Below are positions 1-64,000 of a stretch of DNA of 64,000 bases, piece after piece; position 1 is the stretch's first letter, and every line of letters starts with the position of its first letter. Where the stretch lies: NCBI GenBank assembly GCA_025056865.1, contig JANWVO010000027.1:62001-126000 (forward strand). The letters run 5' to 3'. The position numbers and the translations under genes were made by a program. Source of the stretch: Bryobacteraceae bacterium. Its GTDB lineage: Bacteria; Acidobacteriota; Terriglobia; Bryobacterales; Bryobacteraceae. Under the pieces are notes generated by a model. It worked only from the letters and a program-made list of their open reading frames with translations. It had not been told where the DNA came from and ran no database searches.

Positions 1-1269
1 GGCTTCGCGCAAGGCGCGCGCCGGGTCGAGATCCGCGCGTCGCTCCCACAGCACATGGCCGTTGCGTTCCAGCGACGCCCGCACGTTCTTCATCGGTCTT
101 GTGACGAAGAAGCCCGTCTCCGCCCTGCCATTGCGCACCTCCAGATTCACGGCGGCTTCCCGTGTGGCGTTCTTCACGCCGCCAATCGAGTGGAACGGAT
201 ACCAGTACTGCGTCACCGTCTTCACTTCGTAAGGCTGGAGCCACGAATAGTCCGGCTGGTTGTCGCTCCACGCGCCCACCATCAGCTCCAGATAGGGCCC
301 GTCGGTGTCCGAGAGGATCCTGTCCCAGAGCCTGCCTGACGGGCCTGTGCCCCACGTGAAGAACTTCTTGCCGGGCACTTCGTGGTGGTCGGCCACGTGG
401 AGCGTGCCCGCCTGACGGCCGTGATCGTAGCCGGCCAGCCAGTCGTCGGCGTCGTTCCACGCGAACATCGAGATCGGGCTCGGATGATTCTTCCACCAGG
501 AGACGTCGACGCCGCGCGTGAAGTCGACTCCGCCATAAACCGTGTCGGCAATCGGCCAGCGCGCGAATTCGCGCTTGGCGTGCTGGGTGGCGAATTTCGT
601 CGAGGGCGGAAAAATCACCTGGTAATTCTCGTTCGTATGGACAGCCACATTGGCGAAATAGAGAAGGGAATTCTGCACTGGCGTTGTGTTCAGCGCCACG
701 ACGCGCGCTTCCAGCACCGAAGAGCCGGGCCGCAGCGTCAGCGTGACCGCCCACCGCATGCGGTCCCGCAGCTCGAGTTCGCCGACGCTCACGGATCTGG
801 AGCCATCTTTGTGCTCGTGCGTCCGGTACAGCACCGGCAGGAAAGAGGTCGCGCGGTGGTGGTGCGGAATGTTCCACTCGACGCCGCCGGAGATCCACGC
901 CCCGAGCATGCCGATCAGCGCCGGCTTGATCACGGACTGCCTGTAGAAGAAGTTGTAGCCGTTCGTCTTGTCGACGGCTTCGAAAATCCGGCCCCCCAAT
1001 TCCGGCAGCACGCACACTTTCAGATATTCGTTCTCGAGGCAGACCTGCCGGTATTCGACGTCTCTCTTCTCATCCGTCAGGTGGTCCTGCATCGGGTAGG
1101 GGTAGACCATCCCCTTCGCGCCCTGGTAGACGCGTCCCGTGTAGAAGAACGGATTCCTGTCGGGCGGTCCGGCGACGTAAGTCGGGATGACGGCCTTGCC
1201 CTCCGTCAGCGTGACCTGAGCCCAAAGGGAAGCGCCCGCGAAGGAAAGAGCAAGAAGACGCGCTGTCAT
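1..1269 (-). CDS. DUF5107 domain protein, partial (C-terminus outside the window)
   Basis: An open frame starts at ATG 1269 and runs off the left edge, giving 423 residues. The N-terminus (MTARLLALSFAGASLWAQ) looks like a signal peptide, so export is likely. The body has features I associate with DUF5107: an early LPELGGRIFEA stretch, a WISGGVEWNIPHHH segment near residue 115, and many Trp and His residues typical of beta-sandwich glycan-binding or mutarotase-like folds. Family members often carry TPR repeats after this domain, which would fall outside the window. Its place next to glycosidase genes on the same strand suggests a role in extracellular carbohydrate processing. No enzymatic activity can be assigned from the sequence. 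Confidence 0.75.
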   Translation of the reverse strand, partial: MTARLLALSFAGASLWAQVTLTEGKAVIPTYVAGPPDRNPFFYTGRVYQGAKGMVYPYPMQDHLTDEKRDVEYRQVCLENEYLKVCVLPELGGRIFEAVDKTNGYNFFYRQSVIKPALIGMLGAWISGGVEWNIPHHHRATSFLPVLYRTHEHKDGSRSVSVGELELRDRMRWAVTLTLRPGSSVLEARVVALNTTPVQNSLLYFANVAVHTNENYQVIFPPSTKFATQHAKREFARWPIADTVYGGVDFTRGVDVSWWKNHPSPISMFAWNDADDWLAGYDHGRQAGTLHVADHHEVPGKKFFTWGTGPSGRLWDRILSDTDGPYLELMVGAWSDNQPDYSWLQPYEVKTVTQYWYPFHSIGGVKNATREAAVNLEVRNGRAETGFFVTRPMKNVRASLERNGHVLWERRADLDPARALREA

Positions 1270-1457
1270 GGCGGCAAGCCTCGACGGCAGTATATCGCCG
1301 GGGCAGGGCGAAGGAGCGCCGGCGCAGGCGCCGTGGCTCCTGCTGCCAAGGGATTGGAGCATCGCCCGGTTTCTCCGTTTTCCGGTTCGTTTTGCACTTT
1401 CCCGGGCGGCGCGTTGGGCGGCTGGAATGGCCGCGCTCCCCCTGACGGGGCACGCCG

Positions 1458-1566
1458 CCGCAAGCCTCGGGGGAGCTGCCGGTCAGGACACGCAGCGCGA
1501 TCCTTCCCGCCGCCGCAGGGCGAAACGGGGCCGCAAGCCTCGGGGGAGCTGCCTGTCAGGACACGC
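1458..1566. repeat. Direct repeat, two 36-bp copies 73 bp apart
   Basis: Copies at 1458-1493 and 1531-1566 share the core GCCTCGGGGGAGCTGCC and continue into GTCAGGACACGC. I count one mismatch in 36 positions. The spacer between the copies is 37 bp. Two copies only, so this is not a CRISPR array. Confidence 0.8.
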
Positions 1567-1883
1567 GCTCCGGCGGCAGAGCGCCCCGCTGGCTGCCCAA
1601 CGCACCTCCAACGCAAGCACCCCGCCCGGGGCGGGGAAAAGAGCTTTCCGGCGCTTCCGGGGCTGGCCTGCAATTTCCGCAGAATCAGGGGCTTGCGGCG
1701 ATCTTCGGTTCGTTTTGTCATTTTGCGGGCCGCGGGGAAGACCACCGGGACGAGTCCGCCCTGCTCGCCAGGATGAGGGCGGAGGGCAGCGGCCGGCCTC
1801 GCCCCCCACGCTGCCGCAGCCGCCGGTGATCCCGGCGCGCCGCCAGCGGCGAATCACCGCTTAAATGGAGAAATATTCTGGTT

Positions 1884-1903
1884 TTTTGCAATCACTTGCA
1901 AAA
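1884..1903. promoter_or_regulatory. Perfect 8-bp inverted repeat in an AT-rich island
   Basis: TTTTGCAA, the four bases TCAC, then TTGCAAAA form a perfect dyad in an otherwise GC-rich gap. This is the shape of a dimeric repressor site. Read on the minus strand, TTGCAA is followed after 17 bases by GAATAT, a possible promoter directed left toward the DUF5107 gene. Neither role is proven. Confidence 0.4.
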
Positions 1904-1945
1904 TAAACCCGCCATCGGGCCTCCTCGGCTGCGCACGCTGCGCTC

Positions 1946-2965
1946 ATGCGAGGGCAGTCTGGAAAGAACCGTGATTCGCGCCGCAGGCCGCTGTGCCTCC
2001 AGAGGGAGTTCCGGGCCGGGGCCGCCTGTTTCCTGACCGCAGCGCTTGCACCCGTAGCGGGCCACGCCGAAGCCGGAGGGCAGGCGGCCGGCAGAGAAGC
2101 TGAGGATTGCCAGCGCCGCGTGCCCGTGGCGCTTCAACGGGTGCGGGAAGTGCCTGCGGGAGGACTCGAGCGGGCCGCCGCGGAGCTGGAGCTGGCGCGC
2201 GCCTGCCGCCACTGCGGCGACTGGCTTGCCGCCGAGACGGCGTACGAGCGCGCGCTCCGGCAGCTCGAGGCTGCTCTGGGACCGCGCCATCCGGCGCTGG
2301 CCGTGCCCCTGCTGGATCTGGCGGTGCTCTCCATCGATCTGGGCCTGCCCGGACGGGCGGCCGATGTCCTGCGCCGTCTGGAAGGCATCGCGCTGGATCC
2401 GGAAGCGGCGCCGCTCCTGTGCGCCCACCGGTTGGCCCTCCAAGGCCTGATGGCCCTGCTCGGCCACAGACACGCGCAGGCGGAAAGCTGCTTTGCGAGG
2501 GCGCTGCGCCTGCTGGACGGACTGCCGGAAAAAAACACCGCCGAATCGGCTGTCCTGCATTCCTACCTGGCGCTGGCAAGCCTGCGCGCTGGACGCCGGG
2601 ACGAAGCCGCCCATGCCGCCGAACGAGGCCTGGCGATCCTCGAAAGCGGTCCTGCCGGCGATTCGGCCTACCTGCGCGCGCTGATCAACTTCGCCTCGAT
2701 CCTTCCGGAGGTTGTCCCTGCCCGGCGGGCAGAACCGGTGGTGCGGAGGGCGCTCGAGCTGGCGGGCGATCAGCCGTGGGTGCCGCCGCGGATCCTGTCA
2801 GGGCTGTTGTCCTCGCACGCCAGGCTCCTGCGCGAGCTGGGCCGCAAGGAAGAAGCGCGGCGTGCGAAACAGAGGCAAAAGGCGCTGGAGGCGCAACCGG
2901 CTCCGGCGCAGGCGGCCGATCACGTGGTCAGCGTGGAGCAGTTGCGGCGCGGGGGTGGCCGGTGA
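1946..2965 (+). CDS. TPR-repeat protein, probably secreted or membrane-anchored
   Basis: 339 residues from ATG 1946. From about residue 70 onward the sequence is alpha-helical with TPR-like signatures, for example GDWLAAETAYERALRQLEAA, GLPGRAADVLRRLEGIA and GRRDEAAHAAERGLAIL. This fits a protein-protein interaction scaffold of roughly six repeats. The first 45 residues include a hydrophobic run (ACFLTAALAPVAGHA) that could be a weak signal or anchor segment. There is no clear ribosome-binding site before the ATG, so the start is uncertain. It converges with the GH65-like gene, leaving only 15 bp between them. Partner and function are unknown. Confidence 0.7.
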   Translation: MRGQSGKNRDSRRRPLCLQREFRAGAACFLTAALAPVAGHAEAGGQAAGREAEDCQRRVPVALQRVREVPAGGLERAAAELELARACRHCGDWLAAETAYERALRQLEAALGPRHPALAVPLLDLAVLSIDLGLPGRAADVLRRLEGIALDPEAAPLLCAHRLALQGLMALLGHRHAQAESCFARALRLLDGLPEKNTAESAVLHSYLALASLRAGRRDEAAHAAERGLAILESGPAGDSAYLRALINFASILPEVVPARRAEPVVRRALELAGDQPWVPPRILSGLLSSHARLLRELGRKEEARRAKQRQKALEAQPAPAQAADHVVSVEQLRRGGGR

Positions 2966-2980
2966 GCCGGGGCCGCAGGC

Positions 2981-5083
2981 TCAGGGGAGCGGATGGAGGC
3001 CCTCCCACCGCACCGTCCACCGGCCGTCTTTCGGGAAGCCGGGAGCGGAGCCTGCGGGCGCGCCGTCCCAGCCGGCGGCCATCATCGCCACGGCGGCCAG
3101 CAGCCCGCCGTTTCCCGGCAGGTAAATGGTGAGGCCCGGGCGCTGGTAGTTGTGGCCATTGGGCAGGTAGCGGTTCTTCGGCGTGTCCATCAGCAGCAGG
3201 TCCACCGCGAGCGACGGTTCGCCGACGCGGGCCGCGGTCATCGCTGCCAGCGGGTAGTCCCAGCCCCAGGTCTGGTCCCACTGCCAGGTTTCTGCCACGC
3301 GGCGCAGCGTGCGGCGCATCGTTTCGCGGTCCGCCATGGCTCCGGGCAGCAGGCCCATCGCGCCGAGCAGGCTGGGATGGTCGCGGCGTTTGGCGGCGTC
3401 GCGGAAGGTGTCCGGGTCGGAGCCGGCGTTCACATACAGGCCATCTACCACGGGCAGCGGTGCGAGGTGGCGGATCACTTCGTCCCAGTCCGCGCGGCGG
3501 GGCAGGCCGAGGCGTTCGCGCCACCGCTGCGCGGTTTCCAGCCCCCACCGCCAGTATTCGAGTTCGAACGTGGGATTGAAAGTGGTGCGCGGCGGGTGCA
3601 GCTCCTGCGCCGGAATCAGCGGCGGGCCAAGCGCGAAACGGCCGTCGGGACCGCGCACCGCAAAGGAGGCCATGAAATCGGCGGTTTCGCCGACGAGATC
3701 GATCCACTGGCGCAGCAGCCGTCCGTCTTTCCGCACGCGGTAGAGCAGCTCGAGCATGTGAATCAGGTGCGGCTGCTGCCAGATGAGCAGCGGGCCGATG
3801 GCGGACGGGCTCTCGCGTCCCTGCGGATCCGTCATCTTCGGCCACCGCAGCCCGCGGTAGCCCTGCCGTGCGGCCGTCTGGCGCGCCTGCGGGGCGATGC
3901 TGCGGTACCAGCCGAGGCTTTTTTCGAGCAGTTCCGGCCGGCCCCACAGGGCGAAATGCGCCGCGTGCCACCAGTGCATTTCGAGGTGGAATTTCCCGTG
4001 CCAGCTATTGAAGGTGAGCCCCGTTTCCTGCGGCGGCATCGGGCCGGCGCACTGGATGGCGGTGAGATACTGCGACAGCACGATACGGCGCTCGAGCTCC
4101 CGGGCGCGCGGATCGGTGCTGGCCGAAAGGTCGATGGCGCCGCCCGTTGTCCAGAATCTCCGCCAGTGGGCGCGGACGGCGCTCTCCGTTTCCGCCGCGC
4201 CAGGCAGGCGGCCGCGGAATTCTTCCGGAGAAAATGCCATGCGGAAATCGAACGAATTTCCGGGAAATGCCACCACAAATCGATGCGCGCCCTCGCGCCG
4301 GAGCCGGCCAGGGCGCGGCCAGTCCGCCCGGACGAAGTGCCGGTCCTGATCGAGCGTCCGCCGGAACGTGGCGGCCGCGGGGGCGGAGCCGAGCGCTTCG
4401 GTCGCGTGGCGGTCCGGGCTGCCGAAATCCGCCGGATCTCCGGTGTGGACGCCGCTGCCGTAAGGGAATTCGAACACGACTTCCACGGGCGCCTCCGCCG
4501 CGCCGGAGCGCGTCACGCGTACGAGCAGCAGATCCATCGAGGGATGCACCATGGTGCGCACGTGGAATCGCTCCGCGCCCACAGAGAAGCGGCTCTCGAG
4601 AATCCCGCTCCAGAGGTCGAGCCGCTGCTCGATGTCTGTCAGCGTGGTGATGCGGATCTCGCCGCGGCCGGGGAAGCGGAAGCCCAGGCGGACGAGCGCC
4701 AGCCGGTGCGGATTCTGCCGGAGCCATTCCGCGGCCGGCGTGCGGGTGTTGGTGGGATAGGCGACCGGGCGGCCATGCGTGTCGTAGGTCTCGAAGGTGT
4801 CCTCCAGCCGGAAGCCGGCCGGGTTCGGAAAGCTGTGCCAGGCCCATTGCGAGAGGGCGGCCAGGGGGATGGACTGGCTGTAGAACTCGGGGAACGTCTG
4901 AAGGCCGGTGACATCGGCGGTGAAGGCGAAGCTGCCGTTGCCGACGGTGAGCGGCGCCCAGGCATCGGGCTGGCGGAGGATGACATCGTGGCGCGAGAGG
5001 AGGGCCTTGCGGTCGATCGGCTGCGCGCCACAGAACGCGCCCGCCGCGGCGAGTAGAAACAGCAAGGAAGGAAAATGTTTCAT
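2981..5083 (-). CDS. Secreted GH65-like (alpha/alpha)6-barrel glycosidase
   Basis: 700 residues with a clear signal peptide (MKHFPSLLFLLAAAGAFCGA). The N-terminal half looks like a beta-sandwich domain. The C-terminal half resembles GH65 and related GH95-type barrels, with WHGKFHLEMHWWHAAHFALW near residue 350, GYRGLRWPKM about 50 residues later, and ELHPP followed by FELEYWRW, where the Glu is a candidate catalytic acid. Such enzymes hydrolyse or phosphorolyse alpha-glucosides; I cannot tell which substrate applies. Its ATG overlaps the stop of the upstream glycosidase fragment (ATGA), so the two are translationally coupled. Export implies action on extracellular or periplasmic glycans. Confidence 0.75.
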   Translation of the reverse strand: MKHFPSLLFLLAAAGAFCGAQPIDRKALLSRHDVILRQPDAWAPLTVGNGSFAFTADVTGLQTFPEFYSQSIPLAALSQWAWHSFPNPAGFRLEDTFETYDTHGRPVAYPTNTRTPAAEWLRQNPHRLALVRLGFRFPGRGEIRITTLTDIEQRLDLWSGILESRFSVGAERFHVRTMVHPSMDLLLVRVTRSGAAEAPVEVVFEFPYGSGVHTGDPADFGSPDRHATEALGSAPAAATFRRTLDQDRHFVRADWPRPGRLRREGAHRFVVAFPGNSFDFRMAFSPEEFRGRLPGAAETESAVRAHWRRFWTTGGAIDLSASTDPRARELERRIVLSQYLTAIQCAGPMPPQETGLTFNSWHGKFHLEMHWWHAAHFALWGRPELLEKSLGWYRSIAPQARQTAARQGYRGLRWPKMTDPQGRESPSAIGPLLIWQQPHLIHMLELLYRVRKDGRLLRQWIDLVGETADFMASFAVRGPDGRFALGPPLIPAQELHPPRTTFNPTFELEYWRWGLETAQRWRERLGLPRRADWDEVIRHLAPLPVVDGLYVNAGSDPDTFRDAAKRRDHPSLLGAMGLLPGAMADRETMRRTLRRVAETWQWDQTWGWDYPLAAMTAARVGEPSLAVDLLLMDTPKNRYLPNGHNYQRPGLTIYLPGNGGLLAAVAMMAAGWDGAPAGSAPGFPKDGRWTVRWEGLHPLP

Positions 5084-5976
5084 CGCGGCCTCTCTTCAGT
5101 CTGCATCGGCCGGGCGTGCGGCGGCGCCGCAGGGAGGCCGGCGGTTCGTTGCCCTTCGGCCTGGCCCACCACGGTGACGAAGCTCGTGGCGGCCAACGTC
5201 AGCTCGGCCTTCCCGTGGATCACCGGCACGCGGGGCATCTCCCCGAAGGCGCGGGCGGCATCCGTCACCCACGCGCACGCTTCCTTCACTTCCGGCGGAA
5301 ATCCCTCGATCACGGCTTTCCTGCCGGCGCCGTTGTTGACGGGCAGCACCGCATGGCTGCCGCCAGCGATGCCGCCGCGCGCAGCCGCCGTGACCAGCGG
5401 GTGGCCGCGGGCGACGGGAAGGTGGAAGGAACGGCGGGGGAGCGAGGCAAGCTGCTTCAGGTTCCGGAAGCGCTGCGTGGGCCGCAGCGGCCCCTCCTCG
5501 CCGGCGATGCCGTTGCCGGCCAGCAGCGAATCGCCCGCGGTGAGCTGCCATTGCAGGACGGAAGCGGGCTGTGCGTGGGCCAAAATGCGCGTGTTGAAGT
5601 CGATTTCATAGAGCGCGAAGGACAGCTCGAGTAAGATGCACGAGTACCGCCAGGCGGCCGCGTCCGTGCTGCCTTCCCCGACTAGCAGAGGCACGTCGAG
5701 GCGGCGAGCCGCATCGAGCCAGCGCGCCAGGTTCTCTTTCGTGCAGCCGCGCCGGGAGAGGAAGGTCACGGCGCCGGCGGAGCGGGCGGCTTCCGGGTCT
5801 TCGAGCACGGGGCTGATGAAGTCGACAGGGTTGGCGTCGGACGTGTCTCCGGCCAGCAGGCGCGCGGCCAGCCCGTGGCGCGCGAAATGCGCGCCAAGCG
5901 TGCGCACGAGATGCGCGTGCTCGCGCGCGGTCTGGCGGACGTCGATGCCAGGGCCGGATTCGTTGAAGGAAAACAT
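5080..5976 (-). CDS. N-terminally truncated TIM-barrel glycoside hydrolase, possible pseudogene
   Basis: From ATG 5976 the product is 298 residues and has no signal peptide. It begins abruptly inside what looks like the middle of a barrel: MFSFNESGPGIDV resembles the strand-4 NE acid/base motif of clan GH-A enzymes, and VGEGSTDAAAWRY resembles the nucleophile strand. The reading frame stays open upstream to the TAG at 6121-6123 that ends the GH5 gene, and the extra residues (for example KEQRIYASLAGYLLFLKENY) look like genuine protein. No ATG, GTG or TTG exists in that extension. I infer a remnant that lost its N-terminal half. Its end is coupled to the GH65-like gene by an ATGA overlap, which may be why the frame has survived. 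Confidence 0.6.
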   Translation of the reverse strand: MFSFNESGPGIDVRQTAREHAHLVRTLGAHFARHGLAARLLAGDTSDANPVDFISPVLEDPEAARSAGAVTFLSRRGCTKENLARWLDAARRLDVPLLVGEGSTDAAAWRYSCILLELSFALYEIDFNTRILAHAQPASVLQWQLTAGDSLLAGNGIAGEEGPLRPTQRFRNLKQLASLPRRSFHLPVARGHPLVTAAARGGIAGGSHAVLPVNNGAGRKAVIEGFPPEVKEACAWVTDAARAFGEMPRVPVIHGKAELTLAATSFVTVVGQAEGQRTAGLPAAPPHARPMQTEERPR

Positions 5977-6120
5977 CGCCGCATCTACGCCGTAGTTCTC
6001 TTTCAGGAAGAGCAGATATCCGGCAAGGGAGGCGTAAATGCGCTGCTCCTTCCCCGGGTGGAGCGGGGCGGCGCCGTCTGCGCCGCGCAGATCTTCCTGG
6101 GGCGGTGAATGCAGGCCGCG

Positions 6121-7236
6121 CTAGTGCCGCTGCAACAGATCGAGCAGCTTGCGGTCGAGCCGGTGGCCGTGCCAGTCCTCGTAGGCCACGTCGGCGCGGC
6201 CGCTGTCGAGCAGGCCGAAGGGGCCGCGGAAATTCCACAGCGCCCAGCCGATGCCGTGGCCTTCGAGGATCTCGAGCACGTCCTGCATCCACGCGAGGAA
6301 CACGCCGTGCGGCGTGCGGTTGTAGCAGCCCGCCTCGCCGCAGTGCACGCCGATGCCCTGCCGCACCAGCCCGCCCCAGGGCTCGTAGAGTTTTTCAAGA
6401 TCGCCGCGGCCGAACTCGATGGAGCCGTCCTCCCGGCGCAACGGCCACGTTGGCTCGGGGAAGTCCATCCGGCGGTCGACCCACGCGGCGCGGTAATGCG
6501 AGACGCGCGCCGGCGTGTAGGCATGCACCGACTGCGCCACACGCGTCCAGACCATCTCGTAGACCACGTCATTGCCGACCCTCAGCCCGTCGATCAGGAT
6601 GATCCGGTCCGGGCTGATGGAGCGGATCGCGTCGGTGGCGCGCAGCATCACGCGGACGTAGTCCTCGCGGTCCATGTAGCCCTCGCGCGGCGCGGGCGCT
6701 TCGTTCAGCAGGTTGAAGCTGAGCGCATAGGAGGGCACGCCGCGGTAGCGGCGCGCGAAGTATGTCCAGTGCTGGACGAACGCCTCCTCGGCGCGCGGGT
6801 CGGACCAGAGGCTGAAGGGTTCGCGTTCGGGGTTGTTGATGCAGTAGCCGGGGGCGCGGTGGAAGTTGAGCGAGACGTGCAGGCCGTATTTCTGGCCGAG
6901 CACGACGAGGCGGTCGATGGGCTCGAAGGCGGCTTCGCGGATCTGGAAGGTCTCGTCGGGCAGGAGGCGGCGGGTGCGACGCCAGTCCGAGTCGATCCAG
7001 AACCAGTAGTCCATCGGAATGCGCAGGAAGTTGAAGCCCCAGTCGCGGATCCAGCGGAGCTCGTCCTCGGTGACCGGTTCTGGGGCGGTTTCGGGCCTGA
7101 GCGGCAGCGCCTGGAAGAGGTCGAGCAGGTTGAAGCCGCGCCAGCGGGGCAGCGGGTTCATCGGCGCGGGCTGTGCGAGGGCGGCCTGCGCGGCGGCGGC
7201 AGCAGAGGCAAAGAGGCGGCGGGTGAGGGCGGTCAT
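6121..7236 (-). CDS. Secreted glycoside hydrolase family 5 (cellulase-like) enzyme
   Basis: 371 residues from ATG 7236; an in-frame ATG at 7260 would add eight. The start MTALTRRLFASAAAAAQAALAQP has a twin-arginine-like signal peptide. The TIM barrel is complete: WGFNFLRIPMDYWFW near the N-terminus, NLLNEAP with the acid/base Glu, HAYTP, and GEAGCYN with the nucleophile Glu, closing with WALWNFRGPFG. GH5 enzymes cleave beta-linked glucans, mannans or related glycans. It lies downstream of kduD on the same strand (42 bp gap), in a carbohydrate-use cluster. Its TAG stop lies in frame with the glycosidase fragment that follows. Confidence 0.85.
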   Translation of the reverse strand: MTALTRRLFASAAAAAQAALAQPAPMNPLPRWRGFNLLDLFQALPLRPETAPEPVTEDELRWIRDWGFNFLRIPMDYWFWIDSDWRRTRRLLPDETFQIREAAFEPIDRLVVLGQKYGLHVSLNFHRAPGYCINNPEREPFSLWSDPRAEEAFVQHWTYFARRYRGVPSYALSFNLLNEAPAPREGYMDREDYVRVMLRATDAIRSISPDRIILIDGLRVGNDVVYEMVWTRVAQSVHAYTPARVSHYRAAWVDRRMDFPEPTWPLRREDGSIEFGRGDLEKLYEPWGGLVRQGIGVHCGEAGCYNRTPHGVFLAWMQDVLEILEGHGIGWALWNFRGPFGLLDSGRADVAYEDWHGHRLDRKLLDLLQRH

Positions 7237-7278
7237 CTTCGTCCACCAGCGTAGAAGCATCCTATCCCCGCGCAGGGG

Positions 7279-8049
7279 TCAGCGCCCCATCCAGCCGCCG
7301 TCGACGACGAGAATCGAGCCGTGGACATAGTCGGAAGCGCGGGAGGCGAGGAAGACGGCGGCTCCGGCCAGATCGGCCGGCTCGCCCCACCGGCCCGCCG
7401 GGATGCGCTCGAGGATGGCCCGGTTGCGCGCCGCGTCGGCGCGCAGCGGGGCCGTATTGTCGGTGGCGATGTAGCCTGGCGCGATGGCGTTGACGTTCAC
7501 GCCGCGCGGCGCCCACTCGTTGGCCAGCGCCTTCACCAGTTGCGCCACGCCGCCCTTGCTGGCCGCATAGGAAGGCACGAGGATGCCGCCCTGGAAGGAC
7601 AGCAGCGAAGCGATGAAGATGATCTTGCCCGAACCCCGCTCGAGCATCGTCCGGCCGATTTCGCGGGCGAGGATCCACGGGGCGGTGAGGTTGGCGGCAA
7701 GCACCTGGTCCCAGTATTCGTCCGGGTGCTGGCTGGCGGGAGCGCGCAGGATGACGCCCGCGTTGTTGACGAGGATGTCGACCGGCGGCAGTTCGGAAGC
7801 GATGCGCCCGAGCAGCTCCCGGAGCGCGGCGCGGTCGGCCAGGTCGCAGCGGAAGCCGTAGAAGCGCCGGCCGCAGGCGCGGACGCGGCGCTCCACCTCC
7901 GAACCCTCCGCCTCCAGCGAGCGGCTGACGCCGGCAATGTCGGCTCCGGCCTGCGCCAGCGCTTCGGCGATGGCCAGGCCGATGCCGCGGCGGCAGCCGG
8001 TGACGAGGGCGAGCCGTCCGTCCAGCCGGAACAGGTCAAGGACAGGCAT
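7279..8049 (-). CDS. kduD: 2-dehydro-3-deoxy-D-gluconate 5-dehydrogenase (KduD-like SDR)
   Basis: 256 residues, a classical short-chain dehydrogenase. The NAD-binding motif TGCRRGIG is near residue 18, NNAG near 95, the catalytic Ser lies in IASLLSFQGG, and YAASK carries the Tyr and Lys. The stretches LLSFQGGILVPSYAASKGGV and NEWAPRGVNVNAIAPGYIAT, and the end DYVHGSILVVDGGWMGR, closely resemble E. coli KduD. That enzyme interconverts 2,5-diketo-3-deoxygluconate and 2-keto-3-deoxygluconate during pectin or uronate breakdown. It lies 37 bp downstream of uxaA, whose product is also 2-keto-3-deoxygluconate, so the two probably form one operon. Confidence 0.85.
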   Translation of the reverse strand: MPVLDLFRLDGRLALVTGCRRGIGLAIAEALAQAGADIAGVSRSLEAEGSEVERRVRACGRRFYGFRCDLADRAALRELLGRIASELPPVDILVNNAGVILRAPASQHPDEYWDQVLAANLTAPWILAREIGRTMLERGSGKIIFIASLLSFQGGILVPSYAASKGGVAQLVKALANEWAPRGVNVNAIAPGYIATDNTAPLRADAARNRAILERIPAGRWGEPADLAGAAVFLASRASDYVHGSILVVDGGWMGR

Positions 8050-8086
8050 CCGACAAATTCTCCCGTTCCTGTTTCAAACAATTTCT

Positions 8087-9619
8087 TTAGAGAACCGGGC
8101 CGATCCGCCAGGGCACGAATTCGCGGTGGCCGTGCCGCTCGCTGGCCGTGCGCCGGCCCGAGGCGACCTCGAGCACGAAATCGAAGATGCGCCGTCCGAT
8201 CTCCTCCACCGCCGCCGTCCCGTCGGCAATGGGGCCCGCGTCGAGGTCGATGTTGGCGCGCATCCGCGAAAAAAGGGCCGAGTTGGAGCTGATCTTGATC
8301 ACCGGCACCGTCGGAAAACCGATGGCCGAACCGCGCCCGGTGGTGAAGGCGATGACGTTGACGCCGCCGGCAGCGAGGCCGGCCAGAGACGCCGGGTCGT
8401 AGCCCGGCGTGTTCATGAAGACGAGGCCCGGCCCGCGCACGCGCTCGCCGTAGTCGGCCACCTCCATCAGCGGCAGCGTGCCGCCCTTGGCCACGGCGCC
8501 CAGCGATTTTTCGAGGATGTTGGTGAGCCCGCCTTCCTTGTTGCCGGGCGACGGGTTGTCGTCGAACGAGCCGCCGAAGCGGGCCAGATACTGCCGGTAG
8601 GATGCGACCATCGCAAGCAGCTTTTCGGCGACGTCGCGCGAGCGGGCGCGCTCCACGAGCAGGTGCTCGGCGCCGAAGATCTCCGGCGTTTCGGCCAGCA
8701 CCGCGGTGGCGCGGATGCGCGCCAGCAGGTCCGAGCAGACCCCGAGCGCGGGATTGGCGGTGATGCCCGAGAAGGAGTCCGACCCGCCGCAGTTCAGGCC
8801 GAGCACGATCTTCGAGGCGGGCACCTCGACGCGCCGCAGGGCGGCGAGCCGCTCGATGTGGCGCTCGACGGCGCGGATGCCCGCCTCCACGGTCGCCGGC
8901 GTGCCGCCCGTCTCCTGCAATGTGAAACCCTCGAGCAGCTCGCGGGGCAGCTCGGCGAGGTAGCGGCCGATCTGGTTGATCTCGCAGCCAAGGCCGATCA
9001 GCACGGCTCCGCCGACGTTCGGGTGGTCGATGACGCCGCGCAGCACGCGGTGGAGCTGCTCGGTGTCCGGTCCGATCGAGTGGCCGCAGCCGTCGGCATG
9101 CGGGAAGGCGGCGACGCCGTCGACGTTTTCCGGTAGCGGGCGTCCGCGGAAGTGGTCGGCCACGAGCTGCGCCACGTGCGAGGCGCAGTTGGAAGCCGCC
9201 GCCACGGCGATGTAGTTGCGGGTGCCGGCGCGGCCGTCGGCGCGCGGGTATCCGAGAAAGACGGGGATTTCGTCGGGGGGCGGCGGCAGCGTGCGCTCCT
9301 GTTCGGGGAAGCGGTACTGGCGCGAGCCTTCTTCGAAGGAAAGGTTGTGGACGTGGACGTGCTCGCCCGGAGCGATGGGCGCGGTGGCCCGGCCAATGAC
9401 CTGGCCGTAACGCCGGACGTTCTCCCCGGGCGCGAGCGCGCGGAGCGCCACCTTGTGGCCGGCTGGCACGGGCTGGCGGACGGCGATCTCGAGGCCGCGC
9501 ACCGCGATGCGCTGGCCGGGTTCGAGCGGGGCGCGGGCGATGCCGACGTCATCCGACGGGTGGAGAAGAATGACGCGGTTGGCCGGCGTGGCCGCCGGCT
9601 GGATTTCAGGCACAATCAC
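8087..9619 (-). CDS. uxaA: Altronate dehydratase (UxaA/GarD family)
   Basis: 510 residues from GTG 9619, which is preceded by GGAGA at good spacing. An upstream extension is open but overlaps the divergent gene and looks non-coding. An N-terminal SAF domain (about residues 10-90, with APGENV and HVHNL) is followed by the dehydratase domain with GYPRADGRAGTRNY, HADGCGHSIG, GLNCGGSDSFSG and GNKEGGLTNILEKSLG. The family dehydrates D-altronate to 2-keto-3-deoxygluconate; galactarate and other sugar-acid dehydratases share the fold, so substrate is likely rather than certain. It is the first gene of the kduD operon. Confidence 0.87.
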   Translation of the reverse strand: MIVPEIQPAATPANRVILLHPSDDVGIARAPLEPGQRIAVRGLEIAVRQPVPAGHKVALRALAPGENVRRYGQVIGRATAPIAPGEHVHVHNLSFEEGSRQYRFPEQERTLPPPPDEIPVFLGYPRADGRAGTRNYIAVAAASNCASHVAQLVADHFRGRPLPENVDGVAAFPHADGCGHSIGPDTEQLHRVLRGVIDHPNVGGAVLIGLGCEINQIGRYLAELPRELLEGFTLQETGGTPATVEAGIRAVERHIERLAALRRVEVPASKIVLGLNCGGSDSFSGITANPALGVCSDLLARIRATAVLAETPEIFGAEHLLVERARSRDVAEKLLAMVASYRQYLARFGGSFDDNPSPGNKEGGLTNILEKSLGAVAKGGTLPLMEVADYGERVRGPGLVFMNTPGYDPASLAGLAAGGVNVIAFTTGRGSAIGFPTVPVIKISSNSALFSRMRANIDLDAGPIADGTAAVEEIGRRIFDFVLEVASGRRTASERHGHREFVPWRIGPVL

Positions 9620-9654
9620 GGGCGATCTCCGCTGCGGGGCAGGGCCTTGCCCTG

Positions 9655-9683
9655 ATTCTTTCACGGGCGCGGCGGCGAGACAA
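9655..9683 (-). promoter_or_regulatory. Predicted sigma-70-type promoter for uxaA-kduD
   Basis: On the minus strand TTGTCT (9683-9678) is followed after 17 bases by AAGAAT (9660-9655). Transcription would start near 9648, about 30 bases before GTG 9619. Each box matches consensus at four positions, so support is moderate. Confidence 0.35.
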
Positions 9684-9749
9684 CTCTCCGCAGCGCCGAT
9701 TTTGGCTGAGAACTTCGCACGCCTGCGGACACCAATTTCACAGACGGCG

Positions 9750-10220
9750 ATGCGAGCCCTGCTGGCATTGGCGGTAGCGGCCCTCTGGGCAGGGGCAGGA
9801 GCGCGCCCGGCGGCGGCCGCCGATGCGGGCGCCGCGGCCGAGTACGTGGGCGGGACGCTGGCCTCGATGGAGGCGGGTCTGCGCGGACGGCTGTCGGCGG
9901 CAGATCCCGTGTCGCTGGTGTTTGCCACGAAGCGGAGCGCGCTGCGGATCCCCTATGAGCGGATCAACCTGCTCGAGTACGGCCAGAGAGTGGACCGGAG
10001 GCTGCTGGAGGCGATCCTGATTTCGCCGCTGCTGATCCTCAGCAAGAAACGGGCGCACTTCCTCGCCATCGGCTACCAGAACGAGGACGGCCGGCAGGAG
10101 GCCGTGCTGCTGCGCGTGGACAAAAACGCGATTCGCGCGGTGCTGGTCAGCTTGGAGGCCCGCACGGGGCTGCGCGTCACCTACATGGACGAAGAGGCCA
10201 GAAAGGCGGGCAAGGGATGA
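9750..10220 (+). CDS. Small secreted protein of unknown function, PH-like C-terminal half
   Basis: 156 residues with a signal peptide (MRALLALAVAALWAGAGA, cleavage near the AAA run). The mature part alternates short strands, as in FATKRSALRIPYERINLLEY and AHFLAIGYQNEDG...EAVLLRV, and ends with a helix, KNAIRAVLVSLEARTGLRV. This pattern recalls a bacterial PH-like domain, a guess from strand spacing and not a recognised family match. The stop overlaps the start of the next gene (ATGA), so the two products are probably made together. It is divergent from uxaA. Confidence 0.6.
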   Translation: MRALLALAVAALWAGAGARPAAAADAGAAAEYVGGTLASMEAGLRGRLSAADPVSLVFATKRSALRIPYERINLLEYGQRVDRRLLEAILISPLLILSKKRAHFLAIGYQNEDGRQEAVLLRVDKNAIRAVLVSLEARTGLRVTYMDEEARKAGKG

Positions 10221-10804
10221 GGACTGGCACGCTGCTGCTGCTGTGGCTGGCTGCCACGCCGCCAGAAACTCCCGAAGAGGACCTCGGGGCGCGCCTCGCG
10301 CAGGTGAAGCGCCTTTATGTGGACCGCTTCGGCGGCGGCGAAGGCGCGGCGCAGATCCGGGACATGGTGATCGCCAGCCTGCAACGGACCGGCCTGTTCG
10401 TCATTACCGAGAACCCGGACCGGGCCGATGCGGTGCTGCGGGGCTCGGCCGAGGATCTCGTCTATACGGACATATTCCAGTCAGGCGAGGCCGTCGGCGC
10501 CCGCACGAATGCTGCGGGCGGGCGCGGTTCGACGGTCAGGAACAGGGTGTACGGGGCTCTCGGCGCGGGCGTCAACGAAAGCGAGAACGTGCGGATCCAG
10601 GAGAGGAAGCACGAGGCCTCGGCGAGCGTGCGGATCGTGGCGCGCGACGGAGACGTCCTGTGGTCGACGACGCAGGAAAGCCAGGGGGGGAAGTTCCGCT
10701 CGGCCAGCGCCGACGTGGCCGAGAAGATCACCCGGCAGCTCCTGGCGGATCTGGAACGGTGGAAGAGGCCCGCAGCCCGGGCAGCGCCTGCGGGGGGGCC
10801 ATGA
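10217..10804 (+). CDS. Secreted protein of unknown function, CsgG/lipoprotein-like fold suspected
   Basis: 195 residues, with a short hydrophobic N-terminus (MRTGTLLLLWLAA). The core has the order strand (VKRLYVDRF), helix (AAQIRDMVIASLQRTG), strand (LFVITENPDRADAVLRGSAE), then a region rich in polar residues and a second alpha/beta unit (EASASVRIVARDGDVLWSTT). This resembles periplasmic proteins related to CsgG or TolB N-terminal domains, where a named component is tested for low-copy 'F...R' lineages, but I cannot name the family. It is coupled to the upstream gene by a 4-base overlap. Both may act at the cell envelope. Confidence 0.6.
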   Translation: MRTGTLLLLWLAATPPETPEEDLGARLAQVKRLYVDRFGGGEGAAQIRDMVIASLQRTGLFVITENPDRADAVLRGSAEDLVYTDIFQSGEAVGARTNAAGGRGSTVRNRVYGALGAGVNESENVRIQERKHEASASVRIVARDGDVLWSTTQESQGGKFRSASADVAEKITRQLLADLERWKRPAARAAPAGGP

Positions 10805-10836
10805 GAGCCGCGGCGGGTCGAAACGCTCCCTCGGGG

Positions 10837-10866
10837 CCGGATTGCCCCCAAATAGGGCAAATCCGG
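10837..10866. promoter_or_regulatory. Imperfect inverted repeat downstream of the secreted-protein pair
   Basis: CCGGATTGCCC and GGGCAAATCCGG pair over 11 bases with one bulged base around a 7-base loop. There is no following T-run. It could end transcription of the upstream pair or serve as an operator before the HTH gene. A related TTGGGGGC element at about 10874-10881 is complementary to part of the left arm. Confidence 0.35.
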
Positions 10867-10918
10867 TCTCGCCATTGGGGGCGTGGCTGGTATAGGATAG
10901 GAGCCACGGGAGACGGGT

Positions 10919-11254
10919 GTGCCCACAGGCCGCGAACAGCTCGGGACAAGGCAGGAGCCAGACAGGCTTCCGCTGCGCGAACACCGCCTGCGAGCGCGGG
11001 TTTCTATGGAAGACATCATGAGCCGGACCAAGCTCAGCCGGCGCTTCCTGGAAGCGATCGAGAACGGGCGGTACGAAGAGCTGCCGGGCGGGGTGTTCAC
11101 GGTCAGCTACATCCGTCAGTATGCGGAAGCCATCGGCTACGATGCGGACCTGATTCTCGAGCACTGCCGGCGGTCGAGTGGCGAGGCCGAGGAGCGGCGT
11201 CCGGTGGCGAAGGCGCAGCCGCCGCGCTGGATCCGCTTCTTTCAGTCCGTCTGA
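10919..11254 (+). CDS. Small RodZ-like helix-turn-helix protein
   Basis: 111 residues from GTG 10919. The segment VSMEDIMSRTKLSRRFLEAI then NGRYEELPGGVFTVSYIRQY, followed by a GYDADLILEHCRR helix, closely resembles the HTH_25 domain at the N-terminus of RodZ and related envelope regulators. In RodZ this domain contacts MreB. Unlike RodZ there is no transmembrane segment or periplasmic domain: the protein ends about 35 residues after the domain. The first 22 residues are Arg-rich and poorly conserved, so the start may lie further in. It sits just upstream of the flagellar genes but has its own gap of about 100 bp before flgM. Confidence 0.7.
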   Translation: MPTGREQLGTRQEPDRLPLREHRLRARVSMEDIMSRTKLSRRFLEAIENGRYEELPGGVFTVSYIRQYAEAIGYDADLILEHCRRSSGEAEERRPVAKAQPPRWIRFFQSV

Positions 11255-11276
11255 GGCCCGGGCGCGCGATTTCCCT

Positions 11277-11303
11277 CAAAGTTCTTGCCGGCCCGTCCGA
11301 TAA
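11277..11303 (+). promoter_or_regulatory. Predicted sigma-28 (FliA) promoter for flgM-flgL
   Basis: CAAAGTTC, 11 bases, then TCCGATAA matches the enteric sigma-28 consensus TAAAGTTT-N11-GCCGATAA at 13 of 16 positions with exact spacing. The transcript would start near 11310, about 48 bases before the flgM ATG. FlgM inhibits FliA in well-studied bacteria, so a FliA promoter here would close a feedback loop. Confidence 0.6.
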
Positions 11304-11357
11304 GCGAAGGGAGGCGCAGTGTCGGCTCCCGCGGGGGGCTGGCCTGCGGAAGCAATT

Positions 11358-11672
11358 ATGAAAATCGACGACCGGAACACGGTGAACGTCAATCCGGCTG
11401 ACATTGCCCGGGCGCAGGCGCCGGAGGCGGTGCAGCCGCAAACGGGGGCGCAGGAGGCGAGGCGGACGGAAGGGGTGCCGGGCGACCGGGTCGCCCTGTC
11501 GGATCTGTCGGCGAAGATCCGGGAGCTCGTGTCTGGCTCGCCGGCGCGGGAAGCGCGGATTGCGGAGCTGGCGGCGCAGTTTGAGGCAGGCCGCTACGAG
11601 CCGGATCCGGGGGCCGTGGCCGATGCGATGATCGCGGAGGCCGAGATGGGGGCAGGGGATGAGGGATTCTGA
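11358..11672 (+). CDS. flgM: Anti-sigma-28 factor FlgM
   Basis: 104 residues from ATG 11358, preceded by GGAAG. Upstream in-frame ATG 11319 would add a poorly conserved tail. The disordered N-terminal half with VNVNPAD is followed by the sigma-binding region DRVALSDLSAKIRELV and the helical end RIAELAAQFEAGRYEPDPGA, the usual FlgM layout of 90-105 residues. FlgM holds FliA inactive until the hook is complete and is then exported. The gene heads a flgM, flgN-like, flgK, flgL cluster and overlaps its neighbour by 14 bp. Confidence 0.85.
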   Translation: MKIDDRNTVNVNPADIARAQAPEAVQPQTGAQEARRTEGVPGDRVALSDLSAKIRELVSGSPAREARIAELAAQFEAGRYEPDPGAVADAMIAEAEMGAGDEGF

Positions 11673-12036
11673 CGCCGCGCCGGACCGGGCGCCGGCCGTC
11701 GCGCTGGCAGCCCGGATGGAGGAGGCGGCCGCCGCGGCGCGCGAAGCGGCGCCCGATCCGTGCCGCGCCGGCGCGCTGCTGGAAGCGCTGATGGAGATGG
11801 GCGGCTGCCTCGAGCAGGCCGAGCGGATGCTGCGCGGCGGCGGAGCGGAAGCGGCCGCGGTTCTCGGGCCCGTCCTGCGGCAATGGCAGCCGGAACTGCG
11901 GCGGCTGGCGGCGCTGGCCGGCGGCGCGCTCGAGCTGGCTGGCGGCTGGAACCGGGCGGCGGGGTTCGCGGCCGGATATGGGGAGGCCGCTCCGGCAGCG
12001 GGCCGGACGGCGGTGCGGGTGGACGAGACGGCCTGA
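11659..12036 (+). CDS. FlgN-like flagellar chaperone (assigned mainly by position)
   Basis: 125 residues, Ala-rich and helical throughout (ARMEEAAAAAREAA, ALLEALMEMGGCLEQAERML, LRQWQPELRRLAALAGGALE). There is no signal peptide or membrane segment. Its position between flgM and flgK, where FlgN lies in enteric and many other bacteria, together with size and helical content, suggest the export chaperone for FlgK and FlgL. No sequence motif proves this. It starts inside flgM and ends 11 bases before flgK. Confidence 0.5.
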   Translation: MRDSDAAPDRAPAVALAARMEEAAAAAREAAPDPCRAGALLEALMEMGGCLEQAERMLRGGGAEAAAVLGPVLRQWQPELRRLAALAGGALELAGGWNRAAGFAAGYGEAAPAAGRTAVRVDETA

Positions 12037-12047
12037 GGGGGGGCGCC

Positions 12048-13412
12048 GTGGGCAACCTGTTCGTATCGTTGCGCAATGCCGCTGGAGCGCTGAAGGTCTT
12101 CGAACGGGGGGCGGGCGTGGTGCAGTCGAACGTCGCCAACGCCTCGACCCCCGGCTATGCCAAGCAGGTCCAGGTGCTCACCGCCATGCCGATGGATCTG
12201 GACCGCGGACTGCCCGGAGGCGTGGCCTCCGGCGGGACGCTCGACCTGCGCAACGCCTACGCAGAAGCCACGGTGCGGCAGCGCGCCACCGCATCCGGAT
12301 ACGCCGACGAGCGGCGGGCGCAGCTCGAGCAGCTTGAGCCGCTCTATGACATCGGCAAGGACTCTGGCCTTGGCGGCGCCATCAACCGCTTCTTCCAGTC
12401 TTTTGCCGCGCTGACCGTGGCTCCCAATGACCTGGCCGCGCGTCAGGTGGTGCTGGACCGCGCCGACTCGCTGGCCCGCTCCTTCCAGTCCATGGCCTCC
12501 GGCATTGTGCAAGCGCAGCGCTCGGCCGAGCAGGCGCTCACGGCCCGCGTGGGCGAACTCAACCAGAAGCTGGAGGAAATCGTCGCCATCAACCGGATCT
12601 TCCGCGAGGACTTCCGCGCCCAGAACGACCCGGGACTCCAGGCGCGTCTGCACAACCTCCTCGAGGACGTCAGCCAACTGGCCGGCGTCAGTGTGCTGAA
12701 GCGGGAAGACGGCAGCGTGGCGCTCTACCTCGGCGGGCAGACGCTGCTGACGAGCGGCGACCGGACCTACCCGCTCACCGTGGATCTGAGCAACCCGGCG
12801 GGCGCCGAGATCCGAGACGCGGAGGGCAATCCCGTAGCGGCCCAGTTTTCCGGAGGCCGCATCCAGGCCCTGCTCGAAATGCGGAACTCGATCCTGCCGC
12901 AGCGGATGGCGGAGCTCGACGAGCTGGCCCGGACCCTGGCCGACGACGTCAACGCCCTGCTGGCCGGCGGCGTCGACATGGACGGCAATCCGCCTTCGCA
13001 GGGGCTGTTTGCCTACAACAGCGCCCTCGGCGTCGCCCGCACGCTCGCCCGCACGACGATGACCGCCCGCGAGCTGCCCGCCGCGGATCCCTCCGCTCCG
13101 GGCGGCAACGGCGTGGCCGTCCGGGTGGCCGAGCTGGCCCAGCAGCGCCGCATCCAGGGTTACAACTTCGTGCAGTTCTATGCCGTGCAGGCTTCCGGCG
13201 TCGGGCGGCAGGTGGCCGAAGCGCGCGAATCGGCCTCCGTTTCGCGGCAGCTCGAATTGCAGGCGCGCCAGTTCCGCGAGGAGATCCAGCGCGTGAACCT
13301 CGACGAGGAGGCGGTGATGCTGATGCAGTTTCAGCGGGCCTATGAGGCCGCCGCCCAGATGATCCGCGTGCTCGACGAAATGACTCAAACCCTGCTGGGC
13401 CTGATCCGTTAA
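12048..13412 (+). CDS. flgK: Flagellar hook-associated protein FlgK
   Basis: 454 residues from GTG 12048, preceded by a G-rich ribosome site; the open frame extends upstream but only from here matches the family. The N-terminus (GNLFVSLRNAAGALKVFERG, then VVQSNVANASTPGYAKQ) carries the NxANxxTPGY signature of rod-hook proteins. The C-terminus (NLDEEAVMLMQFQRAYEAAA then MIRVLDEM) is the matching coiled-coil end. It is about 90 residues shorter than Salmonella FlgK, mostly in the variable middle. FlgK forms the first junction ring between hook and filament. Confidence 0.9.
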   Translation: MGNLFVSLRNAAGALKVFERGAGVVQSNVANASTPGYAKQVQVLTAMPMDLDRGLPGGVASGGTLDLRNAYAEATVRQRATASGYADERRAQLEQLEPLYDIGKDSGLGGAINRFFQSFAALTVAPNDLAARQVVLDRADSLARSFQSMASGIVQAQRSAEQALTARVGELNQKLEEIVAINRIFREDFRAQNDPGLQARLHNLLEDVSQLAGVSVLKREDGSVALYLGGQTLLTSGDRTYPLTVDLSNPAGAEIRDAEGNPVAAQFSGGRIQALLEMRNSILPQRMAELDELARTLADDVNALLAGGVDMDGNPPSQGLFAYNSALGVARTLARTTMTARELPAADPSAPGGNGVAVRVAELAQQRRIQGYNFVQFYAVQASGVGRQVAEARESASVSRQLELQARQFREEIQRVNLDEEAVMLMQFQRAYEAAAQMIRVLDEMTQTLLGLIR

Positions 13413-13429
13413 GGAAAGGGGGGGCGACG

Positions 13430-14335
13430 ATGATCCGCTCGCTGGATGCTGCTTCCAACCGGTTCCTTGATGGACTTCGCGACCTGAACCGCCGCATGGA
13501 GCGGGCACAACGGGAAGTGGCTGGCGGCAAGCGCGTCGCCACGCCCTCTGACGCGCCCGATCAGGTCGTCAGCCTGATGAGCGCCAAGGCGGATCTGGCG
13601 CGGCTGGAACAGATCCAGGCCAACCTGGGGCGCTTCAAGACCGAAGTCGATGGCGCGGAAGGCGTGCTCCAGCAGGCGGTGAAACTCTTCGACCGCGTCC
13701 GCACCCTTGGCATGACCGGCGCCAGCGGCATCCAGACGGAGACCACCCGCCGCGGCATCGCCGATGAGATCCAGAGCCTGATCGAGCGGATGGTGGGCAT
13801 CGCCAACACGCAGGTCGACGGCCGCTACGTCTTTGCCGGCGATGCCGACCAGACGCCTCCCTTCCGCCTCGACTGGACCGCCACGCCGCCGTGGGGCGCC
13901 TACCAGGGCGCGGCCGCCACGCGCGAGGCCATCCATCCCACAGGCGTCACCTTCCGCGTCTCTCTGGACGCCGAATGGATCTTTGCCAACCCGGATCCTG
14001 CGCTGAACGTCCTCGCCGGCATGGAGGCTCTGCGCCAGGCGCTCCTGTCGGGCGACGAGCAGGCCATGCGCGACGCGCTGGCCCCACTCGGCAACCTGGC
14101 CGCGCACCTCAATGCCGCACTGATGTTCTACGGCAATGTGCAGACCCAGATCGCCGAGGGCCTTGAGACCGCTTCCGCCATGAAGCTCCGGCTGCAAACG
14201 CAGGCTGCCTCCATCGAAGACGCCGACCTGACCGAGTCCATTGTCGAGCTCCAACAGGTGCGCTTCACACAGGAGGCCGCCCTTCAGGTCCGCGCCGCCG
14301 TTCCGCGCCGCACCCTGTTCGACTACCTCGCCTGA
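13430..14335 (+). CDS. flgL: Flagellar hook-associated protein FlgL
   Basis: 301 residues starting 17 bases after flgK. The N-terminal helix pair (NRRMERAQREVAGGKRV then PSDAPDQVVSLMSAKADLAR) and the C-terminal one (LTESIVELQQVRFTQEAALQ) are the flagellin-like D0/D1 arms, and VDGRYVFAGDADQTPPF is a known FlgL motif. Length is normal (Salmonella 317). It forms the second junction ring on which flagellin assembles. No flagellin or other flagellar genes lie in this window. Confidence 0.9.
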   Translation: MIRSLDAASNRFLDGLRDLNRRMERAQREVAGGKRVATPSDAPDQVVSLMSAKADLARLEQIQANLGRFKTEVDGAEGVLQQAVKLFDRVRTLGMTGASGIQTETTRRGIADEIQSLIERMVGIANTQVDGRYVFAGDADQTPPFRLDWTATPPWGAYQGAAATREAIHPTGVTFRVSLDAEWIFANPDPALNVLAGMEALRQALLSGDEQAMRDALAPLGNLAAHLNAALMFYGNVQTQIAEGLETASAMKLRLQTQAASIEDADLTESIVELQQVRFTQEAALQVRAAVPRRTLFDYLA

Positions 14336-14463
14336 AACGCTTCGCCCGCGGGCGGACGCCACGGGCACCGGGCGCGCCCGAGGGCGGCCCAGGGGAGCAC
14401 ATCCTTCTCCACGGCGCTTCCGCCCGCACGCACGCGTGCAGGCCGGCCCTGCCAGGGTGCCGG

Positions 14464-15327
14464 ATGCGATGGCACCGCATGCTCCGATCCAGGGGCAGAT
14501 CTGGCCGCGGTCTGATTTACCATGAAAGAGATCCCGGGAGGCTCGCCATCGTCAAAGCGTGCGTGCTCGCTTCGTCGAGCGCTGGCAATTCGATCTTCCT
14601 CGCAACGGAAAAGACGCGGGTTCTCGTCGACGCCGGCATCAACCGCAAGGAAACCTTTGCCCGGCTGGCCGCCATCGGCGAGGATCCCGGGCGGCTCGAT
14701 GCCATTTTCATTACGCACGAGCACACGGACCACATCAGCGGATTGCCAGTGATCAGCCGGGCGCTCGGCGGGCGCGTTCCGGTCTTCGCCACGCATGGCA
14801 CCGCGCCCCTGCTCGATTGGGGCAACTCGCCCGCGCCGCCGGTGGAGACCTTTCAGGCGGGCGCCGCTTTCGACTTCCGCGATCTGCGGGTGCAGTCCTT
14901 CACGCTTCCGCATGACGCGACGGATCCGGTGGGCTATACTTTCACGGCGCAGGGAATCAAGATCGCCATCGCCACGGACCTGGGCTACCTGCCCGAGAGC
15001 GTCAAGTACCACCTGCGCGGGGCGCATTTTCTGCTGCTCGAGTCGAACCACCACCCCGAGCTTCTGAAAGTGGGTCCGTACCCCTGGCACCTGAAGCAGC
15101 GGATTCTCTCCCGCAACGGGCACCTTTCCAACGATGCGGCCTGCGAGTACATCGCCAGCGAGCTGCCCGGCGAGACCCAGTGGCTTGTGCTTGGCCACCT
15201 GAGCGAGCAGAACAACACGATCTGGGAAGCGGAGCTGTCCGCCCGCCAGGCGTTGCGGCGCCGGGGCTTGGAACCCCGCCTTGTCGTCGTCGAGCCGCGG
15301 CGGCAATCCGAAGTTTTTCTTTTGTAG
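14464..15327 (+). CDS. MBL-fold metallo-hydrolase, YycJ/WalJ-like
   Basis: Up to 287 residues. The metal site HEHTDH is near residue 96 from the upstream ATG, with later His and Asp in LPHDATD, ATDLGY, ESNHH and GHLSEQN, all typical of the YycJ branch of metallo-beta-lactamase-fold nucleases. Homology begins at VKACVLASSSAGNS. The best-placed ribosome site (GGGAGG, 14536-14541) points to an ATC codon at 14548, not to the ATGs at 14464 or 14479, so the true start may be non-standard or upstream. Thirteen bases separate it from purB, with which it is probably co-transcribed. Confidence 0.8.
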   Translation: MRWHRMLRSRGRSGRGLIYHERDPGRLAIVKACVLASSSAGNSIFLATEKTRVLVDAGINRKETFARLAAIGEDPGRLDAIFITHEHTDHISGLPVISRALGGRVPVFATHGTAPLLDWGNSPAPPVETFQAGAAFDFRDLRVQSFTLPHDATDPVGYTFTAQGIKIAIATDLGYLPESVKYHLRGAHFLLLESNHHPELLKVGPYPWHLKQRILSRNGHLSNDAACEYIASELPGETQWLVLGHLSEQNNTIWEAELSARQALRRRGLEPRLVVVEPRRQSEVFLL

Positions 15328-15339
15328 AAAGAGCTGGTC

Positions 15340-16659
15340 ATGATCGCACGCTACACCCGCCCGGAGATGGGGCGCATCTGGAGCGACCAGAACAGGTTCC
15401 AGCAGTGGCTGGAGGTCGAACTCGCCGCCGCGGAGGTTCTCGCCGAACGGGGCGAGGTTCCGTCAGACGCGGCGCGGATTCTCCGCGAGCACTCCTCCTT
15501 TTCGGTGGAGAGGATCCAGGAAATCGAGCGGGAAGTCCGCCATGATGTCATCGCTTTTACCACTTGTGTAGCAGAAAGTCTGAAGGCGAAAGGCTTCGGG
15601 GAAGCCTCCCGCTGGCTTCACTACGGACTAACTTCTAATGATGTCGTAGATACGGCGCAGGCTTTGCTGCTCCAGCAGTCCGCCAGGCTGCTTCTGGAGG
15701 GGATGGACCGCCTGCTTGAAGTCCTGCGCCGCCGTGCAATGGAGTTCCGGGACACGCTGGCCATTGGCCGGACTCACGGAGTGCATGCCGAGCCGATCAC
15801 CTTCGGGCTGAAGCTGGCACTTTGGTATGACGAATGTCGTCGTGCGAGGCGACGCATTGAGGAGGCGGCGGAGGATCTGCGCTATGGGAAGCTGTCCGGG
15901 GCGGTGGGCAACCTGGCGCATCTCGCTCCGGAGGCGGAGCAGGCCATCTGCGAGCGGTTGGGGTTGCGGGTGGCTCCGATCGCCAGCCAGGTGATCAGCC
16001 GGGACCGCCATGCCGCCTTCGTCAGCGCGCTCGCCCTGGCCTGCGCTTTGTGCGAGAAGATCGCGCTCGAAATCAGGCACCTGCAAAGGACGGAGGTGCG
16101 CGAAGCGGAGGAGCCATTTGCCGAAGGCGAGCAGAAAGGCTCCAGCGCGATGCCCCACAAGCGGAATCCGGTGGTGAGCGAGCAGATCTGCGGGCTGGCG
16201 CGCGTCGTGCGCGCGAACGTGCAGGCGGCATTCGAAAACATTGCGCTCTGGCATGAGCGGGACATCTCACATTCAAGCGTGGAGCGCGTCATCCTGCCGG
16301 ACTCCTGCATTCTGACCGACTATCTGCTGGCGAAGACCGTGTGGCTGGTGGAAGGGATGCGTGTCTTTCCGGAGAGGATGCGGCGCAACCTGGAGCTTAC
16401 GCGGGGGCTGGTCTTTTCCGGGCAGCTCCTGCTGGATCTCACCGCAGCGGGCATGCTTCGCGAGGACGCCTATCGGCTGGTTCAGGGAGAGGCGATGAAG
16501 GCCTGGCGCGAGGAAGGCGACTTCCGGGCGGCGATGGAGGGGCATCCGGAGGTCCGCAAGTTCCTCACTCCGGAGCAGATTGCCGAGGCGTTCTCGCCTC
16601 AGCGGCAGCTCCGGCATGTGCATGCCATCTTCGAGCGCGTCTTCGGGACGGCAGGCTGA
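15340..16659 (+). CDS. purB: Adenylosuccinate lyase
   Basis: 439 residues, the usual length. The family signature GSSAMPHKRNP is near residue 270, with the His-bearing segments HYGLTSNDVVDT and GRTHGVHAEPITFG upstream. PurB catalyses two fumarate eliminations: SAICAR to AICAR and adenylosuccinate to AMP in purine synthesis. It acts in the cytoplasm as a homotetramer. The start follows the MBL gene by 12 bp. About 135 bp separate it from the response regulator. Confidence 0.95.
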   Translation: MIARYTRPEMGRIWSDQNRFQQWLEVELAAAEVLAERGEVPSDAARILREHSSFSVERIQEIEREVRHDVIAFTTCVAESLKAKGFGEASRWLHYGLTSNDVVDTAQALLLQQSARLLLEGMDRLLEVLRRRAMEFRDTLAIGRTHGVHAEPITFGLKLALWYDECRRARRRIEEAAEDLRYGKLSGAVGNLAHLAPEAEQAICERLGLRVAPIASQVISRDRHAAFVSALALACALCEKIALEIRHLQRTEVREAEEPFAEGEQKGSSAMPHKRNPVVSEQICGLARVVRANVQAAFENIALWHERDISHSSVERVILPDSCILTDYLLAKTVWLVEGMRVFPERMRRNLELTRGLVFSGQLLLDLTAAGMLREDAYRLVQGEAMKAWREEGDFRAAMEGHPEVRKFLTPEQIAEAFSPQRQLRHVHAIFERVFGTAG

Positions 16660-16716
16660 AAGGGCCGGCGGCCGCTCTGGGATCCCGAACTCAGGGAGGC
16701 ACCCGAAATTCGTGGG

Positions 16717-16744
16717 TTCAAAACCGCTCAAATGGGTTTACACT
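16717..16744 (+). promoter_or_regulatory. Weak sigma-70-type promoter candidate
   Basis: TTCAAA, 16 bases, then TACACT, four of six matches in each box, lies about 50 bases before the response-regulator ATG in a locally AT-rich patch. Confidence 0.25.
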
Positions 16745-16793
16745 AAATGCGGGTTGGCTTGATCCGCCCAGCCCCTTGAATGAACAGGAGTTC

Positions 16794-17258
16794 ATGACTA
16801 CGCGACGCCGCCCGGCGGCTACCGACCTGGCATCGCCAATGGGCAAGAGAAAGACTGTGCAAAGAATGGCCCGCGTGCTGCTGGCCGATGACGACCCGGC
16901 TGCGCGCCTGACGCTTCAGACCGTTCTGGAGGCGGGGGGGTATCAGGTGGACGCTGCCGCATCAGCCGCCGAGGCGGTGAGCCTGCTGGATCAGTCCGAG
17001 TACGAACTGGTCCTCTCGGATCTTGCGATGGAGTCGCCCGAAGCGGGGCTGAAGGTCCTCGCGCACGCCCGCATGAAGGATTACCGCCCGGCGACGGCGC
17101 TGGTGACGTCCTGGCGGGCAAAGGCGCCCAAGGGCAGCCGTTCCCGGGCCAGCCGGATGCTTGTGGAGGCAGAGAACGTGCCCGAGCTGCTCGGCCAGGT
17201 GGCCAACCTGATCGGTACCCGGGCCTCCCGCCGGATCCGGCGTCTGCGCAAGAGCTAG
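16794..17258 (+). CDS. Stand-alone response regulator receiver protein
   Basis: 154 residues from ATG 16794 (AGGAG lies only 3 bases before it; ATG 16866, at MARVLLADDDP, is an alternative start). The receiver domain shows the acidic DDD triad, the phospho-acceptor Asp in LVLSDLAM, and the Thr in ALVTSW. The conserved Lys is not in its usual KP context; K appears in RAKAPKG. There is no output domain, only a short basic tail (RASRRIRRLRKS). This is the shape of a CheY-like or scaffold regulator. No kinase gene is adjacent, so its input is unknown. Confidence 0.75.
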   Translation: MTTRRRPAATDLASPMGKRKTVQRMARVLLADDDPAARLTLQTVLEAGGYQVDAAASAAEAVSLLDQSEYELVLSDLAMESPEAGLKVLAHARMKDYRPATALVTSWRAKAPKGSRSRASRMLVEAENVPELLGQVANLIGTRASRRIRRLRKS

Positions 17259-17408
17259 AAGGGCCGCAGATCAATTCTTCAATCGTAGTAAAGCGTTCGC
17301 GTCCTCCACGTCTGCTCTTCGGCGATCTCCGCCGGCATGGGGCGTCAGCCAGTTCTGCACGGTCGGCGGACTGGCGGCGTCAATCCCAATGAGGGTCCGG
17401 CTGCGCCC

Positions 17409-18614
17409 ATGCCCCAGTACGCCCTGAAATACGCCGACGCCCGCGGCGAGATCCGCCAGGAAGTGGTGGAAGCCGCCAGCGAGCAGGAAGCCCGCGACCG
17501 GCTTGCGCAGCAGGGCTATCTGGTGTATTCGGTCCGGCCGCGGCTTGGGCTGGGTCTCGCGCCCGCGGCGGGCCGGCGGCGGAAGCTGGATCTGGAGAAG
17601 TTCCTCATCTTCAACCAGCAGTTCATTACGCTGTTCCGCGCCGGACTGCCGATCCTGAAATGCCTCGACCTGCTCGCCGACCGCCTCACGGATTCGAAGC
17701 TGAGCCCGGTGATTGCCGAAATCCGGGACGACGTCAGGAAGGGGTCGCTGCTGAGCGAGGCGTTCGGCCGCCAGCAGATGTTCCCGCCCATTTATGTCAC
17801 TTCGATCATGGCGGGCGAGCGCAGCGGCGCGCTTGGCGAGGTGCTGGAGCGGTATCTGGCCTATCAGCGGCTGGCGCTGGCGGTGCGGAAGAAGATCCTT
17901 CTGTCGCTGATCTACCCAAGCGTGCTGGTGCTGCTGGTGATCGGGCTGGTGGTATTCCTGGTGACGTTCGTCGTGCCCCGCTTCGCCGAGCTGTATGCGA
18001 CGACGAACGCCGAGCTGCCGGCGCCGACGCGGCTTCTGATTTCCGTGGGTCTGGCGGCCAATCAGTTCATCGTCGCCGGGGCGGTGGCGCTCCTGTTGCT
18101 GATCCTCGGCGGCCGCTATTATCTGCGCACGGACGCGGGGCGCGCGGTGGCGGACCGCATCAAGGTGCGCACGCCGCTGCTCGGCGAGATCTGGCTGAAG
18201 TATCAGGTGGCGCAACTGGGGCGGCTGCTGGCGACGCTGCTTTCCGGCGGCATCCCGCTGGTGCAGGGGATGGAAACGGCGTCGCAATCGGTGAGCAGCC
18301 CGCTGTTGCGCGCGGCGCTGGCCGATGCGCAGAGGCGGGTGAAGGAAGGCCAGTCGCTGTCGGGCGCGCTGGCCTCGACAGGGCTGTTTCCGCCGCTGGC
18401 GATCGACATGATCGAGGTGGGCGAGAGCACCGGCGCGCTGCCGCAGATGCTGAACAGCGTCGCCGAGTTTTACGAGGATGATGTCAACACGCGCATGCAG
18501 GCCGCGCTGTCGCTGATCGAGCCGGCCATCATGATCTTCATGGGCCTGTTCGTCGCCTTCGTCCTCGTCTCTCTCTATCTGCCGATCTTCTCGCTGGCGG
18601 ACGCGATGAAGTAG
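17409..18614 (+). CDS. Type II secretion/type IV pilus inner-membrane platform protein (GspF/PilC)
   Basis: 401 residues from ATG 17409. A short N-terminal soluble part is followed by two repeats of the T2SSF domain. Typical segments are FNQQFITLFRAGLPILKCLD, MAGERSGALGEVLERYL and, in the second repeat, LLSGGIPLVQGMETASQSV and GESTGALPQMLNSVAEFYEDD. Three hydrophobic helices are visible (about residues 165-190, 215-235 and 365-395). The protein is the membrane platform that couples the ATPase to pseudopilin assembly. It is the first gene of a seven-gene operon. Confidence 0.88.
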   Translation: MPQYALKYADARGEIRQEVVEAASEQEARDRLAQQGYLVYSVRPRLGLGLAPAAGRRRKLDLEKFLIFNQQFITLFRAGLPILKCLDLLADRLTDSKLSPVIAEIRDDVRKGSLLSEAFGRQQMFPPIYVTSIMAGERSGALGEVLERYLAYQRLALAVRKKILLSLIYPSVLVLLVIGLVVFLVTFVVPRFAELYATTNAELPAPTRLLISVGLAANQFIVAGAVALLLLILGGRYYLRTDAGRAVADRIKVRTPLLGEIWLKYQVAQLGRLLATLLSGGIPLVQGMETASQSVSSPLLRAALADAQRRVKEGQSLSGALASTGLFPPLAIDMIEVGESTGALPQMLNSVAEFYEDDVNTRMQAALSLIEPAIMIFMGLFVAFVLVSLYLPIFSLADAMK

Positions 18615-18625
18615 GAGGGGATGCG

Positions 18626-20248
18626 ATGGCCACCAACGGCGTCAGGGCGATGACCCCCGAGCAGGAGATGGAGCAGGCGCGGCGCCTGGCCGAGCGCTAC
18701 CGCTGCGAGTTTGTGGACCTCAAGGCGGCCAAGATCGACAGCGAGCTGTTCAAGTCGATCCCCGTGGACCTGATGTTCCGTTACAACTTCGTCCCGCTGG
18801 CGGCGACCAACGGCGAGCTGGAGATCGCGCTGGCCGACCCGCGCCACCTGAATCTCATCGACGAGCTCTCCATCCTGCTGCGCAAGAAGCTCCGGGTGAA
18901 GGTGGCGGCGCTGAGCCAGATCGCCGACCTGCTGAAGAAGACCGAACAGTCGCAGCGCGTGCTTGAGGAGATCACCGAGGGCTTCGCGCTGGACGTGGTC
19001 GGCGAAGAGGAAAGCGCCGACGAGACGCTGTCGATCGAAAAGCTGACGGCGCAGGACGCCGACATCGCGCCGGTCATCAAGCTGGTGGACACCACCATCT
19101 TCAACGCGCTCGAGCGCCGCGCCTCCGACATTCACATCGAGACGCGCGACAACGAGGTGGCCATCAAGTACCGCATCGACGGCGTGCTGCACTACGCCAT
19201 GCCGCCCATCGCGAAGGACTGGCACTCCATGATCATCTCGCGCATCAAGGTGATGAGCGAGCTGGACATCGCCGAGCGCCGCATTCCGCAGGACGGCCGT
19301 TTCCGCGTGCGCTACAAGAACCGCCTCATCGATTTCCGCGTCTCCATCATGCCCACCATTCACGGCGAGGACGCGGTGCTGCGCGTGCTCGACAAGGAGT
19401 CGATGAGCGAGAAGTTCGCCCGGCTCACGCTCGACGTGGTCGGCTTCAGCGAGCGCGACCTGGCCCGCTTCCGCCGCTACATCAAGGAGCCTTACGGAAT
19501 GGTGCTCGTCACCGGGCCTACGGGCTCGGGCAAGACGACCACGCTGTATGCCGCCCTCAGCGAGATCAAGAACGACGAGGACAAGATCATCACCATCGAG
19601 GACCCGGTCGAGTACCAGATCAAGGGGATCACGCAGATTCCGGTGAACGAAAAGAAGGGGCTCACCTTCGCGCGCGGGCTGCGCTCCATCCTGCGCCACG
19701 ACCCCGACAAGATCATGGTGGGCGAGATCCGCGACCAGGAGACGGCGCAGATCGCCATCAACGCCGCGCTTACCGGGCACCTGGTGTTCACCACCGTGCA
19801 CGCCAACAACGTGCTGGACGTCATCGGGCGCTTCCTGAACATGGGCGTCGAGCCGTACAACTTCGTCTCGGCGCTCAACTGCATCCTGGCGCAGCGGCTG
19901 GTGCGCGTCATCTGCGAGCACTGCAAGCACCAGGTCCGTTACGACGACGCCTTCCTCATCGAGAGCGGGCTCAACCCGGAGGAGTGGCGCGACGTGCCGA
20001 TGTGGGAAGGCGCGGGCTGCTTCGAGTGCGGCGGCACCGGCTTCCGCGGGCGCACGGCCATCCACGAGCTGCTCGACCTGAGCGAGCGGATCCGCGAGCT
20101 GATCCTCGAGAAGCGCCCGGCCACCGAGATCAAGCGGGCGGCGAAGGAAGAGGGCATGACGTTCCTGCGCGAATCGGCGCTGGAGAAGGTCCGCGCGGGC
20201 GTGACCACGCTGCGCGAGATCAACAAGGTGACGTTCATCGAGGGCTGA
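18626..20248 (+). CDS. Type II secretion/type IV pilus assembly ATPase (GspE/PilB)
   Basis: 540 residues from ATG 18626, preceded by GGAGGGG. An N-terminal GspE/MshE domain (about residues 5-150) leads to the ATPase core with Walker A GPTGSGKTT (near residue 297), the Asp box IITIEDPVEY, Walker B MVGEIRDQETA and the His box TVHANN. A four-Cys zinc element (CEHCKH ... CFECGGTGFRGR) follows. It is complete and should be active. It drives pseudopilin polymerisation from the cytoplasmic face. Confidence 0.92.
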   Translation: MATNGVRAMTPEQEMEQARRLAERYRCEFVDLKAAKIDSELFKSIPVDLMFRYNFVPLAATNGELEIALADPRHLNLIDELSILLRKKLRVKVAALSQIADLLKKTEQSQRVLEEITEGFALDVVGEEESADETLSIEKLTAQDADIAPVIKLVDTTIFNALERRASDIHIETRDNEVAIKYRIDGVLHYAMPPIAKDWHSMIISRIKVMSELDIAERRIPQDGRFRVRYKNRLIDFRVSIMPTIHGEDAVLRVLDKESMSEKFARLTLDVVGFSERDLARFRRYIKEPYGMVLVTGPTGSGKTTTLYAALSEIKNDEDKIITIEDPVEYQIKGITQIPVNEKKGLTFARGLRSILRHDPDKIMVGEIRDQETAQIAINAALTGHLVFTTVHANNVLDVIGRFLNMGVEPYNFVSALNCILAQRLVRVICEHCKHQVRYDDAFLIESGLNPEEWRDVPMWEGAGCFECGGTGFRGRTAIHELLDLSERIRELILEKRPATEIKRAAKEEGMTFLRESALEKVRAGVTTLREINKVTFIEG

Positions 20249-21157
20249 ATGAGCTGGCTGCACCGCCTGAAATCGCTGGTCGCGGATCCGCCGCCGGAAA
20301 TCGTCTTCGAAGTGTCGGCCCGCGGCATCGCGTGGGCGCGCACCAGGGATCCGCGCCCGGAGCTGGCGCCGCTGGAGCCGGGCGTCGTCGAGGTGTCGCC
20401 GCTGGAGGCCAACATCCGCCGCCCGGAGGCGTTCGCCGCTGCCGTGCGCGCCGTGGCGGGCGATGGCGAGGGCCGCGCGCGCCGCCGCGCCGCGCTGATC
20501 CTGCCCGACTACTGTGCGCGCGTCGCCATTCTTGATTTCGATTCGTTCCCTGCGGCGCCCGAGGAGCAGCAGCAGCTTGTCCGTTTCCGCGTGAAGCGCG
20601 TCGTGCCGTTCGACATTGAAAACGCCGTCGTCGCCTGCTGGCCGCAGCCGCGCCACGACGGCTCGAAGCGCGTGGACGTGGTCACGGCAATCGTCAACAT
20701 GGATGTGGCCTCGCACTACGAGGCTCCGTTCCGCTCGGCGGGTCTGCACTGCGGCTTTGTGACGATCTCCGCGCTGGCCGCGCTGGCGCTTCCTCCGGAA
20801 GAGGATCTTTCCAGCGCCAACCCGCGCGTGTTTGTCAAGCTCAGCGGCGACGCGCTGGCCGTCAGCCTGATCGATGGCGCCAGCCTGCGGCTGTACCGCT
20901 GCGTGCAGGTGGGCGCGGAAGCCCTGGAAGAGGCCACCTCCGTGCTGGCGACGACGCTGGCTTACGCCGAAGACGAACTCGGCGCGCGCGTGCAGGCGCT
21001 GGAGGTCTGCGGCCTCGGCCCGGGCGAGCGCGGCTGGATGGACGTCTGGCGCCGCGAGTTCGGCGTGCCTGTTTGCGGCGTGCGCTCGCGCCTCGGCGCG
21101 CCAGGTCCTCACAATGCGGGCCTGCACGGATATCTCGAATCGCTGGAGGCTGCATGA
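20249..21157 (+). CDS. pilM: PilM/GspL-type actin-like assembly protein
   Basis: 302 residues, starting directly after the gspE stop. It resembles the PilM/GspL cytoplasmic fold: EVSARGIAWAR near the start, FRVKRVVPFDIENAVVA in the middle, and TLAYAEDELGARVQALEVCG late. There is no membrane helix, matching PilM more than full-length GspL. PilM binds the N-terminus of PilN and links ATPase and platform. The stop overlaps the pilN start (ATGA). Confidence 0.75.
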   Translation: MSWLHRLKSLVADPPPEIVFEVSARGIAWARTRDPRPELAPLEPGVVEVSPLEANIRRPEAFAAAVRAVAGDGEGRARRRAALILPDYCARVAILDFDSFPAAPEEQQQLVRFRVKRVVPFDIENAVVACWPQPRHDGSKRVDVVTAIVNMDVASHYEAPFRSAGLHCGFVTISALAALALPPEEDLSSANPRVFVKLSGDALAVSLIDGASLRLYRCVQVGAEALEEATSVLATTLAYAEDELGARVQALEVCGLGPGERGWMDVWRREFGVPVCGVRSRLGAPGPHNAGLHGYLESLEAA

Positions 21158-21735
21158 GCGCGCCGCGCATCATTCTCCCCCTGAACCTCGCCAGCGAGCC
21201 GTTCCGCAGGGACCGGCCGCTGCTGGTGGCCTCGGCCGCCACGGCGGCTCTCCTGCTGGGCGTGTTCCTCCTGCTCGTGCACGGGATTGCCGTGCAGCGC
21301 GAAGCGGCCGCCGAGAACCGCGCGCAACTGGCGGCGCTGGAGGCGCGGCTGCGTGCCGTGGCGGCCGAGCAGGCGCAGCTCGAGGCGCGGCTGCGGGAGC
21401 CTGCCAACGCGCAGGTGCTCGACCGCAGCGTGCTGTTGAATTCCCTGATCCTCCGCAAGAGCATTTCCTGGACGCAACTGTTTTCCGACCTCGAGAAGGT
21501 GATGCCCGGCAATGTCCGGCTCATCACCGTGCGGCCCTTCCTGACCGGCGACAACGCCGTGCAGCTTGACATGGTGGTAGGGGCGCAGTCGCCCGAGCCG
21601 GTCATCGAGCTGCTGAAGCGCCTGGAGCGTTCGCCCACTTTCGGCGCCACGGCGCTGCTCAGCTCCTCGCCGCCGACGCAGAACGAGCCGCTGTACCGTT
21701 ACCGCGTGAGCGTGAACTATGCCCAGAAGTTCTGA
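21154..21735 (+). CDS. pilN: PilN-like assembly protein
   Basis: 193 residues from ATG 21154. The N-terminus PLNLASEPFRRDRPLLV carries the conserved INLL-like contact for PilM, then one membrane helix (about residues 25-48), a coiled coil, and a ferredoxin-like periplasmic part (SWTQLFSDLEKVMPGNVRL). Overlaps pilM by four bases and pilO by 17. Confidence 0.78.
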   Translation: MSAPRIILPLNLASEPFRRDRPLLVASAATAALLLGVFLLLVHGIAVQREAAAENRAQLAALEARLRAVAAEQAQLEARLREPANAQVLDRSVLLNSLILRKSISWTQLFSDLEKVMPGNVRLITVRPFLTGDNAVQLDMVVGAQSPEPVIELLKRLERSPTFGATALLSSSPPTQNEPLYRYRVSVNYAQKF

Positions 21736-22537
21736 ACCCGTGTGGAAGGCCTGGATGCGGGACCCGCGCCATGCGGTGCGGCTGGCGCTGGGCGTGCTGC
21801 TGGCGGCCAATCTGGCGGCGGCATGGTTCGTGTTCCACCCGCCCGGCGGCTCGGTGGAGTCGCTCGAAGAGGAAATCGCCGCCGCGCGCCGCCAGCTCGC
21901 CGCGCGGCAGCAGGCAGTGGCGCGGCTGAAGGCGCAGGTGGACAGGGCTCTGGCGGCGCGCGAAGAGGGCGAGCGGTTCCTGCGGGACTATTTCCTGCCG
22001 CGCCAGCACGCCTACTCGCTGCTGGAAATCGAGCTGGCCAACGCGGCGCGGCGCTCTGGCGTGCGTCCGAAGGAGAGAACCATCAGTTACGAGCCCATCG
22101 AAGGCAGCGACACGCTCGGCACGCTCGTGATCAACGCGAACTTCGAAGGGACCTACGCCGACCTGATCGAACTGCTGTCGGCCATCGACCGCTCGAAGCG
22201 GCTGCTGATTCTCGAACAGCTTCAGGCCGCGCCGCAGCAGTCTGGCGCCACGCTGGCGATGACGCTGAAGCTGAACGCCTTCATCCGGATGGAGGGGCCG
22301 CAGGAGGCTGAAGAGCCTGAGCTGATCTCGGCCGCGGCGCCCGCGCCGGAGTCGCCCGCGTCCGCTCCCCCCCGGGTGGAACCGCCAAAGCCCGCTGCCG
22401 TGCCCGCGGCCCCGCCTGCACCCGTGCAGATGGCTCCCGCCGCCGTCAGCGAGCCGCGCTCCGGGCCTGCGCCGCAGCCACCGAAAAGCCGCTTCTTCAA
22501 CCGGCGCCGCCCGCTGGGCGGAGAGGAGGAGCAATGA
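21719..22537 (+). CDS. pilO: PilO-like assembly protein with a Pro/Ala-rich tail
   Basis: 272 residues. One membrane helix (about residues 20-40) is followed by a coiled coil (EEEIAAARRQLAARQQAVAR) and a periplasmic domain (FEGTYADLIELLSAIDRS). Length exceeds usual PilO (about 200) because of a 70-residue Pro/Ala-rich tail ending in NRRRPLGGEEEQ. PilN and PilO form a heterodimer that joins the inner-membrane platform to the outer parts. The stop overlaps the next start. Confidence 0.72.
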   Translation: MPRSSEPVWKAWMRDPRHAVRLALGVLLAANLAAAWFVFHPPGGSVESLEEEIAAARRQLAARQQAVARLKAQVDRALAAREEGERFLRDYFLPRQHAYSLLEIELANAARRSGVRPKERTISYEPIEGSDTLGTLVINANFEGTYADLIELLSAIDRSKRLLILEQLQAAPQQSGATLAMTLKLNAFIRMEGPQEAEEPELISAAAPAPESPASAPPRVEPPKPAAVPAAPPAPVQMAPAAVSEPRSGPAPQPPKSRFFNRRRPLGGEEEQ

Positions 22538-23232
22538 GCCGGCTGAGGCTGGAGATGAGGCTCGGAGCCGAGCCGAAGAAAGTCGCCATTCTGCTGGCCC
22601 TGTTGGCTGTTTCGGCTTATCTCTTCTACCAGAATTTCGCTGGCGCGGACCTGCCTTCGTCGTCTTCCGTCCAGCGCCCCAGGCCGGCCGCTGGTGCTCC
22701 TTCGCCGGCGGAAACGAAAGCGCCCCAGTCTGCCGCCGCCGCGGCGAAGAGGGAATTCCGGCCTTCTCTGGCGCCGCCGAAGGACCTCGACCGGTCCCGG
22801 ATCGATCCGACGCTCCGGCTCGAACTGCTCGCGCGGCTGGAAAAAGTGCGCTTCGAGGGCGTGGGGAGGAACCTCTTCGAGTTCGGGCCCGTGGAGGCGC
22901 CGAGGCCGCGGCTGCCGGAGCCGAAGATCGAAGTGAAGGCGGAGCCGAAAATGATCGGCCCGGAGCCGCCGCCCCCGCCTCCCGCCCCGCCGGCCAAACA
23001 GGCTCCGCCGCCCATCCCGCTCAGGTTTTATGGCGTGGCGCTGCCTTTGCGCGGCAATGACAGGCGGGTATTCTGTCTTCAGGGGGACGAGATCCTGACG
23101 CCGTCGGAGGGCGATCTGGTGCAGAACCGGTATCGCATTGTGCGCATCACGGCGACCTCGGTGCTCGTCGAGGATACGCAGTACAGGCACCAGCAGCAGG
23201 TCCCCATTGACCAGCCGCCCCCGGGAGGATGA
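22534..23232 (+). CDS. PilP/GspC-like periplasmic linker protein
   Basis: 232 residues. One N-terminal membrane helix (KVAILLALLAVSAYLFYQNF), a long Pro/Ala-rich linker, and a small C-terminal beta domain (IPLRFYGVALPLRGNDRR then VFCLQGDEILTPSEGD). This layout is that of PilP and of the GspC homology region, which contact the secretin. Its position after PilM-N-O supports PilP. It overlaps neighbours by four bases on both sides. No secretin gene is present here. Confidence 0.65.
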   Translation: MSRLRLEMRLGAEPKKVAILLALLAVSAYLFYQNFAGADLPSSSSVQRPRPAAGAPSPAETKAPQSAAAAAKREFRPSLAPPKDLDRSRIDPTLRLELLARLEKVRFEGVGRNLFEFGPVEAPRPRLPEPKIEVKAEPKMIGPEPPPPPPAPPAKQAPPPIPLRFYGVALPLRGNDRRVFCLQGDEILTPSEGDLVQNRYRIVRITATSVLVEDTQYRHQQQVPIDQPPPGG

Positions 23233-24593
23233 GGATGAGATACCGGCGCAGGCAGGATCAGAGAGGTTTCGCCCTGCTGTTCGTGTTTGCGCTGGCGGCG
23301 GCGGCGCTGGTCATGTTGTACCTGGAGATGCCCAGGGTCGCCTTCGAGCACCAGCGCGACAAGGAGGCGCTGCTCGTCGACCGCGGCGAAGAGTACATCC
23401 GCGCCATCCAGCTTTACGTCCAGAAGTTCAACAGGTATCCGCAGACGCTGGAAGAGCTGGAGACAACGAACAACATCCGCTTCCTGCGGAAGCGGTTCCG
23501 CGATCCCATCACGGGCAGCGACGAATGGCGCCTGATCCACATTGACGCCGCCGGGCAGTACATCGACTCGCTGGTCCACAAGCGGCAGGAGCCGAAGCGG
23601 GAGAGCGCGCCGCACGTGCTTCAGGCCAATGTGCAGGGCATCGGGGTGTCAGCGGAGGCCGTGGTGCCGGGCGGGGAGGGTCAGGCGCAAAACCCGGCGC
23701 TGCGTCGCACCGCGAGCGACCGCATCATTCCCGGCATGCCCGGGCAGGGTGGCGGACCGCCCACGTCACAGGAGGGCGAGGAACCGCCGCAGGAGGGTCC
23801 CTCGCCGCCGCCCGAATCGCCAGCACCTCCCCAACCCGGCACAGAGACGGTGATCCGCCCGGAGCCGGGCAGCCCGGGCGCTGCGCCAGGGCAGAATCCG
23901 TTCCGCATGCCCGGCAACGTTCCGCCGGGGATGATGCCGGGAGGACAACCGCCTCTGCCAGGGCAGCCCGGGACTCCGGCCCAGCAGCCGCCCACGGTGG
24001 GACAACCCTCCATTGGGTATGGTGGCGGCATTGGGTCTCCGGCTGCCTCTCCGCCGCCCGCGCCCGGAACCACGGCGGGCATGGCGCCCGGGATGGGACC
24101 GCCGCCTCCGCCTGCGCCGGGCGCGCCGGGGTATGGCGGGCCGGCCGGATCCATGAGTGGCGGCCAGCGGCCGGGCGTGCCAAATGAGGCGCTCCAGGCC
24201 ATCCAGCGGGTGCTGACGCGCCAGACTGCCCAGGCGGGCATCGGCGGCCCGGGGTTGATCGGCGGCGGCATTGCAGGCGTCGCCTCGAAGGCGGACATGG
24301 AAGGCATCCGCGTCTATAACAACGCCACCAACTACAAGGAGTGGGAGTTCCTGTTCGATTTCCGCAAGGCGATGCAGGCCGCCGGCATGGGCGGCGCGCT
24401 CGGGCAGGGGCAGCAGGGAATGCCCGGGCAGCCGGCGGGTCAGCAGCAAAGCCCGTTTGAAAGACCGGGGCGTTCTTCTTCCGGCGGCTTCACCTTTGGC
24501 GGATCCGGCGGCCAGGGCGGGCGGAGTTCCTTTGGCAGCGGCTTTGGCGGGTTCGGCAGTCAGCCGCAACCGGCCCCGCCGCCGCGGCCCTGA
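23229..24593 (+). CDS. Pseudopilin-like protein with a long Gly/Pro-rich tail
   Basis: 454 residues. The N-terminus has a short basic leader ending QRG, then FALLFVFALAAAALVMLYLE, the pattern of a prepilin processed after Gly, but position +5 is Phe, not the usual Glu. A helix (KEALLVDRGEEYIRAIQLYV) and RYPQTLEELE resemble GspG-type pseudopilins. After about residue 150 the protein becomes a low-complexity region of Pro, Gly, Gln and Met, then an ordered segment (IRVYNNATNYKEWEFLFDF) and a Gly/Ser-rich end. The long tail is atypical. It is the last gene of the operon; a convergent esterase gene follows. Confidence 0.6.
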   Translation: MRMRYRRRQDQRGFALLFVFALAAAALVMLYLEMPRVAFEHQRDKEALLVDRGEEYIRAIQLYVQKFNRYPQTLEELETTNNIRFLRKRFRDPITGSDEWRLIHIDAAGQYIDSLVHKRQEPKRESAPHVLQANVQGIGVSAEAVVPGGEGQAQNPALRRTASDRIIPGMPGQGGGPPTSQEGEEPPQEGPSPPPESPAPPQPGTETVIRPEPGSPGAAPGQNPFRMPGNVPPGMMPGGQPPLPGQPGTPAQQPPTVGQPSIGYGGGIGSPAASPPPAPGTTAGMAPGMGPPPPPAPGAPGYGGPAGSMSGGQRPGVPNEALQAIQRVLTRQTAQAGIGGPGLIGGGIAGVASKADMEGIRVYNNATNYKEWEFLFDFRKAMQAAGMGGALGQGQQGMPGQPAGQQQSPFERPGRSSSGGFTFGGSGGQGGRSSFGSGFGGFGSQPQPAPPPRP

Positions 24594-24675
24594 GAAAAGA
24601 GGAGGCCCGGCGCATCCCCAGCCTCCGCGGGCGCCGGTAGTCCTGCTTCTTCCCTTCTCCGCCCGGGTCAGCCTT

Positions 24676-26475
24676 TCATCGCGGCTCCAGCCACGGTCCC
24701 AGCCACTTCATTACCGGCCAGTCTTCCGGGCGTTCCACCACGCGCACCCATTGCCGGGGCCACTCCGCCGCATCGCTCCGCCCGCCGCCCGGCGTGCGCG
24801 GATCCACCAGCCACAACGGCCGGGGTGCGATGAGGTTTACCAGATCCGGCAGGTCGAAATCGCGCAAGACGCCAGGAATCACGATCTCCGCTGTGCCCTC
24901 GTGCAGCTTCGCCTGCGTGATGGCATACCAGCTTGTGACGCACTGTTCCGCCGCAACGGCCGCAATCCCTTCATCGAGAGCGGCTGCCAGCAGCGCCGCC
25001 ACGCCTGCCGCGCCGCGGCCCCAGACGTAAATTCTCCCCGGATTCACGCCAGGCCTTGAGCGCAGCTCGCCAACGGCCCGAAGCACTGCTTCCGTATGCC
25101 GCGCCACGAGGCTGCGCCCGTGCAGCCACTCCCGCGCCGCCGCCTGGTAAGCGGCGGAGTAGCCGCCACGTCCCTCAGGCAGCGCGCCCAGTTCTGCCTG
25201 TTGCACCGCCAGGCCTGCCTCGGCCAGCGGCTCGGCATCCGGCTTCGGGACGCCGGCCACGACCACGCCGGCAGCACCGGGCCCTGGTTGCACGGAGCCT
25301 GATTTCATGCCGAGTCCCAGCCGCTCCCGGACCAGCGCCCGCAGCTCCTCCGGCCGCCGCAGCGCCAGCGCTTTGCGGCGCGGATAAATTTCCGCCGCTG
25401 CGGCCCGGTTCAGCGTGTACACGGTCTCGCTGCCGAATGAGGTGGCCAGATATCCGGTCGGCGTCACCCAGAGCCTCGACTCCGGCTCGGTTTCGATCTC
25501 GCCCTCGTGATAGGGTTCTTCCACGCCGCGCAGATGCCGGTCGAAGAAACGGACCATCGCTTCGCGCCGCGGCTTGGACCACCCGTGCGCATCGTCGAAC
25601 TCGAAGAACTCCACGCGGCCCGGCGCGTCCAGTTTCTCATAGTATTCCCTGGCCGCCTGATACGTGGCCCGTGCGCCGGCGATAGGGAAATAATCGCGAA
25701 TCGCGGAGGAAATCAAGAAAGGCTTCGGCGCGAAGGCGCGGATGAAATCCACAAAATCGAGCTTCGCGGCCAGGAATCCCGGCCACACCTGCTCGGCGTC
25801 CTGCGGCCCCGGCCCGTCCCAGAGCTCTTTCCACCGCGTGATGTAGCAGGAGGAGACGGCCGCGGCCAGCCGCGGTTCAAACACGGCCAGATAGGCCGCC
25901 TGCGTGCCGCCGCCCGAGTTGCCCGCCACGCCGATCCGCCGCGCGTCCACTTCGGGGCGCGTCGTCAGGTAATCGAACGCGCGGATGCCGTCCCAGATGA
26001 AATAGCGCGCGATGGAGTGGCCCACAAGCAGGCACTGAAGGCCCGCCATGATGTGCTCCTCCACGCCGCCGGGGCGCAGCCGCGGCCGTCCCATTTCGTG
26101 GTCGAAGTACTCGATGCGCTCCCCCTGCCCCGGCGGATCGTAGGCCAGCACCACGTAGCCGCGGCGCACAAGCGAGATCCACGCGCGCTGGTATGTGGCC
26201 GCCGCCTTGCCTGCCTGGCTGTGCCCTGCCGTCCCGATCACTGCGGGGAACGGGCCCTGCCGGCCCAACGGCACATACAGGTTGGCGGTGACGTGGAAGC
26301 CGGGCAGCGAATCAAACAGCAGTTTTTCGACGCGGTAGCCGGGACGCTCGAACACGCCCGTGACACGCGCGTTGAGCGGCGTGCGCATTTCGGGAAGGCC
26401 GCCGATCAGTCCGGCCATCTGCGCCCGGAGCTGATCCGGCGCCTGAAGCAGCGCCAGCAGGAGGAATGCGGTCAT
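24676..26475 (-). CDS. Secreted two-domain alpha/beta hydrolase (acetyl xylan esterase-like); second domain apparently inactive
   Basis: 599 residues with a short signal peptide. Domain 1 (about residues 30-320) has the nucleophile elbow GNSGGG with Ser near 187, Asp near 261 and His near 297 in DDAHGWS, so it should be active. Domain 2 (about residues 400-590) repeats the fold, but its elbow reads WGRGAAG, without Ser. Similar proteins are annotated as acetyl xylan esterase-like or dienelactone-hydrolase-like. Substrate is unknown. It converges with the pseudopilin gene. Confidence 0.72.
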   Translation of the reverse strand: MTAFLLLALLQAPDQLRAQMAGLIGGLPEMRTPLNARVTGVFERPGYRVEKLLFDSLPGFHVTANLYVPLGRQGPFPAVIGTAGHSQAGKAAATYQRAWISLVRRGYVVLAYDPPGQGERIEYFDHEMGRPRLRPGGVEEHIMAGLQCLLVGHSIARYFIWDGIRAFDYLTTRPEVDARRIGVAGNSGGGTQAAYLAVFEPRLAAAVSSCYITRWKELWDGPGPQDAEQVWPGFLAAKLDFVDFIRAFAPKPFLISSAIRDYFPIAGARATYQAAREYYEKLDAPGRVEFFEFDDAHGWSKPRREAMVRFFDRHLRGVEEPYHEGEIETEPESRLWVTPTGYLATSFGSETVYTLNRAAAAEIYPRRKALALRRPEELRALVRERLGLGMKSGSVQPGPGAAGVVVAGVPKPDAEPLAEAGLAVQQAELGALPEGRGGYSAAYQAAAREWLHGRSLVARHTEAVLRAVGELRSRPGVNPGRIYVWGRGAAGVAALLAAALDEGIAAVAAEQCVTSWYAITQAKLHEGTAEIVIPGVLRDFDLPDLVNLIAPRPLWLVDPRTPGGGRSDAAEWPRQWVRVVERPEDWPVMKWLGPWLEPR

Positions 26476-26501
26476 GACGCCCCGATTCTACCGCCGGCCA
26501 C

Positions 26502-27758
26502 TCACCGGAGCCGCCCGGGAAACGGCATGGGCACATCCATGCGGATTTCCTTCAGCCGCCGCGTCCGCATGTCGCCCAGCCAGGGATCCGGATACCGGCG
26601 CGCGAGATCGATCTCGGCCACGGCGAGCTCGCCCCGCTGCGGCGCCTGCGCCACGCGCTTTCCGTCGGGATCCATGATGTAGGTCGGGTGATCGTAACCG
26701 GAGGCTGCGAGGAAGACCCTGTTTTCGATGGCGCGCGCGGCGGCCAGCGTCTCGTCGCCGCCCCAGATGGGCAGCAGGATCAGCTCGGCGCCCTGCGCCG
26801 CCAGCGCCCTCGCCGGGTCGGGGAAGAAGACGTCGTAGCAGATCATCATGCCAACGCGGCCGAAGTCGGTGTCGAAAACCGGCCACGCGTGGCCGGGCGT
26901 CAGCCCGCGCTCCACTTCTTCCCGGGGAAGGTAAACCTTGCGGTATCTGCCCGCGACCCGCCCTTCGCGGTCCACGAGCACGGCCGTGTTGTACACGGCC
27001 CGTCCGTCGCGTTCATAGATGCCCGCGGCCACCCAGGCCCTGTGCCTGCGGGCCAGCTCGCCCAGCTTCGCCGTCGTCGGTCCCGGCACGCTCTCCGCGA
27101 CTTCCACATAGGACCTGCCGGTTCCCACGACGGTGATGCCTTCCGGCAGCAGAATGAGATCGGCGGGCGTGCGCAGCCGCTCGTCGACGAGGCGGAGGAA
27201 CGCGTCGACGCTTTCCTGCGCCGATTGCGTGCGTTCGGGCCGCAGGTTGACAGCGGCGATGCGCACCCGCCGCGGCGCAGGCGCCGGGATCTGCTCGAGC
27301 CGCGCATTGCGCCAGCGCACCTCGCCGGAAGGGGCATTTGCCAGCAGCAGCTCGATCCTCGCCGCGGTGGCTTGTGGAGGCGCGGGCGCGCTGACCCACA
27401 GCACGGTCGCCTCGCCCTGCCGCTCGCTCCAGGCGGCGTATTCCGGCTGTCCCACGCGCCGGCCGGATCCATCCAGCCAATCGACGCGCGCCACCACCTG
27501 CCAGTTCTCCGCCGCCACGCCGCTCGCCTGATATTCCGCCGAGAAGCGGTACCACGCGCCTCCGCGCACGCCCTCCACGCGGCGGACCCAACCTCCGTAC
27601 GCTTCCGGACGCCCGCCGCCGCGGATGATGAGCCACTCGCCTTGCCGCGCCGTCTCCGGCCGCAGCTCGCCGCGCGCGCTCCACACGCTCCACTCCTCCG
27701 GCGCCTGCGCCGCCGCAGCCGCGCACAGCAGGCCAACCGCTGCCAGTGCCCGTGTCAT
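26502..27758 (-). CDS. Secreted nitrilase-superfamily amidohydrolase with N-terminal beta domain
   Basis: 418 residues from ATG 27758 with signal peptide MTRALAAVGLLCAAAAAQA. Residues about 20-160 form an uncharacterised beta-rich domain (RGGAWYRFSAEYQASGV, LLLANAPSGEVRWRNARLE), like a carbohydrate-binding jelly roll. The C-terminal nitrilase domain has the catalytic triad Glu in LLPEGI, Lys in YRKVYLP and Cys in MICYDVFFPDP. Such enzymes cleave C-N bonds in amides; export is unusual for the family. It lies 26 bp upstream of the esterase gene, so the two are probably co-transcribed. Confidence 0.78.
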   Translation of the reverse strand: MTRALAAVGLLCAAAAAQAPEEWSVWSARGELRPETARQGEWLIIRGGGRPEAYGGWVRRVEGVRGGAWYRFSAEYQASGVAAENWQVVARVDWLDGSGRRVGQPEYAAWSERQGEATVLWVSAPAPPQATAARIELLLANAPSGEVRWRNARLEQIPAPAPRRVRIAAVNLRPERTQSAQESVDAFLRLVDERLRTPADLILLPEGITVVGTGRSYVEVAESVPGPTTAKLGELARRHRAWVAAGIYERDGRAVYNTAVLVDREGRVAGRYRKVYLPREEVERGLTPGHAWPVFDTDFGRVGMMICYDVFFPDPARALAAQGAELILLPIWGGDETLAAARAIENRVFLAASGYDHPTYIMDPDGKRVAQAPQRGELAVAEIDLARRYPDPWLGDMRTRRLKEIRMDVPMPFPGRLR

Positions 27759-27800
27759 GGACGGGATCTTATCAGCGGGCGGAGCGAAGGGGAAGGAGAA

Positions 27801-27836
27801 GCCGGGCGGGGATGGCCGCCGCACCGCCCGCCCGGC
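27801..27836 (-). terminator. GC-rich hairpin, possible terminator
   Basis: A perfect 10-bp stem (GCCGGGCGGG paired with CCCGCCCGGC) with a 16-base loop lies just after the stop of the 169-residue gene. On the minus strand it is followed by a pyrimidine-rich stretch but no clean T-run. Confidence 0.4.
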
Positions 27837-27848
27837 AGGAGACCGCGG

Positions 27849-28358
27849 TTACGGATTCACGTTCAGCTTCTTTGCGATGGCGCGCAGCAGCTCGCGGTCG
27901 CCGCGGGTGAAGCCCACCACCTCCTCGTTGGCGAAATTCTTGTTCTTGACAACGACCACGCCGCCAAAATCGAAGGCGAGTTCCTCATCGTCGTGAAGGG
28001 CGCGGCAGGGAACCGGGACGTCGGGCAGTCCGCTCGACGGCTCGTTCGCCCGCTGCTTGTAAGGGATGTTGACCGTGGCCGCCTCGTGCTTCGGCAGCGC
28101 CAGCGGCTCGAAGTAAGGCTTGCCGTCCGGCCCGCGCTTCGGCACGCCGTTCTCGTCGATGGCCAGCGCGTTCTCATAGACGATCACGCGGCGGCTCGAT
28201 TTCAGCGCCTCGGGGTCGTACCAGCACTGCGCGGGACGAGTGGGGTCGAACGGGGGCGGCTCTTCGCCGGTCATCGCCTTGTACTGTTCCCGCGTCTGGA
28301 AGTAGGGGAAAAGATACAGCTCCTGAAGCCCGTACTTGGGCAATGGCAGTGCAGCCAT
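27849..28358 (-). CDS. Conserved-looking protein of unknown function
   Basis: 169 residues from ATG 28358. The start is set by GGAGGTGAT, a perfect match to the 16S anti-Shine-Dalgarno sequence, ending three bases before the ATG. The protein has no signal peptide or membrane helix. It is rich in Pro and aromatic residues early (YLFPYFQTREQYKAMTG) and ends with strand-like FDFGGVVVVKNKNFA and a small helix. I recognise no family. The strong ribosome site implies efficient translation. It is flanked by hairpin and a 124-bp gap before the M20 gene. Confidence 0.65.
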   Translation of the reverse strand: MAALPLPKYGLQELYLFPYFQTREQYKAMTGEEPPPFDPTRPAQCWYDPEALKSSRRVIVYENALAIDENGVPKRGPDGKPYFEPLALPKHEAATVNIPYKQRANEPSSGLPDVPVPCRALHDDEELAFDFGGVVVVKNKNFANEEVVGFTRGDRELLRAIAKKLNVNP

Positions 28359-28482
28359 GGGATCACCTCCGCCCCGCAGTTGCGCCTGCGCGCCGCAACA
28401 AAGGCGGGCCGGATGCTGCACCCGCATGAGATTGCAGGCAGATATTTTCCAGCTCCTGCCGTGACGGGGCGGCCGGAGCGGG

Positions 28483-29907
28483 TCAATGTCCGGTCTGGCC
28501 GGGCCGGCGGTCTTCGGGCAGCAGCGAGCGATAGGTCTGGCCGCGCATCGCCTCTTCGAATGCCGCGCGGGCCTGTTTCACCAGATCCGGCGAAGCCAGC
28601 AGCTCCAGCGTGGCCAGCGTCAGCGCCCGCGCCGCCACCATCATGCCCTTGCGGCCGATCTCCGTCCCGGCGCAGGCCGTCGACTGCCACGTGTGCAGCG
28701 GCACGCCCGGCGGCATCGTCGCCGCGGTGAAGTGGCCCACCGGCACGACCCAGCTCACATCGCCCACATCCGTGGAGACCGACGACAGGGAGGTCTTCGG
28801 CGGCAGCACTTCGGCGGCGCGCTCCAGCGGCGGCATCTCGCGGCCAGCCAGCGTGGCGCGGATCTTCTCGATGAAGGCGCGCTCGGCGTCGGTGTAGCGC
28901 ACGCCCCCGGCCAGCCGCAGGCTGCGGTCGAGCAGGTCGCGCAGCGGCGGGTTGCGCTTGAAATTGGCATACGAAGAGGTGATCTCGATTTCCACCTTCG
29001 TCTCCGTGGCCAGCGCGCCCGCTTCGGCGCACTTCTTCACGCGCTCCCAGATGCGCGCCAGCTCGGCGAGGTCCGGGTGGCGGACGATGATCGACATCTC
29101 GGCGGATTCGGGCACGATGTTGGCCGCCGCGCCGCCGCTGGTGACGATGTAGTGCATCCGTGTCTCCTGCGGCACGTGCTCGCGCATGAGGTTCACGGCG
29201 TGGGCCGTCAGCTCGAGCGCGTCCAGCGCGCTGCGGCCCGCCTCGGGCGCGCCGGCCGCGTGCGCGGGCGTGCCGCGGAAGCGGATGCGCGCGCTGATGT
29301 TGGCCAGGTAGGGGTTGTCGTCCGCGGCGTTGAAATCGCCCGGATGCCAGGCCAGCACGACGTCGGCGTCGCGGAACGCGCCAGCGCGGATCAGGAAGAT
29401 CTTGCCGCCGCCGCCCTCCTCGGCAGGCGTGCCGTAGAACCGGACGGTGCCCTTCAGCCCGAGCGCCAGCATGCGCTCTTTGACGGCAACGGCAGCCAGC
29501 GCCGAAGCGGCGCCGAAGAGATTGTGCCCGCAGCCGTGGCCCGGCGCGCCCTGAACGCGGGGCCGGCGCTCCGGCACGTCCTCCTGCGAAAGGCCCGGCA
29601 GCGCGTCATACTCGCCCAGAATCCCGATCACCGGCCTGCCCTCGCCCCATTCGGCGGCGAACGCCGTCGGCATGCCTTCGAAGCTGCGGATCCGGAAGCC
29701 GTGCTTTTCCAGCTCTGCGCGCAGCAGCGCCGAACTCTGCTTCTCCTGCCAGCCCACTTCGGGCTGTTCCCAGATCTGGCGCGAGATCTCGCGGAAGCGC
29801 GGCGCGAGCTTTTCCACCGCGTCGAGCGCGGCGCGCTGCCCCGGATCCTGCGCCGCGGCGAGCAGGGAAGCCAGGGCCAGTCCCAGCGTGGCACGATGGT
29901 AGGTCAT
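28483..29907 (-). CDS. M20-family amidohydrolase, AbgB-like
   Basis: 474 residues, with a likely signal peptide (MTYHRATLGLALASLLAAAQ). M20D features are present: GILGEYDALPGLSQ, GHGCGHNLFGAA with metal-binding His, TPAEEGGGGK, and GTPAHAAGAPEAGRSALDA in the lid domain. It resembles the p-aminobenzoyl-glutamate hydrolase subunit AbgB and related aminoacylases. Substrate is unknown: acyl-amino acids or folate breakdown products are possible. It is divergent from the ppx gene with 35 bp between starts. Confidence 0.8.
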   Translation of the reverse strand: MTYHRATLGLALASLLAAAQDPGQRAALDAVEKLAPRFREISRQIWEQPEVGWQEKQSSALLRAELEKHGFRIRSFEGMPTAFAAEWGEGRPVIGILGEYDALPGLSQEDVPERRPRVQGAPGHGCGHNLFGAASALAAVAVKERMLALGLKGTVRFYGTPAEEGGGGKIFLIRAGAFRDADVVLAWHPGDFNAADDNPYLANISARIRFRGTPAHAAGAPEAGRSALDALELTAHAVNLMREHVPQETRMHYIVTSGGAAANIVPESAEMSIIVRHPDLAELARIWERVKKCAEAGALATETKVEIEITSSYANFKRNPPLRDLLDRSLRLAGGVRYTDAERAFIEKIRATLAGREMPPLERAAEVLPPKTSLSSVSTDVGDVSWVVPVGHFTAATMPPGVPLHTWQSTACAGTEIGRKGMMVAARALTLATLELLASPDLVKQARAAFEEAMRGQTYRSLLPEDRRPGQTGH

Positions 29908-29942
29908 AATCAGAAGCCTAGCCGAGCCGCACGAGGATTTTC

Positions 29943-31475
29943 ATGCCGCGCTACGCCGCCATTGACATCGGCAGCAACTCGGTCCGCATGATGGCCGCCG
30001 ACGTCGACCGCAACGGGCGGTTCGAGGTGCTGGCCGAAGACCGCCAGGTGACGCGGCTCGGCGAAAGCGTCTTCCGCACGGGCAGCATCGACGAAGCGGC
30101 CGCGCGCCGCGTGCTGGAAGTGCTCGAGCGGATGAAGGAGGCTTACGGCGGGCTGGGCGTGCTGGCCGTGCGCGCCGTGGCCACGGCGGCGGTGCGCGAC
30201 GCCTCCAACGGCGAAGAGTTCCTGCGGCGCGCCTCGGCGGTGCTTGGCGAGCCGGTGGAGATGATCTCCGGGCTCGAGGAGGCGCGGCTGATTCACCTGG
30301 GCGTCGAAACGCGCTGGCCGCATCCCGGGCAGCGGATCCTCATCCTCGACATCGGCGGCGGCAGCGCCGAGGTGATCGATGCCGAGCACGGCACGCTGCG
30401 CGCGGCGCTGTCGCGCCCGCTCGGCGCGGTGCGCCTGCGGGAAGTGTTCCTGCGCCACGATCCGCCGCCCGAGGAAGAGCTGGTCCGCATGAACGAGTTC
30501 ATCCAGGAGAAGCTCCATGCGGTGCGGCAGAAGATCCCGCCGGCGGCCTTCGCGCGCTTCATCGGCACGTCGGCTTCGGCGAGCGCGATCGTCTGCGCGG
30601 CCAACCGCATCCCGCGCCAGCGGCGGCAGGAGGCGGACCGGCGGCGCGTGACGACCGCCCAGTTGCGGCGTCTTTACCGCAGCCTTTCGCGGATGAGCGT
30701 GGAAGAGCGCCGCCAGGTGACCGGCATCGGGCCGCGGCGCGCCGAGATCATCGTGCCGGGCGTGGCGGTGATGCTGGCCGTGCTCGAGATGTATCAGGCG
30801 CGGCAGCTCTACTACTGCTCCGCGGGCGTGCGCGACGGCATCCTCCGCGACCTGGCCGAGCGCGGCGCCGGCGTGGAGCGCGTGCTGCTTGACGCCGAGC
30901 AGCGCCGTTTCGTCGAACAGTATGCGCGCCGCTTCGGCGTCGATCTGAAGCACGCCCGCAAGGTGGCGCACTTCGCCCGCGAGCTGTTCACCGCGCTGAC
31001 GCCCTGGCACCGGCTGGAGCCGGAGAAAGGCCGGCTGCTGAAAGCCGCCGCCTATCTGCGCGACACGGGCCACGCCATCAACGACATGGCCCATCACAAG
31101 CATTCGCAGTACATCGTCGCCAACGCCGACCTTGGCGGCTTCACCGATGAAGAGCGGCATCTGGTGGCCATGCTGTGCCGGTACCACCGCAAGGCTCCGC
31201 CTTCGCCGCGGCACGCCGACTATGCGGCGCTGCCGCCCGCGCAGCAGCGGCTGGTGCAATGGCTCTACCCGCTGCTGCGGATCGCCGACGCGCTCGACCG
31301 CAGCCGCGACCAGCGGGTGGAATCGATCACGTGCGCGCTGGACGACGGCGCGCTGACGATTACGATGGAATCGGAGAAGGATCTCGGCCTGGAGCTGTGG
31401 GCCGTCGAGCGCGCCGCGGCCTCCTTCCGCCAGGTGTACGGACGGCAGCTCCGCGCGGTGGTGAAGAAGCGATGA
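29943..31475 (+). CDS. ppx: Exopolyphosphatase/guanosine pentaphosphatase family protein
   Basis: 510 residues. The N-terminal ASKHA domain has IDIGSNSVRM at residue 7 and LDIGGGSAEVID near 137, the two phosphate loops of the Ppx/GppA family. The C-terminal part has HD-like helices with LRDTGHAINDMAHHKHSQY. The enzyme removes terminal phosphates from polyphosphate or pppGpp; which is preferred cannot be told. Its stop overlaps the start of a CHAD-domain gene, matching a recurring polyphosphate link. Confidence 0.87.
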   Translation: MPRYAAIDIGSNSVRMMAADVDRNGRFEVLAEDRQVTRLGESVFRTGSIDEAAARRVLEVLERMKEAYGGLGVLAVRAVATAAVRDASNGEEFLRRASAVLGEPVEMISGLEEARLIHLGVETRWPHPGQRILILDIGGGSAEVIDAEHGTLRAALSRPLGAVRLREVFLRHDPPPEEELVRMNEFIQEKLHAVRQKIPPAAFARFIGTSASASAIVCAANRIPRQRRQEADRRRVTTAQLRRLYRSLSRMSVEERRQVTGIGPRRAEIIVPGVAVMLAVLEMYQARQLYYCSAGVRDGILRDLAERGAGVERVLLDAEQRRFVEQYARRFGVDLKHARKVAHFARELFTALTPWHRLEPEKGRLLKAAAYLRDTGHAINDMAHHKHSQYIVANADLGGFTDEERHLVAMLCRYHRKAPPSPRHADYAALPPAQQRLVQWLYPLLRIADALDRSRDQRVESITCALDDGALTITMESEKDLGLELWAVERAAASFRQVYGRQLRAVVKKR

Positions 31476-32338
31476 CGCTGACCGAACATGCGCGGGCCTC
31501 GCTCGGCGAGCGGATCGGGAAGCTGGAGGAGCAGATCGATCTCGCCCTGAACAACTGCGGCGAGGACGAGGTGCATGATTTCCGCGTCGCCGTGCGGCGC
31601 CTCTCGCAGGCGTTGCGCGTGTTCGGCAATCTGTTCCCCGGCAAGGAGGCGAAGCGGATGCGCAAGGCGCTGAAGCCGGCCCTCGACGCCGCTGCGCACG
31701 TGCGCGACCTCGATGTGGACAGCGAGCTGCTGGTCCGGCTCGGTTTGCGCGGCGATCATCCGCTGCTCGGCAGGATGAAGGAGGACCGCGAGCGGGGGGC
31801 GCTCGCGTTTCTCGGGCAGCTCTACCTGCTGCGGTCGCAGGATGTCCCGCGCGCGTGGCTGGCGCGGCTGGAGCTTCTGCGCGATGTGGCCGAGGACGCC
31901 GGCGGCTTCGCCCGGCGGACGCTGCCGGCCATGGCGGCGGACTTTTTCCGCGCCGGCCGCAAGGCGGCGCTGCACCCGGCGGCGGCCCCGCAACTGCACG
32001 CTTTCCGGCTCGAGGCCAAGCGCTTCCGCTACACGCTGGAACTGTTCACGCGCTTCTACGGGCCTGCGCTCGAAAAGCGCCTGGCGCAGGTGCGCGAGAT
32101 CCAGGGAATTCTCGGCAGGCGGCAGGACTGCGCCGCGACGGAGGCGCTGCTGAAGCCGGCGGCCGGCTTCGACCCCGAGGCGCAGAAGGTGATGCGCGCG
32201 CTCGAACGCCGCGCGCGGAAGCTCGAAGAGGAGTTCGCGCGCTACTGGAAGGAGACGTTCGACCGCGAAGGAGAGGAGCGGCTGTGGGTGGGCTACCTCA
32301 GCCGCCGCATGCCCGCGCCGCGCGGCTCGATAAAATAG
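31472..32338 (+). CDS. CHAD-domain protein
   Basis: 288 residues from ATG 31472. The conserved start of the domain, EDEVHDFRVAVRRLSQALRVF, is followed by HVRDLDVDSELLVRLG and, later, HAFRLEAKRFRYTLELF then REIQGILGRRQDC. These are the conserved His, Arg and Lys of CHAD domains, which bind polyphosphate. The ATGA overlap with ppx suggests the pair handles polyphosphate together. No transmembrane segment is seen. The next gene, lactate permease, starts six bases after its stop. Confidence 0.87.
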   Translation: MTLTEHARASLGERIGKLEEQIDLALNNCGEDEVHDFRVAVRRLSQALRVFGNLFPGKEAKRMRKALKPALDAAAHVRDLDVDSELLVRLGLRGDHPLLGRMKEDRERGALAFLGQLYLLRSQDVPRAWLARLELLRDVAEDAGGFARRTLPAMAADFFRAGRKAALHPAAAPQLHAFRLEAKRFRYTLELFTRFYGPALEKRLAQVREIQGILGRRQDCAATEALLKPAAGFDPEAQKVMRALERRARKLEEEFARYWKETFDREGEERLWVGYLSRRMPAPRGSIK

Positions 32339-32344
32339 CCCTCC

Positions 32345-33973
32345 ATGTGGCAGCAGACCTATGCGCCTCTGGGGGGCAGTCTCGCGCTCTCCGCGCTGGC
32401 CGCGGCCCTGCCCCTGTTCACGCTGCTCTATCTGCTCGGCGTGCGCCGGACCGCCGCGTGGGTGGCGGGGCTGAGCGGACTGGGCGCGGCGGCGGCGGTG
32501 GCGCTGGCCGTTTACCGCATGCCGCCGCTGATGGCGCTGAGCGCCGCGGCCTATGGAGCGGCCTTCGGCCTGTTTCCGATCTGCTGGATCCTCTTCTGGG
32601 CGATCTTCCTGTACCGGCTGTGCGTGGAGACCGGACAGTTTGAAATCATCAAGGACTCGATCGGCGCCATCACCCCGGACCGGCGGCTTCAGGCGTTGCT
32701 GATCGCCTTCGCCTTCGGCGCCTTCATCGAGGGCGCCGCCGGCTTCGGGGCTCCGGTGGCGGTGGCGGCCGCAATGCTGACGGGCCTGGGCTTCTCGCCG
32801 TTCTACGCCGCAGGCATCTGCCTGCTGGCCAACACCGCGCCGGTGGCGTTCGGCTCGATTGGAATTCCGGTGCTGACCCTCGGCGCGATCACGGGGCTGC
32901 CGGTGGAGAAGCTGAGCGCCGCGGTGGGCCGCATCTGCGCGCCCGTCTCGCTGATCGTGCCGGCGTACCTGGTGCTGGTGATGGGCGGATGGCGCGCGCT
33001 GCGGGGCGTGCTGCCGGCGGCGCTGGCCTGCGGCGCGGCCTTCGCCGGCGCGCAGTTCTACGCGTCGAACTACATTGGTCCGGAGCTGACCGACATCCTC
33101 AGTTCGCTCGCCGCGATTGGCGCCTGCCTGGCGGCCACGCGGGTGTGGAAGCCGCGCAACGAGTTCGTCTTCGCCGGCGCGGCAGCGGAAGCCGCGCTGC
33201 CGCCGCGGCACGCCGGGCGGGCGGTGCTGAAGGCATGGGCGCCGTACCTGCTGCTGGTGGCCTGCGTGCTCGCGTGGGGGCGGGCCGACATCAAGGCCGC
33301 GCTGAATTCACTGACCGTGACGGTGGAATGGCCGGGGCTGCACAACCGGGTGGTGCAGATGCCGCCGGCCGTGCCCGCGGAAGCGCCCTATGCGGCGCGC
33401 TACGCGTTCCAGTGGCTGGCAGCCGCGGGGACGGCGTGCATGCTGGCGTGCGCGCTGTCGGCAGCGCTGCTGCGCGCGCCGGCGGCGTTGCTGGCCAGGG
33501 TGCTGAAGGACACCGCATCGCAACTGGCCAAGCCGGTGCTGACGGTGGCGAGCGTGCTGGGGCTGGCGTTTCTGATGAACTATTCGGGCGCGACCGCGAC
33601 GCTGGGGCTGGCGATGGCGGCGACGGGCGCGGCGTTCCCCTTCTTCAGCGCGGTGCTCGGATGGCTCGGCGTGTTCCTCACCGGCAGCGACACGAGCGCG
33701 AATGCGCTGTTCGGCAATCTCCAGAAGGTGACGGCGCAGAGCCTGGGCCTGAACCCGGTGCTGATGGCGGCGTCGAACTCCTCCGGCGGCGTCATGGGCA
33801 AGATGATCTCGCTGCAATCGATCGCGGTGGCGGCGGCGGCGACGGGGATGGCGGCGGGCGAGGAGCCGCGGCTGTTCCGCTTCACGCTGCGCCACAGCGT
33901 GCTGCTGGCTTCGCTCATCGGCCTGCTGGTAACGGCCTACGCGTATCTGGCTCCTTCCTGGATGCCGCGCTGA
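32345..33973 (+). CDS. lctP: L-lactate permease family transporter
   Basis: 542 residues with about 12-14 hydrophobic helices. Family landmarks include FGAFIEGAAGFGAPVAVAAA, ANTAPVAFGSIGIPV and, near the end, FLTGSDTSANALFGNLQ then NSSGGVMGKMIS. These fit the LctP/LldP family, which imports L-lactate, D-lactate or glycolate with protons. It follows the CHAD gene closely and may share its transcript. No lactate dehydrogenase is adjacent. A small hairpin follows its stop. Confidence 0.9.
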   Translation: MWQQTYAPLGGSLALSALAAALPLFTLLYLLGVRRTAAWVAGLSGLGAAAAVALAVYRMPPLMALSAAAYGAAFGLFPICWILFWAIFLYRLCVETGQFEIIKDSIGAITPDRRLQALLIAFAFGAFIEGAAGFGAPVAVAAAMLTGLGFSPFYAAGICLLANTAPVAFGSIGIPVLTLGAITGLPVEKLSAAVGRICAPVSLIVPAYLVLVMGGWRALRGVLPAALACGAAFAGAQFYASNYIGPELTDILSSLAAIGACLAATRVWKPRNEFVFAGAAAEAALPPRHAGRAVLKAWAPYLLLVACVLAWGRADIKAALNSLTVTVEWPGLHNRVVQMPPAVPAEAPYAARYAFQWLAAAGTACMLACALSAALLRAPAALLARVLKDTASQLAKPVLTVASVLGLAFLMNYSGATATLGLAMAATGAAFPFFSAVLGWLGVFLTGSDTSANALFGNLQKVTAQSLGLNPVLMAASNSSGGVMGKMISLQSIAVAAAATGMAAGEEPRLFRFTLRHSVLLASLIGLLVTAYAYLAPSWMPR

Positions 33974-33985
33974 GAAGCATGGGCA

Positions 33986-34005
33986 GGCAGCGGCGCTGCC
34001 GTTTT
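33986..34005 (+). terminator. Short hairpin with T-run
   Basis: GGCAGC, loop GGC, GCTGCC, then GTTTT. A 6-bp stem with a short T-run just after lctP and before the tetR promoter; a weak intrinsic terminator is plausible. Confidence 0.4.
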
Positions 34006-34008
34006 CCG

Positions 34009-34069
34009 TTGACACAATTTTCAAACGAACGTATGATTGAAGCGAACGAATGATTGAAACACCGTTTGA
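34009..34069 (+). promoter_or_regulatory. tetR promoter with overlapping operator-like repeats
   Basis: TTGACA (34009-34014), 17 bases, TATGAT (34032-34037) is a near-consensus sigma-70 promoter. Two direct copies of CGAACG-N-ATGATTGAA lie at 34026-34041 and 34043-34058, with 15 of 16 bases shared. TCAAACG (34021-34027) and CGTTTGA (34063-34069) form an outer dyad. Overlap of these with the -10 box and the start codon suggests autorepression by the TetR protein. Confidence 0.65.
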
Positions 34070-34808
34070 GCGGGGCGCGCCCTTCGCCGGCACGCCTTCA
34101 TCCGGCGAGTCCCGGGCGCGCGCTGCCGCCACCCGCGAGCGCATCCTGGACGCCGCCGAGCGGCTGTTCGCCGAGCACGGGTTCGCCGGAACGTCGCTGC
34201 GGGACATCACCGCCGAGGCGGGCGTGAACCTCGCCGCCGTGAACTACCACTTCGGGTCGAAAGACGAGCTGTTTCTGGCCGTGGTGATCCGGCGGTTCGA
34301 GCCGGTGAACCGGCGGCGGCTGGAGATGCTCGAGCAAGCCGAGCGGCAGGCGGATCCGCCGCGGCTGGAAGACGTGGCGCGGGCCTTTGTGCAGCCGGTG
34401 GTGGAGGCGCGGGACGAGGAAGGCGGCTGGAGCGTTCTGCCCAAGCTGATGGCCCGTGTCGTGGGCGAGCCCGGCGGATGGGCCGAGAAGATCCTGCCGT
34501 TGACGTTCGGGGCGGTGGCGGCAAGATTCCTCGGCTCGCTGGAGCGGGCGCTGCCGGGCGTGCCGAGGGCCGATCTGCTCTGGGGGCTGGTCTTCAGCGC
34601 GGGCGTGCTTTCGCATTACCTGCTGCTCGGCGACCTGATCGGGCGGATCACGGGGCGGTGGATGGAGGAGGCGCAGGCGGCGGAGACTGTGGAGCGGATG
34701 ACGGCCTACATCACGGCCGGCCTGCGCGGGCTCGCCGTGTCGCAGGCGCACGGTGGGCGAGAAAAGACCGGCGGGAAGCGCGGGAAGCAGAAGGGGAAGA
34801 AGAGATGA
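34050..34808 (+). CDS. TetR-family repressor of the efflux operon (CecR-like context)
   Basis: 252 residues. The DNA-binding domain is typical: RERILDAAERLFAEHGFAGT then SLRDITAEAGVNLAAVNYHF and SKDELF. The C-terminal ligand domain includes EEGGWSVLPKLMARVVGEP, as in CecR-like (DUF1956) regulators; this similarity is moderate. The tail is basic (GGKRGKQKGKKR). It is the first gene of the TolC/HlyD/ABC operon, overlapping the next gene by four bases. The predicted transcript starts about 6 bases before the ATG, so the mRNA is nearly leaderless. Confidence 0.87.
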   Translation: MIETPFERGAPFAGTPSSGESRARAAATRERILDAAERLFAEHGFAGTSLRDITAEAGVNLAAVNYHFGSKDELFLAVVIRRFEPVNRRRLEMLEQAERQADPPRLEDVARAFVQPVVEARDEEGGWSVLPKLMARVVGEPGGWAEKILPLTFGAVAARFLGSLERALPGVPRADLLWGLVFSAGVLSHYLLLGDLIGRITGRWMEEAQAAETVERMTAYITAGLRGLAVSQAHGGREKTGGKRGKQKGKKR

Positions 34809-36127
34809 GGCGCGCCATTCTCTGTTTTCCGTTGGCGTTGCTCTGCGCGGCGGGGCAGGAGCCGAGGCGGCTGGCGCTGAGCCTGCGGCAGGCGGTCGAG
34901 ATGGCCACCGCGCCGGGCGGGGCGGCGCGTCTGGAGCTGGCCCGCGAAGCCGCCCGGGCGGCGGAGGCGCGGCAGCGGCAGGCGCTGGCGCCGCTGTTGC
35001 CGAACGTCGATGGCAGCTACACGTTCCGCAGCTTCACCAACAACCTGGCTTCCTTCGGCATTCAGCTTCCTGCCGTGCCGGGCATCGCATTTCCGGTGTT
35101 CGTCGGGCCCATCGAGGTGCAGGACGCGCGCGCCTCGGCTTCGCAGAGCCTGTTTGATCTGGCCGCCATCCGGCGCTGGCAGGCGGCGAAGGCGCACGCG
35201 CGGGCGGCGGAGATGGAGCGCGACGAAGCCCTGCTGAAGACGAAGGGCGCGGTGGCGCGCGCCTACCTGAATGCGCTGCGGGCCGACGCGGCGCTGGAGG
35301 CAGCGCGCGCGAACGTGGCGCTGGCGGAGCGGATTCTGAAGATGGCGCAGTCGCAGAAGGAGGCGGGCACGGGGACGGGCATCGAGGTGACCCGCGCGGC
35401 GGCGGTGCTGGAACAGGAGCGGCAGCGGATGGCCGCAGCGGCGGAAGACCGCGCGGCGGCGCGTCTCGGGTTGTTGCGGGCGATGAATGCGGACCTGGGG
35501 GCGGAGATCGACCTCACCGACCGGCTCGCCTACGCGCCCGCGGAAATCCCGGACCCGGACAAAGCGCTGGAGATTGCGCGCGAGCTGCGGCCGGAGCTGA
35601 GGGCGCAGGCCGAGCGCCTCCGCGCCGCCGAACGCAACGCGTCGGCGGCGAAATGGGAACGGGCGCCGGCGGCGCGCGCCTTCGGCGACTACGGAGTGAT
35701 CGGGCGGACAGGCAGCGTGTATCTGCCGACCCGCACGGCGGGCGTGCAGGTGAGCGTGCCGTTGTGGGACGGCGGGCGGCGCGACGCGCGGCGCGCAGAG
35801 GCGGCTTCGCTGGAACGGGCCGAGGAGATCCGGGCGAGGGATGCCGTGAAGCAGGTGGAGATGGAGATCCGGCTGGCGATCGAGTCGTTGAAGTCGGCGG
35901 AAGCGCAGGTGGCGGCGGCGAGAGAGTCGCTGGCGCAGGCCGAGCGCGAGCTGGAGCAGGCGGAGCGGCGCGTCGCCGCCGGCGTGGCGACGCCGCTGGA
36001 AGTGACCGAAGCGCAGGCACGCGTGGCCCGGGCGCGCGAGGCGGTGGTGGCGGCGACGTTCCGACAGAAGGCGGCGAGGATTGCACTCGGCGAGGCCGCG
36101 GGCAACCTGGATCTGATGCTCGACTGA
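34805..36127 (+). CDS. TolC-family outer-membrane efflux protein
   Basis: 440 residues from ATG 34805 with a signal peptide (MRRAILCFPLALLCAAG). Two outer-membrane-factor repeats are seen: long coiled coils (LARAYLNALRA-like in the first, KSAEAQVAAARESLAQAERE in the second) and a beta segment QVSVPLWDGGRRDARRAEA. The protein should form the trimeric tunnel for the pump encoded next. Position at the head of the structural genes supports this. Confidence 0.87.
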   Translation: MRRAILCFPLALLCAAGQEPRRLALSLRQAVEMATAPGGAARLELAREAARAAEARQRQALAPLLPNVDGSYTFRSFTNNLASFGIQLPAVPGIAFPVFVGPIEVQDARASASQSLFDLAAIRRWQAAKAHARAAEMERDEALLKTKGAVARAYLNALRADAALEAARANVALAERILKMAQSQKEAGTGTGIEVTRAAAVLEQERQRMAAAAEDRAAARLGLLRAMNADLGAEIDLTDRLAYAPAEIPDPDKALEIARELRPELRAQAERLRAAERNASAAKWERAPAARAFGDYGVIGRTGSVYLPTRTAGVQVSVPLWDGGRRDARRAEAASLERAEEIRARDAVKQVEMEIRLAIESLKSAEAQVAAARESLAQAERELEQAERRVAAGVATPLEVTEAQARVARAREAVVAATFRQKAARIALGEAAGNLDLMLD

Positions 36128-36140
36128 AGAGGGACGGAGG

Positions 36141-37313
36141 ATGAAAGCCCGACAGAGGATCGTGCTGGTTGCCGCCGTAGCGGCGGCGGGCATTGCGGCG
36201 TGGCGGCTGATGCGGGACCGCGCGCAGGATAGCGAGCTGCGGCTGAGCGGCAACATCGAGCTGACGGAGATCGCGCTTTCGTTCAAGCTGCCCGGACGGG
36301 TGGAAGAGCTGCTGGTGGACGAGGGCGCCGTGGTCCGCGCGGGGCAGGTGATCGCGCGGCAGGACACGGCGGAACTGGAGCGGCAGCGCGAGAGGGAAGC
36401 CGCGGCGGCGGAAGCCGCCGGGCGCGCCGTGGAGCAGGCGCGTGCGGCCGTGGCGTATCAGGAGAAGGCCCTGCAACAGGAGATCGCGCTGCGGCGGGCG
36501 GAACTGGAGGCTGCGGAAAAGCGGCTGGAGGAGCTGCGCCGCGGAAGCCGGCCGCAGGAGGTGCAGGCGGCCGAGGCGGCGCTGCGCGAGGCGGAAGCGG
36601 CGTTCGCGCTGGCCGAGCGCGACTGGGCGCGCGCGCAGACGCTGCACCGCAACGAAGACATCTCGGCGGCGCAGTATGACCAGTTCCGCACGCGCTTCGA
36701 AGCGTCGCGCGCGGCGCTGGAGCGGGCGCGCGAGCAGGTTTCGCTCGTCCGGGAAGGGCCGCGCCGCGAGCAGGTGGAGCAGCAGGCGGCGGCGGTGGAG
36801 CGGGCGCGCGCCGCGTTGCGTCTGGCTGAAGCGGGAACGATGGAGCTCGAGCGGCGGCGCAGGGAGCTGGCCATGCGGGAGGCGGAGCGCGAGCGGGCGA
36901 AAGCGCAGCTTGCCGTCGTCGAGGTGCAACTGGCCGAGCGGGTGTTGCGGTCCCCGGTGGACGGCATCGTGCTGAGCAAGAGCGCAGAGCGCGGCGAGGT
37001 GGTGGCCGGGGGCGCGACCGTGGTGACCATCGGCGACATGGCGCGGCCGTGGCTGCGCGGCTACATCGGCGAGAGATACCTGGGGCGGGTGAAGCCGGGC
37101 ATGCGCGCCGATGTGCGCACGGACTCGTACCCGGACAGGACCTACCCGGGGAAAGTGACTTTCATTTCTTCGGAGGCGGAGTTCACGCCGAAGCAGATCC
37201 AGACGGAGGAGGAACGGCAGAAGCTCGTCTACCGGATCAAGATCGAGCTGGAAAATCCCCGCCTCGAGCTGAAGCTGAACATGCCCGCCGACGCGGTGCT
37301 GCGGCTGGAGTAG
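36141..37313 (+). CDS. HlyD/YbhG-like membrane fusion protein
   Basis: 390 residues. An N-terminal membrane anchor (LVAAVAAAGIAAWRLM) leads to a biotinyl-lipoyl-like half (LPGRVEELLVDEGAVVRAGQ), a long coiled coil (about residues 80-260), the second half (LRSPVDGIVLSKSAERGEVV) and a beta-barrel end. This is the adaptor between the ABC transporter and the TolC partner. YbhG in E. coli has the same layout and gene order. Confidence 0.87.
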   Translation: MKARQRIVLVAAVAAAGIAAWRLMRDRAQDSELRLSGNIELTEIALSFKLPGRVEELLVDEGAVVRAGQVIARQDTAELERQREREAAAAEAAGRAVEQARAAVAYQEKALQQEIALRRAELEAAEKRLEELRRGSRPQEVQAAEAALREAEAAFALAERDWARAQTLHRNEDISAAQYDQFRTRFEASRAALERAREQVSLVREGPRREQVEQQAAAVERARAALRLAEAGTMELERRRRELAMREAERERAKAQLAVVEVQLAERVLRSPVDGIVLSKSAERGEVVAGGATVVTIGDMARPWLRGYIGERYLGRVKPGMRADVRTDSYPDRTYPGKVTFISSEAEFTPKQIQTEEERQKLVYRIKIELENPRLELKLNMPADAVLRLE

Positions 37314-37318
37314 GCAGG

Positions 37319-38224
37319 ATGATCCGCGCGGAGAACCTGAGCCGGCGGTTCGGAGCGGTGCAGGCGGTGGAGAGCCTGACGCTGGAAGTGCGCCCGGGCG
37401 AGATTTTCGCGCTGGTGGGCCCCGATGGAGCGGGCAAGACGACGGCGCTGCGGCTGCTGGCAGGACTGCTGGACGCGGACGGCGGCCGCGCCGAGATCTG
37501 CGGTTTCGATGTGGCGAAGCAGCCGGATGCGGTGAAAGACCGCATGGGGTACATGGCGCAGCGGTTCGGCCTGTATCAGGACCTGACAGTGGACGAGAAC
37601 ATCGAATTCTTCGGCGAGCTGTTCGGCACCGGGCCGCAGGAGCGCGAGCAACTGGCGGCGCAGCTTCTGGAGATGACGCGGATGGCGGAGTTCCGCAGGC
37701 GGCGGGCCGGGCAGTTGAGCGGCGGGATGAAGCAGAAGCTGGCGCTGATCTGCACGCTGCTGCACCGGCCGCAGGCGCTGCTGCTGGACGAGCCGACCTG
37801 CGGCGTGGATCCGCTGTCGCGGCGCGACTTCTGGCGGATCCTCGAGCGGCTGGCGGCGGAAGGCATGGCCGTGCTGGTTTCGACCGCGTATCTGGACGAG
37901 GCGGAGCGGTGTCCGCGCGCCGGCCTGATGCACCGCGGGCGGCTGGTGTGGAGCGGGCCGCCGGCGGAGATCCGAAACAGAATCGCGCCAACCTGTTTCC
38001 GCGCGGCGGCGGCAGACCGGCGCGCCGCGCGGGCGCGGCTGCTGGCGACGCCTGGCGTGATGGCGGCGGAGCCCGCCGGAGACGCGCTGCACGTTTATCT
38101 GGAAGAGGACGCGCGTCCGGAGGCGGTGGCGGAGAAGTCGGGCATCGGGCTGGAACCGCTGGAGCCGTCGCTGGAGGATGCCTTCATCGCGCTGATCCGC
38201 CGGGAGGAGCGCCGTGCCGCCTGA
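37319..38224 (+). CDS. ABC transporter ATP-binding protein (first YbhF-like half)
   Basis: 301 residues. Walker A is GPDGAGKTT, the signature QLSGGMKQKLALIC, Walker B LLLDEPTCGVDP, and the switch His position reads STAYLDEAE, where STH is usual. That His-to-Ala/Tyr change is shared by one of the two halves in YbhF-type ATPases, so this site may be catalytically weak. The C-terminal 75 residues extend past the ATPase core. It ends 10 bases inside the second ATPase gene. Confidence 0.87.
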   Translation: MIRAENLSRRFGAVQAVESLTLEVRPGEIFALVGPDGAGKTTALRLLAGLLDADGGRAEICGFDVAKQPDAVKDRMGYMAQRFGLYQDLTVDENIEFFGELFGTGPQEREQLAAQLLEMTRMAEFRRRRAGQLSGGMKQKLALICTLLHRPQALLLDEPTCGVDPLSRRDFWRILERLAAEGMAVLVSTAYLDEAERCPRAGLMHRGRLVWSGPPAEIRNRIAPTCFRAAAADRRAARARLLATPGVMAAEPAGDALHVYLEEDARPEAVAEKSGIGLEPLEPSLEDAFIALIRREERRAA

Positions 38225-38963
38225 GGCGCCGATCGTGGAGGTGCGTTCGCTGGTGAAGCGCTTCGGCGCGTTCACGGCGGTGGACCACGTGTCGCTGGAG
38301 ATCGGGCGCGGCGAGATCTTCGGCTTTCTGGGGCCGAATGGCGCGGGCAAGACGACGACCATCCGCATCCTGTGCGGGCTGCTCGAGCCGACGGAGGGGC
38401 TGGCGCGCGTCAACGGCTTCGACGTGGCGCAGGATCCGGAGAGCGTGAAGCACTCGATCGGATACATGTCGCAGAAGTTCTCGCTGTACGACGATCTGAC
38501 GGTGGAAGAGAACCTGGACTTCTTCTGCGGCATCTATGGCGTGCCGAGAGAGCGGCGCGGGGAGCGCAAGGCGTATGCGTTGCGCATGGCGGGGCTCGAG
38601 TCCGAAAGAAGAAGGATGACGCGCGAGCTGGCCGGGGGATGGAAGCAGCGGCTGGCGCTCGGCTGTGCGGTGCTGCATGAGCCGCCGGTGCTGTTCCTGG
38701 ACGAGCCGACGTCGGGCGTGGATCCGATTGCGCGGCGGCGGTTCTGGGACCTGATTTACGAGATGGCGGATGCGGGATCGACGGTGATCGTGTCCACCCA
38801 CTACATGGACGAGGCCGAGTACTGCCGCCGGCTTGCGCTGATGCACCGCGGGCGCGTGGTGGCGCAGGGCGCGCCGGGGGAGCTGCGCGCGCAGTGCGGG
38901 GGAGCGTCGATGGAGGAAGTGTTTGCGGCGTGCATCGAACGCGGGGAGGCTGCGGCACGATGA
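38214..38963 (+). CDS. ABC transporter ATP-binding protein (second YbhF-like half)
   Basis: 249 residues from GTG 38214. Walker A is GPNGAGKTT, the signature loop reads LAGGWKQRLALG (a GGW variant), Walker B is LFLDEPTSGVDP, and the switch is STHYMDEAE with the catalytic His present. In E. coli YbhF both ATPases are in one polypeptide; here they are separate overlapping genes. Probably forms a heterodimer with the preceding protein. Confidence 0.87.
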   Translation: MPPEAPIVEVRSLVKRFGAFTAVDHVSLEIGRGEIFGFLGPNGAGKTTTIRILCGLLEPTEGLARVNGFDVAQDPESVKHSIGYMSQKFSLYDDLTVEENLDFFCGIYGVPRERRGERKAYALRMAGLESERRRMTRELAGGWKQRLALGCAVLHEPPVLFLDEPTSGVDPIARRRFWDLIYEMADAGSTVIVSTHYMDEAEYCRRLALMHRGRVVAQGAPGELRAQCGGASMEEVFAACIERGEAAAR

Positions 38964-40093
38964 ACCGGCGGCGGCTGAAAGCGGTGTTCCGCAAGGAGCT
39001 GCTGCACATCGTGCGCGACTGGCGCAGCCTGGCGATGGCGCTGGCGGTGCCGATGGCGCTGCTGGTGCTGTTCGGCTATGCGTTGACGCTCGACGTGGAC
39101 CGGATCCCGACGGTGGTGTACGACCAGGACGGAACGGCGGAGAGCCGCGGGCTGGCCGAGCGGTTGCGCGGGTCGCGATTCTTCCAGGTGTCCGGCGTGC
39201 GCGGCGGGTACCCGGACGTGGTGCGCGCGCTGGATGAAGGGAGGGCGCTGATGGCGGTGGTGATCCCGCGGGGATACGCGCGGAGCGTCGCGGCGGGCGA
39301 GAGCGCCAAGGTGCAGGTGCTGCTCGATGGCAGCGACTCCAACACGGCGTCGATCGCGGCAGGCTACGCCGAGGCGGTGGTGATGGCGCATTCGATGGAG
39401 CTGCGCCAGAAGTGGCTCGAGCGGCGCGGGGCCGGGAAGCTGGAGCCGCCGGCGGACCTGCGGCCGCGGGTGCTGTACAACAACGCGATGCAGTCGCGCA
39501 ATTTCATCGTGCCCGGGCTGATTGCGGTGATCCTGATGATCATCGCCTCGCTGCTGACCTCGCTCACGGTGGCGAGGGAGTGGGAGAACGGCACGATGGA
39601 ACAGTTGCTGGCGACGCCGCTGCGGCCCGCCGAGCTGCTGCTGGGCAAGCTGGGCGCGTACTTCGTGCTGGGCGTGGCGGACACGGCGATCGCGCTGGTG
39701 CTGGGCGTCGGGATCTTCGGGGTGCCCATGCGGGGCAGTTACCTGCTGCTTGCGCTGACGAGCGGGCTGTTTCTGTTCGGGGCGCTGTGCTGGGGGATTT
39801 TCCTGTCCACGGTGGCGAGATCGCAGTTGCTGGCCTATCAGGCGTCGCTGATTACCAGCTTTCTGCCGTCGTTCCTGCTGAGCGGGTTTGTGTTTGCGAT
39901 TGAGAACATGCCGTTCGTGGTGCAGCAGATTTCGCGGATCGTGCCGGCGCGCTATTTCGTGACGATCCTCCACGGGATCTTCCTGAAAGGAGCCGGGCTG
40001 GAAGTGCTGTGGACGCCGGCGCTGATTCTGCTGGTCTACGCGGGGATCGTGTTCTCGGTGGCGCGGCGGAAGCTGCGCCAGAAGATTGCCTAG
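38960..40093 (+). CDS. ABC-2 type permease (YbhS-like)
   Basis: 377 residues from ATG 38960, overlapping the ATPase stop (ATGA). One N-terminal helix (LAMALAVPMALLVLFGYAL), a large periplasmic domain (about residues 45-170) and five C-terminal helices, with the family hallmark EWENGTMEQLLATPLRPAEL. It is the first of two paralogous permeases that would form the membrane channel or lateral gate. Confidence 0.87.
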   Translation: MNRRRLKAVFRKELLHIVRDWRSLAMALAVPMALLVLFGYALTLDVDRIPTVVYDQDGTAESRGLAERLRGSRFFQVSGVRGGYPDVVRALDEGRALMAVVIPRGYARSVAAGESAKVQVLLDGSDSNTASIAAGYAEAVVMAHSMELRQKWLERRGAGKLEPPADLRPRVLYNNAMQSRNFIVPGLIAVILMIIASLLTSLTVAREWENGTMEQLLATPLRPAELLLGKLGAYFVLGVADTAIALVLGVGIFGVPMRGSYLLLALTSGLFLFGALCWGIFLSTVARSQLLAYQASLITSFLPSFLLSGFVFAIENMPFVVQQISRIVPARYFVTILHGIFLKGAGLEVLWTPALILLVYAGIVFSVARRKLRQKIA

Positions 40094-40128
40094 AAAAAGC
40101 GGGGTCCCTGGAGTCTGATCCCATTCTT

Positions 40129-41280
40129 ATGTGGCAGAGGATCGCGGAAATCGTCAGGAAGGAGTTCCGGCAGGCACTGCGGGAGCCGCGCATGCGGATT
40201 TTCCTGTTCCTGCCGCCGCTGTTGCAGACCATTCTTTTCGGCTTCGCGGTGAATCTCGACGTCGAGCGCGTGAGGCTGGGCTGGATGGACATGGACGGCG
40301 GACCGGCGAGCCGGGAACTGTATCACGCCTTTGCGTCAACGCATGAATTCGAGGTCGTGGCGCGGGCACGGAACGAACGCGAAGCGCAGCAACTGCTGGA
40401 CCGCGGCGACGTGCAGGCGGTTGTCCGCGTGGCGCCGGGCTTCAGCCGCGATGTGGCGGCGCACCGGCAGGGGCAGGTGCAACTGCTGCTGGACGGGACG
40501 AACTCCAACACGGCGTCGATCATCCTCAGCCATGCCACCGGCGTCGTGGCGGGCTTCAACCGGCGGGTGCTACTCGAGCAGCAGAAAGAGCGGCTCGTCG
40601 ACCGGACGCGCGCGGGGGCGGTGCTCGTCAGAATCCCTGGCGTCGAGACGGAGCGGCGCGTCTGGTTCAACCCGGAGCTCAGGAGCCGGAACTACTTCGT
40701 GCCGGGCGTCATCGTGAACGTGCTGACGCTGGTGACGCTGATGCTGACGGCGCTGAGCATCGTCCGCGAGAAGGAGATCGGGACGATGGAACAACTGATG
40801 GTGACGCCGCTGCGGCCGATCGAGCTGATGCTCGGCAAGACGATCCCGTTCGCGCTGGTCGGCATGTTCGACCTGCTGCTGCTGACGGGCGTGGCGCTGG
40901 CGGTGTTCCGCATTCCGCTGGAGGGCAACTTCCTGCTGCTGGCCGGCGCGGGGGCCCTGTTCATCCTTTCGACGCTCGGCATGGGGCTGTTCCTGAGCAC
41001 GGTGAGCCACACGCAGCAGCAGGCGATGATGGCGTCGTTCTTCTTCTTTCAGCCGGCGTTCATGCTGAGCGGGTTCGCGTTCCCGATCCGCAACATGCCG
41101 GAGCCGGTGCAGTGGCTGACGCTTCTGAATCCGTTGCGCTACTTCATGGAGGTCGTGCGGGGCGTTTTCCTGAAGGGAAGCGGCATCGGCCTGCTGTGGC
41201 CGCAACTGGCGGCGCTGGCGGTGATGGGCAGCGCGATTGTGGTGTTCAGCGCGCTGCGGTTCCACAAGCGGCTGGAGTAG
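40129..41280 (+). CDS. ABC-2 type permease (YbhR-like)
   Basis: 383 residues from ATG 40129. It has the same layout as the preceding permease, including LFLPPLLQTILFGFAVNLDV, a periplasmic domain with DGTNSNTASI (DGSDSNTASI in the partner) and EKEIGTMEQLMVTPLRPIEL. It likely pairs with that permease. A 35-bp gap precedes it, the widest in this operon, with no good ribosome site. It is the last gene of the operon. Confidence 0.87.
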   Translation: MWQRIAEIVRKEFRQALREPRMRIFLFLPPLLQTILFGFAVNLDVERVRLGWMDMDGGPASRELYHAFASTHEFEVVARARNEREAQQLLDRGDVQAVVRVAPGFSRDVAAHRQGQVQLLLDGTNSNTASIILSHATGVVAGFNRRVLLEQQKERLVDRTRAGAVLVRIPGVETERRVWFNPELRSRNYFVPGVIVNVLTLVTLMLTALSIVREKEIGTMEQLMVTPLRPIELMLGKTIPFALVGMFDLLLLTGVALAVFRIPLEGNFLLLAGAGALFILSTLGMGLFLSTVSHTQQQAMMASFFFFQPAFMLSGFAFPIRNMPEPVQWLTLLNPLRYFMEVVRGVFLKGSGIGLLWPQLAALAVMGSAIVVFSALRFHKRLE

Positions 41281-41327
41281 TGGAAGGGCCCGTGGCGGAG
41301 GAGGCGGGGGATGTGCCCGAGCGAAGG

Positions 41328-41345
41328 CCCCGGGTGAACCCGGGG
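41328..41345. terminator. Strong GC hairpin between convergent operons
   Basis: CCCCGGG, loop TGAA, CCCGGGG forms a perfect 7-bp stem. It lies between the ends of the efflux operon and manA and could act on both strands. No T-run follows on either side. Confidence 0.4.
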
Positions 41346-41400
41346 AGCGATCCGGTGAAGAATTGCTGCCGCTGGCGGATGCCGGGAAGGACCGGGGGAA

Positions 41401-42643
41401 TCAGAAGAAGGCCGGGCGGGCGCGCCACAGTTCGGCGTGGCTCCGGGAGGTGGCCGTGTAGCTGGTCCCTGCGGCGACGAGCGCTGCCTGGCCGGGGCGG
41501 AGCGGCAGCGTGGTGTTTCCGGCGGCAATGGCCAGGGGGCCTTCGAGCGCGAGCAGGATTTCCGGGCCTGCGGCGGTGCGGGCTGCCGGTGCATCCGCAT
41601 CGAGGCGGAGGACGCTGAGCGCGAATTCCTCGACGGGGGCGGGATAGAGGAACTCGCCGGGGCCGCACGCCGTGCCTTCCATCGGCTGGCAGGGGCCGTC
41701 CTCAAAGCGCACGATGCGGAGCAGCTCGGCCACGTCGACGTGCTTGGGCGTGAGTCCGCCGCGAAGGACGTTGTCCGAGTTGGCCATCAGCTCCACCGTG
41801 GCGCCCTCGAGATAGGCGTGCAGGACGCCGGCGGGCTGGAAGGTTCCCTGCCCGCGGCGCAGGCGCACGAGGTTGAGCAGGAAGATCGAGAAGATGCCGC
41901 GGTCGCGGCGTCCGCCGGGCAGCGGGAATTCGCTGGCGGCGCGGAGGGCCCAGAATCCGGGCGAGTCCTTCGTTGGCTCCGCGCCCTGGCGGATGCGCTC
42001 GAGGAGCGAGTCGAGCAGCTCGTCCACGCGTTCCTGCGGCAAATGCATGACGTGCGTGTAGAGCTCGCGCAGCAGCAGGCTGCGGGCGCGGCGGTCGCCG
42101 CCCGCGGCGCGGACGCGGGCCGGGAAGTCCGGCATGAGGCTCCGCGCCTCGGGCGTGGCGGAAATCCACGCGGCGATCTCTTCGAGGGGGCGGAAGCCGT
42201 GCAGCATCCAGAAATCGCCGAGCACGGCGTGCACTTCGGGCTTGGCGTGGCGGTCGCGGTAGTTGCGATGCGGCGCATGGATGGGAATGCCCATCGCATT
42301 CTCGCGCTCGAAGCCTTCACGCGCCTGCTCTTCGGACGGGTGCACCTGGATGGAAAGCATGCGGCGCGCGTCGAGCAGCTTTAACAGATAGGGCAGGGAA
42401 GGGCCGAAGCGCTCCAGACAGCGCGCGCCGAGCCATTGCAACGGCTGCGAAGCGAGGAGGCGATCCAGCGGGACGGGCCCGGCGGGGGTCTCCGCGGTGG
42501 CGGGCGCTTTCGGGTGCGCGCCGTACCAGAGTTCGGCAAAAGGGCGCTGCTCCGGGTTGGCGATGCCCAGCAGCGCGGGCAGCCGCTCCGTGCCGCCCCA
42601 CTCGTAGTGCTGGACAGACGGGCGGATGAGAACGAGCGCGGGC

Positions 42644-42651
<8 letters not shown>
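41401..42651 (-). CDS. manA: Mannose-6-phosphate isomerase, type I
   Basis: 416 residues from ATG 42651. Type I zinc-site segments are present: LLKLLDARRMLSIQVHP (Gln and His ligands), HAKPEVHAVL (Glu) and PAGVLHAYLEGATVELM (His). It interconverts mannose-6-phosphate and fructose-6-phosphate. Its start lies inside the last codons of the upstream phosphomannomutase gene (8-base overlap). The two would supply mannose-1-phosphate for GDP-mannose and surface polysaccharide. Confidence 0.88.
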
Positions 42652-44281
<1,630 letters not shown>

Positions 44282-44360
44282 GGCAAGGTCCTCCCGGCGG
44301 GCATCTGAAATCTGAGCATAGCGGAGCGGGGAGGCGGCGCACACAACCGCGGCAAGAGGG

Positions 44361-44738
44361 TCAGCGGCTCCAGGGGCGCTGCTGCACTGCGGCGCCTGCA
44401 AGCACGGCCGCCGGATAGAGGAGCAGAAGAAGCAGAAGCCTTCCGGCGCCCTCCTGGCCGAGACTGGAGAGCGCGTAGAAAAGACCGAGGGTCTCGCCCC
44501 ACACGATGAGATAGAGAGCGTGTTTCCAGGGGCGCTCTGGTGCGATCCTTGCGACTGTCCAGCCGCCGGCAGCCGACCAGACAAAATTCAATCCGACCAG
44601 CAGGGCGCCCAGCCAGGCGGCAGGCTGGCCGCTGGAGAAATCCGCCGGAGAGATCCGGCTGAGGATCATTTCGCTGATCACGACGAGCGCCTGGATCAGC
44701 AGCCAGGCAGCCAGCACTACACCGAGACTGCGCCACAC
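44361..44738 (-). CDS. Small integral membrane protein of unknown function
   Basis: 125 residues with four predicted membrane helices (VVLAAWLLIQALVVISEMIL, LGALLVGLNFVWSAAGG, ALYLIVWGETLGLFYAL and LLLLLLLYPAAVLAGAAV). No motif is recognised. It lies 79 bp upstream of manB on the same strand, so it might be co-transcribed. It diverges from the DUF2752 gene. Confidence 0.6.
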   Translation of the reverse strand: MWRSLGVVLAAWLLIQALVVISEMILSRISPADFSSGQPAAWLGALLVGLNFVWSAAGGWTVARIAPERPWKHALYLIVWGETLGLFYALSSLGQEGAGRLLLLLLLYPAAVLAGAAVQQRPWSR

Positions 44739-44834
44739 GGGGCAGAGTGTAACGCCGGGGGCGGAAGGAAGTCAAAAGAGAGGCCGCGTGCGGGGAAAGG
44801 AAGAGGCCGCGGTTCCTGCTATGCTGCAACGGGA

Positions 44835-45269
44835 ATGGGCACCGATGGCATCCGCGGGTCAGACTGCCCGGGCGGAAGCCTCTGGCGCATCGATGTCCGC
44901 GACGCGAAGGCCGCCGCGAGGCTGGCGTGGCTTGTGCTGAGCCTGGCCGCCGGCTTTGCGCTGGCCGCAGGGCTTCTGCTGCCCGCAAAGACCGTTCTTC
45001 GCCTTGCGGCCCTGCTGGCTGCTCCGGGCGCCCACTCCGCCCCCTGTCTTCTCTGCGGAATGACGCATGCCTGGGTGGCGCTCCGGGCGGGCGACCTTGC
45101 TGGCGCGGCGAAGGCGAATGCGGGGAGCCTGGTTCTGTTTGCGCTTCTGGCAGCGAACAGCGTGGCCGCCGGAGGCGTCGTCTTTTACCGGACGATCCGG
45201 CGCGGGTCCGACCGCTGCCGGCGACTGAAGGAAAACGGCAAGACTGCGATCGGGAGGCATCGATGCTGA
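44835..45269 (+). CDS. DUF2752 membrane protein
   Basis: 144 residues from ATG 44835. Two or three membrane helices flank the family core CLLCGMTHAWVALRAGDLAG with the CxxCGMTHA Cys pair, then AANAG-like polar turn and a hydrophobic helix. Function of DUF2752 is unknown. It overlaps the next small gene by 7 bases, so both are probably expressed together. Confidence 0.75.
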   Translation: MGTDGIRGSDCPGGSLWRIDVRDAKAAARLAWLVLSLAAGFALAAGLLLPAKTVLRLAALLAAPGAHSAPCLLCGMTHAWVALRAGDLAGAAKANAGSLVLFALLAANSVAAGGVVFYRTIRRGSDRCRRLKENGKTAIGRHRC

Positions 45270-45511
45270 CTCTGAGCCTGGTATGGGGCATCCTGGCGGC
45301 GGTAGGCATGATCATCGCGTTTTTCCCGTGCCTGGGCAGCCTGAACTGGCTGAACATCCCCTTTTCGGCGTTGGGTCTGATCTTCAGCATCGTGGCAGTG
45401 GCCACATCGAAGCAGCCGCAGAAAGGGGCGGGCGTGGCGGGCATCGTGTTGTGCGCGCTGGCGATGATCCTTGGGTTGATCCGGCTGGCGTTGGGGGGTG
45501 GAATCCTGTAG
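45263..45511 (+). CDS. Small DUF4190-like membrane protein
   Basis: 82 residues from ATG 45263, with GGGAGG five bases before the start. Two clear helices (GILAAVGMIIAFFPCLG then FSALGLIFSIVAVATS) and a third (AGVAGIVLCALAMILGLIRL) resemble the DUF4190-type three-helix proteins. Function unknown. It overlaps the DUF2752 gene by 7 bases. Confidence 0.7.
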   Translation: MLTLSLVWGILAAVGMIIAFFPCLGSLNWLNIPFSALGLIFSIVAVATSKQPQKGAGVAGIVLCALAMILGLIRLALGGGIL

Positions 45512-45643
45512 GCGCGGCGGATGCCGGCTGGCCGGGCAACGCACCGCCTGGGCAGTGGCGGGCGGCCCGGGCTCCCTCGGGCGGGGCCTCTCCGCAGCCG
45601 CCGGAAATGGAATCCCCGGCCGGGCTCCAGCATCCTTCGAGGT

Positions 45644-46111
45644 ATGGCAGAGCTCAAGGAAGGACTGAAGGCTCCGGATTTCACCCTCGCCAGCGACACG
45701 GGCGAGAAGGTCAAGCTCAGCGCGTTTGCGGACAGGACCGTCGTTCTCTACTTCTACCCGAAGGCCGATACGCCGGGCTGCACAAAGGAAGCGTGCAGCT
45801 TCCGGGATCACCACGCGGAGATTCAGGCCCGCGGCGCGGTGGTGCTGGGCGTGTCTCCCGATGACGTGCCGGCACTGACAAAATTCCGGCAGAAATACAG
45901 CCTGCCATTTCCGCTGCTGGCCGATCCCGACCACAAGGTGGCAGAAAAATACGGCGTGTGGGTGGAAAAGAACATGTATGGGAAGAAAACGATGGGCATC
46001 GAGCGGAGTACATTTGTCATTCACAAGGGGAAAATCGCGAAAATTTTCCGCAAGGTGAAGGTGGACGGGCACACGGAGGAAGTGCTGGAGGCGCTGGGGC
46101 AGCTCGGGTGA
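45644..46111 (+). CDS. bcp: Bcp-type thiol peroxidase (peroxiredoxin)
   Basis: 155 residues from ATG 45644. The peroxidatic site is YPKADTPGCTKEACSFRD, where the first Cys is catalytic and the second, five residues on, is the usual resolving Cys of atypical 2-Cys Bcp proteins. It reduces hydroperoxides with thioredoxin in the cytoplasm. It lies 132 bp downstream of the small membrane gene. Length is normal for the family. Confidence 0.93.
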   Translation: MAELKEGLKAPDFTLASDTGEKVKLSAFADRTVVLYFYPKADTPGCTKEACSFRDHHAEIQARGAVVLGVSPDDVPALTKFRQKYSLPFPLLADPDHKVAEKYGVWVEKNMYGKKTMGIERSTFVIHKGKIAKIFRKVKVDGHTEEVLEALGQLG

Positions 46112-46141
46112 GCCGAGCCGCGGGCGCGGGGTGATTTCCTG

Positions 46142-46179
46142 CCCGCCGCCTGAGGGCGGCGCGGCCGCGCGGCGGGTTT
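46142..46179 (+). terminator. Candidate terminator after bcp
   Basis: CCCGCCGC (46142-46149) pairs with GCGGCGGG (46169-46176), followed by TTTCTGT. The loop is 19 bases and itself GC-rich, so alternative folds exist. Confidence 0.4.
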
Positions 46180-46565
46180 CTGTCAGGAAAGCGGACGGAT
46201 CGCGCCCCCTTTCTGCCTGATCTGCATGCGGCCCTGGCGCGGGCGGGTGGGCAACGGGCTGCTCCCAAGGCTGAAGATGCGGGGCGGCCGGCGTGTGGGA
46301 GAGTGCGCCGGGGCGAACTCTGCGGTTCTGCCGGCAAGAAGCGTGCCGGGATTGCGAAGCGCGGCGGCACGAAACGGCCCGGGGCAGCACGCGGCGGAAT
46401 TCCGGAGCGCGGACGCCGGCCCGGAAGTCTCTGGCGGCAATGTCTGCCTGCCGGGAAAAATCGCGCGGACAGATTGCAGGGATTTGTACGGAATTCGTCT
46501 GCCCGGGAAAGCGGAATTCCTGAGAATGAGCGCAGGAATTCCAGTCATTTTCCAGTGTGAACCGT
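46180..46565. other. Gap between convergent bcp and mutS2 with no gene seen
   Basis: About 390 bases hold no convincing open frame; those present have skewed Arg/Gly/Ser composition and no domain. GGAATTC appears four times (46396, 46490, 46513 and 46535), three of them as the palindrome GGAATTCC. I see no tRNA-like or riboswitch-like fold. Confidence 0.5.
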
Positions 46566-48980
46566 TCAGCTTTCCCGGAGTTCGACGATGGTGGCGCCGG
46601 CGCCGCCTTCGGAAGGGGAAGCCGGGTAGAATTTCTCGACGTGCGGGTGGGCGCGGCACAGCTCGTGCACGGCGCGCTTCAGGATGCCCATGCCGTGGCC
46701 GTGGATGACGCGCACGCGGGTGACGCCGGCGAGGAAGGCCTCGTCGAGAAACTTGTCCACTTCCTCGCGGGCCTCCTCGGCGGTCCTGCCGATGACGTTG
46801 ATTTCGCGCGTGAGCGTGTCCCAACGCGGGCCGGCAGTGAGGGTGACGCCTGCGGGCAGCCGGGCGGCGCCGGGCGCGGGCGGGAGCACTTCGAGGACAT
46901 CCGATACGGCGACCTGCATACGCAGGAATCCGACGTCCACTTCCAGACGCCCGTCCGGCAGGACTTTGCGGACGTGGGCGGGCTGGCTGACATCGCGCAG
47001 CCGGACGCGCGCGCCCTCGCGGAGTTCGGCGGCGGGCGCCGCCGGCGCCGTTTCCGCACCGGGGCGCAGCGCCCGGACGGACTCTTCGAACTCGCGGCGG
47101 ACGCGGGCCGCCTGCCGCAGCGCCTTTTCGGCCTGGCGGCGCTGCTCCGGGGCCGAGAGCACGCTTTCGATGAGCTCCTGGGCCTGCTTTTCGAACTGCT
47201 TGCGCGCCGCCTCGGCGGCGGCTTCGATTTCGCGCAGGCGCGCCTGCTCGCGGCGCTCCATCTTTTCGAGCATCCTGCGTTCGCGCTCTTCGAGCGCAGC
47301 GCGCTGCCGCTCGAGCTCATCGAGGCGTGCCGAGGCTTCGGCGAGCTTCGACTCGAGCTGCGCGAGCATCTGGTTCATCTGGCGGTCGCGCTCGGTCATG
47401 GCCGCGCGGGCGCGTTCGATCAGGCGTTCGGGAAGGCCGAGCCGGGCGGCGATTTCGAGTCCGGCGGACTTGCCTGGCAGGCCGACGTGCATCCGGTAGG
47501 TGGGTTCGAGGGTTTCCTCGTTGAAGCCCATGGCGGCGTTGACAACGCCGGGGGTGGCCGCGCCGAACAGCTTCAGCGCGGGCAGATGGGTGGAGGCGAG
47601 CGTGAAGGCTCCGCGGCGGTGGAAGTCCTCGAGCACGGCGACGCCGAGGGCGCCGCCCTCGTCGGGGTCTGTGGCGCGGCCGAGCTCGTCGAGCAGCACG
47701 AGGGAGCCGGAGGTGGCCAGCGCGATGATCTCCTTGATGCGTTCGATGTGGGCGCTGAAGCTGGAGAGGCTCTGTTCGATGCTCTGGTTGTCGCCGATGT
47801 CAGCGAGCACGTCGTCGAACCAGGGCAGTTCGGCGCGCGCGGCGGGGACGGGGACGCCGCTTTGCGCCATCAGCGCGAGCAGGGCGGCGCATTTCATCGC
47901 CACGGTCTTGCCGCCGGTGTTCGGGCCGCTGATGAGGAGGATGCGGCGGCTGGAGTCGAGCTCGAAGGAGAGCGGCACGACGCGGCGGCGCTGGCGGCGG
48001 AGGATGTCCTCGAGCAGCGGGTGGCGCGCCTCTTCGAGCGCGAAGCGCGGCGATTCGTCGGGCGTGAAGGAAGGAATGGTGCAATCGAAGTCGAGTGCGA
48101 AGCGGGCGCGGGCGAAGGCGAAGTCGAGCGCGGCGAGGGCATCGGCCGCGTCGCGCACTTCGCCGGCATGGCGGCGCAGCGCGGCGGTGAGGTCCCGCAG
48201 GATGCGGTGGATCTCGCGCAGCTCCTCCTCGGCGAGGCGGACGAGTTCGTTGTTCAGCTCGATGGTTTCCAGAGGCTCGAGGAAGAGGGTGTGGCCGCTG
48301 CCGCTGGCGGCATGGACGACGCCGGGGAGGCGGCGGCGCGCGCCGGGGACGATGGGGACGACGAAGCGGTCGTTGCGGATGGTGACGAACTCTTCCTGGA
48401 GCAGCCCGTCCTCGTGGTGGGCCTTGAGGAAGCGCTCGAGCGACTCCTGGATGAGGCGCCGCTGGCGCTCGATGTCGCGGCGGATGCGGGCGAGCTCCGG
48501 GCTGGCATCGTCGGCGAGAGAGCCGTCAGGCAGGATCTTGCCGCTGATTTCGCGCAGGGTGGCGCGGAAGTCGCCGATGCGGGCGGCGCGGGCGGCGAGG
48601 CGCGGGCAAGCGGCGCCGAGCGGCGCGAGCGCCTGGCGGATTTCGGCGGCGCGCTCGAGCAGGACGCCGAGGGCGTGGATTTCGAGCGGCTCGAGGACGG
48701 CGCCCTCGATGCGGAGGCGCGCTTCGGCGGCGGCGACATCCGGCAGGCCGGAGAAACGCAGCGGCGCGGGCGCGGCCCTGCGCCCGGCGGCGGGCTTCTG
48801 CGCTTCGCGCAGCCATGCCATGGCCTCGGCCGCTTCGGCGAGGGCTTCGGAGGCGGCGCTGCGGTCTGGCAGCGGGGCCATCTGCGCGAGCAGGCGCCGG
48901 CCGCCGGGCGATTCCACGTAGCGGCCGAGCAGTTCGCGCATCCGCTCGTATTCGAGCAGTTCGAGGCTGCGCGCGTTCAT
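46566..48980 (-). CDS. mutS2: Endonuclease MutS2
   Basis: 804 residues from ATG 48980. Clamp and lever helices (about residues 1-310) lead to the ATPase with Walker A GPNTGGKTVAMK, LPWFDDVLADIGDNQSIEQS and LLDELGRATDP. A long coiled coil follows, and the C-terminus carries an Smr nuclease domain with VIHGHGMGILKRAV. MutS2 acts in recombination control or rescue of collided ribosomes rather than mismatch repair. The start overlaps the Nudix stop (ATGA). It is the last gene of a four-gene operon. Confidence 0.93.
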   Translation of the reverse strand: MNARSLELLEYERMRELLGRYVESPGGRRLLAQMAPLPDRSAASEALAEAAEAMAWLREAQKPAAGRRAAPAPLRFSGLPDVAAAEARLRIEGAVLEPLEIHALGVLLERAAEIRQALAPLGAACPRLAARAARIGDFRATLREISGKILPDGSLADDASPELARIRRDIERQRRLIQESLERFLKAHHEDGLLQEEFVTIRNDRFVVPIVPGARRRLPGVVHAASGSGHTLFLEPLETIELNNELVRLAEEELREIHRILRDLTAALRRHAGEVRDAADALAALDFAFARARFALDFDCTIPSFTPDESPRFALEEARHPLLEDILRRQRRRVVPLSFELDSSRRILLISGPNTGGKTVAMKCAALLALMAQSGVPVPAARAELPWFDDVLADIGDNQSIEQSLSSFSAHIERIKEIIALATSGSLVLLDELGRATDPDEGGALGVAVLEDFHRRGAFTLASTHLPALKLFGAATPGVVNAAMGFNEETLEPTYRMHVGLPGKSAGLEIAARLGLPERLIERARAAMTERDRQMNQMLAQLESKLAEASARLDELERQRAALEERERRMLEKMERREQARLREIEAAAEAARKQFEKQAQELIESVLSAPEQRRQAEKALRQAARVRREFEESVRALRPGAETAPAAPAAELREGARVRLRDVSQPAHVRKVLPDGRLEVDVGFLRMQVAVSDVLEVLPPAPGAARLPAGVTLTAGPRWDTLTREINVIGRTAEEAREEVDKFLDEAFLAGVTRVRVIHGHGMGILKRAVHELCRAHPHVEKFYPASPSEGGAGATIVELRES

Positions 48981-49432
48981 TCGCTCCACTCCCGCCAGAT
49001 GGCGAGCGCCTTCTCAATCACGGGCGGCGTGCCGGGCGCGACCTGCAAGGAGGGGATGTCGCCGAGGGCGACCCAGCGGGCGTCGGCCACGTCGCTGCCC
49101 CATCGCAGTTCGCCGCCGGCGCGGCGGCAGAGGTAGTCGATGATGACGTAGTGGTATTCGGCGCGGCCGGAGTCGTCCTTGATGATCCGCTCGAAGATGG
49201 CAGCGACGGTGAGCGGCTCAACAATCAGCCCGGTCTCTTCAAGCACCTCGCGCCGCAGCGCCTGGTCGAGGCGCTCGCCGGCTTCGACGAGGCCGCCGGG
49301 CAGCGTCCACCAGCCCTTGAGCGGTTCCTGGCCGCGTTCGATGAGGAGAACGCGGGGACCGTCGAAGACGACGGCGCCGACGCCGATGAGAGGGCGCGGG
49401 GGATAGCGCCGGGGGATGGATTCGCCGCTCAT
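48977..49432 (-). CDS. Nudix hydrolase
   Basis: 151 residues. The Nudix box GGLVEAGERLDQALRREVLE then ETG is complete, with all conserved Glu residues. An ADP-ribose or nucleoside-diphosphate sugar type is possible; the substrate cannot be determined. Both ends overlap neighbours by four bases (SMP-30 protein upstream, mutS2 downstream), so it is translated as part of one operon. Confidence 0.88.
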   Translation of the reverse strand: MSGESIPRRYPPRPLIGVGAVVFDGPRVLLIERGQEPLKGWWTLPGGLVEAGERLDQALRREVLEETGLIVEPLTVAAIFERIIKDDSGRAEYHYVIIDYLCRRAGGELRWGSDVADARWVALGDIPSLQVAPGTPPVIEKALAIWREWSE

Positions 49433-50298
49433 GGTTCTTTCGGGGTCTCAGCACGGCGGGCGATGAAAAAGACGGAGTCGCGGGCGGAGACGAAGATGTC
49501 GCCGGTGGAAGGATGGACGGCGAGGTTGACGGCGCGCTCCGGGATGCGGATCCGCTGCTTCAACTGTCCCCGGGGCGAGTAGATTTCGAGATGCTCGCCG
49601 GCGGCGACGAGCAGGTCGCCGTCCTTCGATGTGCGGACGGCGAGGGGGATGCCGCCGGTGCGCGGCACGAGCACGCGCCCGTTGGATGCGGAGCCGGAGC
49701 GGGCGAGATCGAAGGCGCGGACAAGGCGCTCATCGGCGAAGGTGACGTAGAGGGTGCGCTCGTCCGGCGAGAGGGCGATGCCCGCGGGGCGCGAGTCGCC
49801 GCGCCACACGGCTTCCAGCGGGCCCCTGGGGGGAAGATGGAAGACGCCGTGGAAGGGAAGCTGGCGGCGGTCCTCGGCCGAGCCGAAGGCGGGGTCGGTG
49901 AAGTAGATGTGGTCGTTGGAGCGGATGGCGAGGTCGTTGGGCCCGTTGAGAGGCTTGCCTTCGAACTCGCTGGCGAGCACCGTGAGGCGGCCGTCGTCTT
50001 CGATGCGGACGACGCGGCGGGCATCGGTTTCGCAGATGACCAGACGCCGCCTGGAGTCAAACGCGAGGCCGGCGGCTCCGCCGGACGGCTTGCGGGCCAC
50101 GGCGATGGGCCTGCCCGGAGTGAGGCGCAGGATACGGTCTTCGGGAGGATCGGCGACCAGCAGCGAGCCGTCGGACTCCAGAGCAAGGCCGTCCGCGTAC
50201 CGGAAGCCGGAGGCCATGCGTTGCAGAAGATGCTCGGGCGGCTCCTGCGCGAAGCAGGAGAGCACGGCGGCAGCGAAGGCGAGGCCCAGGCGGCTCAC
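49429..50298 (-). CDS. Secreted SMP-30/gluconolactonase-like beta-propeller
   Basis: 289 residues with signal peptide MSRLGLAFAAAVLSCFAQ. Repeated blades occur: YADGLALESDGSLLVADPPE, GAAGLAFDSRRRLVICETDA, NGPNDLAIRSNDHIYFTDPA, and GIALSPDERTLYVTFADE. The Asn and Asp in GPNDLAI and TDPAFG match metal ligands of SMP-30. The family hydrolyses sugar lactones, but close relatives may only bind ligands. Overlaps the Nudix gene. Confidence 0.8.
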   Translation of the reverse strand: MSRLGLAFAAAVLSCFAQEPPEHLLQRMASGFRYADGLALESDGSLLVADPPEDRILRLTPGRPIAVARKPSGGAAGLAFDSRRRLVICETDARRVVRIEDDGRLTVLASEFEGKPLNGPNDLAIRSNDHIYFTDPAFGSAEDRRQLPFHGVFHLPPRGPLEAVWRGDSRPAGIALSPDERTLYVTFADERLVRAFDLARSGSASNGRVLVPRTGGIPLAVRTSKDGDLLVAAGEHLEIYSPRGQLKQRIRIPERAVNLAVHPSTGDIFVSARDSVFFIARRAETPKEP

Positions 50299-50315
50299 GC
50301 TCTCATTGTAGGCGC

Positions 50316-51056
50316 TCAGCCGTATTCAAAGCCCGCCAGGGCAAAGACGAACTCCGGCCGTTCCTCCACCGGCGGGCCGGAACGCATGCGCACGAGGCGG
50401 CGCACGGGGCGGAAGCCGAGCTCTTCCGCCAGAGCGCATGCGGCGGGGTTGGCTTCGGGAATGTCCCAGAAGGCGGGGCCGCTGATGCCGCAATGGAGGA
50501 GGATGCCGCGCGCCTCACTGGCCGTGCGCGCCGTCACCGGACCGACGTAGGGAGCCACCCGGCCCGGCCGGCAGCAGCCGGTCCTTTCGAGCAGCCGCCG
50601 GCGGTCGGCGCCAAAGGCGAGGCGGTCGAGTTCGAAATCGGGCTGCCAGGGGCGGGCCGCGGCGGCAGGCAAATGGCCCTGCCAGCGTGACACGGCGTAC
50701 TCGGGGAGAAAGCCGAGCCTTTCGTAGACGGGCCGTCCCATCTCCGTGGCGTCGAGGCGGACGGTGCGGATGGAGCGCTGGCGGCAGAAGTCGAGACACC
50801 GGCGCATGAGCGTGGTGGCGAAGCCGCGGCCGCGGTAGCCGGGGAGGGTCAGCACCATGCCGATCCAGGCGAGGTCCGGGCCGTAGGTGATGACGGTGGC
50901 GGAGGCCACGATGCGCCCGTCCTGTTCGATGCCGAAGCAGCCTTCCGGCTCGAGCTCGAGCAGCCGCAGCCAATCCTCTGCCGTCTGGTTCCAGCCGGCG
51001 GCGGTGGAGAGCGCGAGCAGGTCAGGCAGGCGGGAGGAATGGAGCAGGGACGGCAT
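50316..51056 (-). CDS. GNAT-family acetyltransferase, two-domain
   Basis: 246 residues. The acetyl-CoA loop is LPGYRGRGFATTLMRRCLDF, in a domain spanning about residues 10-125. A second, shorter segment (residues about 130-246, with NPAACALAEELGFRPVRRLV) resembles a GNAT-like partner domain, as in YitI-like proteins. Substrate unknown. It is the first gene of the operon that continues to the SMP-30 protein (17 bp gap). Confidence 0.78.
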   Translation of the reverse strand: MPSLLHSSRLPDLLALSTAAGWNQTAEDWLRLLELEPEGCFGIEQDGRIVASATVITYGPDLAWIGMVLTLPGYRGRGFATTLMRRCLDFCRQRSIRTVRLDATEMGRPVYERLGFLPEYAVSRWQGHLPAAAARPWQPDFELDRLAFGADRRRLLERTGCCRPGRVAPYVGPVTARTASEARGILLHCGISGPAFWDIPEANPAACALAEELGFRPVRRLVRMRSGPPVEERPEFVFALAGFEYG

Positions 51057-51089
51057 GAAGCACCAGCCGGCAGCGTACTGACATTTCTA

Positions 51090-51118
51090 TTGACTCGGTC
51101 CTGAGGTCAACATATAGT
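51090..51118 (+). promoter_or_regulatory. Sigma-70 promoter of the TonB receptor gene, with a dyad
   Basis: TTGACT, 17 bases, TATAGT. The spacer and -35 box contain TTGAC (51090-51094) and GTCAA (51106-51110), a repressor-like dyad. The transcript would start near 51125, giving a leader of about 100 bases before ATG 51225. Confidence 0.6.
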
Positions 51119-51224
51119 GATCTTAACCGGGGTGAGAGTTGAAGCGATGCTGGGAGTTGCTTGACAGGGGCTTCTCTCCTACATTCCGGCGTTTCAATCC
51201 CTTACGGAAAAGGAATGTCTTGCG

Positions 51225-54200
51225 ATGCAGCAGATGACGACGAAGCTGAGATCGCGTATGGCGGCCGCCCTGTGCGTTGCGGCCGCATCGATGCTGTCAT
51301 TGGGGATGCCCGCTGCGGCGCAGATCCTCTATGGATCGCTGACCGGGAACGTCACCGATCCGAGCGGCGCCGCCGTAGTGGGTGCGACGGTCACCATTAC
51401 CCAGGTGGAAACCAACCAGAGCCGGACGACAACGACCAACGACGCCGGCATTTATAACTTCCCGACGATTCCGGGCGGCACCTACGAAGTGCGGGTGCAG
51501 GCCCAGGGATTCCGGACGCTGATCCGGAAAGATGTGGTCATCTCGACCAACACGGTCACGCGCGTGGACGTGCAACTGGAGCTGGGCGCGGTGACCGAGT
51601 CGATCCAGGTGACCGGAGAAGCGGCGCTGTTGCAGACCGACCGCGCGGAGGTGCGGCGGGAGCTGCCGACGGTGACGCTGCTGAATACGCCGATTCCTCC
51701 GGGCCGCAATTACCAGCAGCTTTTCAACCTGCTGCCGGGGTTCACGCCGCCGCGCAACGCGCACTCGGTGCCATCGAATCCGTCGCGCGCCCTCCAGTTC
51801 GAGGTGAACGGGACGGTGGCGGCGTCGAACAACATCCGGCTGGACGGCGCCACGCAGTACAACATCTGGCTGCCGCACATTACCGCCTACGTGCCGGCGC
51901 TGGAGTCGATCGAGGCGGTGAACGTGGTGACGAACGCGTTTGATGCCGAGCAGGGCCTGGCGGGCGGCGCGGCGATCAACGTGCAGATCAAGAGCGGCAC
52001 CAATGAGCTGCATGGCTCGGCCTTCTGGTACCACGACAACAACAGGACCAAGGCGCGGCCGTTCTTCCTGCCCTACGACCAGGACAAGCCGAAGCGCGTG
52101 TTCAACCAGAACGGCGGCACCGTGGGCGGACCCATCCGGAAGGACCGGCTGTTCTACTTCCTCAGCTACGAAGGCACCTACGACCGCCAGTTTGCCGGCG
52201 GCCTTTCGACGGTGCCGACGCCGCTGATGAAGAGGGGCGACATGAGCGAGTCGCCGCGGCTGGTCTACGATCCGGACTCGGGCGACAACCAGGGGCGCAA
52301 CCGGATTCCCTTCCCGAACCAGATTGTGCCGGAGTCGCGGTGGGATCCAATTACGAAGAAGCTGCTCCCGCTGCTGCCGAATCCGACCGCGCCCGGGCAG
52401 ATCACGCAGAACTACTACTCCCAGGGCAACTACCTGTTCGACCGGCACACGCTGGACAGCAAGTTCAACTGGAACATCAACGACCGCATGACGTCCTACG
52501 TGCGGTTCAGCTTCCTTGACTACTCGATGACCGCCCCGACGCGCTTCGGCCGGGAGCTGCTGGGTTCGGCGCTGGCGGGCGGCAACCCGGGGCAGGGCTA
52601 CGGCAACACCTACAGCGTGACGGCGGCCTACACCTACACGATTTCGCCGACGTTCGTGATCGACACGAACTTCGGCTACACGCTGATGGACACCAACGTC
52701 GAGCAGTACGGCATCGAGCGCAACATCGGCCAGGAGCTGGGCATTCCGGGCACGAACGGCTCGCGCCGGATCGAAGGCGGCTGGCCAGGCTTCGGCATCA
52801 GCGGCTTTGACACCTTCGGCCTTGCCGACAACTATATGCCGTACTTCCGTCATGACCCGCAGTTCCAGTGGGTGGGCAATGGCAACTGGACGCGGGGCAA
52901 GCACAACATCCGGTTTGGCGCCGAGCTGGGCTGGCAGCACCTGAACCACTCCCAGCCGGAGTTCTACGGCGGCAGTTGGGGCGCGCCGGGCGGATTCGGC
53001 TTCGGCGGCGGCCCGACCACGCTGAACGGCGGCCCGGCTTCCAACCAGTGGAATGCGATGGCGTCGTTCCTGCTGGGCCGCGCCACGCAGATCGGCAAGA
53101 TCTACCAGTGGCCGGACGAGTACTCGACGCGCACGTCGATGCAGAGCCTTTACATCCGCGACCAGTGGCAGGTGAACCGCCGGCTGACGCTGAATTTCGG
53201 CACGCGGTGGAACTACTTCCCGATGCCGACGCGCGCCAACCGGGGCCTGGAGCGCTACTTCTTCCCCGGCGACCCGAACTACGCGGACAGGGTGATGGTG
53301 TGCGGCGTCGGGTCGCTGCCGAAGAACTGCGGCGTGGAGGTGAGCAAGAAGCTGTTCGCTCCCAGCGTCGGCATCGCATACCGCATCAACGACCACACGG
53401 TGCTGCGCACCGGCTACGGCATCAACACGGACCCGTGGAACATCGCCCGCGCGATGCGCACGAACCATCCGCTGCTGACGGCGCAGACCGTGAACGCGCC
53501 GAATGCGTTCTGGTGGGCCGGGCTGCTGAAGGACGGCATCCCGGTGATTTCGCCGCCGGACATCGGCAACGGCATTGTGGACCTGCCGCGCAACGTGGTG
53601 TTCAACACGCTGGACAGCCGGTTCATGCGGGGCTACATCCAGAGCTGGAACTTCACCATTCAGCGGCAGCTTCCGCTGAAGCTGGTGGCGAGCGCCGGCT
53701 ATGTGGCCACGCGGATGACGGGCTTCCTCGGCTACGAGGAGCGCAACTACGGCCTGGTGGGCGGCGGCGCGGCGAGCCGCATCTACTTCCCGCAGACCGG
53801 GCGGAACGTCTCGCTGGCGGTGGTGAACCGGCTGGGCAACAGCGCGTATGATTCGCTTCAGGTGACGCTCGACCGGCGCTTCAGCGAGGGCTTCCTGCTG
53901 AACACCGCCTACACGTGGTCGAAGTGCATCTCGCTGGCCGGGTTCGGCAACAGCGGAGACCGGGTGGAGATCAAGATCCCCGCCTACTACCGGCTGAACC
54001 GGGCGCAGTGCGGCATCCACACGCCGCACCGCTTCACCGCCAACGGCATCTGGCAGCTACCGTTCGGCCAGGGCAAGCGCTGGGCGCAGAGCGGCGCGGC
54101 GGCGGTGATTCTCGGCGGCTGGCAGATCAACGGCGCGCTGATGCTGCAAAGCGGCAACCCGTTCACGGTGAGCTCTTCGGGCGCCTCGCTGAATGCGCCA

Positions 54201-54614
54201 GAGAGTTCGCAGCGCGCCGACTGGATCGGCGGCAACGAGAAGCCGCGCAAGCTCGGCGGCGTGGGCCGCGGCATTCCGTTCTACGACTGGCGGCAGTGGG
54301 CCCCCGTCACCGAGCCGCGCTTCGGCACGGCCGGCTACAACATCCTGCTGGGGCCGGGCATCGTCAACCTCGACCTCGGCCTGTTCCGGCAGTTCCGGAT
54401 CACGGAGCGCGTGAACCTGCAATTCCGCGCCGAAGCGTTCAACGCCACCAACACGCCACACTTCGCCAACCCGAGCGGCAACATCTCGAACCTCGTGCTG
54501 AACAGCGACGGCAGCTTCCGCACAGGCGTGTTCGAGGTGACCGGCGTGCGCAACACGGGCCGCGAGGGCATCGACGAGCGGGTGTTCCGCTTCGGCCTGC
54601 GCCTCGGCTGGTAA
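51225..54614 (+). CDS. Oar-like TonB-dependent receptor with carboxypeptidase-regulatory domain
   Basis: 1129 residues with a signal peptide ending near AAAQ (residue 33). Residues about 37-120 form a carboxypeptidase-regulatory-like beta domain (GSLTGNVTDPSGAAVVGATV, DAGIYNFPTIPGGTYEVRV). A plug-like part follows (NYQQLFNLLPGFTPP, NNIRLDGATQYN), then a beta barrel ending RFGLRLGW, with a terminal aromatic residue as outer-membrane proteins have. Such receptors are abundant in Acidobacteria and import or bind large ligands. The cargo is unknown. The gene stands alone between its own promoter and terminator. Confidence 0.9.
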   Translation: MQQMTTKLRSRMAAALCVAAASMLSLGMPAAAQILYGSLTGNVTDPSGAAVVGATVTITQVETNQSRTTTTNDAGIYNFPTIPGGTYEVRVQAQGFRTLIRKDVVISTNTVTRVDVQLELGAVTESIQVTGEAALLQTDRAEVRRELPTVTLLNTPIPPGRNYQQLFNLLPGFTPPRNAHSVPSNPSRALQFEVNGTVAASNNIRLDGATQYNIWLPHITAYVPALESIEAVNVVTNAFDAEQGLAGGAAINVQIKSGTNELHGSAFWYHDNNRTKARPFFLPYDQDKPKRVFNQNGGTVGGPIRKDRLFYFLSYEGTYDRQFAGGLSTVPTPLMKRGDMSESPRLVYDPDSGDNQGRNRIPFPNQIVPESRWDPITKKLLPLLPNPTAPGQITQNYYSQGNYLFDRHTLDSKFNWNINDRMTSYVRFSFLDYSMTAPTRFGRELLGSALAGGNPGQGYGNTYSVTAAYTYTISPTFVIDTNFGYTLMDTNVEQYGIERNIGQELGIPGTNGSRRIEGGWPGFGISGFDTFGLADNYMPYFRHDPQFQWVGNGNWTRGKHNIRFGAELGWQHLNHSQPEFYGGSWGAPGGFGFGGGPTTLNGGPASNQWNAMASFLLGRATQIGKIYQWPDEYSTRTSMQSLYIRDQWQVNRRLTLNFGTRWNYFPMPTRANRGLERYFFPGDPNYADRVMVCGVGSLPKNCGVEVSKKLFAPSVGIAYRINDHTVLRTGYGINTDPWNIARAMRTNHPLLTAQTVNAPNAFWWAGLLKDGIPVISPPDIGNGIVDLPRNVVFNTLDSRFMRGYIQSWNFTIQRQLPLKLVASAGYVATRMTGFLGYEERNYGLVGGGAASRIYFPQTGRNVSLAVVNRLGNSAYDSLQVTLDRRFSEGFLLNTAYTWSKCISLAGFGNSGDRVEIKIPAYYRLNRAQCGIHTPHRFTANGIWQLPFGQGKRWAQSGAAAVILGGWQINGALMLQSGNPFTVSSSGASLNAPESSQRADWIGGNEKPRKLGGVGRGIPFYDWRQWAPVTEPRFGTAGYNILLGPGIVNLDLGLFRQFRITERVNLQFRAEAFNATNTPHFANPSGNISNLVLNSDGSFRTGVFEVTGVRNTGREGIDERVFRFGLRLGW

Positions 54615-54633
54615 CGGCAGACCGGAAACAGCA

Positions 54634-54672
54634 AGGGCGGCCCCGGAAGGGGCCGCCCTTTGTGTCTGTTTG
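54634..54672 (+). terminator. Strong intrinsic terminator
   Basis: AGGGCGGCCCC, loop GGAA, GGGGCCGCCCT, then TTGTGTCTGTTT. An 11-bp perfect stem with a T-rich tail, 19 bases after the TonB receptor stop. It also lies after the end of convergent kgd. Confidence 0.85.
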
Positions 54673-54724
54673 CTGGCGCCCGGGCCGCAGCGGGCGCGGC
54701 GGATGGAGCGATGCGGGCGCGCCG

Positions 54725-57700
54725 TCAGGCCTCCGGCGTGGCGCCCTCGATGGCGAGATTGCGGCGCTTCTCCACGACGCGGTAGCGGCGCGGGCGCACC
54801 GGGCTGCCGCCGCTGAAGGCGTCCTCGATGACGGCCGCCTGCTCCTGCGCGTGGCGCCTGGCGGAGCCGGTGCTCGGGGCCGCGGCCTCGGGCCGTCCCG
54901 CATAGCGGAGCGTGCGGCGCGACTGTGCCAGCAGCGGCTCGAGCCGGTCGCGCACGAACAGATACGCACCCTGGTTGCGCGGCTCCTCCTGCACCCAGAC
55001 GATCTCGGCGGTCGAAGGATAGCGCCACAGCGCGGCCTCCACTTCCTGCTCCGGCCACGGATAGAGCTGTTCGATGCGGACGATGGCGGTGTTCCACGCC
55101 TCGCGCTTCTCGCGCTCGGCCATCAGCTCGTAGAAGATCTTGCCGGTGCAGAAGAGCACTTTCACGACACGGTCGGGCTGCACCGGGCCGGGGTCGGACA
55201 GCACCGGCTCGAAGAAGCCGCGGGTGAGGTCGTGCAGCGTGCTGACGCATTTCGGGTGGCGCAGCAGGCTCTTGGGCGTGAAGATGACGAGCGGCTTGCG
55301 CATGCCGCGGCGGTCGTGGCCGCCGTACATCTGGCGGCGCAGCAGGTGGAAGTATTGCGCCGGCGTGGTGGCGTTGCAGATCTGCATGTTGTTTTCGGCG
55401 GCGAGCTGGAGGAAGCGCTCCACGCGGGCGCTGGAGTGCTCCGGCCCCTGCCCTTCGTAGCCGTGCGGCAGCAGCAGCACGAGGCCCGAGGGCTGGCCCC
55501 ACTTGGCTTCGCCGGCGGCGATGAACTGGTCGATCATGATCTGCGCGCCGTTGGCGAAGTCGCCGAACTGCGCCTCCCAGATGGTGAGGGTGAGCGGGTC
55601 GCCGAGCGAGTAGCCGTATTCGAAGCCCATCACTGCGTATTCGCTGAGCGAGCTGTCGTAGACCTCGAAGCGCGCCTGGCGCGGATCGAGGTGCTGGAGC
55701 GGCGTGTAGGGCTCGCCGGTGTTGTAGTCGAAGTACTCGAGATGGCGCTGGCTGAAGGTGCCGCGGCCGCTGTCCTGGCCGCTGAGCCGGACCGGCGTGC
55801 CCTCGAGCACCAGCGTGCCGAAGGCGAGCGTTTCGGCCGCAGCCCAGTCCACCGGGCCGCCCCTGAGGATTTCGCGGCGCTTCTCGATGAAGCCCTTCAG
55901 CTTCGGATGCAGCGTGAAGCCTTCGGGGAAAGTGGTGATGCCTTCGATAACCTTTTCAAGCAGCGCCTCGTCCGCGGCCGTGCGCGGGCAGACCGCGGGC
56001 AGCGTGGACTCCTCGTATTCGGTGACCTCCTGGAGCTCCCACTTCTCGCCCTTGCGGACCGCCTCCTCGTGCGCGGCGTTGAGCGCGTCCTGGATCTGGC
56101 GCTGGATGCGTTCGACGGCGTCCTTCGTCACCACGCCCTCGCGCAGCAGCCGCTTCGTGTAGATCGTGGCCGGCGACTCCTTGGACTTGATGGTGCGGTA
56201 CATCACCGGCTGCGTGTAGCTGGGGTCGTCGCCTTCGTTGTGGCCGTACTTGCGGTAGCAGACGAGGTCGATGACGACGTCCTTCTTGAACTTCATCCGG
56301 TAGTCGAGGGCGATCTGCATGGCGCGGGCGCATGCCTCGGGGTCGTCGCCGTTCACATGGAGGATGGGCGCCTGGACCATGCGCGCCACGTCGGTGCAGT
56401 AGGTGGAGGAGCGGCTCTCTTCGGCGGTGGCGGTGAAGCCGATCTGGTTGTTGATGATCAGATGGATGGTGCCGCCCGTCGTGTAGCCCTTGAGAAGCGA
56501 GAGATTCAGCGTCTCGGCCACCACGCCCTGACCGGCGAAGGCTGCGTCGCCGTGCACGAGGACGGGCAGGACCTTCTCGCGCTTCTCGTCGCCCATGAAG
56601 GTCTGCTTGGCGCGGACGATGCCTTCGACAACCGGGTTCACCGCCTCGAGATGGCTGGGGTTGGGCGAGAGGGAAACCTTGATTTCACGGCCCGAGGAGG
56701 TGCGCTGGACGCCGCTGGCGCCGAGGTGGTACTTGACGTCGCCCGAGCCCTGGGCCATGTCGGGATCCACGACGCCCTCGAACTCGCCGAAGACCTGCGC
56801 CATCGACTTGCCGATGAGGTTGGCCAGCACGGTGAGACGGCCGCGGTGGGCCATGCCGATGACGATCTCCTGCACGCCGGCCTCGGCGGCGCGCTCGAGG
56901 CATTCATCGAGAATGACCATGGCGCTCTCGCCGCCTTCGAGCGAAAACCGCTTCTGCCCGACGAAGCGCGTGTGGAGGAAGTTTTCGAAGCCCTCGGCCT
57001 GAAGGAGGCGCAGCAGGATGCGCCGCCGCGTGGTGTCATCGAGCGGCCAGTTGTTGGCCTGCGGCTCCATGCGCTCCTGGAGCCAGCGCTTCTCCTCCGG
57101 GTGCTGGATGTGCATGTACTCGCAGCCGAGGCGGCCGCAGTAGGTCTGGCGGAGCTGCTCGATGATGTCGCGGAGGCGCGCCAGCTTCAGGTCGCCGGGG
57201 ATGGCCAGGCTGCCGGTGAGGAACTGCCGGTCGAAGTCCCAGATGGTGAGGCCGTAGTTGGCCGGGTCGAGCTCGGGATGGTAGGCGGGCTTCGTGCCGA
57301 GCGGGTTGAGGTCGGCGATCAGGTGGCCGCGGACGCGGTAGGCGTTGATCAGTTGCAGCACCGCGGCCTGCTTGGCGATCTCGCCCATGCGCTCGCCGTC
57401 GCCGAAGGCGGCGGCTCCGCCGCGGTCGACCTCCCAGCGGAAGGGCTGGTAGGGCATCTGCGTCTGCTCGAAGATCTCGTCGTAGAAGCGGTCTCCGCCT
57501 TCGAGCAGATCCTGGAGCTTCCCGAGGAAGGCGCCGCTTTCGGCTCCCTGAATGATGCGGTGATCGTAAGTGCAGGTGATGGTCATCACCTTGCAAAGGC
57601 CGAGCCTCGCGCGCAGCTCTTCGCTGACGCCCTGGAAGCCGGCGGGCCAGTCGATGGCTCCGGTGGCGATGATGGCGCCCTGGCCGGGCATGAGCCGCGG

Positions 57701-58441
57701 CACGCTGCCGACGGTGCCGACGGTGCCGGGGTTGGTGAGCGATACCGTGGTTCCCTGGAAATCCTCCGGCGTCAGCTTGCCCTTGCGGGCGCGCTCCACG
57801 ACGTCGTCGAAAGCGCGCAGGAATTCATAGAACGACATCTCGCCCGCGTTGCGGATGCACGGCACGAGCAGCGAGCGGTGGCCGTCCTTGCCGGGCACGT
57901 CGACGGCGATGCCGATGTTGATCTGGCGGCGCACGATGCGGTGCGGCTGGCCGTCGACCTCGGCGTAGGCGTCGTTGATCACCGGCACGTGTTTGATGGC
58001 GCGCACGACAGCCCAGGCGATCAGGTGCGTGTAGCTGATCTTGGACTGGCCGTGCAGCGTGCGCCAGTGGTTCAGCAGGCGGCGGTTTTCGTCAATGACC
58101 TTCACCGGGATCACCCGCTGGCTGGTGGCGGTGGGCACCTTCAGGCTCGCCGTCATGTTTTCGGCGATGCGGGCGGGCGCTCCTTTCAGCGGGACGAGCT
58201 GCTCGCTGGGGCTGAGCGTCAGCGCCGGCACCATGACGGGCGCGGCAGGCTGCGCCTGATCCGGCGGCGGGAGCACGACGGTCTGGCTCACCGGCGGCGG
58301 AGTGACTTCGGGGGGCGGCTCGGCAGCGAAAACCTGCTGCCAGCTTTCGTCCACCTGGCCGGGCCGGTTGACAAACTCCTGATACAGCTCTTCCTCGAGC
58401 CAAGAGTTGACGGTGGGTCTTTGCTTGGGTTCAATCGCCAT
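54725..58441 (-). CDS. kgd: Kgd/OdhA-type multifunctional 2-oxoglutarate decarboxylase
   Basis: 1238 residues. An N-terminal segment (RPTVNSWLEEELYQEFVNRP) and Pro-rich linker lead to an E2-like acyltransferase domain (about residues 90-320) with TCTYDHRIIQGAESG. The thiamine-dependent E1 domain (about 350-1238) has VLHGDAAF-type and HGYEGQGPEHSSARVERFL motifs of OGDH E1. There is no lipoyl domain. Relatives (mycobacterial Kgd, corynebacterial OdhA) produce succinate semialdehyde or work with a separate lipoyl partner. It links the citric acid cycle at 2-oxoglutarate. The gene stands alone here. Confidence 0.93.
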   Translation of the reverse strand: MAIEPKQRPTVNSWLEEELYQEFVNRPGQVDESWQQVFAAEPPPEVTPPPVSQTVVLPPPDQAQPAAPVMVPALTLSPSEQLVPLKGAPARIAENMTASLKVPTATSQRVIPVKVIDENRRLLNHWRTLHGQSKISYTHLIAWAVVRAIKHVPVINDAYAEVDGQPHRIVRRQINIGIAVDVPGKDGHRSLLVPCIRNAGEMSFYEFLRAFDDVVERARKGKLTPEDFQGTTVSLTNPGTVGTVGSVPRLMPGQGAIIATGAIDWPAGFQGVSEELRARLGLCKVMTITCTYDHRIIQGAESGAFLGKLQDLLEGGDRFYDEIFEQTQMPYQPFRWEVDRGGAAAFGDGERMGEIAKQAAVLQLINAYRVRGHLIADLNPLGTKPAYHPELDPANYGLTIWDFDRQFLTGSLAIPGDLKLARLRDIIEQLRQTYCGRLGCEYMHIQHPEEKRWLQERMEPQANNWPLDDTTRRRILLRLLQAEGFENFLHTRFVGQKRFSLEGGESAMVILDECLERAAEAGVQEIVIGMAHRGRLTVLANLIGKSMAQVFGEFEGVVDPDMAQGSGDVKYHLGASGVQRTSSGREIKVSLSPNPSHLEAVNPVVEGIVRAKQTFMGDEKREKVLPVLVHGDAAFAGQGVVAETLNLSLLKGYTTGGTIHLIINNQIGFTATAEESRSSTYCTDVARMVQAPILHVNGDDPEACARAMQIALDYRMKFKKDVVIDLVCYRKYGHNEGDDPSYTQPVMYRTIKSKESPATIYTKRLLREGVVTKDAVERIQRQIQDALNAAHEEAVRKGEKWELQEVTEYEESTLPAVCPRTAADEALLEKVIEGITTFPEGFTLHPKLKGFIEKRREILRGGPVDWAAAETLAFGTLVLEGTPVRLSGQDSGRGTFSQRHLEYFDYNTGEPYTPLQHLDPRQARFEVYDSSLSEYAVMGFEYGYSLGDPLTLTIWEAQFGDFANGAQIMIDQFIAAGEAKWGQPSGLVLLLPHGYEGQGPEHSSARVERFLQLAAENNMQICNATTPAQYFHLLRRQMYGGHDRRGMRKPLVIFTPKSLLRHPKCVSTLHDLTRGFFEPVLSDPGPVQPDRVVKVLFCTGKIFYELMAEREKREAWNTAIVRIEQLYPWPEQEVEAALWRYPSTAEIVWVQEEPRNQGAYLFVRDRLEPLLAQSRRTLRYAGRPEAAAPSTGSARRHAQEQAAVIEDAFSGGSPVRPRRYRVVEKRRNLAIEGATPEA

Positions 58442-58591
58442 GGCTGTTATTTGGATCGGGAGGGATGCGCCCCTGCTGTTCCCAGTGTATCAATGGCTTG
58501 CGGAGGGCATCGCTGTCTATTTGGACGCAGCCGGGCGCCTGCCCGATTCCTGCACTCATTGTCCTCCGCGCCTCCCTACAATGGAAGGGGC

Positions 58592-59203
58592 ATGCGGATC
58601 CTGGTGTTTTCCGACATTCACGGGGATGCGGCGGCGCTGGAGCGGCTGATGGCGCAGGAGGCGGATGTCTATGTAGCGGCGGGCGATCTGGTGAGCTGGG
58701 GCCGCGGGCTGGACGCGCTGGCGCCCATCCTGAAGAGCCGCGCGCCGCGGGTGTGGGTGCTGCCGGGCAACCACGAACACGAGTCCGACATCGAAGGCTT
58801 CTGCGGTCGCCACGGGCTGAACGCGCTGCACGGGCGCTGGTTCGAGATGGATGGGTGGCGCATCGCCGGCCTGGGGCACTCGTCCCCGACGCCCTTCCAC
58901 ACGCCGGGCGAATACACGGAGGAGGAAATGGCACAGCGGCTTGCGCCCTTCTCTGGCCTGAAGCCGCTGGTGCTCATCTGCCACTGCCCGCCGCTGGGCA
59001 CGCGGCTGGACCGCGCCGCCTTCGGGCGCCACATCGGCAGCCGCGCCGTGCGGGAGTTCCTGGAAAGGGAGCAGCCCGCGTGGTTCGCCTGCGGGCACGT
59101 GCATGAAGCGGCAGGCGTGGTGACGCAGATCGGGGCCACGCGCGCGGTCAACGCGGGCAAGGGCGGCTACCTGATCGAGCTGGGGCCGGCTCCGGCGGCG
59201 TAG
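58592..59203 (+). CDS. Calcineurin-like metallophosphoesterase
   Basis: 203 residues from ATG 58592. The metal-binding blocks are complete: FSDIHGD, AAGDLVSWG, GNHEHE, and HCPPLGTRLD then GHVHEAAG. This is the YfcE-like or MPE small-protein layout. The substrate may be phosphodiesters; it cannot be specified. It is divergent from kgd and precedes an epimerase gene by 74 bp. Confidence 0.85.
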   Translation: MRILVFSDIHGDAAALERLMAQEADVYVAAGDLVSWGRGLDALAPILKSRAPRVWVLPGNHEHESDIEGFCGRHGLNALHGRWFEMDGWRIAGLGHSSPTPFHTPGEYTEEEMAQRLAPFSGLKPLVLICHCPPLGTRLDRAAFGRHIGSRAVREFLEREQPAWFACGHVHEAAGVVTQIGATRAVNAGKGGYLIELGPAPAA

Positions 59204-59277
59204 GAGGCGGGCGGCTCGATTCCGCCGCGGAAACCTGATAAGCTCTGCGTGGCTTCCGCCTGCGGCGAGGCTGCACG

Positions 59278-60147
59278 ATGAAGTTTGGTGTCAATACGCT
59301 TCTGTGGACCGCCTCCTTTTCGCTGGAGGATGTGCCGCTGCTTGAACGGATCCGGCAGTGGGGTTTCGACGGGGTGGAGATTGCGCGCTACGACTTCCGC
59401 GCCTTTCCGGCGCGCGTGCTGCGGGAGGCGGTGCGCAACGAAGGGCTGGAACCGGCGCTTTGCTCGGCACTGACCGGAGAGCTGAGCCTGGCGGCTGAAT
59501 CGGCTGAGACAAGGCGCGCGGCGGCAGACTTCCTGCGGCGCGCCATCGAGGCGGCGGCCGAGCTGGGCAGCTCCGTGCTGGCCGGCCCGTTCGTCTCCGC
59601 CGTGGGGCTGCTGCCTGGCCGGCGCCCCGCCGAAGACGAGTGGAAACGCGCGGTGGAGGGCGTGGCGGAGCTGGTTCCCCTGCTGCGGGAGCATGACGTG
59701 ACGCTGGCGCTCGAGCCGCTGAACCGCTTCGAGACGTATCTGCTGAACACGTGCGCGGAGATGCGGCGCTTCTGCGACGAGGTGCACGACCCTTACGTCG
59801 GCGCGCTGTTTGACACCTTCCACGCCAATATCGAAGAGAAATGTTTCGGCGAAGCGGTACGCGCCCTCGGGCCGAGGCTTCAGCATCTCCACGCCTGCGA
59901 GAACGACCGCGGCACGCCGGGGACAGGCCACGTGGCCTGGGACGAGGTCTTCGCCGCGCTGCGGGAGACGGGCTATGACGGCTGGTGCGTGATCGAGAGC
60001 TTCGGGTCGCGCGTGCCGGAGATCGCCGCCGCGGCCTGCGTCTGGAGGGACTTCGCGCCGGACGCGGAAACCCTGGCGCGGGAGGGGCTGGCCTTCCTGC
60101 GCGACGCCGCCGCCCGCGCGATGGGAGCGGCGGCGTCCGCAGTGTGA
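59278..60147 (+). CDS. Sugar epimerase/isomerase of the D-tagatose 3-epimerase type
   Basis: 289 residues, a xylose-isomerase-like TIM barrel. Metal ligands of the DTE family are placed as expected: Glu in TLALEPLNRFETY, Asp in GALFDTFHANIEE, His in HLHACENDRG and Glu in WCVIESFG. Members epimerise ketoses such as tagatose, psicose or fructose at C3. It fits the sugar-oriented gene content nearby. It ends 10 bp before the convergent amidohydrolase gene. Confidence 0.85.
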   Translation: MKFGVNTLLWTASFSLEDVPLLERIRQWGFDGVEIARYDFRAFPARVLREAVRNEGLEPALCSALTGELSLAAESAETRRAAADFLRRAIEAAAELGSSVLAGPFVSAVGLLPGRRPAEDEWKRAVEGVAELVPLLREHDVTLALEPLNRFETYLLNTCAEMRRFCDEVHDPYVGALFDTFHANIEEKCFGEAVRALGPRLQHLHACENDRGTPGTGHVAWDEVFAALRETGYDGWCVIESFGSRVPEIAAAACVWRDFAPDAETLAREGLAFLRDAAARAMGAAASAV

Positions 60148-60157
60148 AGGCAGGCGG

Positions 60158-61480
60158 TCACGGGCGCGCCATGTAGCGCCTGTACAGGCGCGTGTGCTTC
60201 GATTCGAGATCGACGGGCACGCCCTTGATGAACATCATCCGGATCTGGGTGCGGATCTCGAGCGGGTCGCCGTCGGTGACGATCAGGTCAGCGTACTTGC
60301 CTTTGTCGATGGACCCGTACTGATCCGCGACGCCCCAGATTTCGGCGGCGTTGAGCGTGACCGACTTCAGCGCCTCGTCATAGGGCAGCCCGAATGCGGC
60401 CGCCTGCCCCGCCTGGAACGGCAGGTTGCGCGCGAACTGCACGTTGAAGCTGGCGAAGCAGAACTTGACGCCGGCCTTGTGCAGTTGCGCGGCGAGCGTG
60501 AAGGGCTCGTCATAGGCGTCGTCCTCTTCGAGAGGGGTCACGAAGGGAGTTCCGAGGACGACCGGGATGTTGCGCTTCGCGATTTCGTCCAGCGTCTTGC
60601 CGGGCCGCCGCACGCCGGCGAGCACCACTCTGACCCGTTCGCGGGCGGCGAATTCGAGCGCCTCGCGGATCTCGCGCTCGCGCGCGGCGGTGATCATGAG
60701 CGGCAGCCTGCCGTCGAGAACGGGGATCATCGCCTCATAGCGCAGATCGGGCGCGATGGCCTCCCCGGCGGCCTTCGCCTTCTGGTAGCGGCGGGCGGCG
60801 TCGAAGAAGTCCTGGATCTTCTGCACCTGCATCTGCTGGTTGCGCCGCGCTTCGGCGAAAGTGACGCGGCGCGGGGCGAGGCCCGGGATGAGGCCTTCGA
60901 GATCCGGGCCGCCGCCGCGCCCGGTCTGAATGACGGGCCACGTCATCTGCATGGCGGCGCCGCGGCGGATTTCCATCTCTTCCCAGGTCCAGCCGTCGAG
61001 GTGGACGAGCGAGGCCTGCCCGGCGATCAGCCCGCCGGAGGTCGAGCCGCGCGCTCCGCCCGTGGTGCCGGGCGTCACCAGGACGGTGGTGATGCCGTTG
61101 GCGCGCACGACGGGGATGTGCTCGCTGGACGGGTTGATGGCGATGAGGGCGCGCAACTGCGGGTTGAAGTCGCCGATTTCGCCCGTGTCGACGGTTTCGC
61201 GGATGCTGGCGATCTCGGCGAGGCCGACGGGCGAGCCTGAATCGATCAGGCCCGGGTAGACGTGCAGGCCGCGCGCGTCGATGACCTTCACCTTGCCGCG
61301 CGGCGCCACCTTCGGGCCGATCTCGGCGATCTTTCCATCGATGACCAGGAGGCTCGCATTCTGGATCGCCGGGCCGCTGACCGGGTGAATGGTGGCGTTG
61401 CGCAGCAGGAACGAGTCCTTCTCGCCGCCCCATGCAGCGGCGCAGAGGGCAAGGGAAAGGATCAGTCGCATCTTCCTCAT
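60158..61480 (-). CDS. Secreted amidohydrolase-family protein lacking the HxH motif
   Basis: 440 residues with a signal peptide (MRKMRLILSLALCAAAWG). The family frame is clear: GKIAEIGPKV near 50, YPGLID at 75-80 and LNAAEIWGVADQYGSIDKGK near the end. The HxH pair expected right after PGLID is replaced by SGS (residues 81-83). The protein may be inactive, a subunit, or bind metal differently. It is the last of three tandem amidohydrolase genes and overlaps the upstream one by four bases (ATGA). Confidence 0.75.
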   Translation of the reverse strand: MRKMRLILSLALCAAAWGGEKDSFLLRNATIHPVSGPAIQNASLLVIDGKIAEIGPKVAPRGKVKVIDARGLHVYPGLIDSGSPVGLAEIASIRETVDTGEIGDFNPQLRALIAINPSSEHIPVVRANGITTVLVTPGTTGGARGSTSGGLIAGQASLVHLDGWTWEEMEIRRGAAMQMTWPVIQTGRGGGPDLEGLIPGLAPRRVTFAEARRNQQMQVQKIQDFFDAARRYQKAKAAGEAIAPDLRYEAMIPVLDGRLPLMITAAREREIREALEFAARERVRVVLAGVRRPGKTLDEIAKRNIPVVLGTPFVTPLEEDDAYDEPFTLAAQLHKAGVKFCFASFNVQFARNLPFQAGQAAAFGLPYDEALKSVTLNAAEIWGVADQYGSIDKGKYADLIVTDGDPLEIRTQIRMMFIKGVPVDLESKHTRLYRRYMARP

Positions 61481-62835
61481 GACGGCCTCCTGTTCTGGGG
61501 GACGGCCTGCTTCTGCTGGTCCTGAAGCTTGCGCCGCAGGCCCTCCTTTTCAGCCTCGATCTTCGGCCGCCGGCTGATGTCTTCGTCGCGGTCGAAGTAC
61601 TGGCGGCCGTCGATGAACACTTTCTCGACCTTGGCGTAGACCGACAGCGGGTGCCTGTCGTAGATGACGAGGTCGGCGTCCTTGCCCGGCTCGATGGAGC
61701 CGACCCACTGGTCGATCTGAAGCTGTTTCGCCGGGTTGATGGTGATCATGGCGAGCGCTTCGTCCTCGGTGAGGCCGCCGTACCTCATCACTTTGGCGGC
61801 CTCGGTGTTGAGCCGCCGCATCAGCTCGGCGCCGCCGGCGTCGTCGGAGTTCAGGCTGACGAGCACGCCTTTGCGGTGCATGATGGCGGCGTTGTAGGGG
61901 ATGGCGTCGTAGGCCTCGATCTTGTAGCTCCACCAGTCGGAGAAGGTGCTGGCTCCGTGGCCGCGCTCGGCGATTTCGCGCGCCACCTTGTAGCCTTCCA
62001 GCACGTGCTGGAGCGTGACGCCGCGGATGTTGAAATCGTCGAAGACGCGCAGCAGCATCAGGATTTCGTCGGCGCGGTAGCAGTGGGCGTGCACGAGGCG
62101 CCTGCCTTCGAGCACTTCGACCAGCGGCTCGAGTTCCAGGTTGCGCTTCGGCGGCAGGACCTTTTCGCCGCGCGCGCGGCGCGCTTCGTAGTCCTTCCAT
62201 TCGCGCTGATAGGCGCGGGCGCGGGTGAAGGCGTCGCGGATGACGTCCTCGACGCCGAGCCGGGTGCCCGGGTAGCGCAGGTTCTGCGGCGACTGGAGGC
62301 CCGGGATTTGCAGGCCCTGCGGCGAGCCCTGGCGCTTGACGTTCTCGCCGAGCGCCATCTTGATGCTCGGCTTCGCCTTGTCGTAGACGAGGCCGCGCGC
62401 GTCCGCGCCCCAGCGCAGCTTGAAGACGACGTTCTGCCCGCCGATGGAGTTGGCGCTGCCGTGCATCGAATTGCACACGGTGACGCCGCCGGCCATGGCG
62501 CGGTAGATGGAGATCGACTCGGGGTTGAGCATCTCTTCGACGCTGACCATCGAGCTGACGCTGACGCTGGACTCGTTGATCGAATCGAGCGCGATGTGCG
62601 TGTGCGCGTCGATGATGCCGGGGATGACGTGCTTGCCGCTGGCGTCGATGATGCGCGCTCCGGCGGGCGTCATCACCTTCTCGCCGACCTCGGCGATCTT
62701 GCCATCGCGGATGACGATGGAGCCTTTGAACGTGCCTTTGGTCACCGTGTGGACGGTGCCGTTCTGAATGACGATCACATCAGCGGTGCAGAGTGCGCCC
62801 GCGCTGACGGCCAGTGCAAAGATCCATGCCCGCAT
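61477..62835 (-). CDS. Secreted amidohydrolase with intact metal site
   Basis: 452 residues with a signal peptide (MRAWIFALAVSAGALCTA). Metal ligands are present: IDAHTH (His 78 and 80), HAHCYRADE (His 249 and 251), LQHV (His 277) and LNSDD (Asp 331). It resembles imidazolonepropionase-like or prolidase-like amidohydrolases. It is the middle member of the trio, starting three bases after the upstream stop and overlapping the downstream start. Substrate unknown; presumably acts in the periplasm or outside. Confidence 0.85.
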   Translation of the reverse strand: MRAWIFALAVSAGALCTADVIVIQNGTVHTVTKGTFKGSIVIRDGKIAEVGEKVMTPAGARIIDASGKHVIPGIIDAHTHIALDSINESSVSVSSMVSVEEMLNPESISIYRAMAGGVTVCNSMHGSANSIGGQNVVFKLRWGADARGLVYDKAKPSIKMALGENVKRQGSPQGLQIPGLQSPQNLRYPGTRLGVEDVIRDAFTRARAYQREWKDYEARRARGEKVLPPKRNLELEPLVEVLEGRRLVHAHCYRADEILMLLRVFDDFNIRGVTLQHVLEGYKVAREIAERGHGASTFSDWWSYKIEAYDAIPYNAAIMHRKGVLVSLNSDDAGGAELMRRLNTEAAKVMRYGGLTEDEALAMITINPAKQLQIDQWVGSIEPGKDADLVIYDRHPLSVYAKVEKVFIDGRQYFDRDEDISRRPKIEAEKEGLRRKLQDQQKQAVPQNRRPS

Positions 62836-62838
62836 CGC

Positions 62839-64000
62839 TTACTGTTCCTCCCCTTCTTCCGAAGTGGGCCCGCGCCCCGGCGCGCCGGCAGGCGGCGTGG
62901 GCAGCTCGGGCTCCGGCAGGTAGCGCACGCCGTCGATGAAGACCATGCGCACGCGGGTGCTGTCGTCGAACAGGTCGCCGGTGGCGACGACGAGGTTGGC
63001 GATCTTGCCGCGCTCGATGGAGCCGAGGCGGTCGGCGACGCCGAAGATCTCGGCGGCGTTCAGCGTGAGGGCTCGGAGGGCGTCCTCGCGCTTCAGGCCG
63101 CGGTCGATGGACTGCTTCAGCGCGCGCAGCACGGCGCGCGGCGTATCCATGCCTTCGCTGCTGACGGCCCACCGGACGCCCGCGGCGGAGAGCGCGGCAG
63201 GCGAGGTGGGCGCGAGATCGCGGATGAGGAGCTCGCGGTAGCTCTCTTCCTGTTCGGGATCCGCGTCGCGGTCGCGCGCGGGCCAGCGCACGTTGAGGAT
63301 CGCCGGCGTGCCGGCCTCCTTCAGGCGCTGGGCCATCTCATAGCCGCGCACCACGCCGTACAGCACCGCGGGGGTCTTGAGATCTGCGGCGAGCTTCAGC
63401 ATCCGCTCCATCTGGACAGGGCCTTCGGCGGGCAGCAGCACGCGCTTCGCGCCCAGAATGCCTTCCACGGCGCGGTCGTAGGCGGGACGCGGGTAGTTGA
63501 CGGGGTCGGAGGCGTAGAGCGCGAGCGCCTGCCGGTAGTGTTCCGCATCGAGCCAGAGCTGGCGGAAATAGGCCATGATGCCCATCGGCGTCGACGGGAA
63601 GCCGGTGTAGCCGGAAGGCCGCAGCGCGAGGTACAGGCCTGCGTCCGGTGTGACGACCATTTCGCCGGCCGTTTTTCCGCCGAGGTTGACGACGGCTCCG
63701 TGGCCGGCAACGATTCCCTGGCGGGGGAAGACGACGGCGGTGGTGAAGCCGGCGTTGCGCGCCTGGCCGAGGCGCGGATCGGAAGGCTGCACCTGGTCGG
63801 CCGCCCTGACCCAGCTTAGCGTGCCCGGGCGGTCCTGCGGACCCCAGGAGCGCGTCTGCGGCTGTTGCTGCGGCTGTTGAGGCTGCTGCGGCTGGAGCGG
63901 CTGCTGCGGCGGTTGCGCGCCGCGGGCCGCGGCCTGCTGCTGCGCCTGCGCGGCCTGCGGCAGGCCCCAACTGCTGAGCGCATCGATCAGGCCCGGGTAG
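62839..64000 (-). CDS. Amidohydrolase-family protein, partial; Gln/Pro-rich insert, HxH missing
   Basis: 387 residues visible; the N-terminus lies beyond the right edge. The first residues read YPGLIDALSSWGL, so the HxH pair is absent here too. A Gln/Pro-rich run of about 35 residues (QPPQQPLQPQQPQQP) follows, then the family body and LNAAEIFGVADRLGSIERGK. It is the first gene of the trio. Its stop is three bases upstream of the next ATG. Confidence 0.75.
   Translation of the reverse strand, partial: YPGLIDALSSWGLPQAAQAQQQAAARGAQPPQQPLQPQQPQQPQQQPQTRSWGPQDRPGTLSWVRAADQVQPSDPRLGQARNAGFTTAVVFPRQGIVAGHGAVVNLGGKTAGEMVVTPDAGLYLALRPSGYTGFPSTPMGIMAYFRQLWLDAEHYRQALALYASDPVNYPRPAYDRAVEGILGAKRVLLPAEGPVQMERMLKLAADLKTPAVLYGVVRGYEMAQRLKEAGTPAILNVRWPARDRDADPEQEESYRELLIRDLAPTSPAALSAAGVRWAVSSEGMDTPRAVLRALKQSIDRGLKREDALRALTLNAAEIFGVADRLGSIERGKIANLVVATGDLFDDSTRVRMVFIDGVRYLPEPELPTPPAGAPGRGPTSEEGEEQ

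Follow-up and report, generated by a model that had tools for sequence, protein, structure and literature searches.

The window, a 64,000-nucleotide stretch of DNA from a Bryobacteraceae bacterium, closes with three collinear minus-strand genes in the order A, B, C. Gene A, the upstream degenerate amidohydrolase (467 aa), occupies 62839..64000 and runs past the window; its start lies at G000:C21:126242 (window 64242), and its first 242 bases were taken from the genome. Gene B (61477..62835; 452 aa) is the complete amidohydrolase and presumed catalytic subunit, and gene C (60158..61480; 440 aa) is the downstream degenerate homolog. The TAA stop of A and a 3-base gap stand ahead of the ATG of B (62836..62841), and the B stop overlaps the C start in an ATGA (61477..61480). 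By eye, purine-rich Shine-Dalgarno-like stretches precede the starts of B and C, and each of the three proteins begins with a hydrophobic leader. All three pass the 25-bit cut-off of PF01979 in a Pfam profile search (A 45.6, B 77.7 and C 41.5 bits), which confirms the original prediction of three tandem related amidohydrolases. Among the best 25 NCBIfam families per protein, none of the three reached an equivalog cut-off (hutI, nagA, D-hydantoinase, XaaProDiPepCaul and others); for B, hutI scored 64.0 against an equivalog cut-off of 298.15. Profile-profile alignment in global mode matched B to C over 413 columns and to A over 399 columns, each with a probability of 100, and on these alignments all three are predicted to adopt a TIM-barrel with a small β domain.

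Active metalloenzymes of the amidohydrolase superfamily carry an HxH motif followed by later His, His, and Asp ligands. The stretch at the HxH position reads DAHTHI in B, DALSSW in A, and DSGSPV in C. The five core ligands of B are H78 and H80 (with T79, codons 62596..62604, coordinates counted from the gene start), H251 (62083..62085), H277 (62005..62007) and D331 (61843..61845), all on the minus strand, and the full set is present in 137/137 B domains, that of the window included. K159 (62359..62361, minus strand), a candidate bridging carboxylated lysine, is likewise found in 137/137 B, and is retained by 1% of relatives in each of the A and C groups. When mapped by profile-profile alignment, A and C each keep 0/5 core ligands; this A and this C have wholly lost the core metal site. 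It had been claimed that the middle gene keeps every ligand, which is borne out, and that the outer two have lost the first His pair (SGS and ALS in its place); the pair is indeed absent, but the loss was understated, as all five ligands are gone. The loss extends to relatives, with the HxH pair kept in 0/115 A and 0/133 C, and at most two of the five ligands in any A and three in any C (counts that exclude domains spanning <330 aa or containing X, plus four B and five C under the score thresholds).

The closest structural relative of the set is PDB 3ooq (molecule name ‘amidohydrolase’, which we take to come from Thermotoga maritima), a near full-length match to B at 200 bits and also the best PDB match of C (110 bits) and A (84 bits). 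By eye, 3ooq is like B in its HxH, K, H, H, and D residues and in its GSAN and KMAxGEN motifs, and the first His of its MHAHRADD lies opposite H251. It is a complete chain, unlike A and C, which lack the metal site. Since the weak matches beyond 3ooq are to hydantoinase- and prolidase/carboxypeptidase-like enzymes, we would guess that the substrate of B is peptide-like or a cyclic amide. Neighboring genes were considered as a further clue to the substrate and rejected: the commonest clusters across 140 loci (DUF3810 in 17, SpoU in 15, RelA/SpoT in 12, M20 in 12, and M48 in 11) have Flavobacteriaceae representatives and look like local synteny, and no conserved neighbor among these loci points to a substrate.

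Within the window's phylum, B-like matches occur in 70 of 149 sampled genomes, the window's own included, and C-like matches in the same 70 (genome handles matched by eye); A-like matches occur in 60, at least 9 of them by coordinates cross-hits on B or C. Beyond this phylum, and at a cut-off stricter than that behind the 70/149, B-like genes were detected in 65/118 Bacteroidota, 35/98 Planctomycetota, and 6/150 Pseudomonadota genomes, each phylum sample containing its own center genome, picked for having B. Related loci were found in eight named phyla, with Bacteroidota dominant, so that the set, whose conservation had been in question for Acidobacteria, is spread far more widely. Loci were discovered by homology to B, which would under-sample solitary A or C genes and was partly countered by separate A and C searches; the 60 loci from the window's phylum were picked from among the matches listed rather than drawn at random.

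Across 179 loci, holding 181 complete and 312 degenerate domains, at least one degenerate homolog accompanies the complete domain in every case, and no locus has mixed strands. In 176 loci, every complete domain is immediately followed by a degenerate one in the same orientation; in the other three the degenerate domain stands in front, two of these loci stopping at a contig edge and the third belonging to a genome whose C is on another contig. With the complete domain written as B, the domain orders are A-B-C (124), B-C (46), B-C-A (3), A-B (3), A-A-B-C (2), and B-C-B-C-B-C (1), excluding domains below 100 bits. The five ligand columns were aligned in 126 of the 312 degenerate domains of this set, and unaligned ligands were counted as lost. 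In 159 cases, no more than 414 bases separate the frame of a complete domain from the family frame that follows. Degenerate partners also accompany a second, B'-C' system and the three tandem pairs of locus L081. Contigs divide the set in G024 (L044; A gene apart from B-C) and in G522 (L106; C apart from A-B). Thirteen loci of the phylum are B-C-only, which suggests that A is dispensable in some lineages. L195, at the same place as L081, was dropped from the locus-order, spacing, and state-change counts, and L067, on the same contig stretch as L122, from the profile-profile, neighbor, fusion, tree, divergence, leader, His-column, dN/dS, locus-order, spacing, and state-change work.

The genes are also repeatedly fused. 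A and B share a single open frame in 67/80 loci of the named phyla and 11/60 loci of the window's phylum, and B and C in 2/80 and 14/60, respectively; one locus, included in both counts, encodes A-B-C as one frame. On a 103-row tree of B (57 rows from the phylum set and 46 of the 80 named rows), A-B fusion requires at fewest three state changes if rows cut by contig ends are excluded and five if they are included, and B-C fusion five without L081 and six with it. Solitary genes lacking any such association had been named as a finding that would speak against a complex; the association instead holds in all 179 loci, and fusion is recurrent. A hydrophobic stretch lies ahead of A in 109/119 cases, of separate B in 58/63, and of separate C in 119/124, and at 0/78 and 0/16 fused junctions. 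Leaders on separate genes and none at fused junctions would fit a common compartment for all the parts. A, B, and C are putatively exported.

We propose, with a probability of a little over three in four, that A, B, and C are the exported subunits of a single hetero-oligomeric hydrolase. Of the two readings first put forward, this favors the hetero-oligomer with one active and two modified subunits. B would hold the metal or metals and cleave an amide bond, and A and C, paralogs that kept the fold and lost the metal site, would bind B as obligate pseudoenzyme partners with a structural or regulatory role in assembly, in shaping or gating the active site of B, or in substrate capture. The physical complex is suggested by adjacency, fusion, and co-occurrence; because such sets stay together in several phyla and their genes are frequently fused, the dead copies are likely to be integral partners of the working enzyme. 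The core would probably be the active-plus-dead pair of B with C, with A a probable addition that arose when the dead partner was duplicated, and the single A-B-C fusion suggests a 1:1:1 stoichiometry. Divergence is correlated among A, B, and C (r 0.855–0.900, L081 left out), as shared descent would equally predict. For a broader statement we see about even odds: that these are an ancient, widespread class of hetero-oligomeric metallo-amidohydrolases, stemming from one active/dead split, co-inherited, and subject to fission and fusion in several phyla, in which every catalytic subunit has one or two dead paralogs as obligate partners, and these would form part of the reaction chamber or of its gate. 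In a 74-row tree of A, B, and C (23 chosen loci plus L081 and L093–L095), one branch with support 90/91 splits the 29 complete from the 45 degenerate rows.

The closest competitor, which we consider unlikely, is that A and C act in the pathway of B with no complex formed, either as neofunctionalized binding proteins, the second of the readings first put forward, or as enzymes with a different chemistry. A shared pathway or co-expression could also produce adjacency and fusion in the absence of contact, and co-transcription alone would explain the operon. A and C moreover have conserved positions of their own: 14 columns in A and 19 in C are kept at ≥85% and either differ from B or have no B column, with acidic columns among them at 0.97–1.00. 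Against this stand the recurrence of fusion, in differing combinations, into one chain, and the presence of a degenerate partner in all 179 loci, the B'-C' system and the L081 pairs included. Nor does any His or Cys column among 115 A and 133 C reach the conservation needed for an alternative metal or Cys site.

Still less probable is that A and C are themselves active, with ligands drawn from elsewhere in their own chains or shared between subunits. A His does occupy the H251 column in 48/133 C, and degeneration is graded, some C having two or three ligands and two C from B-C-only lineages of the phylum having three of the five; however, the HxH pair is missing from every A and C counted. The possibility that the His pair is supplied from elsewhere in the outer proteins, raised at the outset, is answered by the best His columns of A and C, which reach 0.48 and 0.68, respectively, against four at 1.00 in B. 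Seven Gly, Thr, or Ala columns present in ≥99% of B are still at 94–100% in A and C, and the five ligand columns drop to 0–36%. That A and C are merely decaying duplicates of B can be dismissed almost entirely, since despite their faster divergence (means of 0.666 for A and 0.639 for C vs. 0.475–0.498 for B, L081 left out) their dN/dS, a rough measure here with dS >1 in many pairs and L081 excluded, is far below 1 wherever computable (0.031–0.262 in 12/13 pairs of A; 0.036–0.196 in 12/15 pairs of C), their frames stay open in several phyla, A rows form a single clade (100/100), the degenerate lineages equal the complete ones in age on the A/B/C tree, and some residues are conserved in the degenerate classes only.

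The proposed hydrolase would have parallels in other families. The M16B heterodimers (mitochondrial processing peptidase [MPP], SPH2681/SPH2682, and TTHA1264/TTHA1265) comprise subunits of ~50 kDa of which only one bears the metal motif, the homologous MPP subunit lacking the motif is nonetheless essential, the TTHA1264 and TTHA1265 genes adjoin each other, and other M16 members are single chains of ~100 kDa (PMC12731061). The likeness would extend to subunit size, a single metal-bearing homolog, neighboring genes, and fused single chains. The families are nevertheless unrelated, and the amidohydrolase set often has two dead members per active one. No M16 family appears among the Pfam matches of A, B, and C, and only the logic would be held in common. 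Dihydroorotase is itself a member of the amidohydrolase superfamily. In Pseudomonas aeruginosa, an inactive dihydroorotase homolog is required for the activity of its partner, ATCase (PMC7053772); this case differs in that the partner is a transcarbamoylase rather than an active homolog of the dead chain. Similarly, in Trypanosoma brucei a dead paralog, the prozyme, is described as activating AdoMetDC by heterodimerization (PMC5201418), albeit in a eukaryote, with another enzyme and a single dead partner. Among the papers listed in our literature search, none described such an active/dead amidohydrolase set; the amidohydrolases of PMC13081902 are different ones, namely PF07969 bile salt hydrolases.

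Were the proposed complex to hold, B expressed alone may prove inactive. The naturally split, A-B, B-C, and A-B-C forms are ready constructs for asking what dead paralogs contribute to a metalloenzyme, and are equally suited to asking how active/dead partnerships evolve. To our knowledge, proteins of the A, B, and C kind are generally annotated just as ‘amidohydrolase family protein’, an annotation that in a trio would misread two of the three domains as enzymes.

The three adjacent amidohydrolase genes lie on the minus strand, and the window ends inside the set. The upstream gene A (62839..64000, 467 aa) has its 5' end outside the window, followed by the middle gene B (61477..62835, 452 aa) and the third gene C (60158..61480, 440 aa). 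A and B are separated by 3 bases, B and C overlap at an ATGA, and inspection by eye revealed Shine-Dalgarno-like stretches ahead of the B and C starts. All three products exceed the curated PF01979 cut-off and share the amidohydrolase 3ooq as best solved structure (B 200, C 110 and A 84 bits), and no NCBIfam family among the matches listed reaches its cut-off for any of them. Convergent with C is a plus-strand gene (59278-60147, 289 aa), presumably of the sugar isomerase/AP endonuclease 2 type. Beyond it, a minus-strand gene (54725-58441, 1238 aa), which we take to resemble 2-oxoglutarate dehydrogenase/decarboxylase with an acyltransferase part, is overlain by a plus-strand frame (53915-59203, 1762 aa) that is probably a high-GC antisense artefact.

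A and C were mapped onto B by global profile-profile alignment, covering 399 and 413 columns respectively. The five core ligands (H78, H80, H251, H277 and D331), and likewise K159, are present in all 137 B sequences, including that of the window, whose A and C each retain none of the five. Across 115 A sequences, 91 keep no ligand, 19 one and 5 two; across 133 C sequences, 54 keep none, 66 one, 11 two and 2 three. The original observation that the outer proteins lack the first His pair extends to their relatives: HxH is retained in 0/115 A and 0/133 C. Nor is the pair supplied elsewhere: no substitute His column was found, the best-conserved reaching 0.48 among A sequences and 0.68 among C sequences. 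Of the 34 columns at least 99% conserved in B, seven (G45, G117, G133, T365, A369, G379 and G384) are held at 94-100% in A and C, the five ligands with N87, K159, Y253 and K305 are mostly lost, and the rest are mixed.

The suggested check of the trio's conservation covered 179 loci, every one of which pairs a complete domain with a degenerate one, never on mixed strands. With * denoting the complete domain, the orders are A*C (124), *C (46), *CA (3), A* (3) and AA*C (2, where A is split in two), and one locus reads *C*C*C. Two of the A* loci stop at a contig end (L147, L158), and the genome of the third (L106) has C on a different contig. Certain *C loci similarly lose the A side to a contig end (L104, L124, L134, L171); A is absent despite the sequence being present in 13 Acidobacteriota loci. 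A second, more distant system, B'-C' (L093-L095, L179-L191, L193 and L194), has the same order of complete then degenerate, in genomes that often also have the B system; five of its complete members carry Cys in the K159 column. One locus (L081/L195, G006:C4) comprises three successive complete/degenerate pairs, the last forming one 835 aa frame.

These domains are also repeatedly fused. Among the best 80 of 386 loci from named genome contigs, A-B forms one open frame of ~1000 aa in 67, followed by C in 64, and B-C is fused in 2. The 60 loci chosen from Acidobacteriota matches comprise 21 with three separate genes, 11 with an A-B frame and 14 with a B-C frame; a single 1419 aa A-B-C frame (L072:3622-7878) counts under both fusions. 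A 103-row B tree, built by a quick method, requires at least three changes of A-B state without rows cut by contig ends and five with them, and at least five changes of B-C state without L081 and six with it. Hydrophobic leaders occur on most separate chains and are missing at fused junctions.

We favor a physical hetero-complex in which B is the sole catalyst, with a probability of roughly three in four. B would hydrolyse an amide outside the cytoplasm, with C, and A where present, as obligate pseudoenzyme partners that may serve in assembly, as chamber wall or gate, or in regulation. It is improbable that A, B and C operate without forming a complex: the case rests on the pairing rule, and fusion recurs even at the lower A-B change count. 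The divergences of the three proteins correlate with one another (0.855-0.900), as shared descent alone could bring about.

The dead-partner principle is already known. A dead chain can be needed for activity, as reported for ATCase-pseudo-dihydroorotase (PMC7053772) and AdoMetDC-prozyme (PMC5201418), and M16B heterodimers reportedly cannot do without the homologue that lacks the metal motif (PMC12731061). For the part played by A and C, M16B heterodimers are the model on which we would bet. A live amidohydrolase accompanied by one or two dead paralogues, in a set that is conserved across phyla and repeatedly fused, is not described among the PubMed Central open-licence matches listed; the earlier note likewise knew of no such complex.

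In a 74-row tree, A is a single clade (support 100/100), and a branch with 99/97 support separates A and trio C from B and B', from C' and the L081 copies, and from the C domains of the two-gene lineages. One branch (90/91, just below the tree tool's star) splits 29 full-ligand rows from 45 degenerate rows. If the root of this tree is assumed on the complete side, the active/dead pair would be older and A would have arisen from the dead partner. In close pairs, dN/dS is low, at 0.031-0.262 for A (12/13 computable) and 0.036-0.196 for C (12/15), with many dS values above 1.

At E up to 1e-20, where the three queries cross-match one another, B (P0001) and C (P0002) match the identical 70/149 Acidobacteriota genomes and A (P0003) matches 60, at least 9 of which are by coordinates matches to B or C (G006, G022, G059, G065, G082, G097, G107, G123 and G137). 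At E up to 1e-70, B matches 65/118 Bacteroidota, 6/150 Pseudomonadota and 35/98 Planctomycetota genomes, each sample including its own centre genome. The best 80 of 386 named-contig loci, on which the phylum spread rests, fall in Bacteroidota (52), Planctomycetota (10), Acidobacteriota (6), Pseudomonadota (6), Verrucomicrobiota (2), Gemmatimonadota (1), Fidelibacterota (1) and Ignavibacteriota (1), with one unplaced; other phyla may also carry the set. Several Flavobacteriaceae loci (L135, L155, L160, L161, L174 and L175) have DUF3810, SpoU methylase, RelA/SpoT, and M20 and M48 peptidase genes nearby.
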